A stretch of DNA of 50,388 nucleotides from an uncultured Thermoleophilia bacterium (GTDB lineage Bacteria; Actinomycetota; Thermoleophilia; UBA2241), in contig CAIOZS010000238.1 in assembly GCA_903862845.1 (NCBI GenBank), positions 1 through 50,388 on the forward strand, written 5' to 3'. Position 1 is the stretch's first letter. Each line of letters starts with the position of its first letter. The notes below the pieces were generated by a model. That model made no database searches. It saw only the letters and a program-made list of their open reading frames with translations, and was not told the DNA's origin. The translations under genes and the position numbers were made by a program. Of the stretch, positions 1-50,388 are shown piece after piece.

Positions 1-20
1 CGACGAGGCCAGACCGCTCC

Positions 21-49
21 AGTATTCAGCGAATAGTTCACTCAGTCAA
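21..49 (-). promoter_or_regulatory. Leftward promoter at window edge
   Basis: On the minus strand a -35 box TTGACT (49-44) and a -10 box AATACT (26-21) are separated by exactly 17 bases. It would drive a gene lying to the left of the window, divergent from the first mttB-like gene. Seen by eye only. Confidence 0.45.
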
Positions 50-172
50 GACGAATGACGAATAATCTGCCGCAGAATGGCCGTGATGCGCGCCAGAATG
101 TCCAATGTGAGCGCCGCCGCGTCCCCGCGGCGCCGGCGCCCCGGCTGCTTGCCGCGACCGGCGTTGCTCGAG

Positions 173-236
173 TTACTTGCTTTCACTGGTTCAACCTCTT
201 ACTTGCTTGACTGGGTTCGAAGCGACGTCGTAGTGT
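173..236 (+). promoter_or_regulatory. Promoter/operator of first mttB-like gene, with direct repeats
   Basis: A -35 box TTGACT (207-212) and -10-like TAGTGT (231-236) precede the ATG at 274. Two imperfect direct repeats start with TTACTTGCTT at 173 and 199, 26 bp apart, the second overlapping the -35. The element ACTTG (175-179), CACTGG (184-189), TGCTTGAC (204-211) recurs with identical spacing upstream of the second mttB-like gene at 2874-2910. I infer a shared operator, probably for the adjacent zinc-ribbon/TetR regulator. Confidence 0.6.
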
Positions 237-273
237 TCGCTCTCCAGCCCGTCGTCAGCAGAGAGGACGTGAG

Positions 274-1677
274 ATGTCGCGAGTGACCACCGTGGTCTGG
301 GGCGAGGCCGACTGCGCGAGAGCGCGTGCGGCGAGTGACCGGATCCTCGAAGAGGCCGGCGTTGAGGTGCCGCACGCCGAGGCCCGGGACCTGCTGGCCG
401 CCGGCGGAGCACGCGTGGAGGGCTCCCGCGTGCACATCCCCGCGGCCGTGGTGAACCGGGCGCTGGCCACGGCTCCTGCAAGCTTCGAGGTGCCGGGCAG
501 AGGCAAAGGCGGCATGGTCCTCGAGGAGGGCCGCACCTACTTCGGCACCGGCCCCGACTGCCTCTACCTGCACGATCCCCTGAGCGGCGAGCGGCGGCGC
601 GCGGTGCTCGACGACGTGAGGGTGAGCGCGGCCCTGTGCGACCAGCTCGACGAGGTCGATTTCATCATGTCCATGGCTCTTCCGGAGGACGCGCCCATTA
701 CGGCGGACGACCTTCTGCAGTTCGCGGCGATGCTCGAGGGCACGACGAAGCCTCTCGTCATGTCGACGAGCCACGGCGGCGACGGTCTCGAGGCCATGTG
801 CGAGATGGCCGGCCTCTGCGGCGAGCGCGGCAGCTTCGCCTGCCTCATCATGTCGTCGCCGCCGCTGCGTTTCGACCCCGCCGCTGCCGACAAGCTCGTC
901 GCGTGCGCTCGCCTCGGCGTGCCCGCGGTGCTCGCGCCGGCGCCGTCGGCCGGGGCGACCGCCCCGGCGTCCACGAGCGCCGCGGTCGTCGTCGGCGACG
1001 CGGAGGTGCTGGCGGGCCTCTGCATCCACCAACTGGCCTGCCCCGGCGCCCCGTTCGTGTACGGCGTGGGCGCCTCGGCCCTCGACATGCGCACGGCTCT
1101 GGACCCGTACGTCGGCCCCGACCACTTTCTCGGCAACCAGGCGGGCTGCGACCTCGCCCGGCATTATGGTCTGCCCAGCTGGTCCTACGCCGGCCCCTCC
1201 GACGCCAAGTCTCTCGACGAGCAGTGGTCGGCCGACGTGGCGATCACGACCGTGCTCGGCGCCGTGTCCCGGGCCACGCTGCTCCACGACCTCGGCTACA
1301 TGGAGTCGGGGATGGCCGGGGCGCCGGAGTCCATCGTCCTCGGCGCCGAGCTGGCGAGCTTCGCGCGCCGGTTCATGAGGGAGCTGCCCCTCGATGAAGA
1401 GGCTCTGCAGCTGGACGAGATCATCGCCGTCGGGCCCGGGGGCAACCACCTGGGCCGGCCCTACACGCGCAGACACCACCGCGACTTCTGGCAGACCGGG
1501 CTCTTCGACCACACCGTCTTCGAGCGCTGGCACGCGGACGGTGCCTCGACGCTGCGAGAGCGCGTGGCACGCAAGACCGCGGAGCTCCTGGCAAGAACGC
1601 CGGATCACGAGATCCCGGCGGCCACGCGCGCCGAGTTCGAGCGGATCATCGACGAGGTGGCAAGGCGTCGGGAGTGA
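274..1677 (+). CDS. MttB-family (trimethylamine methyltransferase-like) corrinoid methyltransferase 1
   Basis: 467-aa member of the MttB superfamily (COG5598). Family members move a methyl group from a quaternary or tertiary amine to the Co(I) of a corrinoid protein. The reading frame is uninterrupted, so it is the non-pyrrolysine branch, whose known members act on betaines (glycine betaine MtgB, proline betaine MtpB, carnitine MtcB). It aligns along its whole length with the gene at 2991 (shared WGEADC start, YFGTG/YYGTG, ATLLHD, AGPGGNHL-like motifs). The ATG at 274 is preceded by GAGAGG at 261-266. No corrinoid protein gene is adjacent. The family is clear; the substrate is unknown. Confidence 0.88.
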   Translation: MSRVTTVVWGEADCARARAASDRILEEAGVEVPHAEARDLLAAGGARVEGSRVHIPAAVVNRALATAPASFEVPGRGKGGMVLEEGRTYFGTGPDCLYLHDPLSGERRRAVLDDVRVSAALCDQLDEVDFIMSMALPEDAPITADDLLQFAAMLEGTTKPLVMSTSHGGDGLEAMCEMAGLCGERGSFACLIMSSPPLRFDPAAADKLVACARLGVPAVLAPAPSAGATAPASTSAAVVVGDAEVLAGLCIHQLACPGAPFVYGVGASALDMRTALDPYVGPDHFLGNQAGCDLARHYGLPSWSYAGPSDAKSLDEQWSADVAITTVLGAVSRATLLHDLGYMESGMAGAPESIVLGAELASFARRFMRELPLDEEALQLDEIIAVGPGGNHLGRPYTRRHHRDFWQTGLFDHTVFERWHADGASTLRERVARKTAELLARTPDHEIPAATRAEFERIIDEVARRRE

Positions 1678-1685
1678 CGGGGCCG

Positions 1686-1712
1686 GTCGGCGCGTGACGG
1701 AAGCGCGCCGGC
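1686..1712. terminator. Hairpin between convergent genes
   Basis: CGGCGCG (1688-1694) pairs with CGCGCCG (1704-1710), extended by a G-U and a G-C pair, with a 9-nt loop. It lies between the end of mttB-like 1 and the end of the leftward regulator gene. There is no U-tract, so the terminator role is inferred. Confidence 0.3.
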
Positions 1713-1733
1713 GGATACCGCACGCGACGCGCG

Positions 1734-2819
1734 TCAGCCCGCGAGCTCCTCCACAGGCACGCCGAGCTGGCGGGCGGCGAAGCCGAGCAGGAGCTCGCCG
1801 GCCCGCCCCACGTGCATGTCGGTGTAGCCGACGGCGGAGCGGAAGCTCAGTCCGTCGGCGACCGCGACGAACCAGTGCGCGAGCTCGTCGGGCGGCGCCA
1901 CAGGATGGAACACGCCCGCTCGCTCGCCGTCCTCGATCGCCTCGCGGATGAACGAGAGCCAGTAGTCGGACATGGTGACGCAGGCCGTGAGCAGCTCCGG
2001 GTGGAAGCGGATGCGCACCCAGATCTCGAGCCACAGCAACACCTCGTCGTGCAGGCGCCCCTCGGCCGGCAGGGCCAGCTCGAGGATCCCCCTGAGGCGC
2101 TGCGCGCAGTCCGTCGTCTCCTCACGCAGCTCCTCGATGCGCGCATACGTCTGTTCCATGGCCCACTGCAGGGCCGCGAGCAGGATGTCGTCTTTGGAGC
2201 GATAGTAGTAGCGCACCATCGTGCTGGAGACGCCGGCCTCGCGGGCGACGTCCGAGACACGCGTCGCGGGGAGGCCGTGAGCTGCGAACGCGCGACACGC
2301 GGCCGCCCTGATGGTGTCGCGCGCTCTGGACGAGCGCGTGACCGCCCGCTCCTCGTCGCTGCGTTCGCCGGCGCCGCGCGCCGCGCCCGCGTCCTTCCAC
2401 AGCCGCTCGAGCAGAGCTGCGTCGGGCCCGCCGCCGCTCGTCGCTGCCAGGATGGTGTTCTTGATGCGCAGGGCGGACTTGTAGTTCACTCCCAGCCGGC
2501 GGGCCAGCGCCTCCGCCGTCGGCGGCGCGTCCCCCTCACGGACGAGCAGCGCTCCTGTGAACCAGGTGGCGATGCTCAGGCGCGAGTGCTCCATGAACGT
2601 GCCGGCACAGGGGTAAACGTGGCGGCCGCATGAGTCGCACGCGTAGGCGCGCCGCCCAGTGACGCGGTGGAACCGCCGCACCGTGCGGCACTGCCTGCAG
2701 ACGGCGCTCACGCCGTCCGGCGCGTACAGGTTCGTCCACAGCCACTCCAGGCAGTTCGCCTCGTCGCCGAACGGCTCGAACGCAGCGGCGCCCGCGCGCG
2801 CATCGTCGGTCCTTGGCAT
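1734..2819 (-). CDS. TetR regulator with N-terminal transposase-type zinc ribbon and HTH
   Basis: 361-aa predicted DNA-binding regulator. Residues about 20-70 carry a zinc ribbon (CRQC...CDSC, C41/C44/C61/C64). Residues about 70-125 (MEHSRLSIATWF...LGVNYKSALRIKNTI) resemble the N-terminal HTH region of IS1595/ISXO2-type transposases. No DDE domain follows. From about residue 165 there is a standard TetR HTH (VSDVAREAGVSSTMVRYYY) and a TetR-like ligand domain. The ORF track starts 22 codons earlier, but GGAGGA about 8 nt before the ATG at 2819 decides the start. It is divergent from the second mttB-like gene and probably regulates both mttB-like genes and itself. Its ligand may be the methylated amine or a breakdown product. 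Confidence 0.82.
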   Translation of the reverse strand: MPRTDDARAGAAAFEPFGDEANCLEWLWTNLYAPDGVSAVCRQCRTVRRFHRVTGRRAYACDSCGRHVYPCAGTFMEHSRLSIATWFTGALLVREGDAPPTAEALARRLGVNYKSALRIKNTILAATSGGGPDAALLERLWKDAGAARGAGERSDEERAVTRSSRARDTIRAAACRAFAAHGLPATRVSDVAREAGVSSTMVRYYYRSKDDILLAALQWAMEQTYARIEELREETTDCAQRLRGILELALPAEGRLHDEVLLWLEIWVRIRFHPELLTACVTMSDYWLSFIREAIEDGERAGVFHPVAPPDELAHWFVAVADGLSFRSAVGYTDMHVGRAGELLLGFAARQLGVPVEELAG

Positions 2820-2852
2820 CTCGGTCGTCCTCCGCGATCGGCTACTTGGCTC

Positions 2853-2936
2853 ATTGTACGCAGGCGCGCGTTCACTTGTCGACACTGGATATCATCGATA
2901 CGTGCTTGACATGGATATCCGAACGTAGACTAGACT
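2853..2936. promoter_or_regulatory. Divergent promoter/operator region, regulator and second mttB-like gene
   Basis: Rightward: consensus -35 TTGACA (2906-2911) with -10 TAGACT (2931-2936, spacer 19). Leftward: -35 TCGACA (2882-2877) with -10 TACAAT (2858-2853, spacer 18). The region holds ACTTG (2874), CACTGG (2883) and TGCTTGAC (2903), spaced exactly as before the first mttB-like gene. It also has the palindromes TGTCGACA (2877-2884) and GGATATCC (2913-2920), and TGGATATC repeated 26 bp apart. The shared element overlaps the regulator's own -35, which suggests autoregulation. Confidence 0.62.
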
Positions 2937-2990
2937 CACTTGATCGTTTCCTTGCCGCGTTCTCGCGGCGACGCGGAGAGGAGCCCGCAC

Positions 2991-4406
2991 ATGCCCACGG
3001 CACGACTGACACTCTGGGGCGAGGCCGACTGCCGGCGTCTGCACGAAGCCACACTCGACCTGCTCGCCGACGTCGGGGTCGAGGTCAGGTACGAGCCGGC
3101 GCTGGCGCTGTTCCAGGCCGCCGGGTGCGCGGTGGACGGGCGCCGGGTGCGCGTTCCGGCGCGCGCGGTCGAGAAGGCGCTGGCGAGCGCCCCGCGCGAG
3201 TGGCTGCTCAAGCCGCGCGGCGGCGACACCGCGCCGCTCGCGCTGCGCGACGGCGACGTGTACTACGGCACCGGGTCGGACGTGCTGTACATCATCGATC
3301 CGGACTCCGGAGAACGTCGCCGCGTACGTCAGGCCGACATCGAGGGGCAGGCCGCACTTTGCGAGAAGCTGCCCCACATCGACTTCGTCATGAGCATGGG
3401 CCTGCCGGAAGACGCGCCGCGCGAGGTCGACGACCTCGTCCAGGTCGTCGCCATGCTGCGCGGCACGCGCAAGCCGCTGATGATCGCGCCGCGCGACGGC
3501 AGCGTGCTGCGTCGCATCCAGGAGATGGCCGAGCTGTGCGGTGAGAAGGAGAGCGTCTCCATCTACGCCATGCCGTCACCGCCGCTGATGCACGACCCCG
3601 ACGCGCTGACCAAGGTCATCGGCTGCGCCGAGCTGCAGATCCCGCTCATCTACGCGCCGGCGCCCAACATGGGCGCGAGCGCGCCGCGCAGCATCGCCGC
3701 CGTGGTGCTCGTCGGCAACGCCGAAACGCTCAGCGGGCTCGTGTTGCACCAGCACGTGCACGCCGGCGCGCCGTTCGTCTACGGCGCCGGCGGCGACGTG
3801 ATGGACATGCGTTCCATGACCGCCCCCTACACGCCCCCGGACAGCCGGCTCGCCCTCCACGGCTGCTGCGAGATGGCGCGCTTCTACGGCCTGCCGAGCT
3901 TCTCCTACGCGGGCGACGCGGACGCCAAGACGCTCGACCAGCAATGGGGCGCCGAGGCGGCCTTCACCACCGCCTACGGCTCGCTGTCCCGCGCCACGCT
4001 GCTGCACGATGTGGGCTACCTGGAGACCGGCCTGCTGACCTCCTACGAGTCCATCGTGCTCGGCAACGAGCTCGTGGGCTACGCCCGCCAGTTCATGCGC
4101 GACGTCCCCGTGGACGACTACTCCCTGGCACTCGACGAGATCAAAGCCGCGGGGCCGGGCGGCAACCACCTGTCTTCCCGGTACACGCGCAGGCACCACC
4201 GCGAGTTCTGGTCGGCCGACCTCTTCGATCACGGCATGCACGACCGCTGGGCGGCCGAGGGCGGCTTGACGCTGCTCGACCGCGTGCGTCAGCGTGTGGC
4301 GGAGCTGCGCGGCTCGCCGCGCCTCTTCGCGCTCACGCCGGAGCAGGACGCGGCGCTCGAGGGTCTCGTGCGCGAGGCCCTCGACGACCACGCGGCACGC
4401 ATCTAG
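2991..4406 (+). CDS. MttB-family corrinoid methyltransferase 2
   Basis: 471-aa paralogue of the 274-1677 product, collinear over the full length, so the pair looks like a local duplication now separated by the regulator gene. It shares LWGEADC, YYGTGSD, SRATLLHD, GPGGNHL and the Y-T-R-R-H-H-R-(E/D)-F-W block. No in-frame amber codon is present; the TAG at 4404 is the normal end. The ATG at 2991 follows GAGAGGAG at 2976-2983 and is preferred over the upstream TTG at 2940 in the ORF track. It is followed closely by an alcohol dehydrogenase and an aminotransferase, suggesting one catabolic operon. The substrate is not known. Confidence 0.87.
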   Translation: MPTARLTLWGEADCRRLHEATLDLLADVGVEVRYEPALALFQAAGCAVDGRRVRVPARAVEKALASAPREWLLKPRGGDTAPLALRDGDVYYGTGSDVLYIIDPDSGERRRVRQADIEGQAALCEKLPHIDFVMSMGLPEDAPREVDDLVQVVAMLRGTRKPLMIAPRDGSVLRRIQEMAELCGEKESVSIYAMPSPPLMHDPDALTKVIGCAELQIPLIYAPAPNMGASAPRSIAAVVLVGNAETLSGLVLHQHVHAGAPFVYGAGGDVMDMRSMTAPYTPPDSRLALHGCCEMARFYGLPSFSYAGDADAKTLDQQWGAEAAFTTAYGSLSRATLLHDVGYLETGLLTSYESIVLGNELVGYARQFMRDVPVDDYSLALDEIKAAGPGGNHLSSRYTRRHHREFWSADLFDHGMHDRWAAEGGLTLLDRVRQRVAELRGSPRLFALTPEQDAALEGLVREALDDHAARI

Positions 4407-4434
4407 AGAAACGTCTCCTTCGGAGGTATTGCGC

Positions 4435-5607
4435 ATGGACGGCATTGGCGACCTGCTGTTCCGACACCACACCCGCATCGTGTTCGGGCCCGGAGCGCTC
4501 GCCTCGTTGCCGGACGAAGTACGGGCGCTGGGTGCGAGCCGGGCGCTGGTGGTGTGCGATCCCGGCATCACCCGCCTCGGGCTGGCGGACCGCGTCGCCG
4601 AGGCGCTCGCCACCGGCGGCGTGGAGTCGTGGCGCTTCGACGCGCTCTCCGAGAACCCGCGCGACGCCGAGTGCTGCGCCGCGGCCTCGGCGGCATCGCA
4701 CGGTCTCGGCGCCGACGTCATTATCGGGCTCGGCGGCGGCAGCGCCATGGACGCCGCCAAGGCCGCCGCCGCTCTGGTGACAAACGGCGGCACCGTCAAG
4801 GACTGGGAGGACCCGCGGCAGCTCGAGCGGGAGCCGCTGCCTCTGGTCTGCATCCCCACCACAGCCGGCACCGGCAGCGAGGTGACCTTCGTCGCCGTGA
4901 TCACCGACGAGGTCGGCCACTACAAGATGGCGCTGCGGGGCACAGGCCTCGCTCCTCGGGTGGCCATCGTCGACCCGGAGCTCACGCTGAGCCTGCCGCC
5001 GGCGCTCACGGCGGCGACCGGCATGGACGCGCTCGCGCACGCGATCGAGGCGTACACCTGCAAGAAGGCCAACCCGATCACCGACGCGCTGGCCCTGAAG
5101 GCCGTGGCACTGATCGCCGCGAACCTCAGCACGGCCGTGCACCACGGCGCCGACCTCGAGGCCCGCTCGGCCACGCTGCTCGGTTCCACCATGGCCGGCA
5201 TGGCGTTCGGCAACAGTACCGTCGGCGCCGTCCACTGCGTCGGGGAAGCCCTCGGCGGCCTCTACGACACGCCGCACGGCGTCGCCATCGCCGTATTCCT
5301 GCCGGCGGTCTTCCGCTTCAACAGCGCAGCCGACTTGGCCAGGCACGCCGACGTAGCAAAGGCCATGGGCGTGGACGCGGCGGCCGGCGACCCGGCCGCG
5401 CTCGCCGAGCTCGGCGCCGCCGCCATCGAGCGGCTCATGGCCGACGTGGACATCCCGCGCCTCGCGGACCTGCCGGGCGTCGACCCCGCCGACTTCGACG
5501 AGCTGGCCCGCGTGTCCGCGGGCTTCTCCGTCTCGCAGATGAACCCTCGCGAGATCGCCGCAGCCGACTACCTGGCGATCCTTCACGAGACCTACCGAAC
5601 CGACTGA
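4435..5607 (+). CDS. Iron-containing (group III) alcohol dehydrogenase
   Basis: 390-aa NAD(P)-dependent dehydrogenase of the Fe-ADH family. The nucleotide-binding motif GLGGGSAMDAAK and the metal-ligand segments GMDALAHAIEAY, AVHCVGEALGG and DTPHGVAIA are all visible, giving the usual Asp and three His metal ligands. The strong site CGGAGGT at 4421-4427 fixes the ATG at 4435 rather than the longer ORF-track start inside mttB-like 2. It lies 28 bp after that gene and before an aminotransferase. It may oxidise an alcohol group left after demethylation of an amino-alcohol, or a methanol-level product. The substrate is inferred only from context. Confidence 0.87.
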   Translation: MDGIGDLLFRHHTRIVFGPGALASLPDEVRALGASRALVVCDPGITRLGLADRVAEALATGGVESWRFDALSENPRDAECCAAASAASHGLGADVIIGLGGGSAMDAAKAAAALVTNGGTVKDWEDPRQLEREPLPLVCIPTTAGTGSEVTFVAVITDEVGHYKMALRGTGLAPRVAIVDPELTLSLPPALTAATGMDALAHAIEAYTCKKANPITDALALKAVALIAANLSTAVHHGADLEARSATLLGSTMAGMAFGNSTVGAVHCVGEALGGLYDTPHGVAIAVFLPAVFRFNSAADLARHADVAKAMGVDAAAGDPAALAELGAAAIERLMADVDIPRLADLPGVDPADFDELARVSAGFSVSQMNPREIAAADYLAILHETYRTD

Positions 5608-5658
5608 GGCCGACAGCGGTCTCGCGCCCGATGAGCCCAGCGACCCGATGGGAGTGAC

Positions 5659-7044
5659 GTGACGACGAAGGAACGCAGACCGGACCGCAGGCGCATCGCC
5701 GAGCTCCTGGAGAGAGAGCTGAAGATCGTCGCAGACAACACGCCCGCGTGCCGTGAGCTCTACCGGCGGGGCCTCGAGTCGCTGCCGATGGGCGTCGCCT
5801 CCAGCTATCAGGCGCGCGACCCGTACCCCATCTACGCGCGCGAAGGCGCCGGCTCGAAGATCGTCACCGTGGACGGCAAGGAGATGGTCGACTTCCACAA
5901 CGCCTTCGGCTGCATGGTCCAGGGTCACGCCCACCCGGTGATCGTCGAGGCGGTGCACGAGCGCATGAAGCTGGGCTCCCAGTTCGCGCTGCCGTGCGAG
6001 GATTCCATCATCGTCGCCGAACACCTGGCGCGGGACTTCAAGCTCCCGAAGTGGCGCTTCGTGAACTCCGGCTCCGAGGCTACGATGGACGCCATCCGCA
6101 TCGCCCGCGGCTTTACCGGCCGCGACACGGTGCTCAAGATCATGGGCTCCTACCACGGGCACCACGACTATGTGATGGTCTCGGTGATGATGTACGACGA
6201 GGACCTCGGCCCACGCGACGGCTACGTCTCGCTGCCGTACGGCACCGGCCTGCCGGCGTGCGCCGTCGCGATGACCGTCCCCGTGCCGTACAACGACATC
6301 GCCATGATGGAGGCGCGCATCGAGCGCCTCATCGATGAGGGCCGCACGCCGGCCTGCCTCATCATGGAACCGGTCATGATGAACCTCGGCGTCGTGCTGC
6401 CCGAGCCCGGCTTCCTGGAGGCCGTGCGCACGCTGACGAAAAAGCACGGCATCGTGCTGATCTTCGACGAGGTCAAGAGCGGCATCACCACGGCCGCCGG
6501 CGGCGCCGTGGAGCGGTTCGGCGTGGTGCCCGACATGGTCACGCTGGCCAAGGCGATCTCCGGCGGCCTGCCAGCGGGCGCCGTGGGCGGCACCGACGAG
6601 ATCATGTCGGTGATCGCCCCCGGCAAGGTCTACCAGGTCGGCACCTACAACGGGAACCCGCTGTGCATGGCGGCCGCCCGGGCCAGCCTCGAGAAGGTCA
6701 TGACTCCCGAGGCGTACGCGTGGCTCGACCACCTCAACGGTCGCCTCATGTCCGGCATCGACGCCGTCAACGCCGCGCACGGGCTGCCGTACTACACCGT
6801 CGGCATCCGCTCCAAGGGTTGCGTGACATTCTCGAGAACGAAGATCACGGACTACGAGTCGTACATCGAGCACCAGGACCACGAGCTTTGCAGGCTCGCC
6901 TGGGCCTACGCGTTCAACCGCGGCGTGCTCATCGCCGGCAACCGTGAGGCCGAGTGGACGCTCTCCATCCAGCACGCTGACGACGACATCGACCGGTATC
7001 TGGCGTTTTACGAGGAGCTCATCCGGGACGTGACCGCGGCCTGA
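5659..7044 (+). CDS. Class III PLP aminotransferase, glutamate-1-semialdehyde aminomutase-like
   Basis: 461-aa fold-type I PLP enzyme. Typical class III features are visible: NSGSEATMDAIRIAR, GSYHGHHDY, IFDEVKSG (the Asp that holds the pyridine nitrogen) and the PLP lysine in TLAKAISGG. The long N-terminal part and GSEAT pattern resemble HemL-type aminomutases, but the catabolic context and absence of haem genes argue for a transaminase of an amine or omega-amino acid. The GTG start at 5659 follows GGGAG with short spacing. It is the last gene of the rightward mttB-2 / alcohol dehydrogenase group. Confidence 0.85.
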   Translation: MTTKERRPDRRRIAELLERELKIVADNTPACRELYRRGLESLPMGVASSYQARDPYPIYAREGAGSKIVTVDGKEMVDFHNAFGCMVQGHAHPVIVEAVHERMKLGSQFALPCEDSIIVAEHLARDFKLPKWRFVNSGSEATMDAIRIARGFTGRDTVLKIMGSYHGHHDYVMVSVMMYDEDLGPRDGYVSLPYGTGLPACAVAMTVPVPYNDIAMMEARIERLIDEGRTPACLIMEPVMMNLGVVLPEPGFLEAVRTLTKKHGIVLIFDEVKSGITTAAGGAVERFGVVPDMVTLAKAISGGLPAGAVGGTDEIMSVIAPGKVYQVGTYNGNPLCMAAARASLEKVMTPEAYAWLDHLNGRLMSGIDAVNAAHGLPYYTVGIRSKGCVTFSRTKITDYESYIEHQDHELCRLAWAYAFNRGVLIAGNREAEWTLSIQHADDDIDRYLAFYEELIRDVTAA

Positions 7045-7060
7045 CAGGAGGGCTCAGCCC

Positions 7061-7090
7061 TGCACGCTCTGGAGGCCGCCGGAGCGTGCA
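7061..7090. terminator. Bidirectional terminator hairpin
   Basis: TGCACGCTC (7061-7069) pairs perfectly with GAGCGTGCA (7082-7090), extended inward by a U-G and two G-C pairs. It lies between the convergent aminotransferase gene and the end of the long leftward operon. There is no U-run on either side, so it may act as a bidirectional block; the role is inferred. Confidence 0.5.
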
Positions 7091-7100
7091 CCCGGAGCCG

Positions 7101-7988
7101 TCAGCCCCAGGCTGGCTGGCAGCGGTCGCAGAGCCCGAGCGCGTTCCAGGCGTCGTAGGCGAGCCCAACCGCGGCGCGCTGCTTGTAGGGCAGCGAGGAG
7201 CGGCCGGGGATCGCGCGCCGCACCGCGTCCGTGCAACCGTCGGCGAACAGGTGAGCCGACTCCTCATGTGCCGCTCGGCCCTCCAGGAGCTCTTCAAGGC
7301 GAGCATCGCGAAAGGCGGTCTCGCCGACCGCCCCCAGCGCGACTCTGACCTCCGACACCGTGCCGGAAACGCCGTCGTACTTGACGATGAGCGCCATGCT
7401 CAGCCTCGCGACAGTGACGGTCGCGCGCGAGCCGATCTTGACGAACGTCGTTCGGCGGTCGGAGCCGAGCGCCGCGAAGCTGACCTCGGTGATGGCTTCG
7501 TCAGGGGCGAGGCTCGTGCGGCCCGAGCCTACGAGAACTTGCTCGAGCGGCCGCACCGTGCTCCGGCCGCCCCCGTCGATCGTCCGCACATCGGCGCCGA
7601 GGGCGACAAGAGCCGTGACGCCGTCGGCGCAAGGCGAAGCGTTGGCGATGTTGCCGCCCACCGTGGCGACGTTGCGGATCTGGGCCGAGCCCACGCGCGC
7701 GGCGGCCTCCGCCAGACAGCGCGCGTGACGACGAACAAGCGGGTCGGTCTGCAGCTCGGCGAACGTCGTCAGCGCGCCGACGCGCAGCCTGTCGCCTTCG
7801 AGGCGCACGTAGACCAGCTCCCGCAAGCCCGAGAGGTCGATGAGCAGGTCCGGCTCCCAGTGGTCGTGACGCATGCTCCGCACGAGGTCGGTGCCGCCGG
7901 CCAGCAGCCGGCTGCTCGAGGTCGTACGCTGCAGAGCGGCCGTCAGTTCTCCGAGGCCGCTCGGCGTCAGAAGTTCCGCCCTCGGCAT
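7101..7988 (-). CDS. Molybdenum hydroxylase FAD-binding (medium) subunit
   Basis: 295-aa CoxM/XdhB-type FAD subunit that passes electrons from the [2Fe-2S] subunit to an acceptor. Typical motifs are AGGTDL near the N-terminus and TVGGNIANASPCAD (FAD pyrophosphate binding), followed by the CO-dehydrogenase flavoprotein C-terminal region. The ATG at 7988 overlaps the TGA of the small-subunit gene (ATGA), so the two are translationally coupled. It is the last gene of the leftward operon. Substrate specificity lies in the large subunit. Confidence 0.9.
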   Translation of the reverse strand: MPRAELLTPSGLGELTAALQRTTSSSRLLAGGTDLVRSMRHDHWEPDLLIDLSGLRELVYVRLEGDRLRVGALTTFAELQTDPLVRRHARCLAEAAARVGSAQIRNVATVGGNIANASPCADGVTALVALGADVRTIDGGGRSTVRPLEQVLVGSGRTSLAPDEAITEVSFAALGSDRRTTFVKIGSRATVTVARLSMALIVKYDGVSGTVSEVRVALGAVGETAFRDARLEELLEGRAAHEESAHLFADGCTDAVRRAIPGRSSLPYKQRAAVGLAYDAWNALGLCDRCQPAWG

Positions 7989-8497
7989 CAGACGGCCTTC
8001 CCGTCGCGACCCGTGGCCGGCGGCGGCGGTGCGGCCTCCGCCGGCTGCTCGCTCGCCGCCCGCACTGCGGCGACGATCGTCGCGTAGCCGGTGCAGCGAC
8101 ACAGATTGCCGGCCAGGGCCAGGCGGATGGCCTCCTCTGAAGGGTGCGGATCGGCCAGCAAGAGCGCCTTCGCCGACATGAGCATGCCGGGCGTGCAGAA
8201 GCCGCACTGCACCGCGCCGTGCTCGATGAACATGCGCTGCAGCGTGTCGAGACCGTCGTCGTCGGCCAGCCCTTCGACCGTGAGGACCTTCTTGCCTCGC
8301 ATCTGACCGGCGAGGACCAGGCAGGAGTTCACGGCCTTGTCGTCCACGATGACCGTGCAGGCGCCGCATTCGCCCTCCGAGCAGCCCTCCTTGACGCCCG
8401 TGAGGCCGAGGTCCAGACGCAACACGTCGATGAGGCGCGCCGTGGGCCGCACGTCGAGCTCGTGCTCCATACCGTTGACGATGAGCGAGAGTCTCAT
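7988..8497 (-). CDS. Molybdenum hydroxylase [2Fe-2S] (small) subunit
   Basis: 169-aa iron-sulphur subunit of the xanthine dehydrogenase/CO dehydrogenase family. The plant-type ferredoxin cluster ligands are in CSEGECGACTVIVDD and the later cysteine NSCL; the second cluster is in QCGFCTPGM and NLCRCTGY. The length is typical. Its ATG at 8497 overlaps the stop of the large-subunit gene by 4 bp. The Pro/Ala-rich C-terminal tail (about 20 residues) is probably unstructured. Confidence 0.93.
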   Translation of the reverse strand: MRLSLIVNGMEHELDVRPTARLIDVLRLDLGLTGVKEGCSEGECGACTVIVDDKAVNSCLVLAGQMRGKKVLTVEGLADDDGLDTLQRMFIEHGAVQCGFCTPGMLMSAKALLLADPHPSEEAIRLALAGNLCRCTGYATIVAAVRAASEQPAEAAPPPPATGRDGKAV

Positions 8498-10758
8498 CCG
8501 CCCTCCACCTCCTCCAGATGGAGGGCGGCCAGAACCCTCTCGGGGGTGGCCGGCAGATCCGAGAGCGACGTCCCCAGGGCATGGTTGACCGCGTTGATCA
8601 CGGCCGCCGCAGTCGGCACCGTGGCGATCTCGCCCACGCTCTTGGCCCCGAACGGTCCGTCGTCGCCCGAGTGCTCGACGAGCAGCACGTGGATATCCGG
8701 CATGTCGGGAGCGTTGACCACATGGTAGTTCTTGAACCCGTCGACGCCGCTGCGTCCGGCCTCGTCGACGTCCATGTGCTCGTAGAGCGCGTAGCCGATG
8801 CCCATCTGCACGGCGCCCTGGAACTGCGCGTGGACCATGCCCCTGTTGATCGCTTGGCCGACGTCGCCGACGGCGAGGAAGTCGGTCACCGCGGTCAGCC
8901 CGGTGGCGCAGTCCACCTCGACCTCGGCGAACTGCACCGAGTAAGACGCCGGATTGGAGGTCGCGTAGTACGTGACCGACGCCGTGATCGCCGGCGAGTG
9001 CCGCATTTGGCTCAAGCGGGCGATGTCTCTGAAGGCGACGCCGCGCTGCCCGTCGTCCTGGACGTGAACCTCGCCGCGCTCCACCGTGAGCCTCTCTCTG
9101 GGTTCGTGCAGCAGGTCGGCGGCTGCCGTGACGATCTCCTCTTTGAGCTTCTCGGCCGTGGCCTTGGCGCACGCGCCGACCACGTAGGTCACGCGGCTCC
9201 CGAAGGTGCCGTAGTCGAACGGCGTGCTGGACGTGTCAGCCTCGCCCGCGGCCACGAGGTCGGGGCTGACGCCGAGCACTTCGGCGACGATCACTTTCAT
9301 GACGGTGACGATGCCGCAGCCCGGGTCGTGGAGGCTGGCGCCGAGCTCGAACGTGCCGTCTTCGTTCATCTTGAGCGTCATGTTGCTGGCCTCGGCGAAC
9401 TTGCCGAACATGCCGTTCTTGTGGGCGCCGCAGGCCACGCCGACGCCGCGGCGGAAGCGCCCGCTCCCGGGTGCCCGCCCGCGCCTGGTACTCCAGTCGA
9501 AGGCGGCGGCGCCGCGCTCGAGGCATTCGCGCACGCGGGCATCGCCCAGCGACATCCCGGTGACCTGGTCCACCTCGAAGGGGTGTCTGAGGTTCATCAG
9601 GCGCAGGTCGACCGGGTCGATGCCCAGCTCGCCGGCTACATTGTCCATGTGGATCTCGAGGGCGGTCACGATCTCCGGCGCTCCCCAGCCTCGCGCCGCC
9701 CCGGCCACCGGCGTGTTCGTGTACACCGCCCGCGACCGGTGATGGTAGTGAGGCACGCGGTAGAGCTTGGTGATCTTCTGGCACATGTGGACCGCGTAGT
9801 CGGAGGTGCTCGACGCGTAGGCCCCGGCGTCCAGCACGGTTGCGACCTCCATGTCCTCCAACTGGCCCTGCGGACTGCAGGCGGTGCGGATCGTCGATGC
9901 CGTCGCCGGCCTGACCATGGTGGCGATCATGCACTCCTCACGGTCGAGCAAGAGCTTCACGGGCCGCCGAGTCTTCTGCGCCATGAAGGCCGTCACCGGC
10001 TCTAGGATGTACTCGGTCTTGCCGCCGAAGGAGCCGCCCATGGGGGCTTTGATCACCCTGACGCGGTGGTAGTCCAGCCCCAGAAGGTCGGCGACGACCG
10101 TCCGCGCGCCGTACACGCCCTGGCTCGTGCTCCAGATGGTCAGCCCCCCCGTGCTGTGGGGCTGCACGACGCAGACGTGCGGCTCGAGTGCCGCGTGGTG
10201 GATCCGCGGGGTCGTCGTCGTGCTGCTCACCACCACCGCGTCCCGCGACTCGGCGCTGCGACCGCACTCCTCCTCGTGCTCGAAGAACACGTTGCCGCCC
10301 GGGTGGAGCGGCAGGTCGTCGCGCCGCTGTGCCTCCTCCGGGGTGAAGAGCGCCGGCAGCTCCTCGTACTCGACGTCGATGAGGGTCATGGCCGCCTCGG
10401 CGATCGCCTGGCTGGTGGCCACGACCGCCGCGACTCGGTCGCCGACGAATCGTACGTGTTCGCTGAAGAGCGTCTCGTCTCGCGGGCAGAGCTCCTGCTC
10501 CGGCGTGAGCCGGGCGCGACAGTACACGTCTGCCGGGCTGTTCAGATGCGAGAAGACCTTGACGACCCCCGGCAGCGCCTCGGCAGCGCTGGAGTCGATG
10601 CTCGTGACCATGCCGTGGGGGATGGGGCTGAGCAGAAGCTTGGCGTAGAGCATGCCGGGCAGCTGGATGTCGCTGCCGTACACGAGCTCCCCGGTGACCT
10701 TCTGCCACGCGTCGTGCACGGGGTACGTCAGGCCCACGTACAGCAGGTCCTTCGTCAA
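8494..10758 (-). CDS. Molybdenum hydroxylase molybdopterin-binding (large) subunit
   Basis: 754-aa catalytic subunit of the xanthine dehydrogenase family. Family motifs are GGSFGGKTEY, the AARGWGAPE segment, and GPFGAKSVGE near the C-terminus, whose Glu is the usual catalytic base. The start is set at TTG 10758, which has GAGGAG about 6 nt upstream; the ORF-track TTG at 10797 lacks a site. Such enzymes hydroxylate N-heterocycles or aldehydes. In a cluster with histidine lyase and urocanase, an imidazole or imidazolone compound is a reasonable substrate (inference). Nicotinate, purine or aldehyde substrates cannot be excluded. Confidence 0.88.
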   Translation of the reverse strand: MTKDLLYVGLTYPVHDAWQKVTGELVYGSDIQLPGMLYAKLLLSPIPHGMVTSIDSSAAEALPGVVKVFSHLNSPADVYCRARLTPEQELCPRDETLFSEHVRFVGDRVAAVVATSQAIAEAAMTLIDVEYEELPALFTPEEAQRRDDLPLHPGGNVFFEHEEECGRSAESRDAVVVSSTTTTPRIHHAALEPHVCVVQPHSTGGLTIWSTSQGVYGARTVVADLLGLDYHRVRVIKAPMGGSFGGKTEYILEPVTAFMAQKTRRPVKLLLDREECMIATMVRPATASTIRTACSPQGQLEDMEVATVLDAGAYASSTSDYAVHMCQKITKLYRVPHYHHRSRAVYTNTPVAGAARGWGAPEIVTALEIHMDNVAGELGIDPVDLRLMNLRHPFEVDQVTGMSLGDARVRECLERGAAAFDWSTRRGRAPGSGRFRRGVGVACGAHKNGMFGKFAEASNMTLKMNEDGTFELGASLHDPGCGIVTVMKVIVAEVLGVSPDLVAAGEADTSSTPFDYGTFGSRVTYVVGACAKATAEKLKEEIVTAAADLLHEPRERLTVERGEVHVQDDGQRGVAFRDIARLSQMRHSPAITASVTYYATSNPASYSVQFAEVEVDCATGLTAVTDFLAVGDVGQAINRGMVHAQFQGAVQMGIGYALYEHMDVDEAGRSGVDGFKNYHVVNAPDMPDIHVLLVEHSGDDGPFGAKSVGEIATVPTAAAVINAVNHALGTSLSDLPATPERVLAALHLEEVEGG

Positions 10759-10854
10759 TCTCTCTCCTCGGCTCTTCTCTTGCGGGGCGGAGTGCAACGC
10801 CTACGTGAGTGTGTCAGGCGCAGGCCGTCGTTGCCAACCGCGGCCGGGCGGCGT

Positions 10855-12492
10855 TCAGATCAGGCTCGCTGGAGGGCGCTCCTCAGGCTTGCTCGCGGCG
10901 AACCATTGCTCGAAGTCGGTACGGCAGCGCCGCGCCGCCGGCGCGGTACACGCGCCGCCGGCCGAGGTGCAGAGCAGCTCCGGCGGCAGGCCGCGGCCGA
11001 TGCCGTCGGCGACGTCGATGGCTTCGTGTAGCGGCAGCACGGCTTCGTGACCGGCCAGCGCCAGGTCGGCGAACACGTGCGCCGTGCAGGTGGCCGCAAG
11101 AATGCGGCTGCGGCAGGGCTGGCAGAGGCCCCCCGGCATCGGGTCGCACGGCATGCCGGTGAAGGCCTGGAGCGCCAGCGACGCCGCGTTCTCGACCTGC
11201 TCCGGTGAGCCGCCGGCCATCTCGGCGATTGCGGCGGCCGCCATGGCTCCGCAGGTCCCGGCCTCGCCGGTGCAGCCTGTCACCTCACCGGTCGGCGCCG
11301 AGCGCGAGTAGGCGATGGCGCCGATCGCGGCCGCGACGAAGAGCCCGTGCAGCAGGTCGTCCTCGCCGAGACCACGGGCGTCCTGCACGGCGCTCATGGC
11401 GGCGTAGATGTAGCCGCCGCCGCCGCCCATCGGGCCCGGTACCACGACGACGCCGGGGATGCCCGAGCCGGCCCCGTAGGCCCACTTGATCGTCTGCGCA
11501 GTGACTCCGTCCGTCACGGCCCCGCCCGACGCGGCGTGTTTCGCCCAGCGGCCGGCGAAGTCGGGCTTGAACGGGCTGAGGGGGACGATCACGTCCTCCT
11601 CGTACACGGCGCGCGTCTGCCGGCGCATGAGACGGGCCAGCATGCGCATGCGCTCGAGGATGCGCTCGCGTGGCCAGCCCGAGGCGTCCATCTCGTAGCG
11701 CACGGCGACCTCCCACAGCGGCAGACCCTCACGCTTCCCTATCTCGCGCCAGGCGGTCATCGTGTCGAACAGCTGTGGTCTGCGATCGCGCTGTGAGACG
11801 ACCGGCAGAAGCGGCTCGAGCACGGCCACGGCCACCCCGGGGAGGGCGGCCGTCGGCAGACCGCCCAGGGCCGCGAGGTCCGGCTCGGCGACCAGCATGT
11901 AGGCGTGCAGCACGCCGCGTCCGTCGACGGCGACCTCGTGGCTCTCCACAAACCCGGCCAGCCCGGGCACCAGCGCCGCGAGCTGCTCCTCGCCGATCCG
12001 CCTCTGCGCGTCGAAGACCAGAAGCACATAGCCGTCGCCGATGGCGTGCAGTGGGAAGCCGTTGACCGAGACTGTCTCCACCATGCCGCCCCCGGTGGAG
12101 TTGCCGACAAGCGCCGCCTCGCGACCGCTGCGACCGGTCATGACGAACTTGACGGCGTTCGGATGCCGACTCTCGGCGAGCTCGGTGAACTCAAACGAGA
12201 CCTCGGCGCCGACTTCTTCGGCGAGCTCGAAGGCACGGAACAGCCGTTCGTCGTCGGGCCGGAAACCGAGGACGCCGCCGACCATGGCGCGGTCCTCGGC
12301 CATGATCCCGAACGTCCCGGCGAACGAGCCGCGCTCATCCAACAGGATCCGGATCCGCGATGGCGGCTCGCCGAGCAGGTTCCCCGCCAGATTGCCGAGA
12401 CGGCACGGCCCGGCGAAGTGGGAGCTCGAGCCCGGCTGCATCACCGGGCCGAAGACGTCGTTGAAGAACTCGGGGTAGGCGGAGACGGCCAT
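10855..12492 (-). CDS. Fe-S L-serine dehydratase-like protein, fused beta and alpha domains
   Basis: 545-aa protein. The N-terminal part (about 1-230) matches the SDH beta domain (FGPVMQPGSSSHFAGPCR, HPNAVKF, GNSTGGGMVE). The C-terminal part matches the SDH alpha domain with cluster-type cysteines (GCTGEAGTCGAMAAAAI, CDPMPGGLCQPC). Single-chain type II L-serine dehydratases use a [4Fe-4S] cluster to deaminate serine to pyruvate. The alpha motif differs from the usual CDPVGGLVQVPC, so the substrate may be another beta-hydroxy amino acid or a related betaine product. It lies 4 bp downstream of the 69-aa ORF and upstream of the Mo-hydroxylase genes. The start ATG is at 12492. Confidence 0.82.
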   Translation of the reverse strand: MAVSAYPEFFNDVFGPVMQPGSSSHFAGPCRLGNLAGNLLGEPPSRIRILLDERGSFAGTFGIMAEDRAMVGGVLGFRPDDERLFRAFELAEEVGAEVSFEFTELAESRHPNAVKFVMTGRSGREAALVGNSTGGGMVETVSVNGFPLHAIGDGYVLLVFDAQRRIGEEQLAALVPGLAGFVESHEVAVDGRGVLHAYMLVAEPDLAALGGLPTAALPGVAVAVLEPLLPVVSQRDRRPQLFDTMTAWREIGKREGLPLWEVAVRYEMDASGWPRERILERMRMLARLMRRQTRAVYEEDVIVPLSPFKPDFAGRWAKHAASGGAVTDGVTAQTIKWAYGAGSGIPGVVVVPGPMGGGGGYIYAAMSAVQDARGLGEDDLLHGLFVAAAIGAIAYSRSAPTGEVTGCTGEAGTCGAMAAAAIAEMAGGSPEQVENAASLALQAFTGMPCDPMPGGLCQPCRSRILAATCTAHVFADLALAGHEAVLPLHEAIDVADGIGRGLPPELLCTSAGGACTAPAARRCRTDFEQWFAASKPEERPPASLI

Positions 12493-12496
12493 TGCC

Positions 12497-12706
12497 TCAG
12501 TCCTCCACAGCGCTGCCGAAATGCCGGGCGCCGGTCACGGCTGTGTCGGCGGTGGCGACCGGCAGGCTGAACACGCGCACCCGGCGCAGCGGCATGACGC
12601 CGCCGCCCTCGGCCGGCATGGTCAGAGCCCGTCGCATCACCACGATGGCCTCGTCCATAGGGAGAAGCTCGCTGACTAGCCTCTGTTCCGCGATCGGCGC
12701 ATTCAT
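12497..12706 (-). CDS. Small protein resembling the N-terminus of ornithine cyclodeaminase/mu-crystallin
   Basis: 69-aa ORF with an excellent ribosome site (AAGGAGG, about 8 nt before ATG 12706), so it is likely translated. LLPMDEAIVVMRRAL followed by a G-V-M-P-L-R stretch matches the start of ornithine cyclodeaminase/mu-crystallin proteins, but the NAD-binding Rossmann part is absent; the next gene begins 4 bp after its stop. It is either a deletion remnant kept in frame within the operon or a small accessory protein. Function unknown. Confidence 0.5.
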   Translation of the reverse strand: MNAPIAEQRLVSELLPMDEAIVVMRRALTMPAEGGGVMPLRRVRVFSLPVATADTAVTGARHFGSAVED

Positions 12707-12766
12707 GGGCCGGCCTCCTTCAGTCGAGTCGCCGTGAGCCGCCGCCGCCTGCGCGGTCCGGCGAGC

Positions 12767-13894
12767 TCAAGAGTGATGGCATCCGTCGTCCCGCTCGTAG
12801 CGCTCGGCCGCGCGGCGCACCGCGTCCCAGTCGAGCTCGATGCCCAGACCGGGTGTCTCGAAGAGCCCGATCTTGCCCTGGGCGGGCGTAAGATCGGGCG
12901 CCGTGACGAGGTCCTCGACGAGCAGCTGGTGCATGATCTGGTTGCCGTCGGTGAGATTGGCGGTGCGCAGACCGAGGTGGTGCTGGGCGGCGTCGGTGAT
13001 GCCTGAGACGCCTTGGCCGTGCAGGCAGACCGGCACGCCGGCGGCCTCGGCGATCGCGGCGGCCTTGCCGAAGGCGAGCAGGCCGCCGGCTTCGTGCGGC
13101 GACAGGACGACGACGTCGGCGGCGCGCTGCCGGCAGATCTCGTAGACGTCGGCCGGTGTGAACACCGCCTGGTCGGCGGCGATGGGCACGCTCACCGACT
13201 CCTTGACCTGGCGCAGGGCGGCGATGCTCTGCAGCGGCGTCGGCTGCTCGATCCACTCGGGCTCGAACTGCGCCAGCCGGCCGATCATGTGGATCGCCTC
13301 GGGGACGCTCCAGGCGCAGTTCGCGTCCAGGCGCAGCCGGCGGCCGCCGATCGCTTCGCGCACGGCCGCCGTAGTGCGCAGGTCGGCGTCTTCGCCGCGC
13401 CCGATCTTCAGGTAGATAACGCCGTAGCCCGCCGCTGCAAGGTCGCGGGCGTCTTCGGCGAGCTCGTCGGTCGTGTCTCCCTGGACGAAGCCGAAGTAGT
13501 CGACCTCGTCGCGCACGGCGCCGCCGAGGAGCCGGTGCACCGGCCAGCCGGCGGCCTTCCCGAGGATGTCCCAGAGTGCCATCTCCAGACCGGAGAGGAC
13601 GAAGTTGGCGTGCCACGGGGTGTGATTGAAGCTCCCCAGATGTCGCGCCCCGGTGATGAGGCGCTCGATGTCGAAGACGGGTTCGCCGACAAAGAGAGGT
13701 GCGACGCCCTGCAATGCGGCGACGGTGCCCTCCGCCGGGAAGGCGGCCACGGATTCGCCGATGCCGACGAGGCCGTCGTCGGTCTCGACCTCGACGAGGA
13801 CCACGGCCGCCGCGTGGTCCACGCGGCCGGCCCAGTGGTAGGGCTCCCTGAAGGCCAGGGCCATCGGCGTGGTCTTGACGCGGGCGATCTTCAC
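12767..13894 (-). CDS. Enolase-superfamily enzyme (mandelate racemase/muconate lactonizing type)
   Basis: 375-aa member of the enolase superfamily. Metal-binding positions are visible in LRLDANCAW, WIEQPT and IAADQAV; the barrel lysine is in YLKIGRG, where the first Lys of the usual KxK is replaced by Tyr. On the C-terminal side CLHGQG places a His where members carry His or Lys. GTG at 13894 overlaps the hutH TGA (GTGA). Known superfamily members include a 4-hydroxyproline betaine 2-epimerase, so epimerisation or dehydration of a betaine or acid fits the MttB context, but this is inference. Specificity cannot be read from sequence. Confidence 0.85.
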   Translation of the reverse strand: MKIARVKTTPMALAFREPYHWAGRVDHAAAVVLVEVETDDGLVGIGESVAAFPAEGTVAALQGVAPLFVGEPVFDIERLITGARHLGSFNHTPWHANFVLSGLEMALWDILGKAAGWPVHRLLGGAVRDEVDYFGFVQGDTTDELAEDARDLAAAGYGVIYLKIGRGEDADLRTTAAVREAIGGRRLRLDANCAWSVPEAIHMIGRLAQFEPEWIEQPTPLQSIAALRQVKESVSVPIAADQAVFTPADVYEICRQRAADVVVLSPHEAGGLLAFGKAAAIAEAAGVPVCLHGQGVSGITDAAQHHLGLRTANLTDGNQIMHQLLVEDLVTAPDLTPAQGKIGLFETPGLGIELDWDAVRRAAERYERDDGCHHS

Positions 13895-15414
13895 GGTGCC
13901 AGGCGACGAACCACGGCGGCGAGCTCGCCGCCCGCGACGGCCTGCGCCGCCGCCTCGATCTCGGGGGCGAGGTAACGGTCGCGACCGAGCGTCGGCGCGA
14001 AGCGCCTCACGAGGTCGCGACCGGCCTTGGTGCCCACGCCCGCCTCGAGCGGCGCCAGCAGGTCGATGGCCTGCGCCGCGCACAGCGCCTCGATTCCCAG
14101 CACAGTCTGGGCGTTGCGCATCACGTCCTCGAGCTTGAGCGCCGCCGTCATCCCCATGCTCACGTGGTCCTCCTGGTCGCCCGAGCTGGGGATGGAGTCG
14201 ACGCTCGCGGGATGGCACAGGATCTTGTTCTCGGCGACCAGCGCGGCGGCCGTGTACTGGACGATCATGTAGCCGTTGTTGAGGCCGCTGTCGGTGGTCA
14301 GGAACGGCGGCAGCTCAGAAAGCGAGCTGGTCAGCATACGGAAGATCCGGCGCTCGCTGATGCTGGCGATCTCGCTCACGGCCATCGCCGCGAGGTCGAG
14401 AGCCAACGCGAGCGGCTCGCCGTGGAAGTTGCCCGCCGAGATGATCTCGCCGCTGTCCGGGAAGACGAGCGGGTTGTCGGTGACGGCGTCCACCTCGACG
14501 CTGATCACCTCGCGCAGCCAGCGCAGGGCGTCGCGGCAGGCGCCGTGCACCTGCGGGATGCAGCGCAGCGAGTAGGCGTCCTGGACCTTGTCGCAGTTGA
14601 GGTGGCTCAGCATGATCCCGCTGCCCGCGGTGGCGGCCCGCACATTGGCGGCCGTGCGGAGCTGGCCGGGGATGGGACGCAGGAGCTGGATGCGCTCCTC
14701 GAAGGGGCCGACGGAGGCGCGCAGGCCCTCGAGGCTCATGGCGCCGACAAGATCGGCGGAGTCGAGCAGCGCCTCGCCGTCGGCCACCGCGAGGCAGCCG
14801 ATGGCGGCCATGAACTGCGTGCCGTTGAGCAGGCTGAGGCCTTCTTTGGCTTCGAGCGTAAGAGGCGCGAGCCCCGCGGCCCGCAGAACGGGCCCGGCCG
14901 GCTCGCGCTCGCCCTTCGGGCCGAGCACCTCGCCCTCGCCCATCATCGCGAGGACGAGATGAGCCGAGGGGGCGAGGTCGCCGGAGGCGCCCAGCGAGCC
15001 CCTGGACGGCACCCACGGCACGAGGTCGGCGTTGAGCATCGCGCCCACAAACTCGGCGACCGAGGCGCGCACCCCCGAGTGGCCGCGCGCCATCGTGTTG
15101 AGGCGGATCGTCATCGCGGCGCGCACGACCTCGCGGGAGAGCGGCACGCCGACTCCGACCGCGTGGCTGCGCACGAGGTTCTGCTGCAGCTCCTCTACCT
15201 TGCCCGCCGGGATGTGCGTGGTGGCCAGCAGGCCGAAGCCCGTGGTGACTCCGTAGGCCACGCGCTCCTCGGCGACGACGCGCGCGATGACGTCGTGGGC
15301 CGCGTCGATACGCTCGCGCGCGGCCCGGCCGAGGGAGACCACGGCTCCGCCGCGCGCCACCGCGAGGACGTCTTCGATGCAAAGCGGGGCGTCACCGATC
15401 ACAACCTGCGTCAT
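13891..15414 (-). CDS. hutH: Histidine ammonia-lyase (HutH), canonical copy
   Basis: 507-aa MIO-dependent lyase that converts L-histidine to urocanate and ammonia. The cofactor triad lies in GSLGASGDLAPSAHL. Other HAL hallmarks are YGVTTGFG, NLVRSHAVGVG, LLNGTQ, VQDAYSLRC and SSGDQEDHVSMG. The start ATG 15414 has AAAGGAGG about 8 nt upstream and overlaps the sucD stop (ATGA). Length is typical (about 510 aa). The operon also encodes urocanase, but the two genes are separated by kor and suc genes. hutI, hutF and hutG are absent here. Histidine is the default substrate; an N-methylated histidine is a possibility from context. Confidence 0.9.
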   Translation of the reverse strand: MTQVVIGDAPLCIEDVLAVARGGAVVSLGRAARERIDAAHDVIARVVAEERVAYGVTTGFGLLATTHIPAGKVEELQQNLVRSHAVGVGVPLSREVVRAAMTIRLNTMARGHSGVRASVAEFVGAMLNADLVPWVPSRGSLGASGDLAPSAHLVLAMMGEGEVLGPKGEREPAGPVLRAAGLAPLTLEAKEGLSLLNGTQFMAAIGCLAVADGEALLDSADLVGAMSLEGLRASVGPFEERIQLLRPIPGQLRTAANVRAATAGSGIMLSHLNCDKVQDAYSLRCIPQVHGACRDALRWLREVISVEVDAVTDNPLVFPDSGEIISAGNFHGEPLALALDLAAMAVSEIASISERRIFRMLTSSLSELPPFLTTDSGLNNGYMIVQYTAAALVAENKILCHPASVDSIPSSGDQEDHVSMGMTAALKLEDVMRNAQTVLGIEALCAAQAIDLLAPLEAGVGTKAGRDLVRRFAPTLGRDRYLAPEIEAAAQAVAGGELAAVVRRLAP

Positions 15415-16295
15415 GGTGATCGCCTCCTTTCGAGCTGCGCCTGGAGGAGTGGGACAACGTCCGCCGGAGCGGGCGCCACCGGGATGCCGGCGGCCTCGAG
15501 CGCGGCCTTCTTCTCGGCGGCTGTGCCCGACGAGCCCTCGACGATGGCGCCGGCATGGCCCATGCGCTTGCCGGGCGGCGCGCCGAAGCCCGCGATGTAG
15601 GCGACCACGGGCTTCGAGACGTGTTCGCGCACGAACGCCGCGGCGCGCTCCTCGCCTTGGCCGCCGATCTCGCCGATGAGGACGATCGCCGCGGTCTCGT
15701 CGTCGGCCTCGAAGAGCTCGAGGCACTCGAGAAAGCCGACGCCGTGGATGGGGTCGCCGCCCATGCCGACCACCGTCGACTGGCCGATGCCGGCCATGGT
15801 GAGCTCGTGGACGACCTCGTAGGTGAGCGTCCCCGAGCGGGAGACAAGGCCCACGGCCCCTGGGGTGAACACGTCGGCCGGCATGATGCCGGCGCTGCAG
15901 CGCCGCGGCGTGATCAGCCCCGGCCCGTTCGGGCCGACGAGCAGGGCGCCGCGGCGCGGAAGATGCGCCGTGACCTCCGCCATGTCGCGCACGGGGATGC
16001 CCTCGGTGACGCATACCACGAGCCGTATGCCGGCGTCGGCGGCTTCGATCATCGCGTCGCGTGCGAAGCGCGCCGGGACGAAGAGCACGGCTACGTCGGC
16101 GCCGGTCGCGGCCACCGCGGGCGCGACGGCGTCGAACACGGGCGTGCCCTCGACGGTCTGGCCGCCCTTGCCCGGCGAGACGCCGGCCACGAGGTTCGTG
16201 CCCGCGGCGCGCATGCGCGCCGCGTGAAAGGCTCCCTCGCGCCCGGTGATGCCTTGCACCAGCACGCGGCTGCGTTCGTCGATGAGGATTGCCAT
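15411..16295 (-). CDS. sucD: Succinyl-CoA synthetase alpha subunit (ADP/GDP-forming)
   Basis: 294-aa CoA-ligase alpha subunit. The N-terminal CoA-binding segment (VLVQGITGREGAFHA), GPNGPGLITP and the phosphohistidine loop KRMGHAGAIV are intact. With SucC it makes ATP or GTP from succinyl-CoA, or the reverse. It overlaps its neighbours on both sides (TGATG with sucC, ATGA with hutH). Malate-CoA ligase (MtkB) is a close relative and cannot be ruled out, but the adjacent 2-oxoacid oxidoreductase favours a succinyl-CoA role. Confidence 0.88.
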   Translation of the reverse strand: MAILIDERSRVLVQGITGREGAFHAARMRAAGTNLVAGVSPGKGGQTVEGTPVFDAVAPAVAATGADVAVLFVPARFARDAMIEAADAGIRLVVCVTEGIPVRDMAEVTAHLPRRGALLVGPNGPGLITPRRCSAGIMPADVFTPGAVGLVSRSGTLTYEVVHELTMAGIGQSTVVGMGGDPIHGVGFLECLELFEADDETAAIVLIGEIGGQGEERAAAFVREHVSKPVVAYIAGFGAPPGKRMGHAGAIVEGSSGTAAEKKAALEAAGIPVAPAPADVVPLLQAQLERRRSP

Positions 16296-17488
16296 CAGCC
16301 CTCCCGGCGGGCGTCGGGGCCGGCCGGCGCGGCCGCGCCGGCGACGGCAAGTCGCACCGCTTCGCCGGCGCTCGGGGCCACAGTGAGACCGGGGATCCCG
16401 GCGTCCGCGAGCAAGGCGCGGCCCTCGGCGGCAGCGTTGCCGTCCAGCCTCACGACCACGGGCACGTCCACGCCCGCGTGACCCAGCACCTGCACGAGGC
16501 CGCGCGCGACCTCGTCGCAGCGCGTGATCCCCCCGAAGATGCTGACCAGCAGCACGGAGACGGCCTCCATGGAGAGGATCACGTCGAGCGCCGCCGCCAC
16601 GACCTCGGCGCGCGCACCGCCGCCGATGTCGCAGAAGTCGGCGGCGGCTCCGCCTGCCGCGGCGATCTGGTCGATGGTGCTCATCACCAGCCCGGCGCCG
16701 TTGCCGAGCACGCCGATGTCTCCGTCCAGCGCCACGAACGAGAGGCCGGCCTCGTGTGCCCTCGCCTCGCGGTCCTCCTTGGCGGCATGGGCTTCGGCCT
16801 TCAGGTCGGCGTGCCGAAACAGCGCGTTGTCGTCGATGGTCACTTTGCTGTCGAGGCACACGAGCTCGCCGGTGGCGGTGACCACCAGCGGGTTGACCTC
16901 GCAGAGCGTCGCGTCGCTGTCGCGATAGAGCCGCCACAGGGCGCGCACGGCGCCGGCAAGGGCCTGCTTCGCCGGCGTGCCGTCCGGGCCGGCGAGCTCG
17001 GGCCCCAGACCCGCCGCGGCCACGACGTCGCGGACCTGGTAGTCACAGAGGCCGAGCAAGGGGTCGACCGGGGTGCGCACCAGGGCGCCGGGGTTGCGGC
17101 GCGCGACCTCCTCGACGTCCACGCCACCCTCGGCCGAGAAGATCAGCATGGGAACACGGTGCGTGCGCGCTGAAGAGATCGCGAGGTAGAGCTCGCGGGC
17201 GATCTCGACCGCCTGTTCCACGAGCACGCAGGAGACGGCGTGCCCGCGGATGGTCATGCCCAGGATGTCCGCGGCCGCGGCCGCGGCCTCGCCGTCGGTG
17301 GCGCAGACGCGAACGCCGCCGGCCTTGCCACGGCCGCCGGTCTTCACTTGCGCTTTGACGACTACCGGCAGCCTGAGCTCGGCGGCTGCGACCTGCGCCT
17401 CCGCCGGCGACCGCGCCACGCGGGACGGCAGGACGGGCAGGCCGGCGGACGCGAACAGGCTCTTGCCCGTGTGCTCGAGTAGGTCCAT
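16295..17488 (-). CDS. sucC: Succinyl-CoA synthetase beta subunit
   Basis: 397-aa ATP-grasp subunit. The nucleotide-binding part contains VVVKAQVKTGGRGKAGGV and CEVNPLVV, and the C-terminal ligase domain has IFGGITRCDEVA. ATG 17488 is preceded by GAGGCG. It sits directly after korC, so succinyl-CoA made by KorABCD could be converted to succinate with substrate-level phosphorylation. Length and motifs are ordinary for the family. Confidence 0.9.
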   Translation of the reverse strand: MDLLEHTGKSLFASAGLPVLPSRVARSPAEAQVAAAELRLPVVVKAQVKTGGRGKAGGVRVCATDGEAAAAAADILGMTIRGHAVSCVLVEQAVEIARELYLAISSARTHRVPMLIFSAEGGVDVEEVARRNPGALVRTPVDPLLGLCDYQVRDVVAAAGLGPELAGPDGTPAKQALAGAVRALWRLYRDSDATLCEVNPLVVTATGELVCLDSKVTIDDNALFRHADLKAEAHAAKEDREARAHEAGLSFVALDGDIGVLGNGAGLVMSTIDQIAAAGGAAADFCDIGGGARAEVVAAALDVILSMEAVSVLLVSIFGGITRCDEVARGLVQVLGHAGVDVPVVVRLDGNAAAEGRALLADAGIPGLTVAPSAGEAVRLAVAGAAAPAGPDARREG

Positions 17489-17492
17489 CGGC

Positions 17493-18053
17493 TCACGCCT
17501 CGGCGGCGAGTCTGCGGCCGAGCCGGAAGGCCTCGACGTTCAGGTCGCGGAAGCGCTCCGGCACGCGGCTGACGACGGCCGCCTCGGCCGCCTCGGCCGG
17601 CACCATACCGGTGATCTCCACCAGCGCGCCGACGGCGACGATGTTGGCGACCACGGTCTTCTTGAGGTGCTCGGCAGCGGCCTGCGTGAACGGAATGCCG
17701 CGCAGATTGCGGCCGCGCAGGTTGTCGTCGGGCTCGACGAGCCCGGAGTCGTACACGAGCAGGCCGCCCGGGCGCGTGTCTGCGGCGTACTTCTCGTAGG
17801 CCTCCTGCGAAAGACAGAGGCTTACGTCGGGCGTATCGACCTCCGGGTAGTCGATCTCTTCGTCGGCGATGATGGCCTCGGCCTTTGAAGCGCCGCCGCG
17901 CGCCGCCGGCCCATAGCTCTGCGTCTGCACGACGTGCTTGCCCAGGGCGGTGGCGGCCTCGGCGACGATCGCCGCCGCCAGCAGGATGCCCTGGCCGCCT
18001 GAGCCGGAGAAGCGGATCTCGAGGCGCGCCTCGTGCTCGTCGGTTTCAGCCAC
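17493..18053 (-). CDS. korC: 2-oxoacid:ferredoxin oxidoreductase gamma subunit
   Basis: 186-aa gamma subunit with the typical N-terminal motif RFSGSGGQGILLAA and SYGPAARGGASKAE. GTG 18053 has AGGAGG about 6 nt upstream and overlaps the korB stop by 8 bp. With alpha, beta and ferredoxin subunits it forms a four-part 2-oxoglutarate (or related 2-oxoacid) ferredoxin oxidoreductase. The order D-A-B-C is conserved in many anaerobes and actinobacteria. Confidence 0.92.
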   Translation of the reverse strand: MAETDEHEARLEIRFSGSGGQGILLAAAIVAEAATALGKHVVQTQSYGPAARGGASKAEAIIADEEIDYPEVDTPDVSLCLSQEAYEKYAADTRPGGLLVYDSGLVEPDDNLRGRNLRGIPFTQAAAEHLKKTVVANIVAVGALVEITGMVPAEAAEAAVVSRVPERFRDLNVEAFRLGRRLAAEA

Positions 18054-18939
18054 GGAGGGCCTCCTGTGCCTCTTCTCTCACGCGGGCGAGCGAGGTCACG
18101 AACTCGGCGCGCTCGCCGTGATGCAGCAGGCCCACGGGGTACTGCTCGTGCAGGCGTGACTCGCCCTCCTCGAACTTGCTGGCCGGCACGGCGTGCTCCT
18201 TCTGGCCCTTGAGAAACTCCGCCGGGTCGGCGGTCAGGTTGAAGCGTCCGTAGTACACGGGGCAGGCGGCCATGGCCTCGACCGCGGCGAAGCCCTTGTG
18301 CGCGATGCCGCCGGCGATGACGGAGACGAGCTGCCGGTAGGCCCAGGCGGTGCCGCGGGCGACGAAGGTCGCCCCCGCGGCGTGAGCCAGCTCGGAGAGG
18401 TCGAAGGCGGCCTCCACGTTGCCGTGCACACTGGTGGTGGACTTGTCGCCGGTGTGCGTGGTGGGGCTCATCTGCCCGCCGGTCATGCCGTAGATCGAGT
18501 TGTTGAAGATCAGCGCGGTGAGATCGATATTGCGCCGCGCCGCGTGGATGAAGTGGTTGCCGCCGATCGCCGAGCAATCGCCGTCGCCCATGGCGACGAC
18601 GACGCGGAGCGACGGGTCGGCGACCTTGACGCCCGTCGCCACGGCCAAGGCGCGGCCGTGGGCGGCGTGCACCGTGCTGTACTCGAGGTACTGGGCGATG
18701 CGGCCACTGCAGCCGATGCCGGCCACGATCACGACCTTCTCGGCGTCGAGCTCGAGGCCGAGAATCGCGTCGATGAGGGCGCGCGTGATGGTCCCGTTGG
18801 AGCAGCCCGGGCACCAGATCGTCTTGGGCGTGCGCAGCCAGGGCACGATCTCGCTGGTCTTGTGCGGATTGATCCGCGGCAGCTTGTAGTCGCTTTCGGG
18901 CGGGCTCTCGATCCGCTGTTCGTCGATGAGGGCGCTCAC
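18046..18939 (-). CDS. korB: 2-oxoacid:ferredoxin oxidoreductase beta subunit (TPP-binding)
   Basis: 297-aa TPP subunit. IWCPGCSNGTI gives the N-terminal cysteine motif, and GDGDCSAIGGNH...FNNSIYGMTGGQ is the TPP/Mg-binding region. The GTG start at 18939 overlaps the korA stop (GTGA). The NSIYGMTGGQMSPTT signature is typical of 2-oxoglutarate-type (Kor) rather than pyruvate-type enzymes; substrate assignment remains family-level. Confidence 0.92.
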   Translation of the reverse strand: MSALIDEQRIESPPESDYKLPRINPHKTSEIVPWLRTPKTIWCPGCSNGTITRALIDAILGLELDAEKVVIVAGIGCSGRIAQYLEYSTVHAAHGRALAVATGVKVADPSLRVVVAMGDGDCSAIGGNHFIHAARRNIDLTALIFNNSIYGMTGGQMSPTTHTGDKSTTSVHGNVEAAFDLSELAHAAGATFVARGTAWAYRQLVSVIAGGIAHKGFAAVEAMAACPVYYGRFNLTADPAEFLKGQKEHAVPASKFEEGESRLHEQYPVGLLHHGERAEFVTSLARVREEAQEALRG

Positions 18940-20099
18940 GACTTCGACCAGTCGTGGTAGTAGAACTCGGCCCTGACCAGCTCCTCGATCTGCGTCGGCG
19001 TGATCAGTTTGCCGTCCACGCGGCCGAAGTCGACGACCTTGGCGCGCCCTGACACCGCGGCCTGCACTTCCCAGCTCATCTGCTTGAGGTTCATCTCGGG
19101 CACGATGACGGTGCGCACCTGCTCGGCCATGCGGTCGACGGCCAGCGTCGGGAATGGCCACAGGGTGATGGGCCGCACGAGGCCCACGGGCACATCCCTG
19201 GCGCGCGCCCACTTGACCACGGCCTTGGCCGAGCGCGCCACGGAGCCGTAGGCAAAAATGGCCACCTCGGCATCCTTCATCTCGTACTCCTCGACGCGCG
19301 CGATGGCGTCGCGGTGATGGTAGATCTTCTCGCGCAGGTAGCGCCCCAGGTCGCCGGCGACCTCCGGGTCGCCGGTCTCGGGCGCGTCGGTCCTGCGGTT
19401 ATACACGAGACCCGTGACATGTACGCGGAAGGCCGATCCCAGGGGCGGTCGCGGGAGGATGTTGTCGAGATCGCTCATGACCGTGTCGTATTCGCCGGGC
19501 TCGCAGTCGGGAATGCCGCGCTCTGCGATGCGCAGGCTCCCCGGCTCGGGCAGGGTGACGGCCTCGCGCATGTGGCCGATCAGCGCGTCGCTGAGCACGA
19601 TCACCGGGGTGCGGTACTGTTCGGCGAGGTTGAAGGCTGCGACGGTGAGCGTGTAGCACTCGTAGACGCTGCTCGGCACGAGGGCGATCACCGAGTGCTC
19701 GCCGTGCGTGCCCCACCGGGCCTGCATCACGTCGCCCTGGCTGGGCTCGGTCGGCAGGCCGGTCGACGGCCCGCCGCGCATCACGTCGACGATCACGCAG
19801 GGGATCTGCGCCATCTCGGCGAAGCCGATCATCTCCTGCATGAGGCTGAAGCCGGGACCGGAGGTCGCGGTGAACGCCTTCTGCCCGGCGAGCGAGGCGC
19901 CGCAGACCGCGGCGATGCTGGCGATCTCGTCCTCCATCTGGAGGAACGAGCCGCCCACCTCGGGCATGCGGCGGGAAAGCGTCTCGGCGATCTCCGTGGA
20001 CGGCGTGATGGGGTAGCCCGCGAAGAAGCGCGCGCCCGCGGCGATGGCGCCTTCGGCGACGGCCTCGTTGCCCTGCATGAGGATCGGGGAGGCGGGCAT
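18936..20099 (-). CDS. korA: 2-oxoacid:ferredoxin oxidoreductase alpha subunit
   Basis: 387-aa alpha subunit with MQGNEAVAEGAIAAGARFFAGYPITPS at the start, TSGPGFSLMQE and RGGPSTGLPT. It binds the pyrophosphate side of TPP and CoA together with KorB. It starts 1 bp after the ferredoxin gene stop, with GGAGGGG upstream. Its position between urocanase and succinyl-CoA synthetase suggests that the carbon skeleton is expected to arrive as 2-oxoglutarate, as histidine-derived glutamate would. Confidence 0.93.
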   Translation of the reverse strand: MPASPILMQGNEAVAEGAIAAGARFFAGYPITPSTEIAETLSRRMPEVGGSFLQMEDEIASIAAVCGASLAGQKAFTATSGPGFSLMQEMIGFAEMAQIPCVIVDVMRGGPSTGLPTEPSQGDVMQARWGTHGEHSVIALVPSSVYECYTLTVAAFNLAEQYRTPVIVLSDALIGHMREAVTLPEPGSLRIAERGIPDCEPGEYDTVMSDLDNILPRPPLGSAFRVHVTGLVYNRRTDAPETGDPEVAGDLGRYLREKIYHHRDAIARVEEYEMKDAEVAIFAYGSVARSAKAVVKWARARDVPVGLVRPITLWPFPTLAVDRMAEQVRTVIVPEMNLKQMSWEVQAAVSGRAKVVDFGRVDGKLITPTQIEELVRAEFYYHDWSKS

Positions 20100-20100
20100 G

Positions 20101-20493
20101 TCAGTCGTCCCCTCCGCCGTGGACGCCGCACTCGCTGCCCGTCACGGGCCGCTCGTCGTTGTCGGGACTGCCGGCGAGTGCCGCCTTGACCCGGCCGCGC
20201 TGGGCCTCGGCGATCGCCTCCGGTGTCGCCGCGGCGCCCTTCGCCGGCTTCTTCCGGGCGCGCCGCTCGACTTCGATCGCGAAGTCCGGGCAATGGATCT
20301 CGCAGAGGAGGCAGGAAGTGCACTCGTCGGCGCGCGCGATAGTGGGATAGCCCAGCTTGTCGCGGTCGTACACGTCTTCCGGGCACAGCTCGATGCAGAT
20401 GCCGCAGGCCTTGCAGAGCGCGAGGTCCAGCGCGATCTGGGGAGCGGGCGCTTCGCCGGTCGCGGTCTTCTCTTGCGCGGCCACGATCATCAT
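20101..20493 (-). CDS. korD: 2x[4Fe-4S] ferredoxin, Kor delta subunit
   Basis: 130-aa ferredoxin with two clusters: CKACGICIELCPEDVY and CTSCLLCEIHCPDFAI. A basic Ala/Lys-rich C-terminal extension of about 50 residues ends in SECGVHGGGDD. The frame allows a GTG start overlapping the hutU stop (20499), but GAGGGG spacing favours ATG 20493. It presumably accepts electrons from KorAB. Confidence 0.88.
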   Translation of the reverse strand: MMIVAAQEKTATGEAPAPQIALDLALCKACGICIELCPEDVYDRDKLGYPTIARADECTSCLLCEIHCPDFAIEVERRARKKPAKGAAATPEAIAEAQRGRVKAALAGSPDNDERPVTGSECGVHGGGDD

Positions 20494-20495
20494 CG

Positions 20496-22178
20496 TCACC
20501 CCTCGACCATCGGCAGGTCGATGCCGCTTTCGCGGGCCTTGTCGATGGCCTCCGGGTAGCCGGCGTCGGCGTGGCGCATCACGCCGGTGCCGGGGTCGCT
20601 CGTGAGCACGCGCTGCAGGCGCGCAGCCATCATGTCGGTGCCGTCGGCTACCACCACCATGCCGGCGTGCAGGCTCTTGCCGATGCCCACGCCGCCGCCG
20701 TGGTGGAAGCTCACCCAGCTGGCTCCGGCCGCCGTGTTCACGAGAGCATTGAGAATGGGCCAGTCGGCGATCGCGTCGCTGCCGTCGCGCATGCTCTCGG
20801 TCTCGCGATAGGGGCTGGCAACAGACCCCGAGTCCAGGTGGTCGCGGCCGATGACGAGCGGCGCCTTGACCTTGCCGCTGCGCACCAGCTCGTTGAAGAT
20901 CTGCCCCGCTTTGGCGCGTTCGCCGTACTCCAGCCAACAGATGCGGCAGGGAAGACCCTGGAAGTGGACCCTCTCGGCGGCCATCTTGAGCCAGCGCGTG
21001 ACCATCTCGTTGTCGGGGAAGGCCTCGAGCAGGGCGGCGTCGGTGGCGGCGATGTCGGCGGGGTCGCCGCTCAGCGCCGCCCAGCGGAACGGGCCGTTGC
21101 CGCGGCAGAAGAGCGGCCGCAGGTACAGGGGCACGAAGCCCTCGAAGGCGAAGGCCTCGGCGCAGCCGGCCTCCTTCGCCACCCCGCGGATGTTGTTGCC
21201 GTAGTCGAACACGTGGGCGCCGGCCTTCTGCAGAGCGACCATCGCCTCGACGTGGACGACGATGCTGGCGACGGCGCGGCGCACGTACTCGGGCGGGTCG
21301 GCGCGCCGCAGCGCGACGGCCTCCTCGAGGCTCATGCCGTTCGGCACGTAGCCGTTCAGGGTGTCGTGTGCCGAAGTCTGGTCGGTGACGAGGTCGGGAG
21401 TGAAGCCGCGGCGCACGAGCTCGGGATAGACGTCGGCGGCATTGCCGAGCAAAGCGATGGACAGGGGCTTCTTCGCCTTCACGGCCTCGTCGGCGAGGCG
21501 CAGAGCCTCGTCAAGCGACTCGGTGGAGACGTCGACGTAGGCCGTCTCGAGGCGGCGCGCGATGCGGTGAGGGTCGATCTCGACGCAGAGCGCGACCCCG
21601 CCGGCCATGGTGACGGCCAGCGGCTGGGCGCCGCCCATGCCGCCGAGGCCGGCCGTCAGGACGAGCCGGCCGCCGAGGTCGGCGCCGTAGTGCTTCTGGC
21701 CGGCGGCCGCGAAGGTCTGGTAGGTGCCCTGGAGGATGCCCTGCGTGCCGATGTAGATCCAGCTCCCGGCGGTCATCTGCCCGTACATGGTGAGACCGAG
21801 CGCGTCCAGACGGCGAAACTCGTCCCAGTTCGCCCAGTCGGGCACCAGGTTGGCATTGGCGATGAGCACGCGTGGGGCCATCTCGTGGGTCTCGAAGACG
21901 CCCACGGGCTTGCCGCTCTGCACGAGCAGCGTCTCGTCGTCCTTGAGGCGGCGCAGGGTGGCGACGATGGCGTCGAAGCTCGCCCAGTCGCGCGCCGCCT
22001 TGCCGGCGCCGCCGTAGACCACGAGCTCGTCCGGCGCCTCAGCCACTTCGGGATCGAGGTTGTTCATGAGCATGCGCATGGCAGCTTCCTGCTGCCAGCC
22101 CTTGCAGCTGATCTCCGTGCCGCGAGGGGCGCGCACCGGGCGCGGGCCCGACGGTTTTGTGGATCCTGTGGTGTTCAC
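20496..22178 (-). CDS. hutU: Urocanate hydratase (urocanase)
   Basis: 560-aa NAD-dependent hydratase making imidazolone propionate from urocanate. Typical blocks are [39 protein letters not shown] and [14 protein letters not shown] with the active-site Cys. The GTG start at 22178 keeps the conserved N-terminus and has GAGGCGG about 5 nt upstream. Length is normal. HutI, the expected next enzyme, is not in the window. Thiourocanate hydratases of ergothioneine breakdown are relatives, so a thio- or methylated substrate is possible. Confidence 0.92.
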
Positions 22179-22342
22179 GTGCCGCCTCGTTTCGCGCGTG
22201 GTTGTTCGTGTCCGGCCGTCGCCTGCGATGATCGTCACTTTCAACTTTGACGCGAGCCGGCGAACGCTTCAAGAGGCCCGCGGCTCTGTCCAGATAGCTG
22301 AACTCGTTTTCGCCGTGGGCCGCCGCCCGCGAGGACCCGGGT

Positions 22343-23797
22343 CTACGCGCGCGGCACGAATCCGGCCACGAGCGCGTCGATGCGCGCCGCCACGCCCGCG
22401 GCCAGCGGCTCCGGCCGATGAGTCTCGAGGAGCTTGAGGGCCTTGCGGCGGGCTTTCTCACGAAGGTCGAGCCCGCCCTCTTCTTGCCAGCGCACGTGGC
22501 CTTGGCGGTTGATGATCGTCGGTCGCCACTGGGCCGTGCGCACGTGTTTGGCCGTGTGCTTGCTGCTGAGGAAGTCGCCGCCGGGGCCGACCTGGCGGAT
22601 AGCATCCACTGCCAGGGTCTCCGGGCTGACCTCGACGCCCGCGAAGATGCGGCGGTTGAGCGACAGATACTCATCCATAATGACGATCAGTTCGAGCGAC
22701 GCGGTCATGCCGTAGTCGATGTAGCCGATGTCGTGGTTGAGGTTGGAGCCGGCGGCAAGGCTCAAGAACGTGAGCTCGGCCGCCTCCATGCCCGCCTGCG
22801 CGTCGATCACCTGCGCGTCGCTGGTGCCGGCGTACCCCCAGTTCGGCAGGTCCAGCCAGCGCGCCATCTCGATCGCGCAGAGGTAGCCCATGAGGTACTC
22901 CGGCGCGTTGTAGGCGGACTGCATTGTGCCCATGTCGAGCACGGCCGGGCCGATCCCGAAGAGGAAGGGCGCGCCCGGCTTGCGGAGCTGGTGGACGACG
23001 AGGCCGAGGAGTGACTCGGCCGTGCCCTGAGCGATGTGCCCGGCGACCGTGAGCGGCGCCGTGCCGCCGGCGAGCGGGGACGTGGAGTACACCGCCGGGA
23101 TGCCCCAATCGGCGCACAGCAGCAGCTTGTCGACGCTCTCGACCGGGTGCCGTAGCGGGCTCGTGGGCTCGGCGTACAAGGTGAAGTACGGCTTGGCGCG
23201 CAGCGCGTCGGCGCCGCCGCGCAGCTCGCCGGCGATGCGCCACATCACCTCGAGGTCGGCGGCGTTCTCGGCGACCACCACGAGCGGCTTGGTCGTGTTT
23301 GCCACCAGCGCACGGAAGCTCTCGAGAAGGGCGACGTGCGGGTCTCCGCCGCCGGGGTGCGCGTAGGCCATCACGAAGTCGATCATGGGCAGCGCGTCGC
23401 AGAGGCGGGCGGCCTCGACGCCGTCGGAGAGCGCCGTGGGGCGATGCTCACCGGTGCCCAGGTCGTAGACGCTGGTCACGGCCGAGCCGTTGCCGAAGTA
23501 GGCGTTGTAGCCTCCCAGCGACATCGCCGGCGCGCCGGCGCGGTCGAAGACCTCGATCATGTGAGGCGCCGTGGCCCGCGCCTGCTCCACGAGCCGGCGC
23601 GGGATGCGCGCGAGGTCGGGCTCGGTGATCGTGCAGCCGGCGGCGCGCAGCAGTTCGAGGGCCTCGGGGTGGTGCACGCGCTGGCCCACGCTCTCCATGA
23701 TCTCGAGGGCAGCGCCGTAGATGGCCGCCCTGTCGCTCTCGCTGAGATAGGTCAGCCGGCCTGCGCGCGGCCGCGGCTGCGGATCGTGATCGGGCAC
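22343..23797 (-). CDS. MttB-family corrinoid methyltransferase 3
   Basis: 484-aa MttB-superfamily protein, more distant from the other two copies: it has an N-terminal extension (PDHDPQPRPRAG), YFGNGSA in place of YYGTG, and GPGGDFLSSKHTAKHVR in place of GPGGNHL. No in-frame amber codon, hence non-pyrrolysine type. GTG 23797 has AAGGAG about 8 nt upstream; the ORF-track start at 24235 runs into the divergent regulator. It is the first gene of the leftward run and is followed by 164 bp before hutU, so it may be transcribed with hutU or separately. A histidine-type betaine is a candidate substrate by context only. Confidence 0.86.
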   Translation of the reverse strand: MPDHDPQPRPRAGRLTYLSESDRAAIYGAALEIMESVGQRVHHPEALELLRAAGCTITEPDLARIPRRLVEQARATAPHMIEVFDRAGAPAMSLGGYNAYFGNGSAVTSVYDLGTGEHRPTALSDGVEAARLCDALPMIDFVMAYAHPGGGDPHVALLESFRALVANTTKPLVVVAENAADLEVMWRIAGELRGGADALRAKPYFTLYAEPTSPLRHPVESVDKLLLCADWGIPAVYSTSPLAGGTAPLTVAGHIAQGTAESLLGLVVHQLRKPGAPFLFGIGPAVLDMGTMQSAYNAPEYLMGYLCAIEMARWLDLPNWGYAGTSDAQVIDAQAGMEAAELTFLSLAAGSNLNHDIGYIDYGMTASLELIVIMDEYLSLNRRIFAGVEVSPETLAVDAIRQVGPGGDFLSSKHTAKHVRTAQWRPTIINRQGHVRWQEEGGLDLREKARRKALKLLETHRPEPLAAGVAARIDALVAGFVPRA

Positions 23798-23821
23798 CGA
23801 AGGGCTCCTTCCGGTGGTGAC

Positions 23822-23838
23822 GTTGCGACGTGTGCAAC
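23822..23838. promoter_or_regulatory. Inverted repeat, candidate IclR-type operator
   Basis: GTTGC (23822-23826) and GCAAC (23834-23838) form an inverted repeat with a 7-nt spacer. It lies 25 bp upstream of the mttB-like 3 start in the divergent region with the IclR-type gene. Role inferred from position only. Confidence 0.35.
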
Positions 23839-23908
23839 AAGCCTGACGGTCGGCCGCGGCCGCATCAAGGGTCTTGTCCGGCTGTCCAGCGAGCCGCACT
23901 TGTATTCG

Positions 23909-23937
23909 TTGTGGTGCTCGGGCATGGCCGCTAGGAT
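23909..23937 (+). promoter_or_regulatory. Candidate promoter of IclR-type gene
   Basis: TTGTGG (23909-23914) and TAGGAT (23932-23937) are spaced by 17 bases, 34 bp before the chosen GTG start. No equally clear leftward promoter for mttB-like 3 was found. Confidence 0.4.
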
Positions 23938-23971
23938 GGATTGAGGCCCAGCGAAGAGGAGAGTGGGAAGC

Positions 23972-24838
23972 GTGCCGCAGAGCCGTCCGGAAGTGGAAGG
24001 CACCACGTGGGGGGCCGCCCGAGTCCTCGACGTGCTCGAGTTCCTGGGGCGCAGAAACAGCCCGGCCCCGGCCAGCATCATCGCCGCGTCGTGCGGCATC
24101 CCCAGATCGAGCACCTACGGACTGCTCAACCTGCTGAAGTCGCGGCGCTTCGTCGCCTATCGCGCGGGCGAGCGCGCCTGGACGCTGGGCAGCGCGGCCT
24201 CCGAGCTGAGCTCCGAGGCCCCGCTGTTCGCGCACGGGCTCGCCGTGCTCCGGGCGTTCGCCACGGTGTCTCGCCGCCTGACGCCGCGGCAGATCGTGAG
24301 CGCGGCGGGGATGTCACAGGCGGGCGTCGCGCGGATCCTTCCCTACCTCGTGGAGAGCGACCTCCTGCACGCGGATGCGGACGGCACGTACTCCCTGGGA
24401 CTCGAGCTCGTGAGCCTGGCCTCCAGAGTCGGCTGGGTAGACAGGCTGCGCATCGCCGCGCGCGCTCACCTGATGCGCCTCCGGGACGCCACTCAGGAGA
24501 CGGCCAACCTCATCGTCCTCGACGGCGACCACGCCATCTACGTCGACCAGGTAGAGAGTCCCTACGCCCTGCGTCACAGCGGCTGGGTGGGGCGCCGCGT
24601 GCCGCTCGCCGGCACGGCCACCGGTGCCGCCTTCGAAGACCCCGGCACGGCGCACACGATGGCCGACGCCGTCGAGAACGGGGTCACGGCCATCGCCTGC
24701 ACCATCGACATCTCGGACTACGATGCGGCGGTCGGTATCACGGCGCCGAGCTGGCGCATCGAGGAGTTCGGCGTGCCACGGACCGAGCAGATGGTCGAGG
24801 CGGTCTCGCGCGAGATCGCCCTACGCCTGCGCGCGTAG
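23972..24838 (+). CDS. IclR-like regulator with two tandem winged-helix domains
   Basis: 288-aa regulator. Two IclR-type winged-helix units follow each other: residues about 10-75 (ARVLDVLEFL...ASCGIPRSSTYGLLNLL...) and about 85-150 (LAVLRAFATV...AAGMSQAGVARILPYLVESDLL). A shortened IclR effector domain follows (RIAARAHLMRLRDATQETANL, DHAIYVDQVES). Normal IclR proteins have one HTH. The GTG at 23972 is chosen because AGGAG is 9-10 nt upstream; the ORF-track GTG at 23963 is too close. It is divergent from the long operon and just upstream of the second hutH-like gene, so it probably controls both. Confidence 0.8.
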   Translation: MPQSRPEVEGTTWGAARVLDVLEFLGRRNSPAPASIIAASCGIPRSSTYGLLNLLKSRRFVAYRAGERAWTLGSAASELSSEAPLFAHGLAVLRAFATVSRRLTPRQIVSAAGMSQAGVARILPYLVESDLLHADADGTYSLGLELVSLASRVGWVDRLRIAARAHLMRLRDATQETANLIVLDGDHAIYVDQVESPYALRHSGWVGRRVPLAGTATGAAFEDPGTAHTMADAVENGVTAIACTIDISDYDAAVGITAPSWRIEEFGVPRTEQMVEAVSREIALRLRA

Positions 24839-24999
24839 CTCCACGTCGGTCATTTGCGTCCGTAATCCCGGAAACCCGGCACGCCCGCTGTGAAACCAGT
24901 GGGGGTTCGCCTAGAGTCCTGCCTGCGAGACGCGTCGTTTCGGCCGCCCGCGCCCGCCCGTCCCCGCCGGCGCCCGGTCCACTGAGGAAGGAGACGCTC

Positions 25000-26523
25000 G
25001 TGACGATCATCCTGGACGGCGGGTCGCTGACCGTCGAGAAGCTCGTGCGCGTTGCCCGCGAGGGCGAGAGGGTCGAGCTCGACCCGGCGGCCGTGAAACG
25101 CATCCGGGTATGCCGCGCCATGCTCGAAGACAAGATCAAGGCGCGCGAGATCATGTACGGCACCAACACCGGCATCGGCGAGTTCTCCGAGATGGTGCTC
25201 GACGACGACCAGGTGCAGCAGTTTCAGCGCTACCTCGTGTACAACCACTCAGCCGGCATCGGCAAGCCGGCGCCGCTCGAGGTCGTGCGCGCCGCCATGG
25301 CGGGCCGCATCAACGTGCACGCCCACGGCAACTCGGGCAACCGCCCCGAGATCACGCTCACGCTGGTCGAGCTGCTGAACAGGGGCGTCACTCCGGTGAT
25401 CTGCGAGAAAGGCTCGGTGGGCGCCTCCGGCGACCTCGCCCCCATGGCCCAGCTCGCCCTCCTGCTGATGGGCGAGGGCGAGGCGTTTTACGAAGGCGAA
25501 CGCCTGCCGGGTGCAGTGGCCATGGAGCGTGCCGGCATCCCCGTCCCGGGGCTGCAGGCGCGCGACGGCCTTGCCACGATCAACGGCTCCAATGTGCTCA
25601 CGGCGATGAGCGCGTTGCTCTGCTACGACACCGACCGCTGGCTGCGCCAGGCCGAGATCGCCTGTGCCATGAGCCTCGAGGCGCTGCTCGCCAACCTCAA
25701 GCCCTACAACGCCAAGCTCCACGAGCTGCGCGGCTTCGCCGGCGCCATCCGCAGCGCGGCGGCGATCAAGAAGTGCATCGAGGGCAGCGACCTGGCGACC
25801 GGCAAGATCAAGACCAAAGTGCAGGACGCCTACTCCATGCGCTCCTCGCCGCAGGTCATCGGCGCCGCTCACGACGCGCTCGCCTGGGCCAGGTCGCAGG
25901 TCGAGATCGAGCTCAACGGCGTCGGAGACAACCCGATCTTCGTGCCCGAGGACAAGCTCACGCTGACCGGCGCCAACTTCCAGGGCACGCCGGTCAGCCT
26001 GCCGATGGAGCTCGTCGGGCAGGCCATCACCATGGTGAGCGTGCTCAGCGAGCGCCGGCTCAACCGCCTCGAGAACCCGGCGCTCAGCCAGGGCCTGCCG
26101 GACTTCCTCACGCCGAACCCGGGTTTCTACAGCGGCCTCATGCTCAGCCAGTATGCCGCGGACACGCTCATCACCGAGCAGCGCATCCTTGCGGCTCCGG
26201 CCTCCACGATGAGCATCCCGGCGGCGGCCGACCAGGAGGACTTCGTCTCGATGGGCATGAACACGGCCCTCAAGAACCGCCAGATCCTCGAGAACGCCTA
26301 CGGCGTGCTCGGCATCGAATTCATGGCGGCGGCGCAGGCCCTCGATTTCCGCGAGTTCACGCCCGGCGCGGGCGTGAACGCGGCGCACGAGGTCATCCGC
26401 CGCCACGTCGAGCACCTCGACGTCGACCGCCCTCTTTACCCCGATCACAACGCCATGGCGGCCCTCGTCGCCGCGGGCGAGATCCTGGAGGCGGTCGAGA
26501 ACGCGGTCGGCCCGCTGGGCTGA
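25000..26523 (+). CDS. Second HutH-like MIO lyase, diverged specificity
   Basis: 507-aa aromatic amino acid lyase family protein with the MIO triad in KGSVGASGDLAPMAQL. Compared with the canonical copy at 13891-15414 it reads YGTNTGIGEFSEM (not YGVTTGFG), INGSN (not LNGTQ), GDLAPMAQ (not GDLAPSAH), YSMRSS (not YSLRC) and ADQEDFVSMG (not GDQEDHVSMG). Catalytic-type Tyr, His (NHSAGIG), Asn, Gln, Arg and Glu positions remain, so it should be an active lyase. GTG 25000 has AAGGAG upstream. Possibilities are a betaine-type lyase releasing trimethylamine (ergothionase-like) or a lyase for another aromatic or imidazole amino acid. Confidence 0.8.
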   Translation: MTIILDGGSLTVEKLVRVAREGERVELDPAAVKRIRVCRAMLEDKIKAREIMYGTNTGIGEFSEMVLDDDQVQQFQRYLVYNHSAGIGKPAPLEVVRAAMAGRINVHAHGNSGNRPEITLTLVELLNRGVTPVICEKGSVGASGDLAPMAQLALLLMGEGEAFYEGERLPGAVAMERAGIPVPGLQARDGLATINGSNVLTAMSALLCYDTDRWLRQAEIACAMSLEALLANLKPYNAKLHELRGFAGAIRSAAAIKKCIEGSDLATGKIKTKVQDAYSMRSSPQVIGAAHDALAWARSQVEIELNGVGDNPIFVPEDKLTLTGANFQGTPVSLPMELVGQAITMVSVLSERRLNRLENPALSQGLPDFLTPNPGFYSGLMLSQYAADTLITEQRILAAPASTMSIPAAADQEDFVSMGMNTALKNRQILENAYGVLGIEFMAAAQALDFREFTPGAGVNAAHEVIRRHVEHLDVDRPLYPDHNAMAALVAAGEILEAVENAVGPLG

Positions 26524-26560
26524 TGTTTGTGCGGCAGCGCGAGGGCGGCGGCCCTCCTGC

Positions 26561-26607
26561 AGGACGAGGCGGCCGGGCGAAGACAGGCGCCCGGCCGTTT
26601 TCGTCCT
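26561..26607 (+). terminator. Intrinsic terminator after second hutH-like gene
   Basis: CGGCCGGGCG (26570-26579) pairs perfectly with CGCCCGGCCG (26588-26597), loop 8 nt, followed by TTTT (26598-26601). An outer arm AGGACGA/TCGTCCT extends the structure. One of the clearest terminators in the window. Confidence 0.85.
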
Positions 26608-26634
26608 GACTGCCGCCCGCCGGCGCGATAGACT
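26606..26634 (+). promoter_or_regulatory. Promoter of pckA
   Basis: CTGACT (26606-26611) and TAGACT (26629-26634) are 17 bases apart, giving a leader of about 17-20 nt before the ATG at 26658. The -10 is identical to that of mttB-like 2. Confidence 0.5.
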
Positions 26635-26657
26635 ACGCGCCGGCTAACGGAGGACCC

Positions 26658-28277
<1,620 letters not shown>

Positions 28278-28379
28278 CAAGCCCTCCTTCGCCGCGGACC
28301 GGGTCCACGCCCCGCCTGACGCGCGCGGCGACGCAGGCAGCCGCCGTCGGCCGTGGGAACGGAGCTTGATGAGGAAGGG

Positions 28380-28457
28380 TGGCGGGAGCGACGGGGCTCG
28401 AACCCGCGACCTCCGGCGTGACAGGCCGGCGCTCTAAACCAACTGAGCTACGCCCCC
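28380..28457 (-). tRNA. tRNA-Asp (GTC)
   Basis: The minus strand folds as a cloverleaf: acceptor GGGGGCG/CGCTCCC, anticodon arm CCGGC-CTGTCAC-GCCGG giving anticodon GTC, and T-arm GCGGG-TTCGAGC-CCCGT. Discriminator G and CCA are encoded. Confidence 0.96.
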
Positions 28458-28549
28458 GCGAAAGGACGATGACGGCCGGCGAACTTGTGGGCCGGCCGCG
28501 GTGCAACGAACCGGCAGTCTAGCACACGCCGAAGAGCGCGGCAAAACGG

Positions 28550-29773
28550 CTACCTGGCCCTCGCGCGCTCCCCGCCGAGCATGTAGTCGGGCCAGGCCCG
28601 ATCGAACCACTGCCTGCCGGGCAGGCCGGGCGGCGCGCCCACGGCCAGTGCGTCCTCATAGGCCGCGAGGATCTCGTTCGTGACGCGACCCCACGAGAGC
28701 GTCTCGGCGACGGCCAGGCCCGCGGTCGCAAGCCGCCGCCGCTGGTCCTCGTCACAGAGCAGGTCGTAGAGCGCGTCGGCGAGCAGGGCCGGCTCTCCCG
28801 GAGGCACGAGCCGGCCGGCCTCGCCGTCGCGGAGCACTGAGCGATAGCCGGGCAGGTCGGAGGCCACCACCGGCACGCCGGCGGCCATGGCCTCGGCCAG
28901 CACGATGCCGAAGCTCTCGGCGGCCAGCGACGGCGCGCACGCCACCTCGGCCTGTGCAAGCTGAGCGACCTTCTCCTCGTCGACCACCCAGCCCAGGGCC
29001 TCGACGCCCGCGAGGTCGAGCGGCGGCCCGTAGCCGAGCCGCGATGCCTCCAGCGCCTGCGCGCGCGTCGCGCCGGCGATGACGAGCGTTGCGTGCGGGA
29101 GCCGCCTGCGCAGCCGCGCGAAGGCGTGCAGGAGCACGCCGATCCCTTTGCGCCTCTCGGCGCGCCCGACGAAGAACACGCGTCCCTTGACCTTGGCCGC
29201 GCCCACCGCCGACGCGTACTTCTCGACCGACACCCCGTTCGGGATGATGCGGTAGTCGCCGGGAAACAGGCGCGCCGGAAACGCGCGCGCGGCCTCCGAA
29301 ACGGCGATGCGCACGGCGATGCGCTTCATGACCGCGCGCGCCAGCCAGGCGGCTTGCTCGTACGCGAGCGACGACTCCAGGGCCGCGTGAAACGTCGCCA
29401 CCACCGGCGAGGCCGCCAGCAGCACGCCCGCCAGGGCGACGATGGGCGTGCATGGTTCGTGCACGTGCAGCACGTCGAAGCGCCCCTGCCGCACGGCGCG
29501 GTCCATGCGCAGGATCACGCGGGGGTTGACGCTGATGTAGGCGCGCGAGCCGTTGGACGGCAGCGGGATGGCCGCGCCCATAGGAATGAACCGTTCGGCC
29601 GCGCGTTGCCGTCGGCTGTCCACCGCACGACGGGTCGGCGAGATGACGCCCACAGGGGCGATGATCCACGCCTCGTGACCGCGCGACTCGAGCTCGGCAG
29701 CCAGATGCTCGATGTGGTGGTTGACGCCGCCCGGCACGGTCCACGAGTAAGGCGTCACGAGCCCGACGCGCAT
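28550..29773 (-). CDS. GT4 glycosyltransferase, PI-mannosyltransferase (PimA)-like
   Basis: 407-aa GT-B glycosyltransferase. It begins with GLVTPYSWTVPGGVNHHIEHLA, typical of PimA-like enzymes that transfer mannose from GDP-mannose to phosphatidylinositol. The donor-site segment is ESFGIVLAEAMAAGVPVVASDLPGYRSV, with GRAERRKGIGVLLHAF before it. It lies 14 bp downstream of plsY in a four-gene leftward lipid operon. Acceptor identity is inferred from this context. ATG 29773. Confidence 0.83.
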   Translation of the reverse strand: MRVGLVTPYSWTVPGGVNHHIEHLAAELESRGHEAWIIAPVGVISPTRRAVDSRRQRAAERFIPMGAAIPLPSNGSRAYISVNPRVILRMDRAVRQGRFDVLHVHEPCTPIVALAGVLLAASPVVATFHAALESSLAYEQAAWLARAVMKRIAVRIAVSEAARAFPARLFPGDYRIIPNGVSVEKYASAVGAAKVKGRVFFVGRAERRKGIGVLLHAFARLRRRLPHATLVIAGATRAQALEASRLGYGPPLDLAGVEALGWVVDEEKVAQLAQAEVACAPSLAAESFGIVLAEAMAAGVPVVASDLPGYRSVLRDGEAGRLVPPGEPALLADALYDLLCDEDQRRRLATAGLAVAETLSWGRVTNEILAAYEDALAVGAPPGLPGRQWFDRAWPDYMLGGERARAR

Positions 29774-29787
29774 GCACCCGCCGCCTT

Positions 29788-30411
29788 TCAGTCGTCCCGG
29801 TCCAGCCAGAAGCGCCGCCATAGCACGGCTGGGGAGGACGGCCAGCCTGCGCCCGGCGAGCCTTTGATGCGCGCGGCCAGCAGGACCCCGATGAGCACCA
29901 GGGGCCCGAGCGCCCGCGCCGGCCGCCGGTGCAGAGCCAGGCTGAGCAGGGGCAGCGACACGGCGGTGATCGCCACGGTCTGCGGGTTGCGGTGAAGGGC
30001 GAACCCCCCCAGGAGCTCGGCGCTGCCGATCGCCATGGTCCCCGGATCCATGGCGTACATGGCGCCCAGGGCGGCGGCGGCGCCGCGCCCCTTGACGACC
30101 GCGATATGGCCCAGCATGGTGCTGATGCCGATGGCGGCCACGGCGCCGTTGCCGGCGCCGGTCAGGCGCGCCGCCGTAGCCGGCACGTACGCCTTGCCGG
30201 CGTCCAGGACCAGCACGGCGGCGCCGGATTTCCAGCCCACACTGCGGGCGACGTTGGATGAGCCGGGCTTGCCGTCGCCGATCTCTTCCAGGGACTCGCC
30301 GGTGAGCGCCCTGGTGAGCAGTCGGCCGCTGGGGATGCAGCCGGCGGCGAAGGCGCCGCCCATCCACAGCAGCGTGCGGGCCGCGCCCCAGCGGCGACGC
30401 TCACGTGGCAC
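29788..30411 (-). CDS. plsY: PlsY-like glycerol-3-phosphate acyltransferase
   Basis: 207-aa membrane protein of the PlsY family (acyl-phosphate plus glycerol-3-phosphate to lysophosphatidate). AGCIPSGRLL and GDGKPGSSNVARSVGWKSG match the family motifs GSIPFGY and SGNPGATN in a diverged form; several hydrophobic segments follow. The GTG at 30411 overlaps the upstream gene by 11 bp and replaces the longer ORF-track start. The divergent motif leaves some doubt about activity. Confidence 0.72.
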   Translation of the reverse strand: MPRERRRWGAARTLLWMGGAFAAGCIPSGRLLTRALTGESLEEIGDGKPGSSNVARSVGWKSGAAVLVLDAGKAYVPATAARLTGAGNGAVAAIGISTMLGHIAVVKGRGAAAALGAMYAMDPGTMAIGSAELLGGFALHRNPQTVAITAVSLPLLSLALHRRPARALGPLVLIGVLLAARIKGSPGAGWPSSPAVLWRRFWLDRDD

Positions 30412-31504
30412 GACGCGCTCCCCGCAGGCCGAGAGAGACCGCCCCGGCGGCGACCGGGAGGACCCAGGTGAACAACCTCCACAGCACGAGGCTGGAGATG
30501 TGGATGCTGTCGGGCGTTGCAGGTCCGATGAGCGCCAGGTAGCTGAGCTCGGCAACACCGGCGCCGCCGGGCAGCGGAGAGAGCGGCATGAGCACCTGCA
30601 TCACCGCTTGGCCCGTGATGATCGGCACGATGGAACCGCGCCAGCCGAGGGCGTGAAGCACGAAGATGAGGATCGCGAACATGGCGACCCAGAAGAGAAG
30701 CTGGAGGCCCACGAGCCCGGCGATGGTGCGGCGGCTGACGCCGCCGAAGGCCCTCGCCGCCTGGACGAGCTCGTCCAGCTTGCCGTGCAGCTTCTTGGGC
30801 ACGAAGGCGCGTCCCATGGGGCGCTGCACCCAGAGCCAGATGGCGACCCACACGAGGAGCAGCGCGCCCGTGGCACCGAGCAGCAGCCAGCGCTGCAACG
30901 AGGTGATCGGCGAGTCGGTCCACGGCAGCAGCGAGACGAGCGCGACGCCGGCCAGTATGAGCGTGTGCACCAGGCCCTTGAAGATGACCACCGACATGGC
31001 TTGCGAGCCCGTGAGCCCCCCGCGGCGAAGCATCACGATCTGATAGGGGATCTCGAAGCCGCCGAAGGAGGTGGCGCCGCCGATGAGGTGCGACTCGAGC
31101 GCCGTGGAGATCACGGGCCGGCGCTCGATCTGCGGCTCAAAGACGCGCGCCAGGATGAGCAGCGACCAGGCATCGGTGACGATGGCGACCGCGACGCTGA
31201 GCAGGGCCAGCAGCAGGTAGACGGGCTGCACGGAGGCGCGCTGCGCGTTGTGCACGTCGGTGACGATGTTCGGATTGACGATGAGGATCACGGCGATGCC
31301 GACGCCGAGCCCGGCGGCCATGCCCAGCAGCATCCTCCAGAGGCTGGGCACGAGGAGCCGGCCCGGGGCGCTCGCGCCCTGCGGCGCGATGCCGGGGATC
31401 GGCGGCATGCCGTCGAGCGGCATCGTCTCGGCTACTTCGATCGCGTCCATGTCGTTCGTGGGCTGCGGCGCGGGCTCCACGGCCACGTCGAGGCTCTCGC
31501 TCAT
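30401..31504 (-). CDS. Lysylphosphatidylglycerol synthase TM-region / flippase-like membrane protein
   Basis: 367-aa polytopic protein of the UPF0104/LPG-synthase transmembrane family. An acidic-Pro-rich cytoplasmic N-terminus of about 50 residues precedes roughly seven to eight hydrophobic segments. Typical features are SHLIGGATSFGG and PLSPLPGGAGVAELSYL. Relatives translocate or modify lipids and often sit beside glycosyltransferases. ATG 31504 overlaps the upstream glycosyltransferase stop (ATGA). Exact substrate unknown. Confidence 0.78.
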   Translation of the reverse strand: MSESLDVAVEPAPQPTNDMDAIEVAETMPLDGMPPIPGIAPQGASAPGRLLVPSLWRMLLGMAAGLGVGIAVILIVNPNIVTDVHNAQRASVQPVYLLLALLSVAVAIVTDAWSLLILARVFEPQIERRPVISTALESHLIGGATSFGGFEIPYQIVMLRRGGLTGSQAMSVVIFKGLVHTLILAGVALVSLLPWTDSPITSLQRWLLLGATGALLLVWVAIWLWVQRPMGRAFVPKKLHGKLDELVQAARAFGGVSRRTIAGLVGLQLLFWVAMFAILIFVLHALGWRGSIVPIITGQAVMQVLMPLSPLPGGAGVAELSYLALIGPATPDSIHISSLVLWRLFTWVLPVAAGAVSLGLRGARRAT

Positions 31505-32712
31505 CTGCCGGCCGCCCGGCGCAGAAGCTCGTGGTAGCGCTCGCCCACCACGCCGGGCGTGTGCCGGGCCAGCGTCAGCGCGCGGCCGCGGGCGCCCATC
31601 TCGCGGCGGCGCTCGGGTGACATGCGCAGCAGCGCGGCGAGCGCCGCGGCCACCTGCCGGGCGGAGTCGCCGTCCACTACCATGCCCGTCTCGCCTTCGA
31701 TCACGGCTTCGGGGGCGCCGCCCGAGCGGCCGGCGATCACCGGCAGTCCGGTGAGCGCAGCCTCGGCGAAAACGATACCGAAGCCTTCCACCTCGAAGCC
31801 GCCCCAGCGCGTACGGCACGGCGAAGCGAAGAGGTCGGCGGCGCGCAGCCAATCGGTGACGGCTGAATCGACGAGCGCTCCGGTGAGATGCACGCGCTCG
31901 CCGACGCCGCGCCGCTGGGCGCGATCGTAGAGGCGCGTGGCGAGGCGCCCCTGGCCGATGAGCGCCAGATGTAGTCGCGGAAAATCGTGGCGCAGCAGCG
32001 CCAGGGCGTCGATGAGCTTGTCCTGGCCCTTGCGCGGCACCAGGCGTCCGAGGCAGACGACGAGCTCGCCGTCGATGCCGAGGCGCCGGCGGAGCTGCTG
32101 CGCCTCGTCGGCCGTGGCCGGCGTGAACCCGTCGACGTTGAGCGGTGGCCGCAGCACTTCGGCGGGCACCTTGCCGCGGACCTGCTGGGAAGCGGCGCGG
32201 GCCGTGTACTCGCTGACGGTCAGGAGCATCGCCGCGTTGCCGAGCACATGCCGAAGAAGGTTGTTGACGCCGGGGACGGCACCGGGCAGCGTGACCTCGG
32301 CGCCGCCGAGAAACACGACGTAGGGAAGCCCGCAGCGGTCTTTGAGCTGCGGGCCGAGCAGGCCTGCCGGGAGCGGGTGGCCGAGCTGGACGAGCTCGGC
32401 GCCCACCTTGACGGCGAGCCCCGCCACAGTGCGAAACATGGCCGCCGTGGGCCAGAGCACCGACGTGGAGGCACGCACCACGGTGTATGGGTGCGTGGCG
32501 TCGAACGCCGCCGCGTCGACGTGCGCCGGCGCGAGGACGGTGACCTCGGAAGGATCGAGCGTGCGGATAACGCCCCAATAGTACGACTGAGCCCCGCCGA
32601 TGCGTGGGGGGAAGTCGTTGGTGACGAAGAGCGTGCGTGGCGCGCGCTCGGCTGACGTGCTCCCTGCCAGGTCGCCCTCCCGCTGCCTAGGATGCCCCAC
32701 TTTACCACGCAT
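31501..32712 (-). CDS. GT4 glycosyltransferase, PimB-like
   Basis: 403-aa GT-B enzyme. LFVTNDFPPRIGGAQSYYWG at the start and VCLGRLVPRKGQDKLIDAL, EGFGIVFAEAALTGLPVIAGRSGGAPEAV in the C-terminal domain are characteristic of PimB/mannosyltransferase-like GT4 proteins. The start is uncertain: ATG 32712 is chosen, but GTG 32751 (13 codons upstream) and a downstream GTG are possible, and no strong ribosome site marks any of them. It is the first gene of the lipid operon. Confidence 0.78.
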   Translation of the reverse strand: MRGKVGHPRQREGDLAGSTSAERAPRTLFVTNDFPPRIGGAQSYYWGVIRTLDPSEVTVLAPAHVDAAAFDATHPYTVVRASTSVLWPTAAMFRTVAGLAVKVGAELVQLGHPLPAGLLGPQLKDRCGLPYVVFLGGAEVTLPGAVPGVNNLLRHVLGNAAMLLTVSEYTARAASQQVRGKVPAEVLRPPLNVDGFTPATADEAQQLRRRLGIDGELVVCLGRLVPRKGQDKLIDALALLRHDFPRLHLALIGQGRLATRLYDRAQRRGVGERVHLTGALVDSAVTDWLRAADLFASPCRTRWGGFEVEGFGIVFAEAALTGLPVIAGRSGGAPEAVIEGETGMVVDGDSARQVAAALAALLRMSPERRREMGARGRALTLARHTPGVVGERYHELLRRAAGR

Positions 32713-32778
32713 TCCGCCTGCGCCGGCGCCATGCGAAGGGCGAGTGGACACGGCGCGCCGCTCCGACGCCTCGGCAGT

Positions 32779-33213
32779 TCAGGGCTTCTCGGCCGCGAAG
32801 ATCAGCGACTCGTTGCCGTTCTGGTCGAAGAGCGTGAGCCCGCCGCCGACCTGCTTGTACGACCTCGCCCCCGCGAGCAGCTTCAGATAGGCCGCCTCAG
32901 CGCGCATGTCGGGCTCCGCGCCGGCCATGTTGGTGCTGGCGAGATCGCCCACCGCGAAGGCGTCGCCGGGGCCCGCGGTGTACGAGCCGCCATAGGTGTT
33001 GACCGCGGACTTGCCGGAGATACCGCCGTCCGCGAACCGCGCGGTGATCGTGAAGTCGCTGGGGTCGAGCGAGCTCAGCGTCCATTCGCTGAGGCGCCAG
33101 ACGGTGCCGCCGAGCGCGGGCTTCGTGGTGCCCGAGCCCCCGCATCCGGCACCGGTGAGCAGCGCCAGTGAGAGGGCCAGGGTCACGAGCATGGCGGTCA
33201 GGCGTGGCTTCAT
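32779..33213 (-). CDS. META (HslJ-like) domain lipoprotein
   Basis: 144-aa exported protein. A hydrophobic signal ends in a lipobox-like TGAGC at about residue 24, so it is probably a lipoprotein. The rest matches the META/DUF306 domain: GTVWRLSEWTLSSL, SGKSAVNTYGGSY, and a final LTLFDQNGNESLIF strand. META proteins are linked to stress or envelope functions without a defined reaction. ATG 33213 has AAAGGGA about 6 nt upstream. Confidence 0.8.
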   Translation of the reverse strand: MKPRLTAMLVTLALSLALLTGAGCGGSGTTKPALGGTVWRLSEWTLSSLDPSDFTITARFADGGISGKSAVNTYGGSYTAGPGDAFAVGDLASTNMAGAEPDMRAEAAYLKLLAGARSYKQVGGGLTLFDQNGNESLIFAAEKP

Positions 33214-33344
33214 GATGATTCCCTTTCGCGCGCGTGGAATGCCGCGTCTCCCGCTCCGAAGCCTTTGAGAATGTCGCCGACGAGCTGCTCCGGGTCGCCC
33301 CGCCCCGGCGCGACGCCCACGCGTCACCGGGACACCGGGATGGA

Positions 33345-33419
33345 TGGTGGGCGATGCTGGATTTGAACCAGCGACTCCCTGCTTGTAAGGCAGGTGCTCT
33401 ACCCCTGAGCTAATCGCCC
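33345..33419 (-). tRNA. tRNA-Val (TAC)
   Basis: The minus strand has acceptor GGGCGAT/ATCGCCC, anticodon arm CCTGC-CTTACAA-GCAGG giving anticodon TAC, and T-arm GCTGG-TTCAAAT-CCAGC. Discriminator A and CCA are encoded. Confidence 0.96.
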
Positions 33420-33582
33420 GTGCACGCGTAGTATACCGAGCGAAGCGCTGGGGTACGCCTGCCTCCGCGGCTTCGCGTCGCACCGCAATCGCGCAATCGG
33501 CCTGCTTCCGCTGCGGCCCGCGCCGCCCAGAAACCCGCAGGCGCCGGCAGTACCGAGAAAGGTAGGATAGGGAATCGCCGAC

Positions 33583-34818
33583 GTGCACAACGATGAGCAG
33601 ATGACGCCCGAAGATCCGCGCCGGGAGTTCCTCGGCGCGATGGCCGCGGCCCTGTCGCGCTACGGCGAGACCGCCGACAGCCTTGAGAGCGGGCTGCAGG
33701 CGTGCGCCCGCACACTGGGCGTGGAGGTGGCCTTCTTCACGGTGCCGACGGCCGTGTTTGTCGCCTACGGCCACGGCGCCGCCATGCACACGGTGCTTCT
33801 GCACACCCGCGACAGCGCCATCGACTTGCAGGCCTTGAGCCTGCTCGACGAAACGCTGCTCGACGTCACGCGGGGGCGCCGTTCCGCCGCCCAGGGGCTG
33901 GCCGAGGTCAGGCTCATCACGGCCAGCCCGCTCCGCTTTCCCTGGTACATGCGCGTGCTGGCCTCGGGCATGGGCGCCGCGGCGATCAGCGTCTTTCTCG
34001 GCGGCGGCGTGCGCGAGCTCAGCGCCGCTATCCCCGTTGGCCTCGCCGTGGGCGCGCTCTCGGTGCTCGCCCGCCGCGTGCAGCGCCTCACCAGCCTGGT
34101 CGAATTGCTGGCCGGCTTCCTGGCGGCGGTGCTCACGCTCGCTCTCGGCCACGTGCTGCCGCACTTCCACCTCGCGACGGTCGTGCTTGCCGGGCTCATC
34201 TTGCTGCTGCCCGGCCTCAGCATCACCCTGGGCGTCTCAGAGCTGGCAGCGAGACACCTCGTCTCGGGCTCGGCGCGGCTCGCCGGCGCGACGGTCTCGC
34301 TGGTCAGCCTGGGGCTGGGGGTAGCCATGGGCTACGCGATCTTCACCAAGCTCGACTGGGTGCCGCCGGTCGGCCCCGGGCGCGAGATCCCCGGCCAGTG
34401 GCTGACGGTGCTGGCCGTCGTCGCCAGCGCCTGCGCTCTTCTCATCGTCACCAACTCGCGACCGCGCGACATCTGGGTGGTCCTCAGCGCCGTCGTCGTG
34501 GCGGTCTACGGCGCGCGTTTCGGCGCCTGGCTGCTCGGTCCCACCGTCGGCGTGGTCGTCGCCAGCCTGCTCTTGGGGCTGGGCAGCAACCTCTACGCGC
34601 GGCTCACGAGCCGGCCGGTGGCGGTGCCCTTGGTGCCGGGACTGGCGGCGCTGGTGCCCGGCGCCCTCGGCTTCCGCGGCATCTCGGCGTTTCTGCGCAG
34701 CGCCACCGGCAGCCTCGAGATCCTGGCGGCGGTGCTGGTGATCGCCGCGGGCCTGGTCGTGGGCCTGCTCGTGGCCGACGCGACCTTGCCGGCGCGGCAC
34801 GAGCGGTTCAGGGGCTGA
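33583..34818 (+). CDS. Threonine/serine exporter family (ThrE-like) membrane protein
   Basis: 411-aa membrane protein with both ThrE parts fused. The N-terminal DUF1212 region (about 20-140) contains LGVEVAFFTVPTAVFVAYG and a long helical segment, followed by about ten hydrophobic segments including the DUF3815-like second half (VPLVPGLAALVPGALGFRG). Relatives export threonine and serine by proton antiport. The start is GTG 33583 after AGGGAA. It stands alone and is convergent with the Crp/Fnr gene. Confidence 0.86.
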   Translation: MHNDEQMTPEDPRREFLGAMAAALSRYGETADSLESGLQACARTLGVEVAFFTVPTAVFVAYGHGAAMHTVLLHTRDSAIDLQALSLLDETLLDVTRGRRSAAQGLAEVRLITASPLRFPWYMRVLASGMGAAAISVFLGGGVRELSAAIPVGLAVGALSVLARRVQRLTSLVELLAGFLAAVLTLALGHVLPHFHLATVVLAGLILLLPGLSITLGVSELAARHLVSGSARLAGATVSLVSLGLGVAMGYAIFTKLDWVPPVGPGREIPGQWLTVLAVVASACALLIVTNSRPRDIWVVLSAVVVAVYGARFGAWLLGPTVGVVVASLLLGLGSNLYARLTSRPVAVPLVPGLAALVPGALGFRGISAFLRSATGSLEILAAVLVIAAGLVVGLLVADATLPARHERFRG

Positions 34819-34832
34819 CGCAGGGGCCGCTT

Positions 34833-34859
34833 GGGAGGGTCGGAAAAGCCGCCCTTCCC
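34833..34859. terminator. Hairpin between convergent genes
   Basis: GGGAGGG..CGG (34833-34843) pairs with CCG..CCTTCCC (34849-34859), ten pairs with one mismatch and a five-base loop AAAAG. It lies between the ThrE-like and Crp/Fnr genes. No U-tract. Confidence 0.4.
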
Positions 34860-34866
34860 GCCGCCG

Positions 34867-35595
34867 TCACTCTTGCGCCAGGCGGTGCAGCTTCTCGAAG
34901 CTGAGGATCTCGATGAGCTGGTGGTCGCCGCTCATGCGGATCACCTGCGCCCGTTTGAGACGGTCGAACGTGCGGCTGAGCGTCTCGGGTACGGTACCGA
35001 GGCGCGCGGCGAGCTCGCGCTTGCTCGTGGGCAGCTTGACGACGCGCGGTGAGGCGGGCCCGCCGCCGGCCGCCGGTCGCCCGGCCGGCGGCTCCAGCTG
35101 CGCGTCGGCGAGCGTGAGCAGGTAGCGCGCCAGCCGCGCCGGCACCGGCAGCAGCAGTTCCTCAACGCGGCGGTTGAGAAGCCCCAGCAGGTGAGCCATC
35201 GCGGCGAGCAGGTTCACCGCCACCTGAGGCTCGGCGAGCAACAGGCGGAGCACCTCCTGCGTGTCGAAACGATAGAGGCGGCAGTCGCTCATCGTCTCGG
35301 TGCTCGAAGGGTATTCCTCGTGAAAGAGTGCGGCTTCGGCGAACGTCTGCCCCGCCTCGACGTGCCGGATCGTGGCCGTGCGCCCGTCGCGGAGGAGCTT
35401 GAAGACCTTGAGCCGGCCTTCGGCCAGAAGGTAGAAGGCCGCAGCGGGGTCACCCTGCAGGAACAGGGTGCGTTCGGCCGGCAGCAGCACGAGCCGGGCG
35501 ATGGCTGCGATCCCGGCGAGCTGCTGGTCGTCAAGCCGGTCGAAGAGCCGCGCGGCGCGCAAGTCGAGCAACGTCTGGGCGCGGCGGTCGGTCAT
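34867..35595 (-). CDS. Crp/Fnr-family transcriptional regulator
   Basis: 242-aa regulator. Residues about 15-125 form a cyclic-nucleotide-binding-like barrel (LFLQGDPAAAFYLLAEGRLKVFKLLRDGR); the C-terminal winged helix has KRELAARLGTVPETLSRTFDRL. There is no N-terminal cysteine cluster, so it is not a classical O2-sensing FNR. It is the last gene of an operon behind a polyferredoxin and DUF362 gene (23-bp gap), so it may sense redox state or a ligand and control these genes. ATG 35595 has only a weak ribosome site. Confidence 0.88.
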   Translation of the reverse strand: MTDRRAQTLLDLRAARLFDRLDDQQLAGIAAIARLVLLPAERTLFLQGDPAAAFYLLAEGRLKVFKLLRDGRTATIRHVEAGQTFAEAALFHEEYPSSTETMSDCRLYRFDTQEVLRLLLAEPQVAVNLLAAMAHLLGLLNRRVEELLLPVPARLARYLLTLADAQLEPPAGRPAAGGGPASPRVVKLPTSKRELAARLGTVPETLSRTFDRLKRAQVIRMSGDHQLIEILSFEKLHRLAQE

Positions 35596-35618
35596 GGCCC
35601 AAAGTATATCGCCGGGCG

Positions 35619-37292
35619 TCAGCCCTCCGGTGAGGTGGAGTTGCCCGGCGCGCCGCCCACGGCCAGCGACGGGTTCGTCGGCAGCACGACGATGGCAGAG
35701 GTGCCCTCGAGCGGGCACTTGTACTCGCAGATGCCGCAGCCGATGCAGCGTTTGGGGACGACCTCGGGGCGCGCCAGGTAGTCCTTCGTACCGTCGGGGC
35801 GCGTGATGAGGTGCCGGTCGCTGAGCACGATCGCCTTGTTCGAGATGGGGCACATCTCCTGACAGACGATGCAGGGCGTGCTCGAAGCCCAGGGCAGGCA
35901 GCGGTTGCGGTCGATCACGGCGACCCCGAGCACCTGCTTGCGCTTCGTATCGAGGTCGAGCTTGGGGATGGCGCCCGAGGGGCACACGTGACCGCACGCC
36001 GTGCACGAGTAGTCACAGTAGCCCAGGCGCGAGGCGAGCACGGGCGTCCAGATCGCTTCGAGGCCGCCCTGCCCGAGCGACGGCTGCAGGCCGGAAGTCG
36101 GGCAGACCTTCATGCACTCGCTGCAGCGCAGGCAGCGCGAGAGGAAGGCGCCCTCGTCCCGGGCGCCCGGCGGGCGGATGAGGCCGGGGGCCTTGACGGC
36201 GCGCGCCACGCTCGTGCCCAGAAGGGCGACCGTCCCGACGCCGATGGCGGCCGCCGCCAGGAACTGCCGCCGGCCGGGGTCGTAGGCGGCCCAGGGTCCG
36301 GGCTTCAGGGCCAGGCCGAAGCTCAGCGCCTCCCGCTCCGGGCAGGCGACCAGGCAGTCCAGGCACATCGTGCACTCGGAGGTGACGACGCGGGCGCCGG
36401 CGGCTTCGCCGCCGCCTCCCGCGCCCGGCGGGATCCCCTCGATGGCTCCCGCGCGGCAGGCGCGTACGCACGCATTGCAGCCGCTGCAGCCGTCGCCGAC
36501 GAGCGGGCGCAGCGCCTGCACCTTGGCGATCAGGCCGAGCAGGGCGCCCAGCGGGCACAGGTACCGGCACCAGAAGCGCTCGGCGAGCACGTTGAGCAGC
36601 ACGATGAAGAGGCAGGCGAGGAAGATGGCGGCGCCCTGGGCATAGTGCGGTTGGTACACGGGCAGCACTGTGCCGCGGAAGTGCGCTTCGACCCAGGTGA
36701 CGACGCCGCTGCCCGGACCCCACCCGACGAGCGTGGATTCGACCGCGCCGACCACGTAGTCGAAGCCCGGGATCAGCGACGTGGTGAACCCGCGCGTGAG
36801 CAGCGCGATCGGGTCGAGGACGAGCAGCGTCATACTGCCCAGCGCCGCCATCACGACAATCACGACGAGCAGGACGTACTTGACGCTGCGCAGGCGCGGC
36901 GGCACGCGCGTTGCCGCCTGCAGCGCCGCGCGAAAGCGAAACCAGCCGAGCAGCGTGCCCAGCGGGCAGATCCAGCCGCACCACACGCGGCCCGCCACGA
37001 GCGCCGCGCCCGCGGTGACGACGGCGAGGGCCAGATGCGGCAGCCATTGCCGGGCGGCCAGCATCGTGCCGAGCGCCGCCAGAGGGTCGAGGCGGAAGAA
37101 GAAGTCGGCGTAGGGGAAGGCGGCGCGGCGCTGCAGCGCCGCGAACAGCAGGTAGATGAAGAAGACAAGGGCGACGATCTGGACGGCGCGGCGGACCCAG
37201 CGGGCGGCTTTCCAGCCGCCCGCCTCCCGCCGCCGCGCAACGGGCGCGCCGCCCTCCCGCGGCGCCTCCTCCACCTGCGCCTCGTCGCTCAA
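35619..37292 (-). CDS. NapH/NapG-like polyferredoxin membrane fusion
   Basis: 557-aa redox protein. The N-terminal half has about five hydrophobic segments and NapH-type motifs (VWCGWICPLGT, FWCRYLCPLGALLG), then ferredoxin clusters CSGCNACVRAC and CTMCLDCLVACP. At about residue 340 there is an internal twin-arginine-like segment, GRRQFLAAAAIGVGTVALLG. Behind it is a NapG/MauM-like domain with further clusters (CLRCSECMKVCP, CTACGHVCP, CIVCQEMCP, CIGCGICEYKCP). It probably moves electrons across or along the membrane. The TTG start at 37292, after GAGGCG, is 7 bp downstream of the DUF362 gene. Confidence 0.82.
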   Translation of the reverse strand: MSDEAQVEEAPREGGAPVARRREAGGWKAARWVRRAVQIVALVFFIYLLFAALQRRAAFPYADFFFRLDPLAALGTMLAARQWLPHLALAVVTAGAALVAGRVWCGWICPLGTLLGWFRFRAALQAATRVPPRLRSVKYVLLVVIVVMAALGSMTLLVLDPIALLTRGFTTSLIPGFDYVVGAVESTLVGWGPGSGVVTWVEAHFRGTVLPVYQPHYAQGAAIFLACLFIVLLNVLAERFWCRYLCPLGALLGLIAKVQALRPLVGDGCSGCNACVRACRAGAIEGIPPGAGGGGEAAGARVVTSECTMCLDCLVACPEREALSFGLALKPGPWAAYDPGRRQFLAAAAIGVGTVALLGTSVARAVKAPGLIRPPGARDEGAFLSRCLRCSECMKVCPTSGLQPSLGQGGLEAIWTPVLASRLGYCDYSCTACGHVCPSGAIPKLDLDTKRKQVLGVAVIDRNRCLPWASSTPCIVCQEMCPISNKAIVLSDRHLITRPDGTKDYLARPEVVPKRCIGCGICEYKCPLEGTSAIVVLPTNPSLAVGGAPGNSTSPEG

Positions 37293-37299
37293 CGACGCC

Positions 37300-38262
37300 T
37301 CACACGGTGCGGATGGTGAGCGACGAGAGGTCCATGGTCCCCAGGTCCATCCTGGCCGCGGCCTTGATGGAGGGCACGGCGGCCGGCTTCATGCCGAAAA
37401 GCCGCGTCGCGTAGGTGTCGGCGGCCACCCAGTCTCTGCAGGCGATCAGCGTGTTCTTCACCCTGACATCGTCGAGGCTGCCGCCCGACGGGCCGTTGCG
37501 AACCAGGATACGCGTGGCGTCGATCACCGTGAGCTCGGGACGCAGTTTGGCGTTGATCTCGGCGATGCTCTGGCTGAGCCCTAGCGTGTGCATGCGCCCG
37601 CGGTCGCTGGTGGTGCCCATCATGTTCTTGCCCGCCAAGGTCAGACCGGTGGAGCCGTGCTGCTTGGCGATGGGCACGTTGATCAGCACGTCGGCGTTGA
37701 CGATGGCGGCGTACAGCGGGTGCGTCTTCAGCAGGTGCCCGGGGATCGCGTAGCTCTTGTAGCCACTGCTGCCCATGACGTGCATGGAGCCGCCGGCCGA
37801 CTTGACCGCGGCGGCGATCCCGCTGGCGCCGTAGCAGTTGGCGGGGTCGCTGCTCACCGGGTTGTCCATGACGACGACGTGCTTTGCCCCCGCCTGACGT
37901 GCCAGCCTGACCAGGGTGGCGACCACCGACGGGTTGGTGGTGACGGCGTACTTGGGCGCCCGCGGGTGCCCGATGTTGGGTTTGATCACGACGACGTCAC
38001 CGGCGCTCACGAACTTACGCATTCCCCCGATGGCGGCGATGGCCTTCCTGGCGTTCGTCCCCGCGGACGTGCCGCGGGCGACGGCGAGGATCGTGCCGGC
38101 GGCGACGGCCGCCGCCGGGTCGCCGTCCAGCGCAGCGGTGTCGAGGTCGTTGTCGGCGCGCGCGAGCGCTGCGAGCGCGCGCTCGGGTCCTCCCAGGATC
38201 GCGAGGCCGGCGCCGCCGAGCGCGACGAGCTTGAGGAACTGCGACCGCTTGAGTGGCTCCAT
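37300..38262 (-). CDS. DUF362 domain protein with Tat-like signal
   Basis: 320-aa protein. The N-terminus LKRSQFLKLVALGGAGLAI resembles a twin-arginine signal with Lys-Arg in place of Arg-Arg, suggesting export. The rest matches DUF362: VVIKPNIGHPRAPKYAVTTNPSVV, NVPIAKQHGSTGLTLAGKNMMG and a C-terminal AADTYATRLFG segment. DUF362 proteins often accompany ferredoxins, but their reaction is not established. It heads the operon with the polyferredoxin and Crp/Fnr genes. Confidence 0.82.
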   Translation of the reverse strand: MEPLKRSQFLKLVALGGAGLAILGGPERALAALARADNDLDTAALDGDPAAAVAAGTILAVARGTSAGTNARKAIAAIGGMRKFVSAGDVVVIKPNIGHPRAPKYAVTTNPSVVATLVRLARQAGAKHVVVMDNPVSSDPANCYGASGIAAAVKSAGGSMHVMGSSGYKSYAIPGHLLKTHPLYAAIVNADVLINVPIAKQHGSTGLTLAGKNMMGTTSDRGRMHTLGLSQSIAEINAKLRPELTVIDATRILVRNGPSGGSLDDVRVKNTLIACRDWVAADTYATRLFGMKPAAVPSIKAAARMDLGTMDLSSLTIRTV

Positions 38263-38450
38263 AGCCGTGGGTTCACCTCTGCCAGTAGCCGGACCTGCCT
38301 GGCCATGGTACTCCTCAGTCTTTCGATTGTCTCGATGAGCGGAACCCGGCGGTGCTCGGCGTCAGCGGCTCACCCGGAATCTCCACAGAATCTTCATGCC
38401 GGCCCCCTATCGTGAGGCGCTCTCTCAAAGGCGGACACGGAGGATCGACT

Positions 38451-38900
38451 ATGAAGACCCCACGAAAGAGGCTCCAGGCTCTGGCCCCGCTGGTGATCGC
38501 GGTAGTAGCGGCGGCGGCGCTCGCGCTTGCGTTTGGCGCCGCCGAGGCTCGGGCCGCCGATGGCGGCATGTCGAGCATGCCCGGCATGACGGCTGAAGAG
38601 ATGCAGAATATGACCACGCCCGCCCCGGCGCCGAGCGCCACCATGGAGCCCATGACGGCCGAAGAGATGCAGAACATGGCCACTCCCGCTCCGGCGCCGA
38701 GCGCCGTCGGCCAGGCCACGGGCGCGGCGATGGACCCGAACATGGACATGGGCGGCGGCGGCTCGGCCAATTGGTTCGTGGTGGGCGGCTTCGTGGCTCT
38801 GATCGCCGGCGCCACGATCGCGGCCGCGGCGACCAAGCGCCACCTGCGTCGCCGCATGCGGTCCGGTGAGCTGGCCGGCGCCGGGATCCAGGATGTCTAG
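38451..38900 (+). CDS. Met-rich secreted/membrane-anchored small protein with internal repeat
   Basis: 149-aa protein of no family I recognise. A signal peptide (KTPRKRLQALAPLVIAVVAA) ends near ARAADGG. The central part is rich in Met and contains MTAEEMQNM.TPAPAPSA twice, with MSSMPGM before and MDPNMDMGGGG after. A single hydrophobic segment (WFVVGGFVALIAGATIAAA) and a basic tail (KRHLRRRMR) follow, so the Met-rich part should face outside. Met clusters can bind Cu(I); this is only a suggestion. ATG 38451 has GGAGG about 7 nt upstream. Its end overlaps the next gene by 8 bp. Confidence 0.75.
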   Translation: MKTPRKRLQALAPLVIAVVAAAALALAFGAAEARAADGGMSSMPGMTAEEMQNMTTPAPAPSATMEPMTAEEMQNMATPAPAPSAVGQATGAAMDPNMDMGGGGSANWFVVGGFVALIAGATIAAAATKRHLRRRMRSGELAGAGIQDV

Positions 38901-40416
38901 GCGCTCATCGAGTGTGGCCGAGCCCGTGGCCGACGCCACGCAGGCCCGGGGCACGCAGGCCGGCCGCATTCTGGCTCAGGTCACGCAAGACGACCTCACG
39001 CAGGTCGACGTCGACGATCTCGAGATGGCTCTCGCGGCGGCCGGCAGCGTGCCCGACGTCCTGCCGCCCTCCGGCCCCGAGCCCAACCTGCTCCACATTT
39101 CCTGGATCGGCCGCCTGTTCCACAGCCGCTGGTACCCGGGCGTCCTTCAGATCGTCGGGCTCGTCGTGTTCGCGGCGGTGATGCTGGCGACCCTCTTCGG
39201 CCCGACGATGGTCCAGGACAACGTCGGTTCCACCATCGTCTGGATCCTCTGGTGGCCGCTGCTCCCGCTCTCCTACTTCGTGTTCTCGCGCTTCTGGTGC
39301 ACGGTGTGCCCGTACCCCGTGGTCGGCGAGTGGTTCCAGCGCCTCACGGGCGTGAGCTTGAAGGCGCCCCGCTTCCTGCGTCGCTACGGCATCTGGATCA
39401 TCGACCTCACGTTCCTCGCGATCACCTGGGCCGACCACGTGTTCGGCATCGTCGAGTCGCCGCGCGGCACCGGCTACCTGCTGCTGGCGATGCTCGGCGG
39501 CGCGATCGTCATGAGCCTCTTCTTCGAGCGCCGCGCCTTCTGCAGCCACCTTTGCTTTCTCGGTGGGCTGTCGGGCAACTACTCAATGACTTCACCACTC
39601 GCGTTTCGCGCCGACCTCGACAACTGCAAGAAGGTCGGCTGCAAGGACCTCTGGTGTGCCAACGGCTCACCGCGTGCGGCCGCGTGCCCTCTGTACGAGG
39701 TCCCGCGCACCATGGACTCCAACCGCGACTGCAACATGTGCGGCAACTGCGTGAAGTCGTGCCCACACGGTTCGCTGCGGCTCGAGGTGCGCAAGCCCAC
39801 CTCGGAGCTCTGGAACGTCCGCAAGCCGCGCCTCGACGTCGCCTTTCTGGCCATCGTCCTGGTCGGCGTCGTGATCGTGCAGAACCTCACGATGCTCGGC
39901 ATCTACCCGACGATCCTGGCCAAGGTCGCAGCGTTCACCGGCACCGACAACGTCAACGTGAACTTCACCGTCGTGTTCCTTCTGGCGATGGCCGCGCCGA
40001 TCGCGCTGCTCGCGGCCGCGAGCTTCGCCTCTTCGCGGCTCAGCGGCGGCGACATGCTGCGCGACTTCACGATCTTCGGCTACGCGCTCATCCCTCTCGA
40101 CCTTGCCGCCCACATGGCGCACAATCTCTTCCACCTGCTGGGTGAGGGCCTCGCGGTCCCGCGCTCCGTGGTCCTCTGGCTGGGCGGCACGTGGGGCGGC
40201 AGCACCGCGCTGCTCAACACGGCCACGATCGAAGTGCTCCAGTATCTGACGCTGGGCGCCGGCATCGCGGCCACCGTCTACGCTGCGTACCGCGTCTCCA
40301 CGTCGACGCGCGGCAAGGCCGGGTGGCGCGCCTTGGTGCCGCAGCTTCTGCTCGTCGCGCTGCTCGTCGCGATCAACGTCTACATGTTCACCCAGCCGAT
40401 GGCGCACAGGGCGTAG
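38893..40416 (+). CDS. Membrane 4Fe-4S protein (NapH/CcoG-like)
   Basis: 507-aa polytopic protein with about eight hydrophobic segments. Cysteine motifs FWCTVCPYP, FCSHLCFLGG, CKKVGCKDLWC and the ferredoxin-like CNMCGNCVKSCPHGSL indicate at least one or two [4Fe-4S] clusters near the membrane face. The cytoplasmic N-terminus of about 70 residues has no known domain. ATG 38893 overlaps the stop of the Met-rich gene, so the two are translationally coupled and probably work together, perhaps in metal or electron transfer. Function not established. Confidence 0.8.
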   Translation: MSRRSSSVAEPVADATQARGTQAGRILAQVTQDDLTQVDVDDLEMALAAAGSVPDVLPPSGPEPNLLHISWIGRLFHSRWYPGVLQIVGLVVFAAVMLATLFGPTMVQDNVGSTIVWILWWPLLPLSYFVFSRFWCTVCPYPVVGEWFQRLTGVSLKAPRFLRRYGIWIIDLTFLAITWADHVFGIVESPRGTGYLLLAMLGGAIVMSLFFERRAFCSHLCFLGGLSGNYSMTSPLAFRADLDNCKKVGCKDLWCANGSPRAAACPLYEVPRTMDSNRDCNMCGNCVKSCPHGSLRLEVRKPTSELWNVRKPRLDVAFLAIVLVGVVIVQNLTMLGIYPTILAKVAAFTGTDNVNVNFTVVFLLAMAAPIALLAAASFASSRLSGGDMLRDFTIFGYALIPLDLAAHMAHNLFHLLGEGLAVPRSVVLWLGGTWGGSTALLNTATIEVLQYLTLGAGIAATVYAAYRVSTSTRGKAGWRALVPQLLLVALLVAINVYMFTQPMAHRA

Positions 40417-40464
40417 GCAGGTGGGCGACGCATGAATATCGACCTCTCGGACGGCGACGGCCGC

Positions 40465-40494
40465 TTGACGGCCGCAGCGGGTCTCATCTAGCAT
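40465..40494 (+). promoter_or_regulatory. Promoter upstream of first cobalamin riboswitch
   Basis: TTGACG (40465-40470) and TAGCAT (40489-40494) with an 18-base spacer place transcription start at about 40500, right at the beginning of the riboswitch P1 helix. Confidence 0.55.
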
Positions 40495-40500
40495 CCGCCC

Positions 40501-40663
40501 CGCTTGAAGATGCCCGCGAGGGCTTCGAGGGAAGCCGGTGAGATACCGGCGTGGACCCGCCGCTGTGACCGGGGACGAAGGCCGCACGCAGCCACTGTCA
40601 GTTCGCTGACGGGAAGGCGCGGCCCGAGGGTGATCCGGAAGCCAGAAGACCTGTCTTCAAGCG
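40501..40663 (+). ncRNA. Cobalamin riboswitch 1
   Basis: P1 is a 10-bp helix: CGCTTGAAGA (40501-40510) with TCTTCAAGCG (40654-40663). The core contains GGGAAGCCGGTGAGATACCGG, CGCTGTGACCGGGGACG, GCCACTG and GGGAAGGCGCGGC, then AGCCAGAAGACCTG. This matches the B12-box architecture. An intrinsic terminator follows at 40718, so control is probably by transcription attenuation of the MDR dehydrogenase/TrpD-like operon when adenosyl- or methylcobalamin is plentiful. Confidence 0.92.
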
Positions 40664-40717
40664 CGCTGACGACGCTCTGCGTGGTGAACGGAGCGGCGGC
40701 GGCGCGTGCCGCGGCCT

Positions 40718-40772
40718 CGAAAACGGGGGGCCCGGGCCCGACGAAGTGTCGGCCCGGGCTTTGTCGTTTTCG
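40718..40772 (+). terminator. Riboswitch-controlled intrinsic terminator
   Basis: GCCCGGGCC (40730-40738) pairs with GGCCCGGGC (40751-40759), with an inner GAC/GTC. An outer arm CGAAAACG (40718-40725) pairs with CGTTTTCG (40765-40772). T-rich TTTGTCGTTTT follows the main stem. It lies between the riboswitch and the first ATG at 40791, the expected position of an attenuator. Confidence 0.8.
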
Positions 40773-40790
40773 CAACCGAAAGGCGGCGTC

Positions 40791-41819
40791 ATGCAGCCAG
40801 GCGTCATGCAGGCAGTCCTCGTCCGCGAGGTGGGCGGCTACGAGCTCGCCGAGCTGCCGGTGCCCGAGCCCGGACCGGCCGAAGCCCTCATCCGGGTGAG
40901 CGTCACCGGCCTCTGCCGCACCGACCTTAAGGTCATCAGGCACGGGCACCGCGACCTCACGCTGCCGCGCGTACCCGGCGAGGAGGTCGTGGGCCGGGTG
41001 GTGGCGCTGGGGCCGGAGGGCGCAGCCGCGCCGGCCCATCAGGTCGCCGTCGGTGACCGCGTGTATATCTATCCCGGGGTCTGGTGCGGCGTCTGCCCGA
41101 GCTGCCGGCGCGGCGCCGAGAACCTCTGTCGCGAGATGCGCATCATGGGTTTCCACCGCGATGGCGGCTTCGCCGAGCACGTCGTGGCGCCGCTGCAGAG
41201 CCTCATCCCCGTGCCCGCCGGCCTCAGCGACGAGGAGGCCGTGTTCGCCGAGCCGCTGAGCTGCTGTCTCAACGCCCTGGAGCTCGGCGGCGTCAGTGAG
41301 GGCGACGCGCTCGGCATCTGGGGGGCCGGCCCGGCCGGCACGCTCCTCGGCCGGGCCGGCTCGCTGCGCGGCGCCGAGACGGTCGTGATCGAGCCCGACG
41401 AGCGGCGCCGCGCGCTGGCCTGCGGCCACGCGGCGCCGCCCGCCATGGTCGACGTCGCGATCGTCGCCGTCGGCGCCTCGGAGGCGTACCTCGAGGCCCT
41501 CGCGGCACTCGCTCCCCGCGGCCGACTCGTCGTGTTCTCGGGGCTGCTGCCCGCGGCCGACGACGCCCCGCACGTGAGCCTTAACCGCCTGCACTACAAC
41601 GAGCACACCGTGGTCGGCGCCTACGGCTGCGCGTTCCGTCACGGGGAGGCCGCGCTCGAGCTGCTGGGCAGCGGCAGGCTCCGCGTGGACGACATGATCA
41701 GCCACCGCTTGCCGCTGCGCGACCTCGAGCGCGGCCTCGACCTCGTCGCCCGGCGCACGGGCATGAAGGTCCATCTGTATCCCGATCCTGCCCTGATCCC
41801 CGAGAGGAGCCCTCAGTGA
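40791..41819 (+). CDS. Zinc-type (MDR) alcohol dehydrogenase-like protein, B12-controlled
   Basis: 342-aa medium-chain dehydrogenase. VTGLCRTDLKVI provides the first Zn Cys; CGVCPSCRRGAENLC is the structural zinc loop; WGAGPAGTLLG is the nucleotide-binding glycine motif. The usual catalytic-zinc G-H-E is G-E-E here (VPGEEVVGRV), and the segment after the second Rossmann strand is about 20-25 residues shorter than usual. ATG 40791 follows GAAAGGCGG; ATG 40806 is an alternative. Riboswitch control suggests a role in cobalamin synthesis, such as the aminopropanol linker or lower ligand, or in a B12-saving bypass. Confidence 0.8.
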   Translation: MQPGVMQAVLVREVGGYELAELPVPEPGPAEALIRVSVTGLCRTDLKVIRHGHRDLTLPRVPGEEVVGRVVALGPEGAAAPAHQVAVGDRVYIYPGVWCGVCPSCRRGAENLCREMRIMGFHRDGGFAEHVVAPLQSLIPVPAGLSDEEAVFAEPLSCCLNALELGGVSEGDALGIWGAGPAGTLLGRAGSLRGAETVVIEPDERRRALACGHAAPPAMVDVAIVAVGASEAYLEALAALAPRGRLVVFSGLLPAADDAPHVSLNRLHYNEHTVVGAYGCAFRHGEAALELLGSGRLRVDDMISHRLPLRDLERGLDLVARRTGMKVHLYPDPALIPERSPQ

Positions 41820-42952
41820 CCCCCGACGACACCGGCCTTCGCGCCTTCGGCGCCGAGATCCAGCACTTCATCGACGGCCGTGACCTGAGCCGCGAGCGCA
41901 CCTACGAACTGTTCCGCGAGGTGCTGCTCGGCGAGCAGCCCGATCTGCAGCAAGGCGCGCTGCTCGCGGCGCTGGTCGCCAAGGGCGAGACGCCGGAGGA
42001 GATCGCCGGCGCCTGGCAGGCCATCGTGGAGCTCGACACCGTGCCGGCCACCGTCAGCGCCGCCGGTCCCCTCGTCGAGAACTCGGGCACGGGCATGGAC
42101 GCGCTGAAGACGTTCAACGTGAGCTCGGCAGCGGCCGTGATCGCCGCCGCCTGTGGGGCGCGCATGGCGAGGCACGGCGCCCGTGCCCTCACCTCGAGGT
42201 GCGGCGCCGTCGACATTCTGGAAGCCGTCGGCGTGGACGTGGACTGCGACGGCGCCTCGGTGGAGCGCAGCATCAGCCAGGCCGGGATCGGCATCTTCAA
42301 CGGCATGAGCCCGGCGGTGCATCCCGGCGGGCTGGGCCGCATTCTCAGCCAGATCCGCTTCGGCTCGACGCTGAACATCGCGGCGTCACTGGCCAATCCG
42401 GTGCGGCCCACTCACGGCGTGCGCGGCGTGTACGCAGGCAACCTCGTCGGCCCCGTCGCCGAGGTGATGCTCGAGATCGGCTACCAGCGCGTGATGGTCG
42501 TGCATGGCTACGACGACCGCCGTGAGGCGGGCATGGACGAGCTCTCGGTGCTCGGCGCGTCGCTCGTCACCGAGATGCACGCCGGCGGGCGCCGGGACGC
42601 CTACACTGTCGAGCCCGAGGACTTCGGCATTCGCCGCGCGGCGCACGCGGAGATCGCGCCACTCCGTTACCTGCGCGACGAGGCCGTGCGCTTTCTGCAG
42701 CTGCTCGGCGGCCGCGGGCACGAGGCATGCGGCGACGCCGCCTGCCTCAACGCGGCCGCAGTGCTCTACGTCGCGGGTGAAGCCGCCGACCTCGGCGACG
42801 GCCTCGCGCAGGCGCGCGAGGCCGTCGCCTCGGGAGCAGCCCTGCGCAAGCTCGAGGAATGGGTGGCCGCGCAGGCCGGCGGGCTCGAGCAGCGACGGGC
42901 GGGCGAAGCCCGCCTGGGCGCGCTGCTCGCGGAGGCCGGCCTGGACCTCTGA
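41816..42952 (+). CDS. TrpD-like phosphoribosyltransferase family protein, B12-controlled
   Basis: 378-aa protein of the anthranilate phosphoribosyltransferase/nucleoside phosphorylase type II fold. NSGTGMDALKTFNVSS replaces GTGGD..TFNIST, MARHGARALTSRCGAVDILEAVG replaces the KHGNR..SS..GSAD block, and NPVRPTHGVRGVY and VVHGYDDR...DELSVLG match the C-terminal motifs. Several PRPP- and anthranilate-site residues therefore differ, arguing against tryptophan synthesis. GTG 41816 overlaps the upstream stop (GTGA) and has GAGAGGAG upstream. Under a cobalamin riboswitch it may attach ribose-phosphate to an unusual lower-ligand base; this is inference. Confidence 0.8.
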   Translation: MTPDDTGLRAFGAEIQHFIDGRDLSRERTYELFREVLLGEQPDLQQGALLAALVAKGETPEEIAGAWQAIVELDTVPATVSAAGPLVENSGTGMDALKTFNVSSAAAVIAAACGARMARHGARALTSRCGAVDILEAVGVDVDCDGASVERSISQAGIGIFNGMSPAVHPGGLGRILSQIRFGSTLNIAASLANPVRPTHGVRGVYAGNLVGPVAEVMLEIGYQRVMVVHGYDDRREAGMDELSVLGASLVTEMHAGGRRDAYTVEPEDFGIRRAAHAEIAPLRYLRDEAVRFLQLLGGRGHEACGDAACLNAAAVLYVAGEAADLGDGLAQAREAVASGAALRKLEEWVAAQAGGLEQRRAGEARLGALLAEAGLDL

Positions 42953-43103
42953 GGGGCGCCGCCGGCGGAGCGCCCGCCCCCGCAGTGCTTGACCTCGCGC
43001 GCCCGCCCCCGCACGATGGCCTCAGGCAGCGGCGGCGGCGCGAGGGGTCGCGAAGAGGGACGTCCCGCCCAGAAGCCGGCTGCGGCCGGCCGAAAGGGGT
43101 CTG

Positions 43104-45575
43104 ATGATGCGCTCGCCGGTCGTCTCTACCGTCCTTGTCGCGCTGCTCTGCGTCGTCGCTGCGCTGGCGGCGGCCGGCTCCGCGCGCGCCGCCGGCGCTC
43201 CCCCGCCTCAGGCCTCATGGACCATCGCTCTCTACGCCAACGGTGACAACAATCTCATGTACACGTGGCCGCTCTTCACCCTGCCGGCGCTCGAGCGCAT
43301 CCCGCCGAACGGCGCCGTGAACGTCGTCGCCATGCTCGACAAGCCGAAGAAGGGCGGCGCCTGGCTCTACAAGATCTCCGGGCCCTCTGTCGAGACCGTG
43401 AAGCACTACGCCGCCGAGCGCGATTTCGGCGCGGGCGCCACGTTCCGATGGTTCCTCGAGCAGGTCCACGCGCGGTTCCCCAGCGACCACCTGCTGGTCG
43501 TCGGCTGGGACCACGGCTACGGCTGGCACTACTTCAGCTGGGACGACACCTCTGGCGACAAGATCCTGCTGCCCGAGCTGAAGAAGGCGATCGTGGGCGC
43601 CGGCGTGCCCATCGACGTCCTGGGCTTCGACGCCTGCAACATGGCCGACGCGGACGTGGCGTACGAGCTTGCGGCCACCGGGCTCGTCGGCCACCTCGTG
43701 GCCTCCGAAGAGACCATCGACCAGGACGGCTATCCGTACGACAACATGTTCACGCCGCTGGCCTACGACCCCCAGCGCGAGCCCGACGCAGTGGTCACGG
43801 ACATGCTCGCCGGGTGGCAGCGCTACTACGGCTCCCGGCGCAACTTCAATTGGGTCAGCCTGTCCGCCGTCGACCTGGCCGGGAGCGTCGCGATGAAGGG
43901 CGACCTCGTCGCCTGGGTCACGCGGCTGCGTGACGATCTGCCGCTGTTCGCGTCCCGCTACCAGGCCGCGATGACCGCGACGATCTACGCCTGGGACTCG
44001 TGGCAGCTCGACCTCGGCGGCTTTGCGGCCCAGCTCGCGGACGACCCGCTGATCACGGACGCCGCCCTCAAGGCGGCCGCGGCCGCCGTGCGTGACGACG
44101 TCGCGGCGGCCGTGATCGACGTCACGAGCGGTTCGTACGCGAGCGAGTTTACGGGCCTGACGGTCTGGGCGGGCAGCGGTGCAGACTGGAAGCAGTACCG
44201 CGAGGACTACCGCGCCCAGGTGGGATTCGGCAAGCCGGTCGCCGCCGGCGGCACCGGCTGGTACGACTTCCTGCGCGCCTTCAACGCCGGCACGGCGGCC
44301 GACCGGCACAAGCCCGACCCCATGGATCTGCCGGGGCGCGCCGCCTACGGCCTCAGCGACGTGTACTTCAGGGACGCCCAGCACGGCTGGGCGACCGGCT
44401 TCAATAACGTCGCGAGCACCTCGTTCGTGATGCGCACGGCGGCCGCGGGCACGGCCTGGAAGACGAGCGACCAGGCGGCGCTGGCGAACTATCTCTTCAG
44501 CGCCATCGCCGCGCAACCCGGCGAAGTCCTGTGGGCGGTGGGCGACTCGGGCTACGACGACAGCATCATTGCGCGCAGCGCCACCGCCGGGCGCACCTGG
44601 ACCCAGCGCCGTTCGCACACCGCCCAGTACCTGTTCGGCGTGGACTTCGCCGATGCCAGGCACGGCTGGGTGTGCGGGGCGGGCGGCACGCTGCTGCGCA
44701 GCGCCGATGCGGGCAGGAGCTGGAAGAAGGTCGCCTCCGCCCCGACGGGCGACCTCTTCGCCCTCGATTTCGGCGACGCGAGCCACGGCTGGGCGGCGGT
44801 CAACGACGAGCGCTACCCGAACGCGCAGCTCGAGTACACCGGCGACGCCGGCGCGCACTGGGTGAGCCGGTACACGGCCGCCAGGGCTCTCCTCTACAGC
44901 GTCGACGCGCTGAGCGACACTGAGGTCTGGGCGGCCGGCGGCGACCCGGCGAGCGAGGCGGGGACACTGGTGCACGGTGGCCTCGGTGAGGTTTGGTCGA
45001 CGCAGTGGAGCGGCGTCCAGCGACTGGCCGACGTGAAGATGGCCGACGTGACGCACGGCTGGGCGGTCGGCGACGGCGGCCTCATCCTGCACACCGGCAA
45101 CGGCTCCACGTGGGCTCCTCAGGTCAGCGGAGTCGCCTTCGACCTCACGGCGGTGAGCGCCGTGGACGAGTTGACGGCGTGGGCGGTCGGCGACGGCGAG
45201 GCGATCCTCTCGACCAGCGACGGCGGCGCGCATTGGGTCGCCGGTCACGGCGACGTCGTGGGGCCTGAGACGCAAGCGCCGCAGGCGGCTCGTGCGTCGC
45301 TCGGCGTCAGGGCCACGCTGCACTTCCGGGTGGCGGACGGCTGCGGAGACGCGCGGCCAACCATCAAGATCAGGGACGCGCGCGGCCGGGTGGTCAAGTC
45401 CCGTGAGCTCGGCTGGGTCGCGAGCGGGGCCGAGCAGGCCTGGACCTTTCGCTGCACGCTCCCACGCGGCACGTACCGCTTCTCCGTGGCCGCCGTCGAC
45501 ATGGCCGGCAACCACCAGGGCAACGTGGCGAGCAACACGCTCAAGGTGACGGCATCGCCGTCGACCGCGCGATGA
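43104..45575 (+). CDS. Secreted clostripain-family (C11) peptidase with Ycf48/BNR-like repeats
   Basis: 823-aa secreted protein. A signal peptide is followed by a clostripain-type domain (about 35-400) with the catalytic His in GWDHGYGW and the Cys in LGFDACNMADADVAYEL. From about residue 410 come at least five propeller-like repeats with the pattern F.D..HGWA.G...T.DAG..W (for example DARHGWVCGAGGTLLRSADA), as in Ycf48/sialidase-type propellers. A C-terminal Ig-like domain ends the protein. ATG 43104 or 43107 with AAAGGGG upstream. It lies between two cobalamin-controlled units but has no visible link to B12; an outside-facing protein-processing or adhesion role is plausible. Confidence 0.82.
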   Translation: MMRSPVVSTVLVALLCVVAALAAAGSARAAGAPPPQASWTIALYANGDNNLMYTWPLFTLPALERIPPNGAVNVVAMLDKPKKGGAWLYKISGPSVETVKHYAAERDFGAGATFRWFLEQVHARFPSDHLLVVGWDHGYGWHYFSWDDTSGDKILLPELKKAIVGAGVPIDVLGFDACNMADADVAYELAATGLVGHLVASEETIDQDGYPYDNMFTPLAYDPQREPDAVVTDMLAGWQRYYGSRRNFNWVSLSAVDLAGSVAMKGDLVAWVTRLRDDLPLFASRYQAAMTATIYAWDSWQLDLGGFAAQLADDPLITDAALKAAAAAVRDDVAAAVIDVTSGSYASEFTGLTVWAGSGADWKQYREDYRAQVGFGKPVAAGGTGWYDFLRAFNAGTAADRHKPDPMDLPGRAAYGLSDVYFRDAQHGWATGFNNVASTSFVMRTAAAGTAWKTSDQAALANYLFSAIAAQPGEVLWAVGDSGYDDSIIARSATAGRTWTQRRSHTAQYLFGVDFADARHGWVCGAGGTLLRSADAGRSWKKVASAPTGDLFALDFGDASHGWAAVNDERYPNAQLEYTGDAGAHWVSRYTAARALLYSVDALSDTEVWAAGGDPASEAGTLVHGGLGEVWSTQWSGVQRLADVKMADVTHGWAVGDGGLILHTGNGSTWAPQVSGVAFDLTAVSAVDELTAWAVGDGEAILSTSDGGAHWVAGHGDVVGPETQAPQAARASLGVRATLHFRVADGCGDARPTIKIRDARGRVVKSRELGWVASGAEQAWTFRCTLPRGTYRFSVAAVDMAGNHQGNVASNTLKVTASPSTAR

Positions 45576-45578
45576 CAT

Positions 45579-45607
45579 TTGCGCCTGCGGGTCGGCCGCT
45601 GTAGCCT
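45579..45607 (+). promoter_or_regulatory. Promoter upstream of second cobalamin riboswitch
   Basis: TTGCGC (45579-45584) and TAGCCT (45602-45607) are 17 bases apart, placing transcription start near 45614, just before the riboswitch. Confidence 0.5.
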
Positions 45608-45617
45608 TCACGGGCCA

Positions 45618-45763
45618 TCTCTCAGCCGCTGGGAAGCCGGTGCAAGGCCGGCGCTGCCCCGCAACTGTAGGCGCCGACGAAAGCCGCAGCGATGCCACTG
45701 CCCAAGGGCGGGAAGGCGCGGCCGGTAGGACGAAGCGCGAGCCAGGACACCGTGGCTGAGGGA
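45618..45763 (+). ncRNA. Cobalamin riboswitch 2
   Basis: P1 pairs 45618-45627 (TCTCTCAGCC) with 45754-45763 (GGCTGAGGGA), including one G-U. The core has GGGAAGCCGGTGCAAGGCCGG, CTGCCCCGCAACTGTAGG, GCCACTG, GGGCGGGAAGGCG and AGCCAGGACACC, a textbook B12 riboswitch. No U-rich terminator follows; the SD GAGGGAGG of cobU is about 20 nt downstream, so translational control is more likely. Confidence 0.95.
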
Positions 45764-45795
45764 GCATCGCGACAACGCCTCGAGGGAGGGCTGCG

Positions 45796-46464
45796 GTGAG
45801 TGCATCTCACGACCGATTCATTCTCGTCACCGGTGGCGCGCGCAGCGGCAAGAGCACCTTTGCCGAGCGGCTCGCGGCGCAGCTCGCCGAGCCGCGCGGT
45901 GGCCGCGTGACCTACCTCGCCACCTCCGAGACCAACGACGTCGAGATGGCGGCGCGGGTCGCGGCGCATCGCGCCGCGCGGCCCACCGCCTGGACCACGG
46001 TGGAGTGCCCGCGCGAGGTGCCGGCGGTGGTGCGCGAGCACGCCGGTGACGGGGTCTTCCTCCTCGACTGCGTCACGTTCTGGGTCACCAACCTGCTGTT
46101 CGCGGGCGGCGCCTTCGGCGGCAGTACGCCGCCCGCCGAGGGCTTCAACTACGACAAGGACCTGCTGCCGGCGGACGAGGAGCGCGCCGCCGCGGCGCGC
46201 GTCTCCGCCGGCATCTCCGATCTTCTCGCCGCGCTCACCGAGACAGGCGCCACTATGATCGCCGTGTCCAACGAGGTCGGGCTTGGGGTCGTCCCCGAGT
46301 ATCCGCTCGCTCGTCTGTACCGCGACCAGCTCGGCTGGGCCAACCAGCGCCTCGCCGCCACGGCCGATCGCGTCTACTTCCTCGTCGCCGGCTTTCCGCT
46401 CGACGTCACGGCTCTCGCCGCTTCCCCGCTCACCCAGTCTTCCGTGAAGGAGTCCGACCAGTGA
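45796..46464 (+). CDS. cobU: Adenosylcobinamide kinase/guanylyltransferase
   Basis: 222-aa bifunctional enzyme that phosphorylates adenosylcobinamide and adds GMP to give AdoCbi-GDP. The P-loop GGARSGKSTFAE, YLATSE and the guanylylation-site His region AHRAARP are intact, and NEVGLGVVPEYPLARLYRD is a conserved family block. GTG 45796 follows GAGGGAGG. First gene of the riboswitch-controlled salvage operon, overlapping cobT. Confidence 0.95.
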   Translation: MSASHDRFILVTGGARSGKSTFAERLAAQLAEPRGGRVTYLATSETNDVEMAARVAAHRAARPTAWTTVECPREVPAVVREHAGDGVFLLDCVTFWVTNLLFAGGAFGGSTPPAEGFNYDKDLLPADEERAAAARVSAGISDLLAALTETGATMIAVSNEVGLGVVPEYPLARLYRDQLGWANQRLAATADRVYFLVAGFPLDVTALAASPLTQSSVKESDQ

Positions 46465-47549
46465 CCACCGATCTGCTCACCCGCACCATCGCCGCCATCA
46501 TGCCTCTCGATGCCGACGCCATGCGCATCGCCGAGGCGCGGCAGATGGAGCTGACCAAGCCGCCGAAGGCGCTCGGCCGCCTGGAGACGCTGTCCATCCA
46601 GCTTGCCGGCATTCAGGGCAAGGCGCAGCCCGTCATCGAGAGCAAGGCCATCGCCGTGATGGCGGCCGACCACGGCGTGACCGAGGAGGGCGTGAGTGCC
46701 TTCCCGGCCGCGGTCACGCCGGGGATGGTGTTCAACTTCGCGGCGGGGGGCGCCGCCATCAACGTCATCGGCCGCCACGTCGGCGCCCGCGTGCTCGTCA
46801 CCGACGTGGGCGTGAACGCCGACCTCAGCGCCGCCGAAGGCGTGCGCCAGAAGAAGATCCGCATGGGCACCGCCAACATCGCCAAGGGCCCGGCGATGAA
46901 GCGCGAGGAGGCGGTTCGTGCCATCGAGATCGGCATCGCGCTCGTCGAGGAAGAGCTGACGAAGGGTCTTGACATCATCGCCACCGGCGAGATGGGCATC
47001 GGCAACACGACGGCGGCGTCGGCCGTCATCGCGGCGCTCACCGGCGAGCCCGCCGCGACGGTCACGGGGCGCGGCACCGGCATCAGCGCCGACGCTCTTC
47101 CGGCCAAAGTGGCCGTCATCGAGAAGGCGCTGGCCGTGAACCAGCCGGACGCCGCCGATGCCATCGACGTGCTGGCCAAGGTCGGCGGCCTCGAGATCGC
47201 GGCCATGACCGGCGTGTTCCTCGGCGGCGCGGCGCATCGCATCCCCGTGGTCATGGACGGCTTCATCAGCGCCGCTGCGGCGCTCGCCGCGGTGCGCCTC
47301 TGCCACGAGTGCGTGGACTACATCCTGCCGAGCCACGTGAGCATCGAGATCGGGCATCAGGTGGTGCTCGACGAGCTCGGCCTGGTGCCGCTGTTCGACC
47401 TGCAGATGCGGCTCGGCGAGGGTACCGGGGCGGCCCTGTCGATGAGCATCATCGAGGCCGCCGCCCGCATCCTCAGCGAGATGGCGACCTTCGAAAGCGC
47501 CGGCGTCGCCGGCGACCCGAGCGCAGCCGACGCGCGGCTGACGCGGTGA
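46461..47549 (+). CDS. cobT: Nicotinate-nucleotide:dimethylbenzimidazole phosphoribosyltransferase
   Basis: 362-aa CobT, making alpha-ribazole phosphate from NaMN and dimethylbenzimidazole. KPPKALGRLE, AADHGVTEEGVSAFP, GEMGIGNTTAASA and the C-terminal catalytic-Glu block RLGEGTGAAL are present. GTG start overlaps the cobU stop (GTGA). This is the canonical lower-ligand enzyme, so the TrpD-like gene at 41816 is not needed for the standard base. Confidence 0.96.
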   Translation: MTTDLLTRTIAAIMPLDADAMRIAEARQMELTKPPKALGRLETLSIQLAGIQGKAQPVIESKAIAVMAADHGVTEEGVSAFPAAVTPGMVFNFAAGGAAINVIGRHVGARVLVTDVGVNADLSAAEGVRQKKIRMGTANIAKGPAMKREEAVRAIEIGIALVEEELTKGLDIIATGEMGIGNTTAASAVIAALTGEPAATVTGRGTGISADALPAKVAVIEKALAVNQPDAADAIDVLAKVGGLEIAAMTGVFLGGAAHRIPVVMDGFISAAAALAAVRLCHECVDYILPSHVSIEIGHQVVLDELGLVPLFDLQMRLGEGTGAALSMSIIEAAARILSEMATFESAGVAGDPSAADARLTR

Positions 47550-47574
47550 CGGCGTCCGGGAGGATCGAGGCTCG

Positions 47575-48531
47575 ATGAAGGACGATGGCGACTGGTTCGA
47601 GGTCGATGACGCCGAGCCGGGGCGCGACCGGGTGCTGCTCGGCGCCGAGCGCCTCCCCCGGCAGCCGGCCGAGGACCGTTCGGCAAGAGACGACGTCCAC
47701 CCTACGCCCGGCGAGCCGGCGGCCGGCGGCAGCGCCGCCGCAGGGTCTTTCGTTCGCCGGCTCACCCTCGCGGTCACTTTCCTCACCGGCATTCCTTTAC
47801 CGGTGAAGGGCCATGTGAGCCCGGCCGACCTGTGGCGCAGCATGGGCTGGTACCCGCTGGTCGGGCTCGCCCTCGGCGCGGCGGCTTGGGGCGTGTACGC
47901 GGGCCTGCTCGAGCTTCTCCCGAGCTTCGTCGCCGCGGTGCTCGTGGTGCTGCTGCTCGAGTCCGTCACGCGCGGGCTGCACATGGACGGCCTCATGGAC
48001 ACCGCCGACGGCGTGCTCAGCGGGGCGCCCCGAGAGAGGGCGCTCGAGATCATGAAAGACAGCAATGTCGGCGCGATGGGCGTCGTCGCGGCAGTGCTGA
48101 TCTTGATCCTGAAAGTCGCGGCTCTGGGCGCGCTCACGCGCGCCGCCGCCGCCGCGCCCCTGCTCGCCGGCTGGTGCGCGGCGCGCGCGCTGCCCGCCGT
48201 TGACGTGTACGCGTGGCCGTATGCCCGCGCCGCGGGCACCGGCGAGGCGTTCACGCGCGAGCGCACGATCGGCCCGGTGATGATGGCCGGCTGGCTGCTG
48301 TTGGGCGGCGTGGTCGTGGCCGGACTGGTCGGCCTGGCGGCCGACGCCGCCGGCACCTGGAGCTCCGGCCTCGTGATCGCGGTGGTCGCGATGGGCGTGG
48401 CGCTGCTCGTGCAGGCCGCCGTGGCGAAGCGTCTCGGCGGCCTCACCGGCGACGTCTACGGCATGGGCATCGAACTGGCCGAGGCGGCGGCGCTGGTCGT
48501 CGGGTGCGCGATCGTTAAGCTGGCCGGGTGA
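47575..48531 (+). CDS. cobS: Adenosylcobinamide-GDP ribazoletransferase (cobalamin synthase)
   Basis: 318-aa membrane enzyme joining AdoCbi-GDP and alpha-ribazole. The conserved block HMDGLMDTADGVLSG with EIMKDSNVGAMG is present and several hydrophobic segments follow. The N-terminus carries about 60 extra polar residues compared with typical 250-aa CobS; ATG 47575 has GGGAGG and GAGG upstream, so the extension is probably real, though an internal start is possible. Confidence 0.92.
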   Translation: MKDDGDWFEVDDAEPGRDRVLLGAERLPRQPAEDRSARDDVHPTPGEPAAGGSAAAGSFVRRLTLAVTFLTGIPLPVKGHVSPADLWRSMGWYPLVGLALGAAAWGVYAGLLELLPSFVAAVLVVLLLESVTRGLHMDGLMDTADGVLSGAPRERALEIMKDSNVGAMGVVAAVLILILKVAALGALTRAAAAAPLLAGWCAARALPAVDVYAWPYARAAGTGEAFTRERTIGPVMMAGWLLLGGVVVAGLVGLAADAAGTWSSGLVIAVVAMGVALLVQAAVAKRLGGLTGDVYGMGIELAEAAALVVGCAIVKLAG

Positions 48532-48547
48532 CTGCGGCGGTCTCGGC

Positions 48548-49330
48548 ATGAAGCTCTTCCTCGTGCGTCACGGCCAGTCGACGGGCAACGTCGGGGGCAC
48601 GCTGATTGGTCAGAGCGACCACCCTCTCACCGAGCTCGGTGAGGCGCAGGCGCGAGCGGCCGCGGAGCGCCTCGCGCCGCTGGGCCCAATGCCTGTGCAC
48701 TGCAGCGACCTGCCGCGCGCCGTGGCCACCGCCGAGCACATCGTCCGCGCCTTGGCGGAGTCGCCCGGCGTGGGCGCAGAGCTCGCCGGCGTCGCCTGCG
48801 TCCCGCCGCGCGTGATCCCCGACCCGCGCCTGCGCGAGATCGACCTCGGCGACTATGAGGGCCGCTCCTGGGAGGAGTTCGAGGCCGACGAGGAGCTCAC
48901 CGCGGCATTCGTTGTCGACCCCTACGGTACGAGACTGCCCAACGGCGAGTCGCTCGCGCATCTCGAGACGCGGGTGATGAGCGCCGTGGGCGAGATCCTT
49001 GCGGCGCACGGCGTCGGCCCCGACGGTGGTCTCAGCGCCGACGCCGTCGCCTCCGCGGATGCGAGTGCCCTGGCGACCGGCTTCCTCACCGCCGAACCAG
49101 GCGAGAGTGCCTGCATCGTTGCCCACGACGGCCCCATCCGCGCCATCCTCAACCACTACCTCGGCGTGCCGCCGGAGAAGTGGTGGACATTGTCCACCAC
49201 CCACGGCGGCGTCTCGCTGCTCGAGCTCGCCGGCGGCTGGGTCAACGTGCGCTACGTGAACGCGACCAGCCACCTCGCCGGGCTCGGTGACGCGCCGTCC
49301 GAGCCGGCCGACGAGCCGGCCGCCGGCTGA
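48548..49330 (+). CDS. cobC: Histidine phosphatase, alpha-ribazole phosphatase (CobC)-like
   Basis: 260-aa histidine-phosphatase-superfamily protein. The phosphohistidine motif LVRHGQSTGN is at the N-terminus, REIDLGDYEGRSWEEF is typical of CobC/phosphoglycerate mutase-like enzymes, and VAHDGPIRAIL carries the second catalytic His. Position between cobS and cbiB supports removal of the phosphate from alpha-ribazole phosphate or adenosylcobalamin phosphate. An insert near residues 150-175 is Ala/Asp-rich. Confidence 0.82.
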   Translation: MKLFLVRHGQSTGNVGGTLIGQSDHPLTELGEAQARAAAERLAPLGPMPVHCSDLPRAVATAEHIVRALAESPGVGAELAGVACVPPRVIPDPRLREIDLGDYEGRSWEEFEADEELTAAFVVDPYGTRLPNGESLAHLETRVMSAVGEILAAHGVGPDGGLSADAVASADASALATGFLTAEPGESACIVAHDGPIRAILNHYLGVPPEKWWTLSTTHGGVSLLELAGGWVNVRYVNATSHLAGLGDAPSEPADEPAAG

Positions 49331-49352
49331 CCGCGCGGCGCAGGGTCAGGCC

Positions 49353-50303
49353 GTGTGCTTCCTTCCGCACGACTGGCGGCTGGCGCTCGCGACCGTGCTG
49401 CTCGCCGGCCTCATCGACGTCACGATCGGCGAGCCCCCGAGCGCGCTGCACCCCGTCGTCTGGATGGGCCGGCTGATCGACGCCCTGATGGGGCGCCGCC
49501 CGCGCGGCCGGCCCCGCGCCGAGCTCGCCTACGGCGTGCTGATCGTGGTCGTCACGGCCGGCGCGGCTGCGGCCGCCGGCCTGCTGCTGACGCTGGGCCT
49601 CAGTCACGTGCCCTGGTGGGCGGCGCTGCCGATCGACGCCTGGGTGCTGAAGACAGCGTTCTCGCTGCGCGGCCTGGTGCGCGCCGGCCGCGACGTGCAG
49701 CGCGCCCTCGCCGGCGGCAGCGCCGCGGCTCGCGCCCGTCTCTCGGCGCTCGTGAGCCGCTCCCCCGACCTTGACGCGCGGCTGATCGTCTCAGCCACGG
49801 TGGAGTCGCTGGCTGAGAACCTCACCGACAGCGTCGCCTCACCGCTCCTGTACTATGCCTTGTTCGGGTTGCCCGGCGCCCTCGCTTACCGGGCCATCAA
49901 CACCATGGATGCGATGATCGGCTACCGCGACGAGCGCGAACACGTGGGCAAAGCGGCGGCGCGCAGCGACGACGTGGCCAACTGGGTGCCGACGCGGATC
50001 GCGGCGTTGCTGCTCGTCGCGGTGGCGATCCTGAAGCGGAGGGCCCGGGCCGCCTGGGCGGCGCTGCGCACGCAGCACCGCCCCGAGCACGGGCCCAACA
50101 AGACCCTGGCGATCGCCACCATGGCCGGTGCGCTCGGCGTGCAGCTCGAGAAGCCGGGCGCCTACGTCCTCGGCACCGCCGAGCGGCCGCTCACCGCCGA
50201 CCTGATCGGTGAGGCCGCCTGGTTCGTCTGGGTGGCCGGCGGCGCGACCATCGCCGGCGCCGGCGGCTTGGCGGCGGTCTTCGCCTGGGGAATGCGGGGA
50301 TGA
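49353..50303 (+). CDS. cbiB: Adenosylcobinamide-phosphate synthase
   Basis: 316-aa membrane enzyme (CbiB/CobD) that attaches the aminopropanol linker to adenosylcobyric acid. IGEPPSALHPVVWMGRLI at the start, ESLAENLTDSVASPLLYY and the hallmark AINTMDAMIGYRDE are intact. GTG 49353, with AGGG about 8 nt upstream and 22 bp after cobC, is preferred to the ORF-track start inside cobC. It is the last gene of the salvage operon in the window. Confidence 0.94.
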   Translation: MCFLPHDWRLALATVLLAGLIDVTIGEPPSALHPVVWMGRLIDALMGRRPRGRPRAELAYGVLIVVVTAGAAAAAGLLLTLGLSHVPWWAALPIDAWVLKTAFSLRGLVRAGRDVQRALAGGSAAARARLSALVSRSPDLDARLIVSATVESLAENLTDSVASPLLYYALFGLPGALAYRAINTMDAMIGYRDEREHVGKAAARSDDVANWVPTRIAALLLVAVAILKRRARAAWAALRTQHRPEHGPNKTLAIATMAGALGVQLEKPGAYVLGTAERPLTADLIGEAAWFVWVAGGATIAGAGGLAAVFAWGMRG

Positions 50304-50341
50304 GCGGCCCGCGAGCCCGAAGGGCGCCGTCGCGGGCCGCT
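50303..50341 (+). terminator. Strong hairpin after cbiB
   Basis: AGCGGCCCGCGA (50303-50314) pairs perfectly over 12 bp with TCGCGGGCCGCT (50330-50341), loop 15 nt, starting at the cbiB stop codon. No U-run follows, so termination is likely but not certain. Confidence 0.55.
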
Positions 50342-50388
50342 CAGCTCTCCGGACCAGACCGAGCCGGCGCTTCGCCGGCCGCGGACGC

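Follow-up and report, generated by a model that had tools for sequence, protein, structure and literature searches.

Genes at the locus

The window, i.e., the whole stretch of 50,388 nucleotides that was analysed, stems from an uncultured Thermoleophilia bacterium. Near its start, two mttB-like genes flank a regulator gene that is encoded on the opposite strand:

274-1677, + strand: mttB1, MttB-family methyltransferase of the non-pyrrolysine type, frame open and stop-free (Pfam PF06253, E 1.2e-72)
1734-2819, - strand: regulator, IS1595-type zinc ribbon plus HTH (aa 20-128) fused to a TetR/BetI-like repressor (aa 165-355)
2991-4406, + strand: mttB2, MttB-family methyltransferase without in-frame TAG (Pfam PF06253, E 1.4e-69)

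All three genes are intact. The two methyltransferase genes are homologous neighbours, and their proteins are 50% identical. Both proteins belong to the MTTB family, while neither is a trimethylamine MttB of the pyrrolysine type, as an internal stop is lacking and the scores against the TIGR02369 equivalog (279 and 292 bits) stay well below its cut-off of 525. The host assembly comprises 37 matches to PF06253 and its congeners 22-39. Many of these reading frames, in the host as well as in the genus, contain exactly one in-frame TAG, which suggests the use of pyrrolysine in uncultured Thermoleophilia.

From a two-site motif to a direct-repeat array

A preliminary description of this DNA pointed to a promoter element shared by both mttB genes, ACTTG-N4-CACTGG-N14-TGCTTGAC at 175-211 and 2874-2910, and both occurrences are indeed exact and equally spaced. 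Even with two mismatches allowed, the 4.38 Mb assembly contains no other match. However, the pattern was written from these very sites, so that its rarity ('expected 0') is a post hoc figure and no test. The best ungapped 37-nt window between the mttB1 and mttB2 promoters comprises 23 matches, a value equalled in 9 of 400 shuffled pairs. The two sites alone are thus weak evidence, weakly better than chance and only suggestive, and the case must rest on a comparison across genomes.

The regulator gene and an mttB gene are arranged divergently in four related genomes (G003, G004, G005, and G010). The regulators of G003 and G005 are 58% identical to that of the window, and the divergent promoters of these two congeners keep TACTTGGC, ACTTG, and TACnTGCTTGACA at the spacing of the window, with ACTTG-N21-TACnTGCTTGACA lying between regulator and mttB2, while the intervening sequence has changed. 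CACTGG is absent from these orthologous promoters and was consequently dropped from the motif. Direct repeats 26 bp apart had been claimed for both promoters and are found at both, TTACTTGCTT at 173/199 and TGGATATC at 2886/2912. The former pair is the motif itself, whereas the latter is missing from the divergent promoters of G003 and G005 and occurs in the host genome only, as does a GGATATC inverted repeat at 2887-2920. A near-match to the pattern as first described is present in G005 upstream of a corrinoid-protein gene, and the orthologous gene of G003 carries the same array upstream, i.e., in trans.

If the six promoters are aligned on their -35, all of them show ACTTG and, starting 25 bp further on, TACnTGsTTGAC, which places ACTTG and ACnTG 26 bp apart. 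A third copy (xxTTG) lies 28-30 bp upstream of ACTTG in each promoter, though degenerate (CCTTG) at the corrinoid gene of G003. The element is better described as an array of direct repeats (TACTTGS, 28-30 bp, ACTTG, 26 bp, TACnTGsTTGAC) whose last box lies over the -35. In the window, its parts are:

147-151, + strand: box 1 of the mttB1 promoter, GCTTG within CTGCTTGCC, from the six-promoter alignments
175-179, + strand: box 2 of the mttB1 promoter, ACTTG, invariant across the six promoters
200-211, + strand: box 3 of the mttB1 promoter, TACTTGCTTGAC, covers the -35 TTGACT (207-212)
2843-2850, + strand: box 1 of the divergent promoter, TACTTGGC, also kept in G003 and G005
2853-2882, - strand: predicted regulator promoter, -35 TCGACA (2882-2877), 18 bp, -10 TACAAT (2858-2853), from a consensus scan
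2874-2878, + strand: box 2 of the divergent promoter, ACTTG, abuts the -35 of the regulator
2899-2910, + strand: box 3 of the divergent promoter, TACGTGCTTGAC, lies over the -35 of mttB2, TTGACA (2906-2911)

Thus the last block does cover the rightward -35 in both promoters, as had been stated. It does not reach the leftward -35 of the regulator, as had also been stated; that hexamer abuts the first block instead. Box 1 of the divergent promoter lies just past the predicted -10 of the regulator, about at its transcription start, and the region of the regulator promoter is conserved in the orthologs. The mttB1 promoter comprises a -10-like TAGTGT (231-236) after an 18-bp spacer, while mttB2 has a poor -10 (TAGACT, 14 or 19 bp from its -35). 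TetR proteins usually bind palindromic sites. The boxes kept across genomes are instead direct repeats, and the palindromes at 2877-2884 and 2887-2920 are not shared by the orthologs, which leaves none that is conserved.

Distribution and specificity of the array

The array keeps its spacing both among orthologs and at pathway genes located elsewhere in the genome, as is characteristic of a regulon motif. Its three carrier genomes are close relatives, and their sites are therefore not independent. Exact matches to ACTTG-N21-ACNTGSTTGAC number two in the host, two in G003, and three in G005, which are the ones that encode a close regulator ortholog, and none in the other 12 genomes searched. 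One of the G005 matches (on C30) lies in G+C-rich sequence that may be coding. G004, G009, and G010, whose regulators have diverged to 43-46% identity, comprise no matching array. A profile built from the six promoters recovered these sites at E values of ~1e-11 to 1e-13 among 40 genomes, with everything else no better than 0.03, and a shorter profile returned the same six sites only from 15 genomes; both profiles were trained on the six sites and thus demonstrate specificity, not discovery. When a matrix was derived solely from the two sites of the window, the four foreign sites ranked 3rd, 5th, 7th, and 9th in 1.6 Mb of loci. This test is partly independent; the loci are a non-random sample, some of them retrieved with the same pattern.

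Within the host, neither pattern nor profile search revealed further sites, and the array is absent from 19 upstream regions that cover most of its other mttB genes. It is likewise absent at the sister gene of mttB2 in G004, which has no adjacent regulator. Additional matches to TACNTGSTTGAC in the host genome were discarded, as those inspected fall in apparent coding sequence. The corrinoid gene of the host starts beyond the end of contig C40 (at 18680), so that its upstream region lies outside the assembly; we predict a third array site of the host there.

The regulator is a transposase-TetR fusion

The C-terminal half of the regulator is of the TetR type (PF00440 with 44.7 bits, cut-off 24; PF13977 with 50.4 bits, cut-off 27), and for this half only, structure-model and PDB fold matches support the same family. 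It is not a BetI equivalog (TIGR03384 with 60.3 bits, cut-off 201.3). The closest solved relatives of the TetR part, with ~32% identity, are crystal structures of a Saccharomonospora viridis regulator, of which 4kwa holds choline and 4nel an N,N-dimethyl amine. The name of the latter ligand begins with N,N-dimethylmet, which is read here as N,N-dimethylmethanamine, i.e., trimethylamine.

The N-terminal half scores 18.9 bits as a zinc ribbon, below the cut-off of 25.4, while an ortholog (L044) exceeds it with 26.3 bits. The zinc cysteines C41, C44, C61, and C64 are invariant in all nine aligned fusions, and a sequence search of the PDB gave no convincing relative of this half. The protein is not an IS1595 transposase, since it lacks the DDE domain that stand-alone relatives possess. 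The AlphaFold model has high local confidence with a pTM of 0.40, and the arrangement of the domains is not readable from it.

Full-length fusions occur within the genus of the host and its family; beyond these, a single further genome of the class (G197, ~31% identity) and five Nonomuraea species have them. All other matches listed among 397 genomes across the phylum cover only one half, which makes the fusion rare. Searching named genomes with the single protein returned no fusion, while an alignment-based search of the same kind recovered the genus and the five Nonomuraea species. In the titles, abstracts and term counts that our literature search covered, no paper joined IS1595, zinc ribbon, and TetR. 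The host itself encodes a second full-length fusion paralog (L014, 8849-10006, on C252) with ~31% identity and an MttB gene ~8-9 kb away. Another paralog (L013, 7836-9170, on C157) is split over two frames, by a frameshift or a sequence error, and adjoins a stretch that matches only the C-terminal part of mttB.

Proposed regulation and alternative explanations

The preliminary description took the element for an operator of the intervening regulator. While the motif as then written was wrong, this is still the best-supported reading, given the spacing kept in orthologs, the site in trans, the phyletic match, and the gene tree described below. We assign a probability of roughly 0.62 to the array being the operator array of the regulator at 1734-2819, with boxes in the same direction and a substrate-released repression that includes the regulator itself. 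Most likely, the regulator would act as a methylated-amine-responsive autorepressor of mttB1, mttB2, and, in the relatives, the corrinoid gene.

According to this model, each promoter is overlain by three same-direction ACTTG-type boxes, of which the last sits on the -35 of the methyltransferase gene; in front of the regulator gene, box 2 of the divergent promoter adjoins the -35 and box 1 falls on the transcription start. As long as substrate is lacking, bound regulator would block RNA polymerase at both mttB genes and at its own, and in the relatives at the corrinoid-protein gene as well. A methylated or quaternary amine in the BetI-like C-terminal domain would then release it. The layout of the boxes fits such an occlusion of polymerase at both divergent genes together with autoregulation. 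By analogy, the choline and N,N-dimethyl amine ligands of the relatives fit a methylated-amine signal, and it is from them that we infer the ligand. The regulator has two DNA-binding modules, the TetR HTH and the transposase-derived zinc ribbon/HTH, which may explain an operator made of oriented repeats instead of one palindrome, although any assignment of modules to particular bases would be provisional. Points against the operator reading are that part of the match at box 3 is owed to the -35 consensus TTGACA, that the three carrier genomes are close kin, that the more diverged regulators have no matching array, and that the layout is not the palindrome usual for TetR proteins.

The overlap of box 3 with TTGACA would also suit a reading of the array by another protein, be it a sigma factor that recognises an extended -35 or a global regulator, with the adjacent regulator being incidental. 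We regard this as unlikely, since the array is missing from other promoters and from genomes of the genus without the regulator, overlaps the regulator's own promoter, and has, in the inspected extra TACNTGSTTGAC matches of the host, only apparently coding counterparts. Less probable again is a role of the array-bound regulator in activation, or in both activation and repression. Boxes 1 and 2 are located upstream of the mttB1 -35, where activators can sit, and the poor -10 of mttB2 would suit activation too. However, box 3 on the -35 itself and box 1 on the start of the regulator are both typical of repression, and TetR/BetI relatives are repressors for the most part.

Residual identity after duplication of an mttB gene with its promoter, named at the outset as the observation that could overturn the operator, is very improbable, even though mttB1 and mttB2 are such similar neighbours. 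When 51 MttB proteins were placed in a maximum-likelihood tree, mttB1 grouped with a gene of G004 (98/94) that also adjoins a fusion regulator, while mttB2 and its G003 and G005 orthologs form a supported clade (100/99) that excludes mttB1; on this tree the two are not sister duplicates. In addition, the mttB1 promoter matches the corrinoid promoter of G003 at 61/125 positions and that of mttB2 at only 41/125, and the motif is found at the corrinoid gene, which is not homologous to mttB. Thus shared ancestry of mttB1 and mttB2 does not account for the motif. A chance likeness of two promoters with a common -35 is hardly credible either: the shuffled pairs that equalled the 23/37 matches leave room for it, whereas the fixed box spacing common to six promoters of three genomes already points against it.

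Possible origin of the DNA recognition and wider meaning

One might speculate that the zinc ribbon/HTH was taken from an IS1595 transposase along with a preference for CTTG(ACA), and that by way of oriented repeats it now governs a methylamine regulon, an idea that we consider rather doubtful. Upstream of two IS1595 transposase genes (L029, L033), perfect TGTCAAG-N3-CTTGACA palindromes lie over the likely -35, and four other upstream regions of such genes carry TATCCCTTGACAGGGGGTA. Since TTGACA is also the -35 consensus, these hints are only suggestive. A simple search for terminal inverted repeats of the IS1595 relatives gave no convincing ends. Upstream of the Nonomuraea fusion regulators (L199, L201, L202, L204, and L205, at ~5850-5990), a conserved CTTGTCAAGGAA is followed by CCTTG, and in most of the five regions an inverted CAAGG-N9-CCTTG is present. 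The promoter sequence that contains CTTGTCAAGGAA is different from the Thermoleophilia array, and in the one annotated case (L201) the gene on the divergent side belongs to the MmgE/PrpD family and is not mttB.

A regulator with two DNA-binding modules thus seems to be tied to a small regulon of corrinoid-dependent demethylation; the Thermoleophilia concerned are uncultured organisms with dozens of mttB genes. Should the binding hold true, it would offer a way to predict which MttB enzymes answer which amine, and would show, in bacteria, how the DNA-binding domain of a transposase became part of a metabolic repressor.

Comparison with known systems

The regulator shares zinc ribbon and HTH with IS1595/ISXO2 transposases (36-49% identity to the N-termini of transposases from the same class, over ~100-130 residues), while it carries TetR in place of their catalytic DDE_Tnp_IS1595 domain. 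Like BetI and the S. viridis regulator (4kwa/4nel), it combines TetR_N with a BetI-type C-terminal domain. In contrast to both, it possesses an additional N-terminal DNA-binding domain of the transposase type, sits among corrinoid methyltransferases, and has a direct-repeat array as putative operator. For MttB-superfamily systems, the titles, abstracts and term counts searched revealed no match to this regulatory arrangement. The enzymes mttB1 and mttB2 resemble MtgB, MtcB, and MtyB, i.e., the non-pyrrolysine systems of this superfamily, in being MttB-family proteins without amber codon, and also in that, in the relatives, a corrinoid-protein gene has the promoter array in common.
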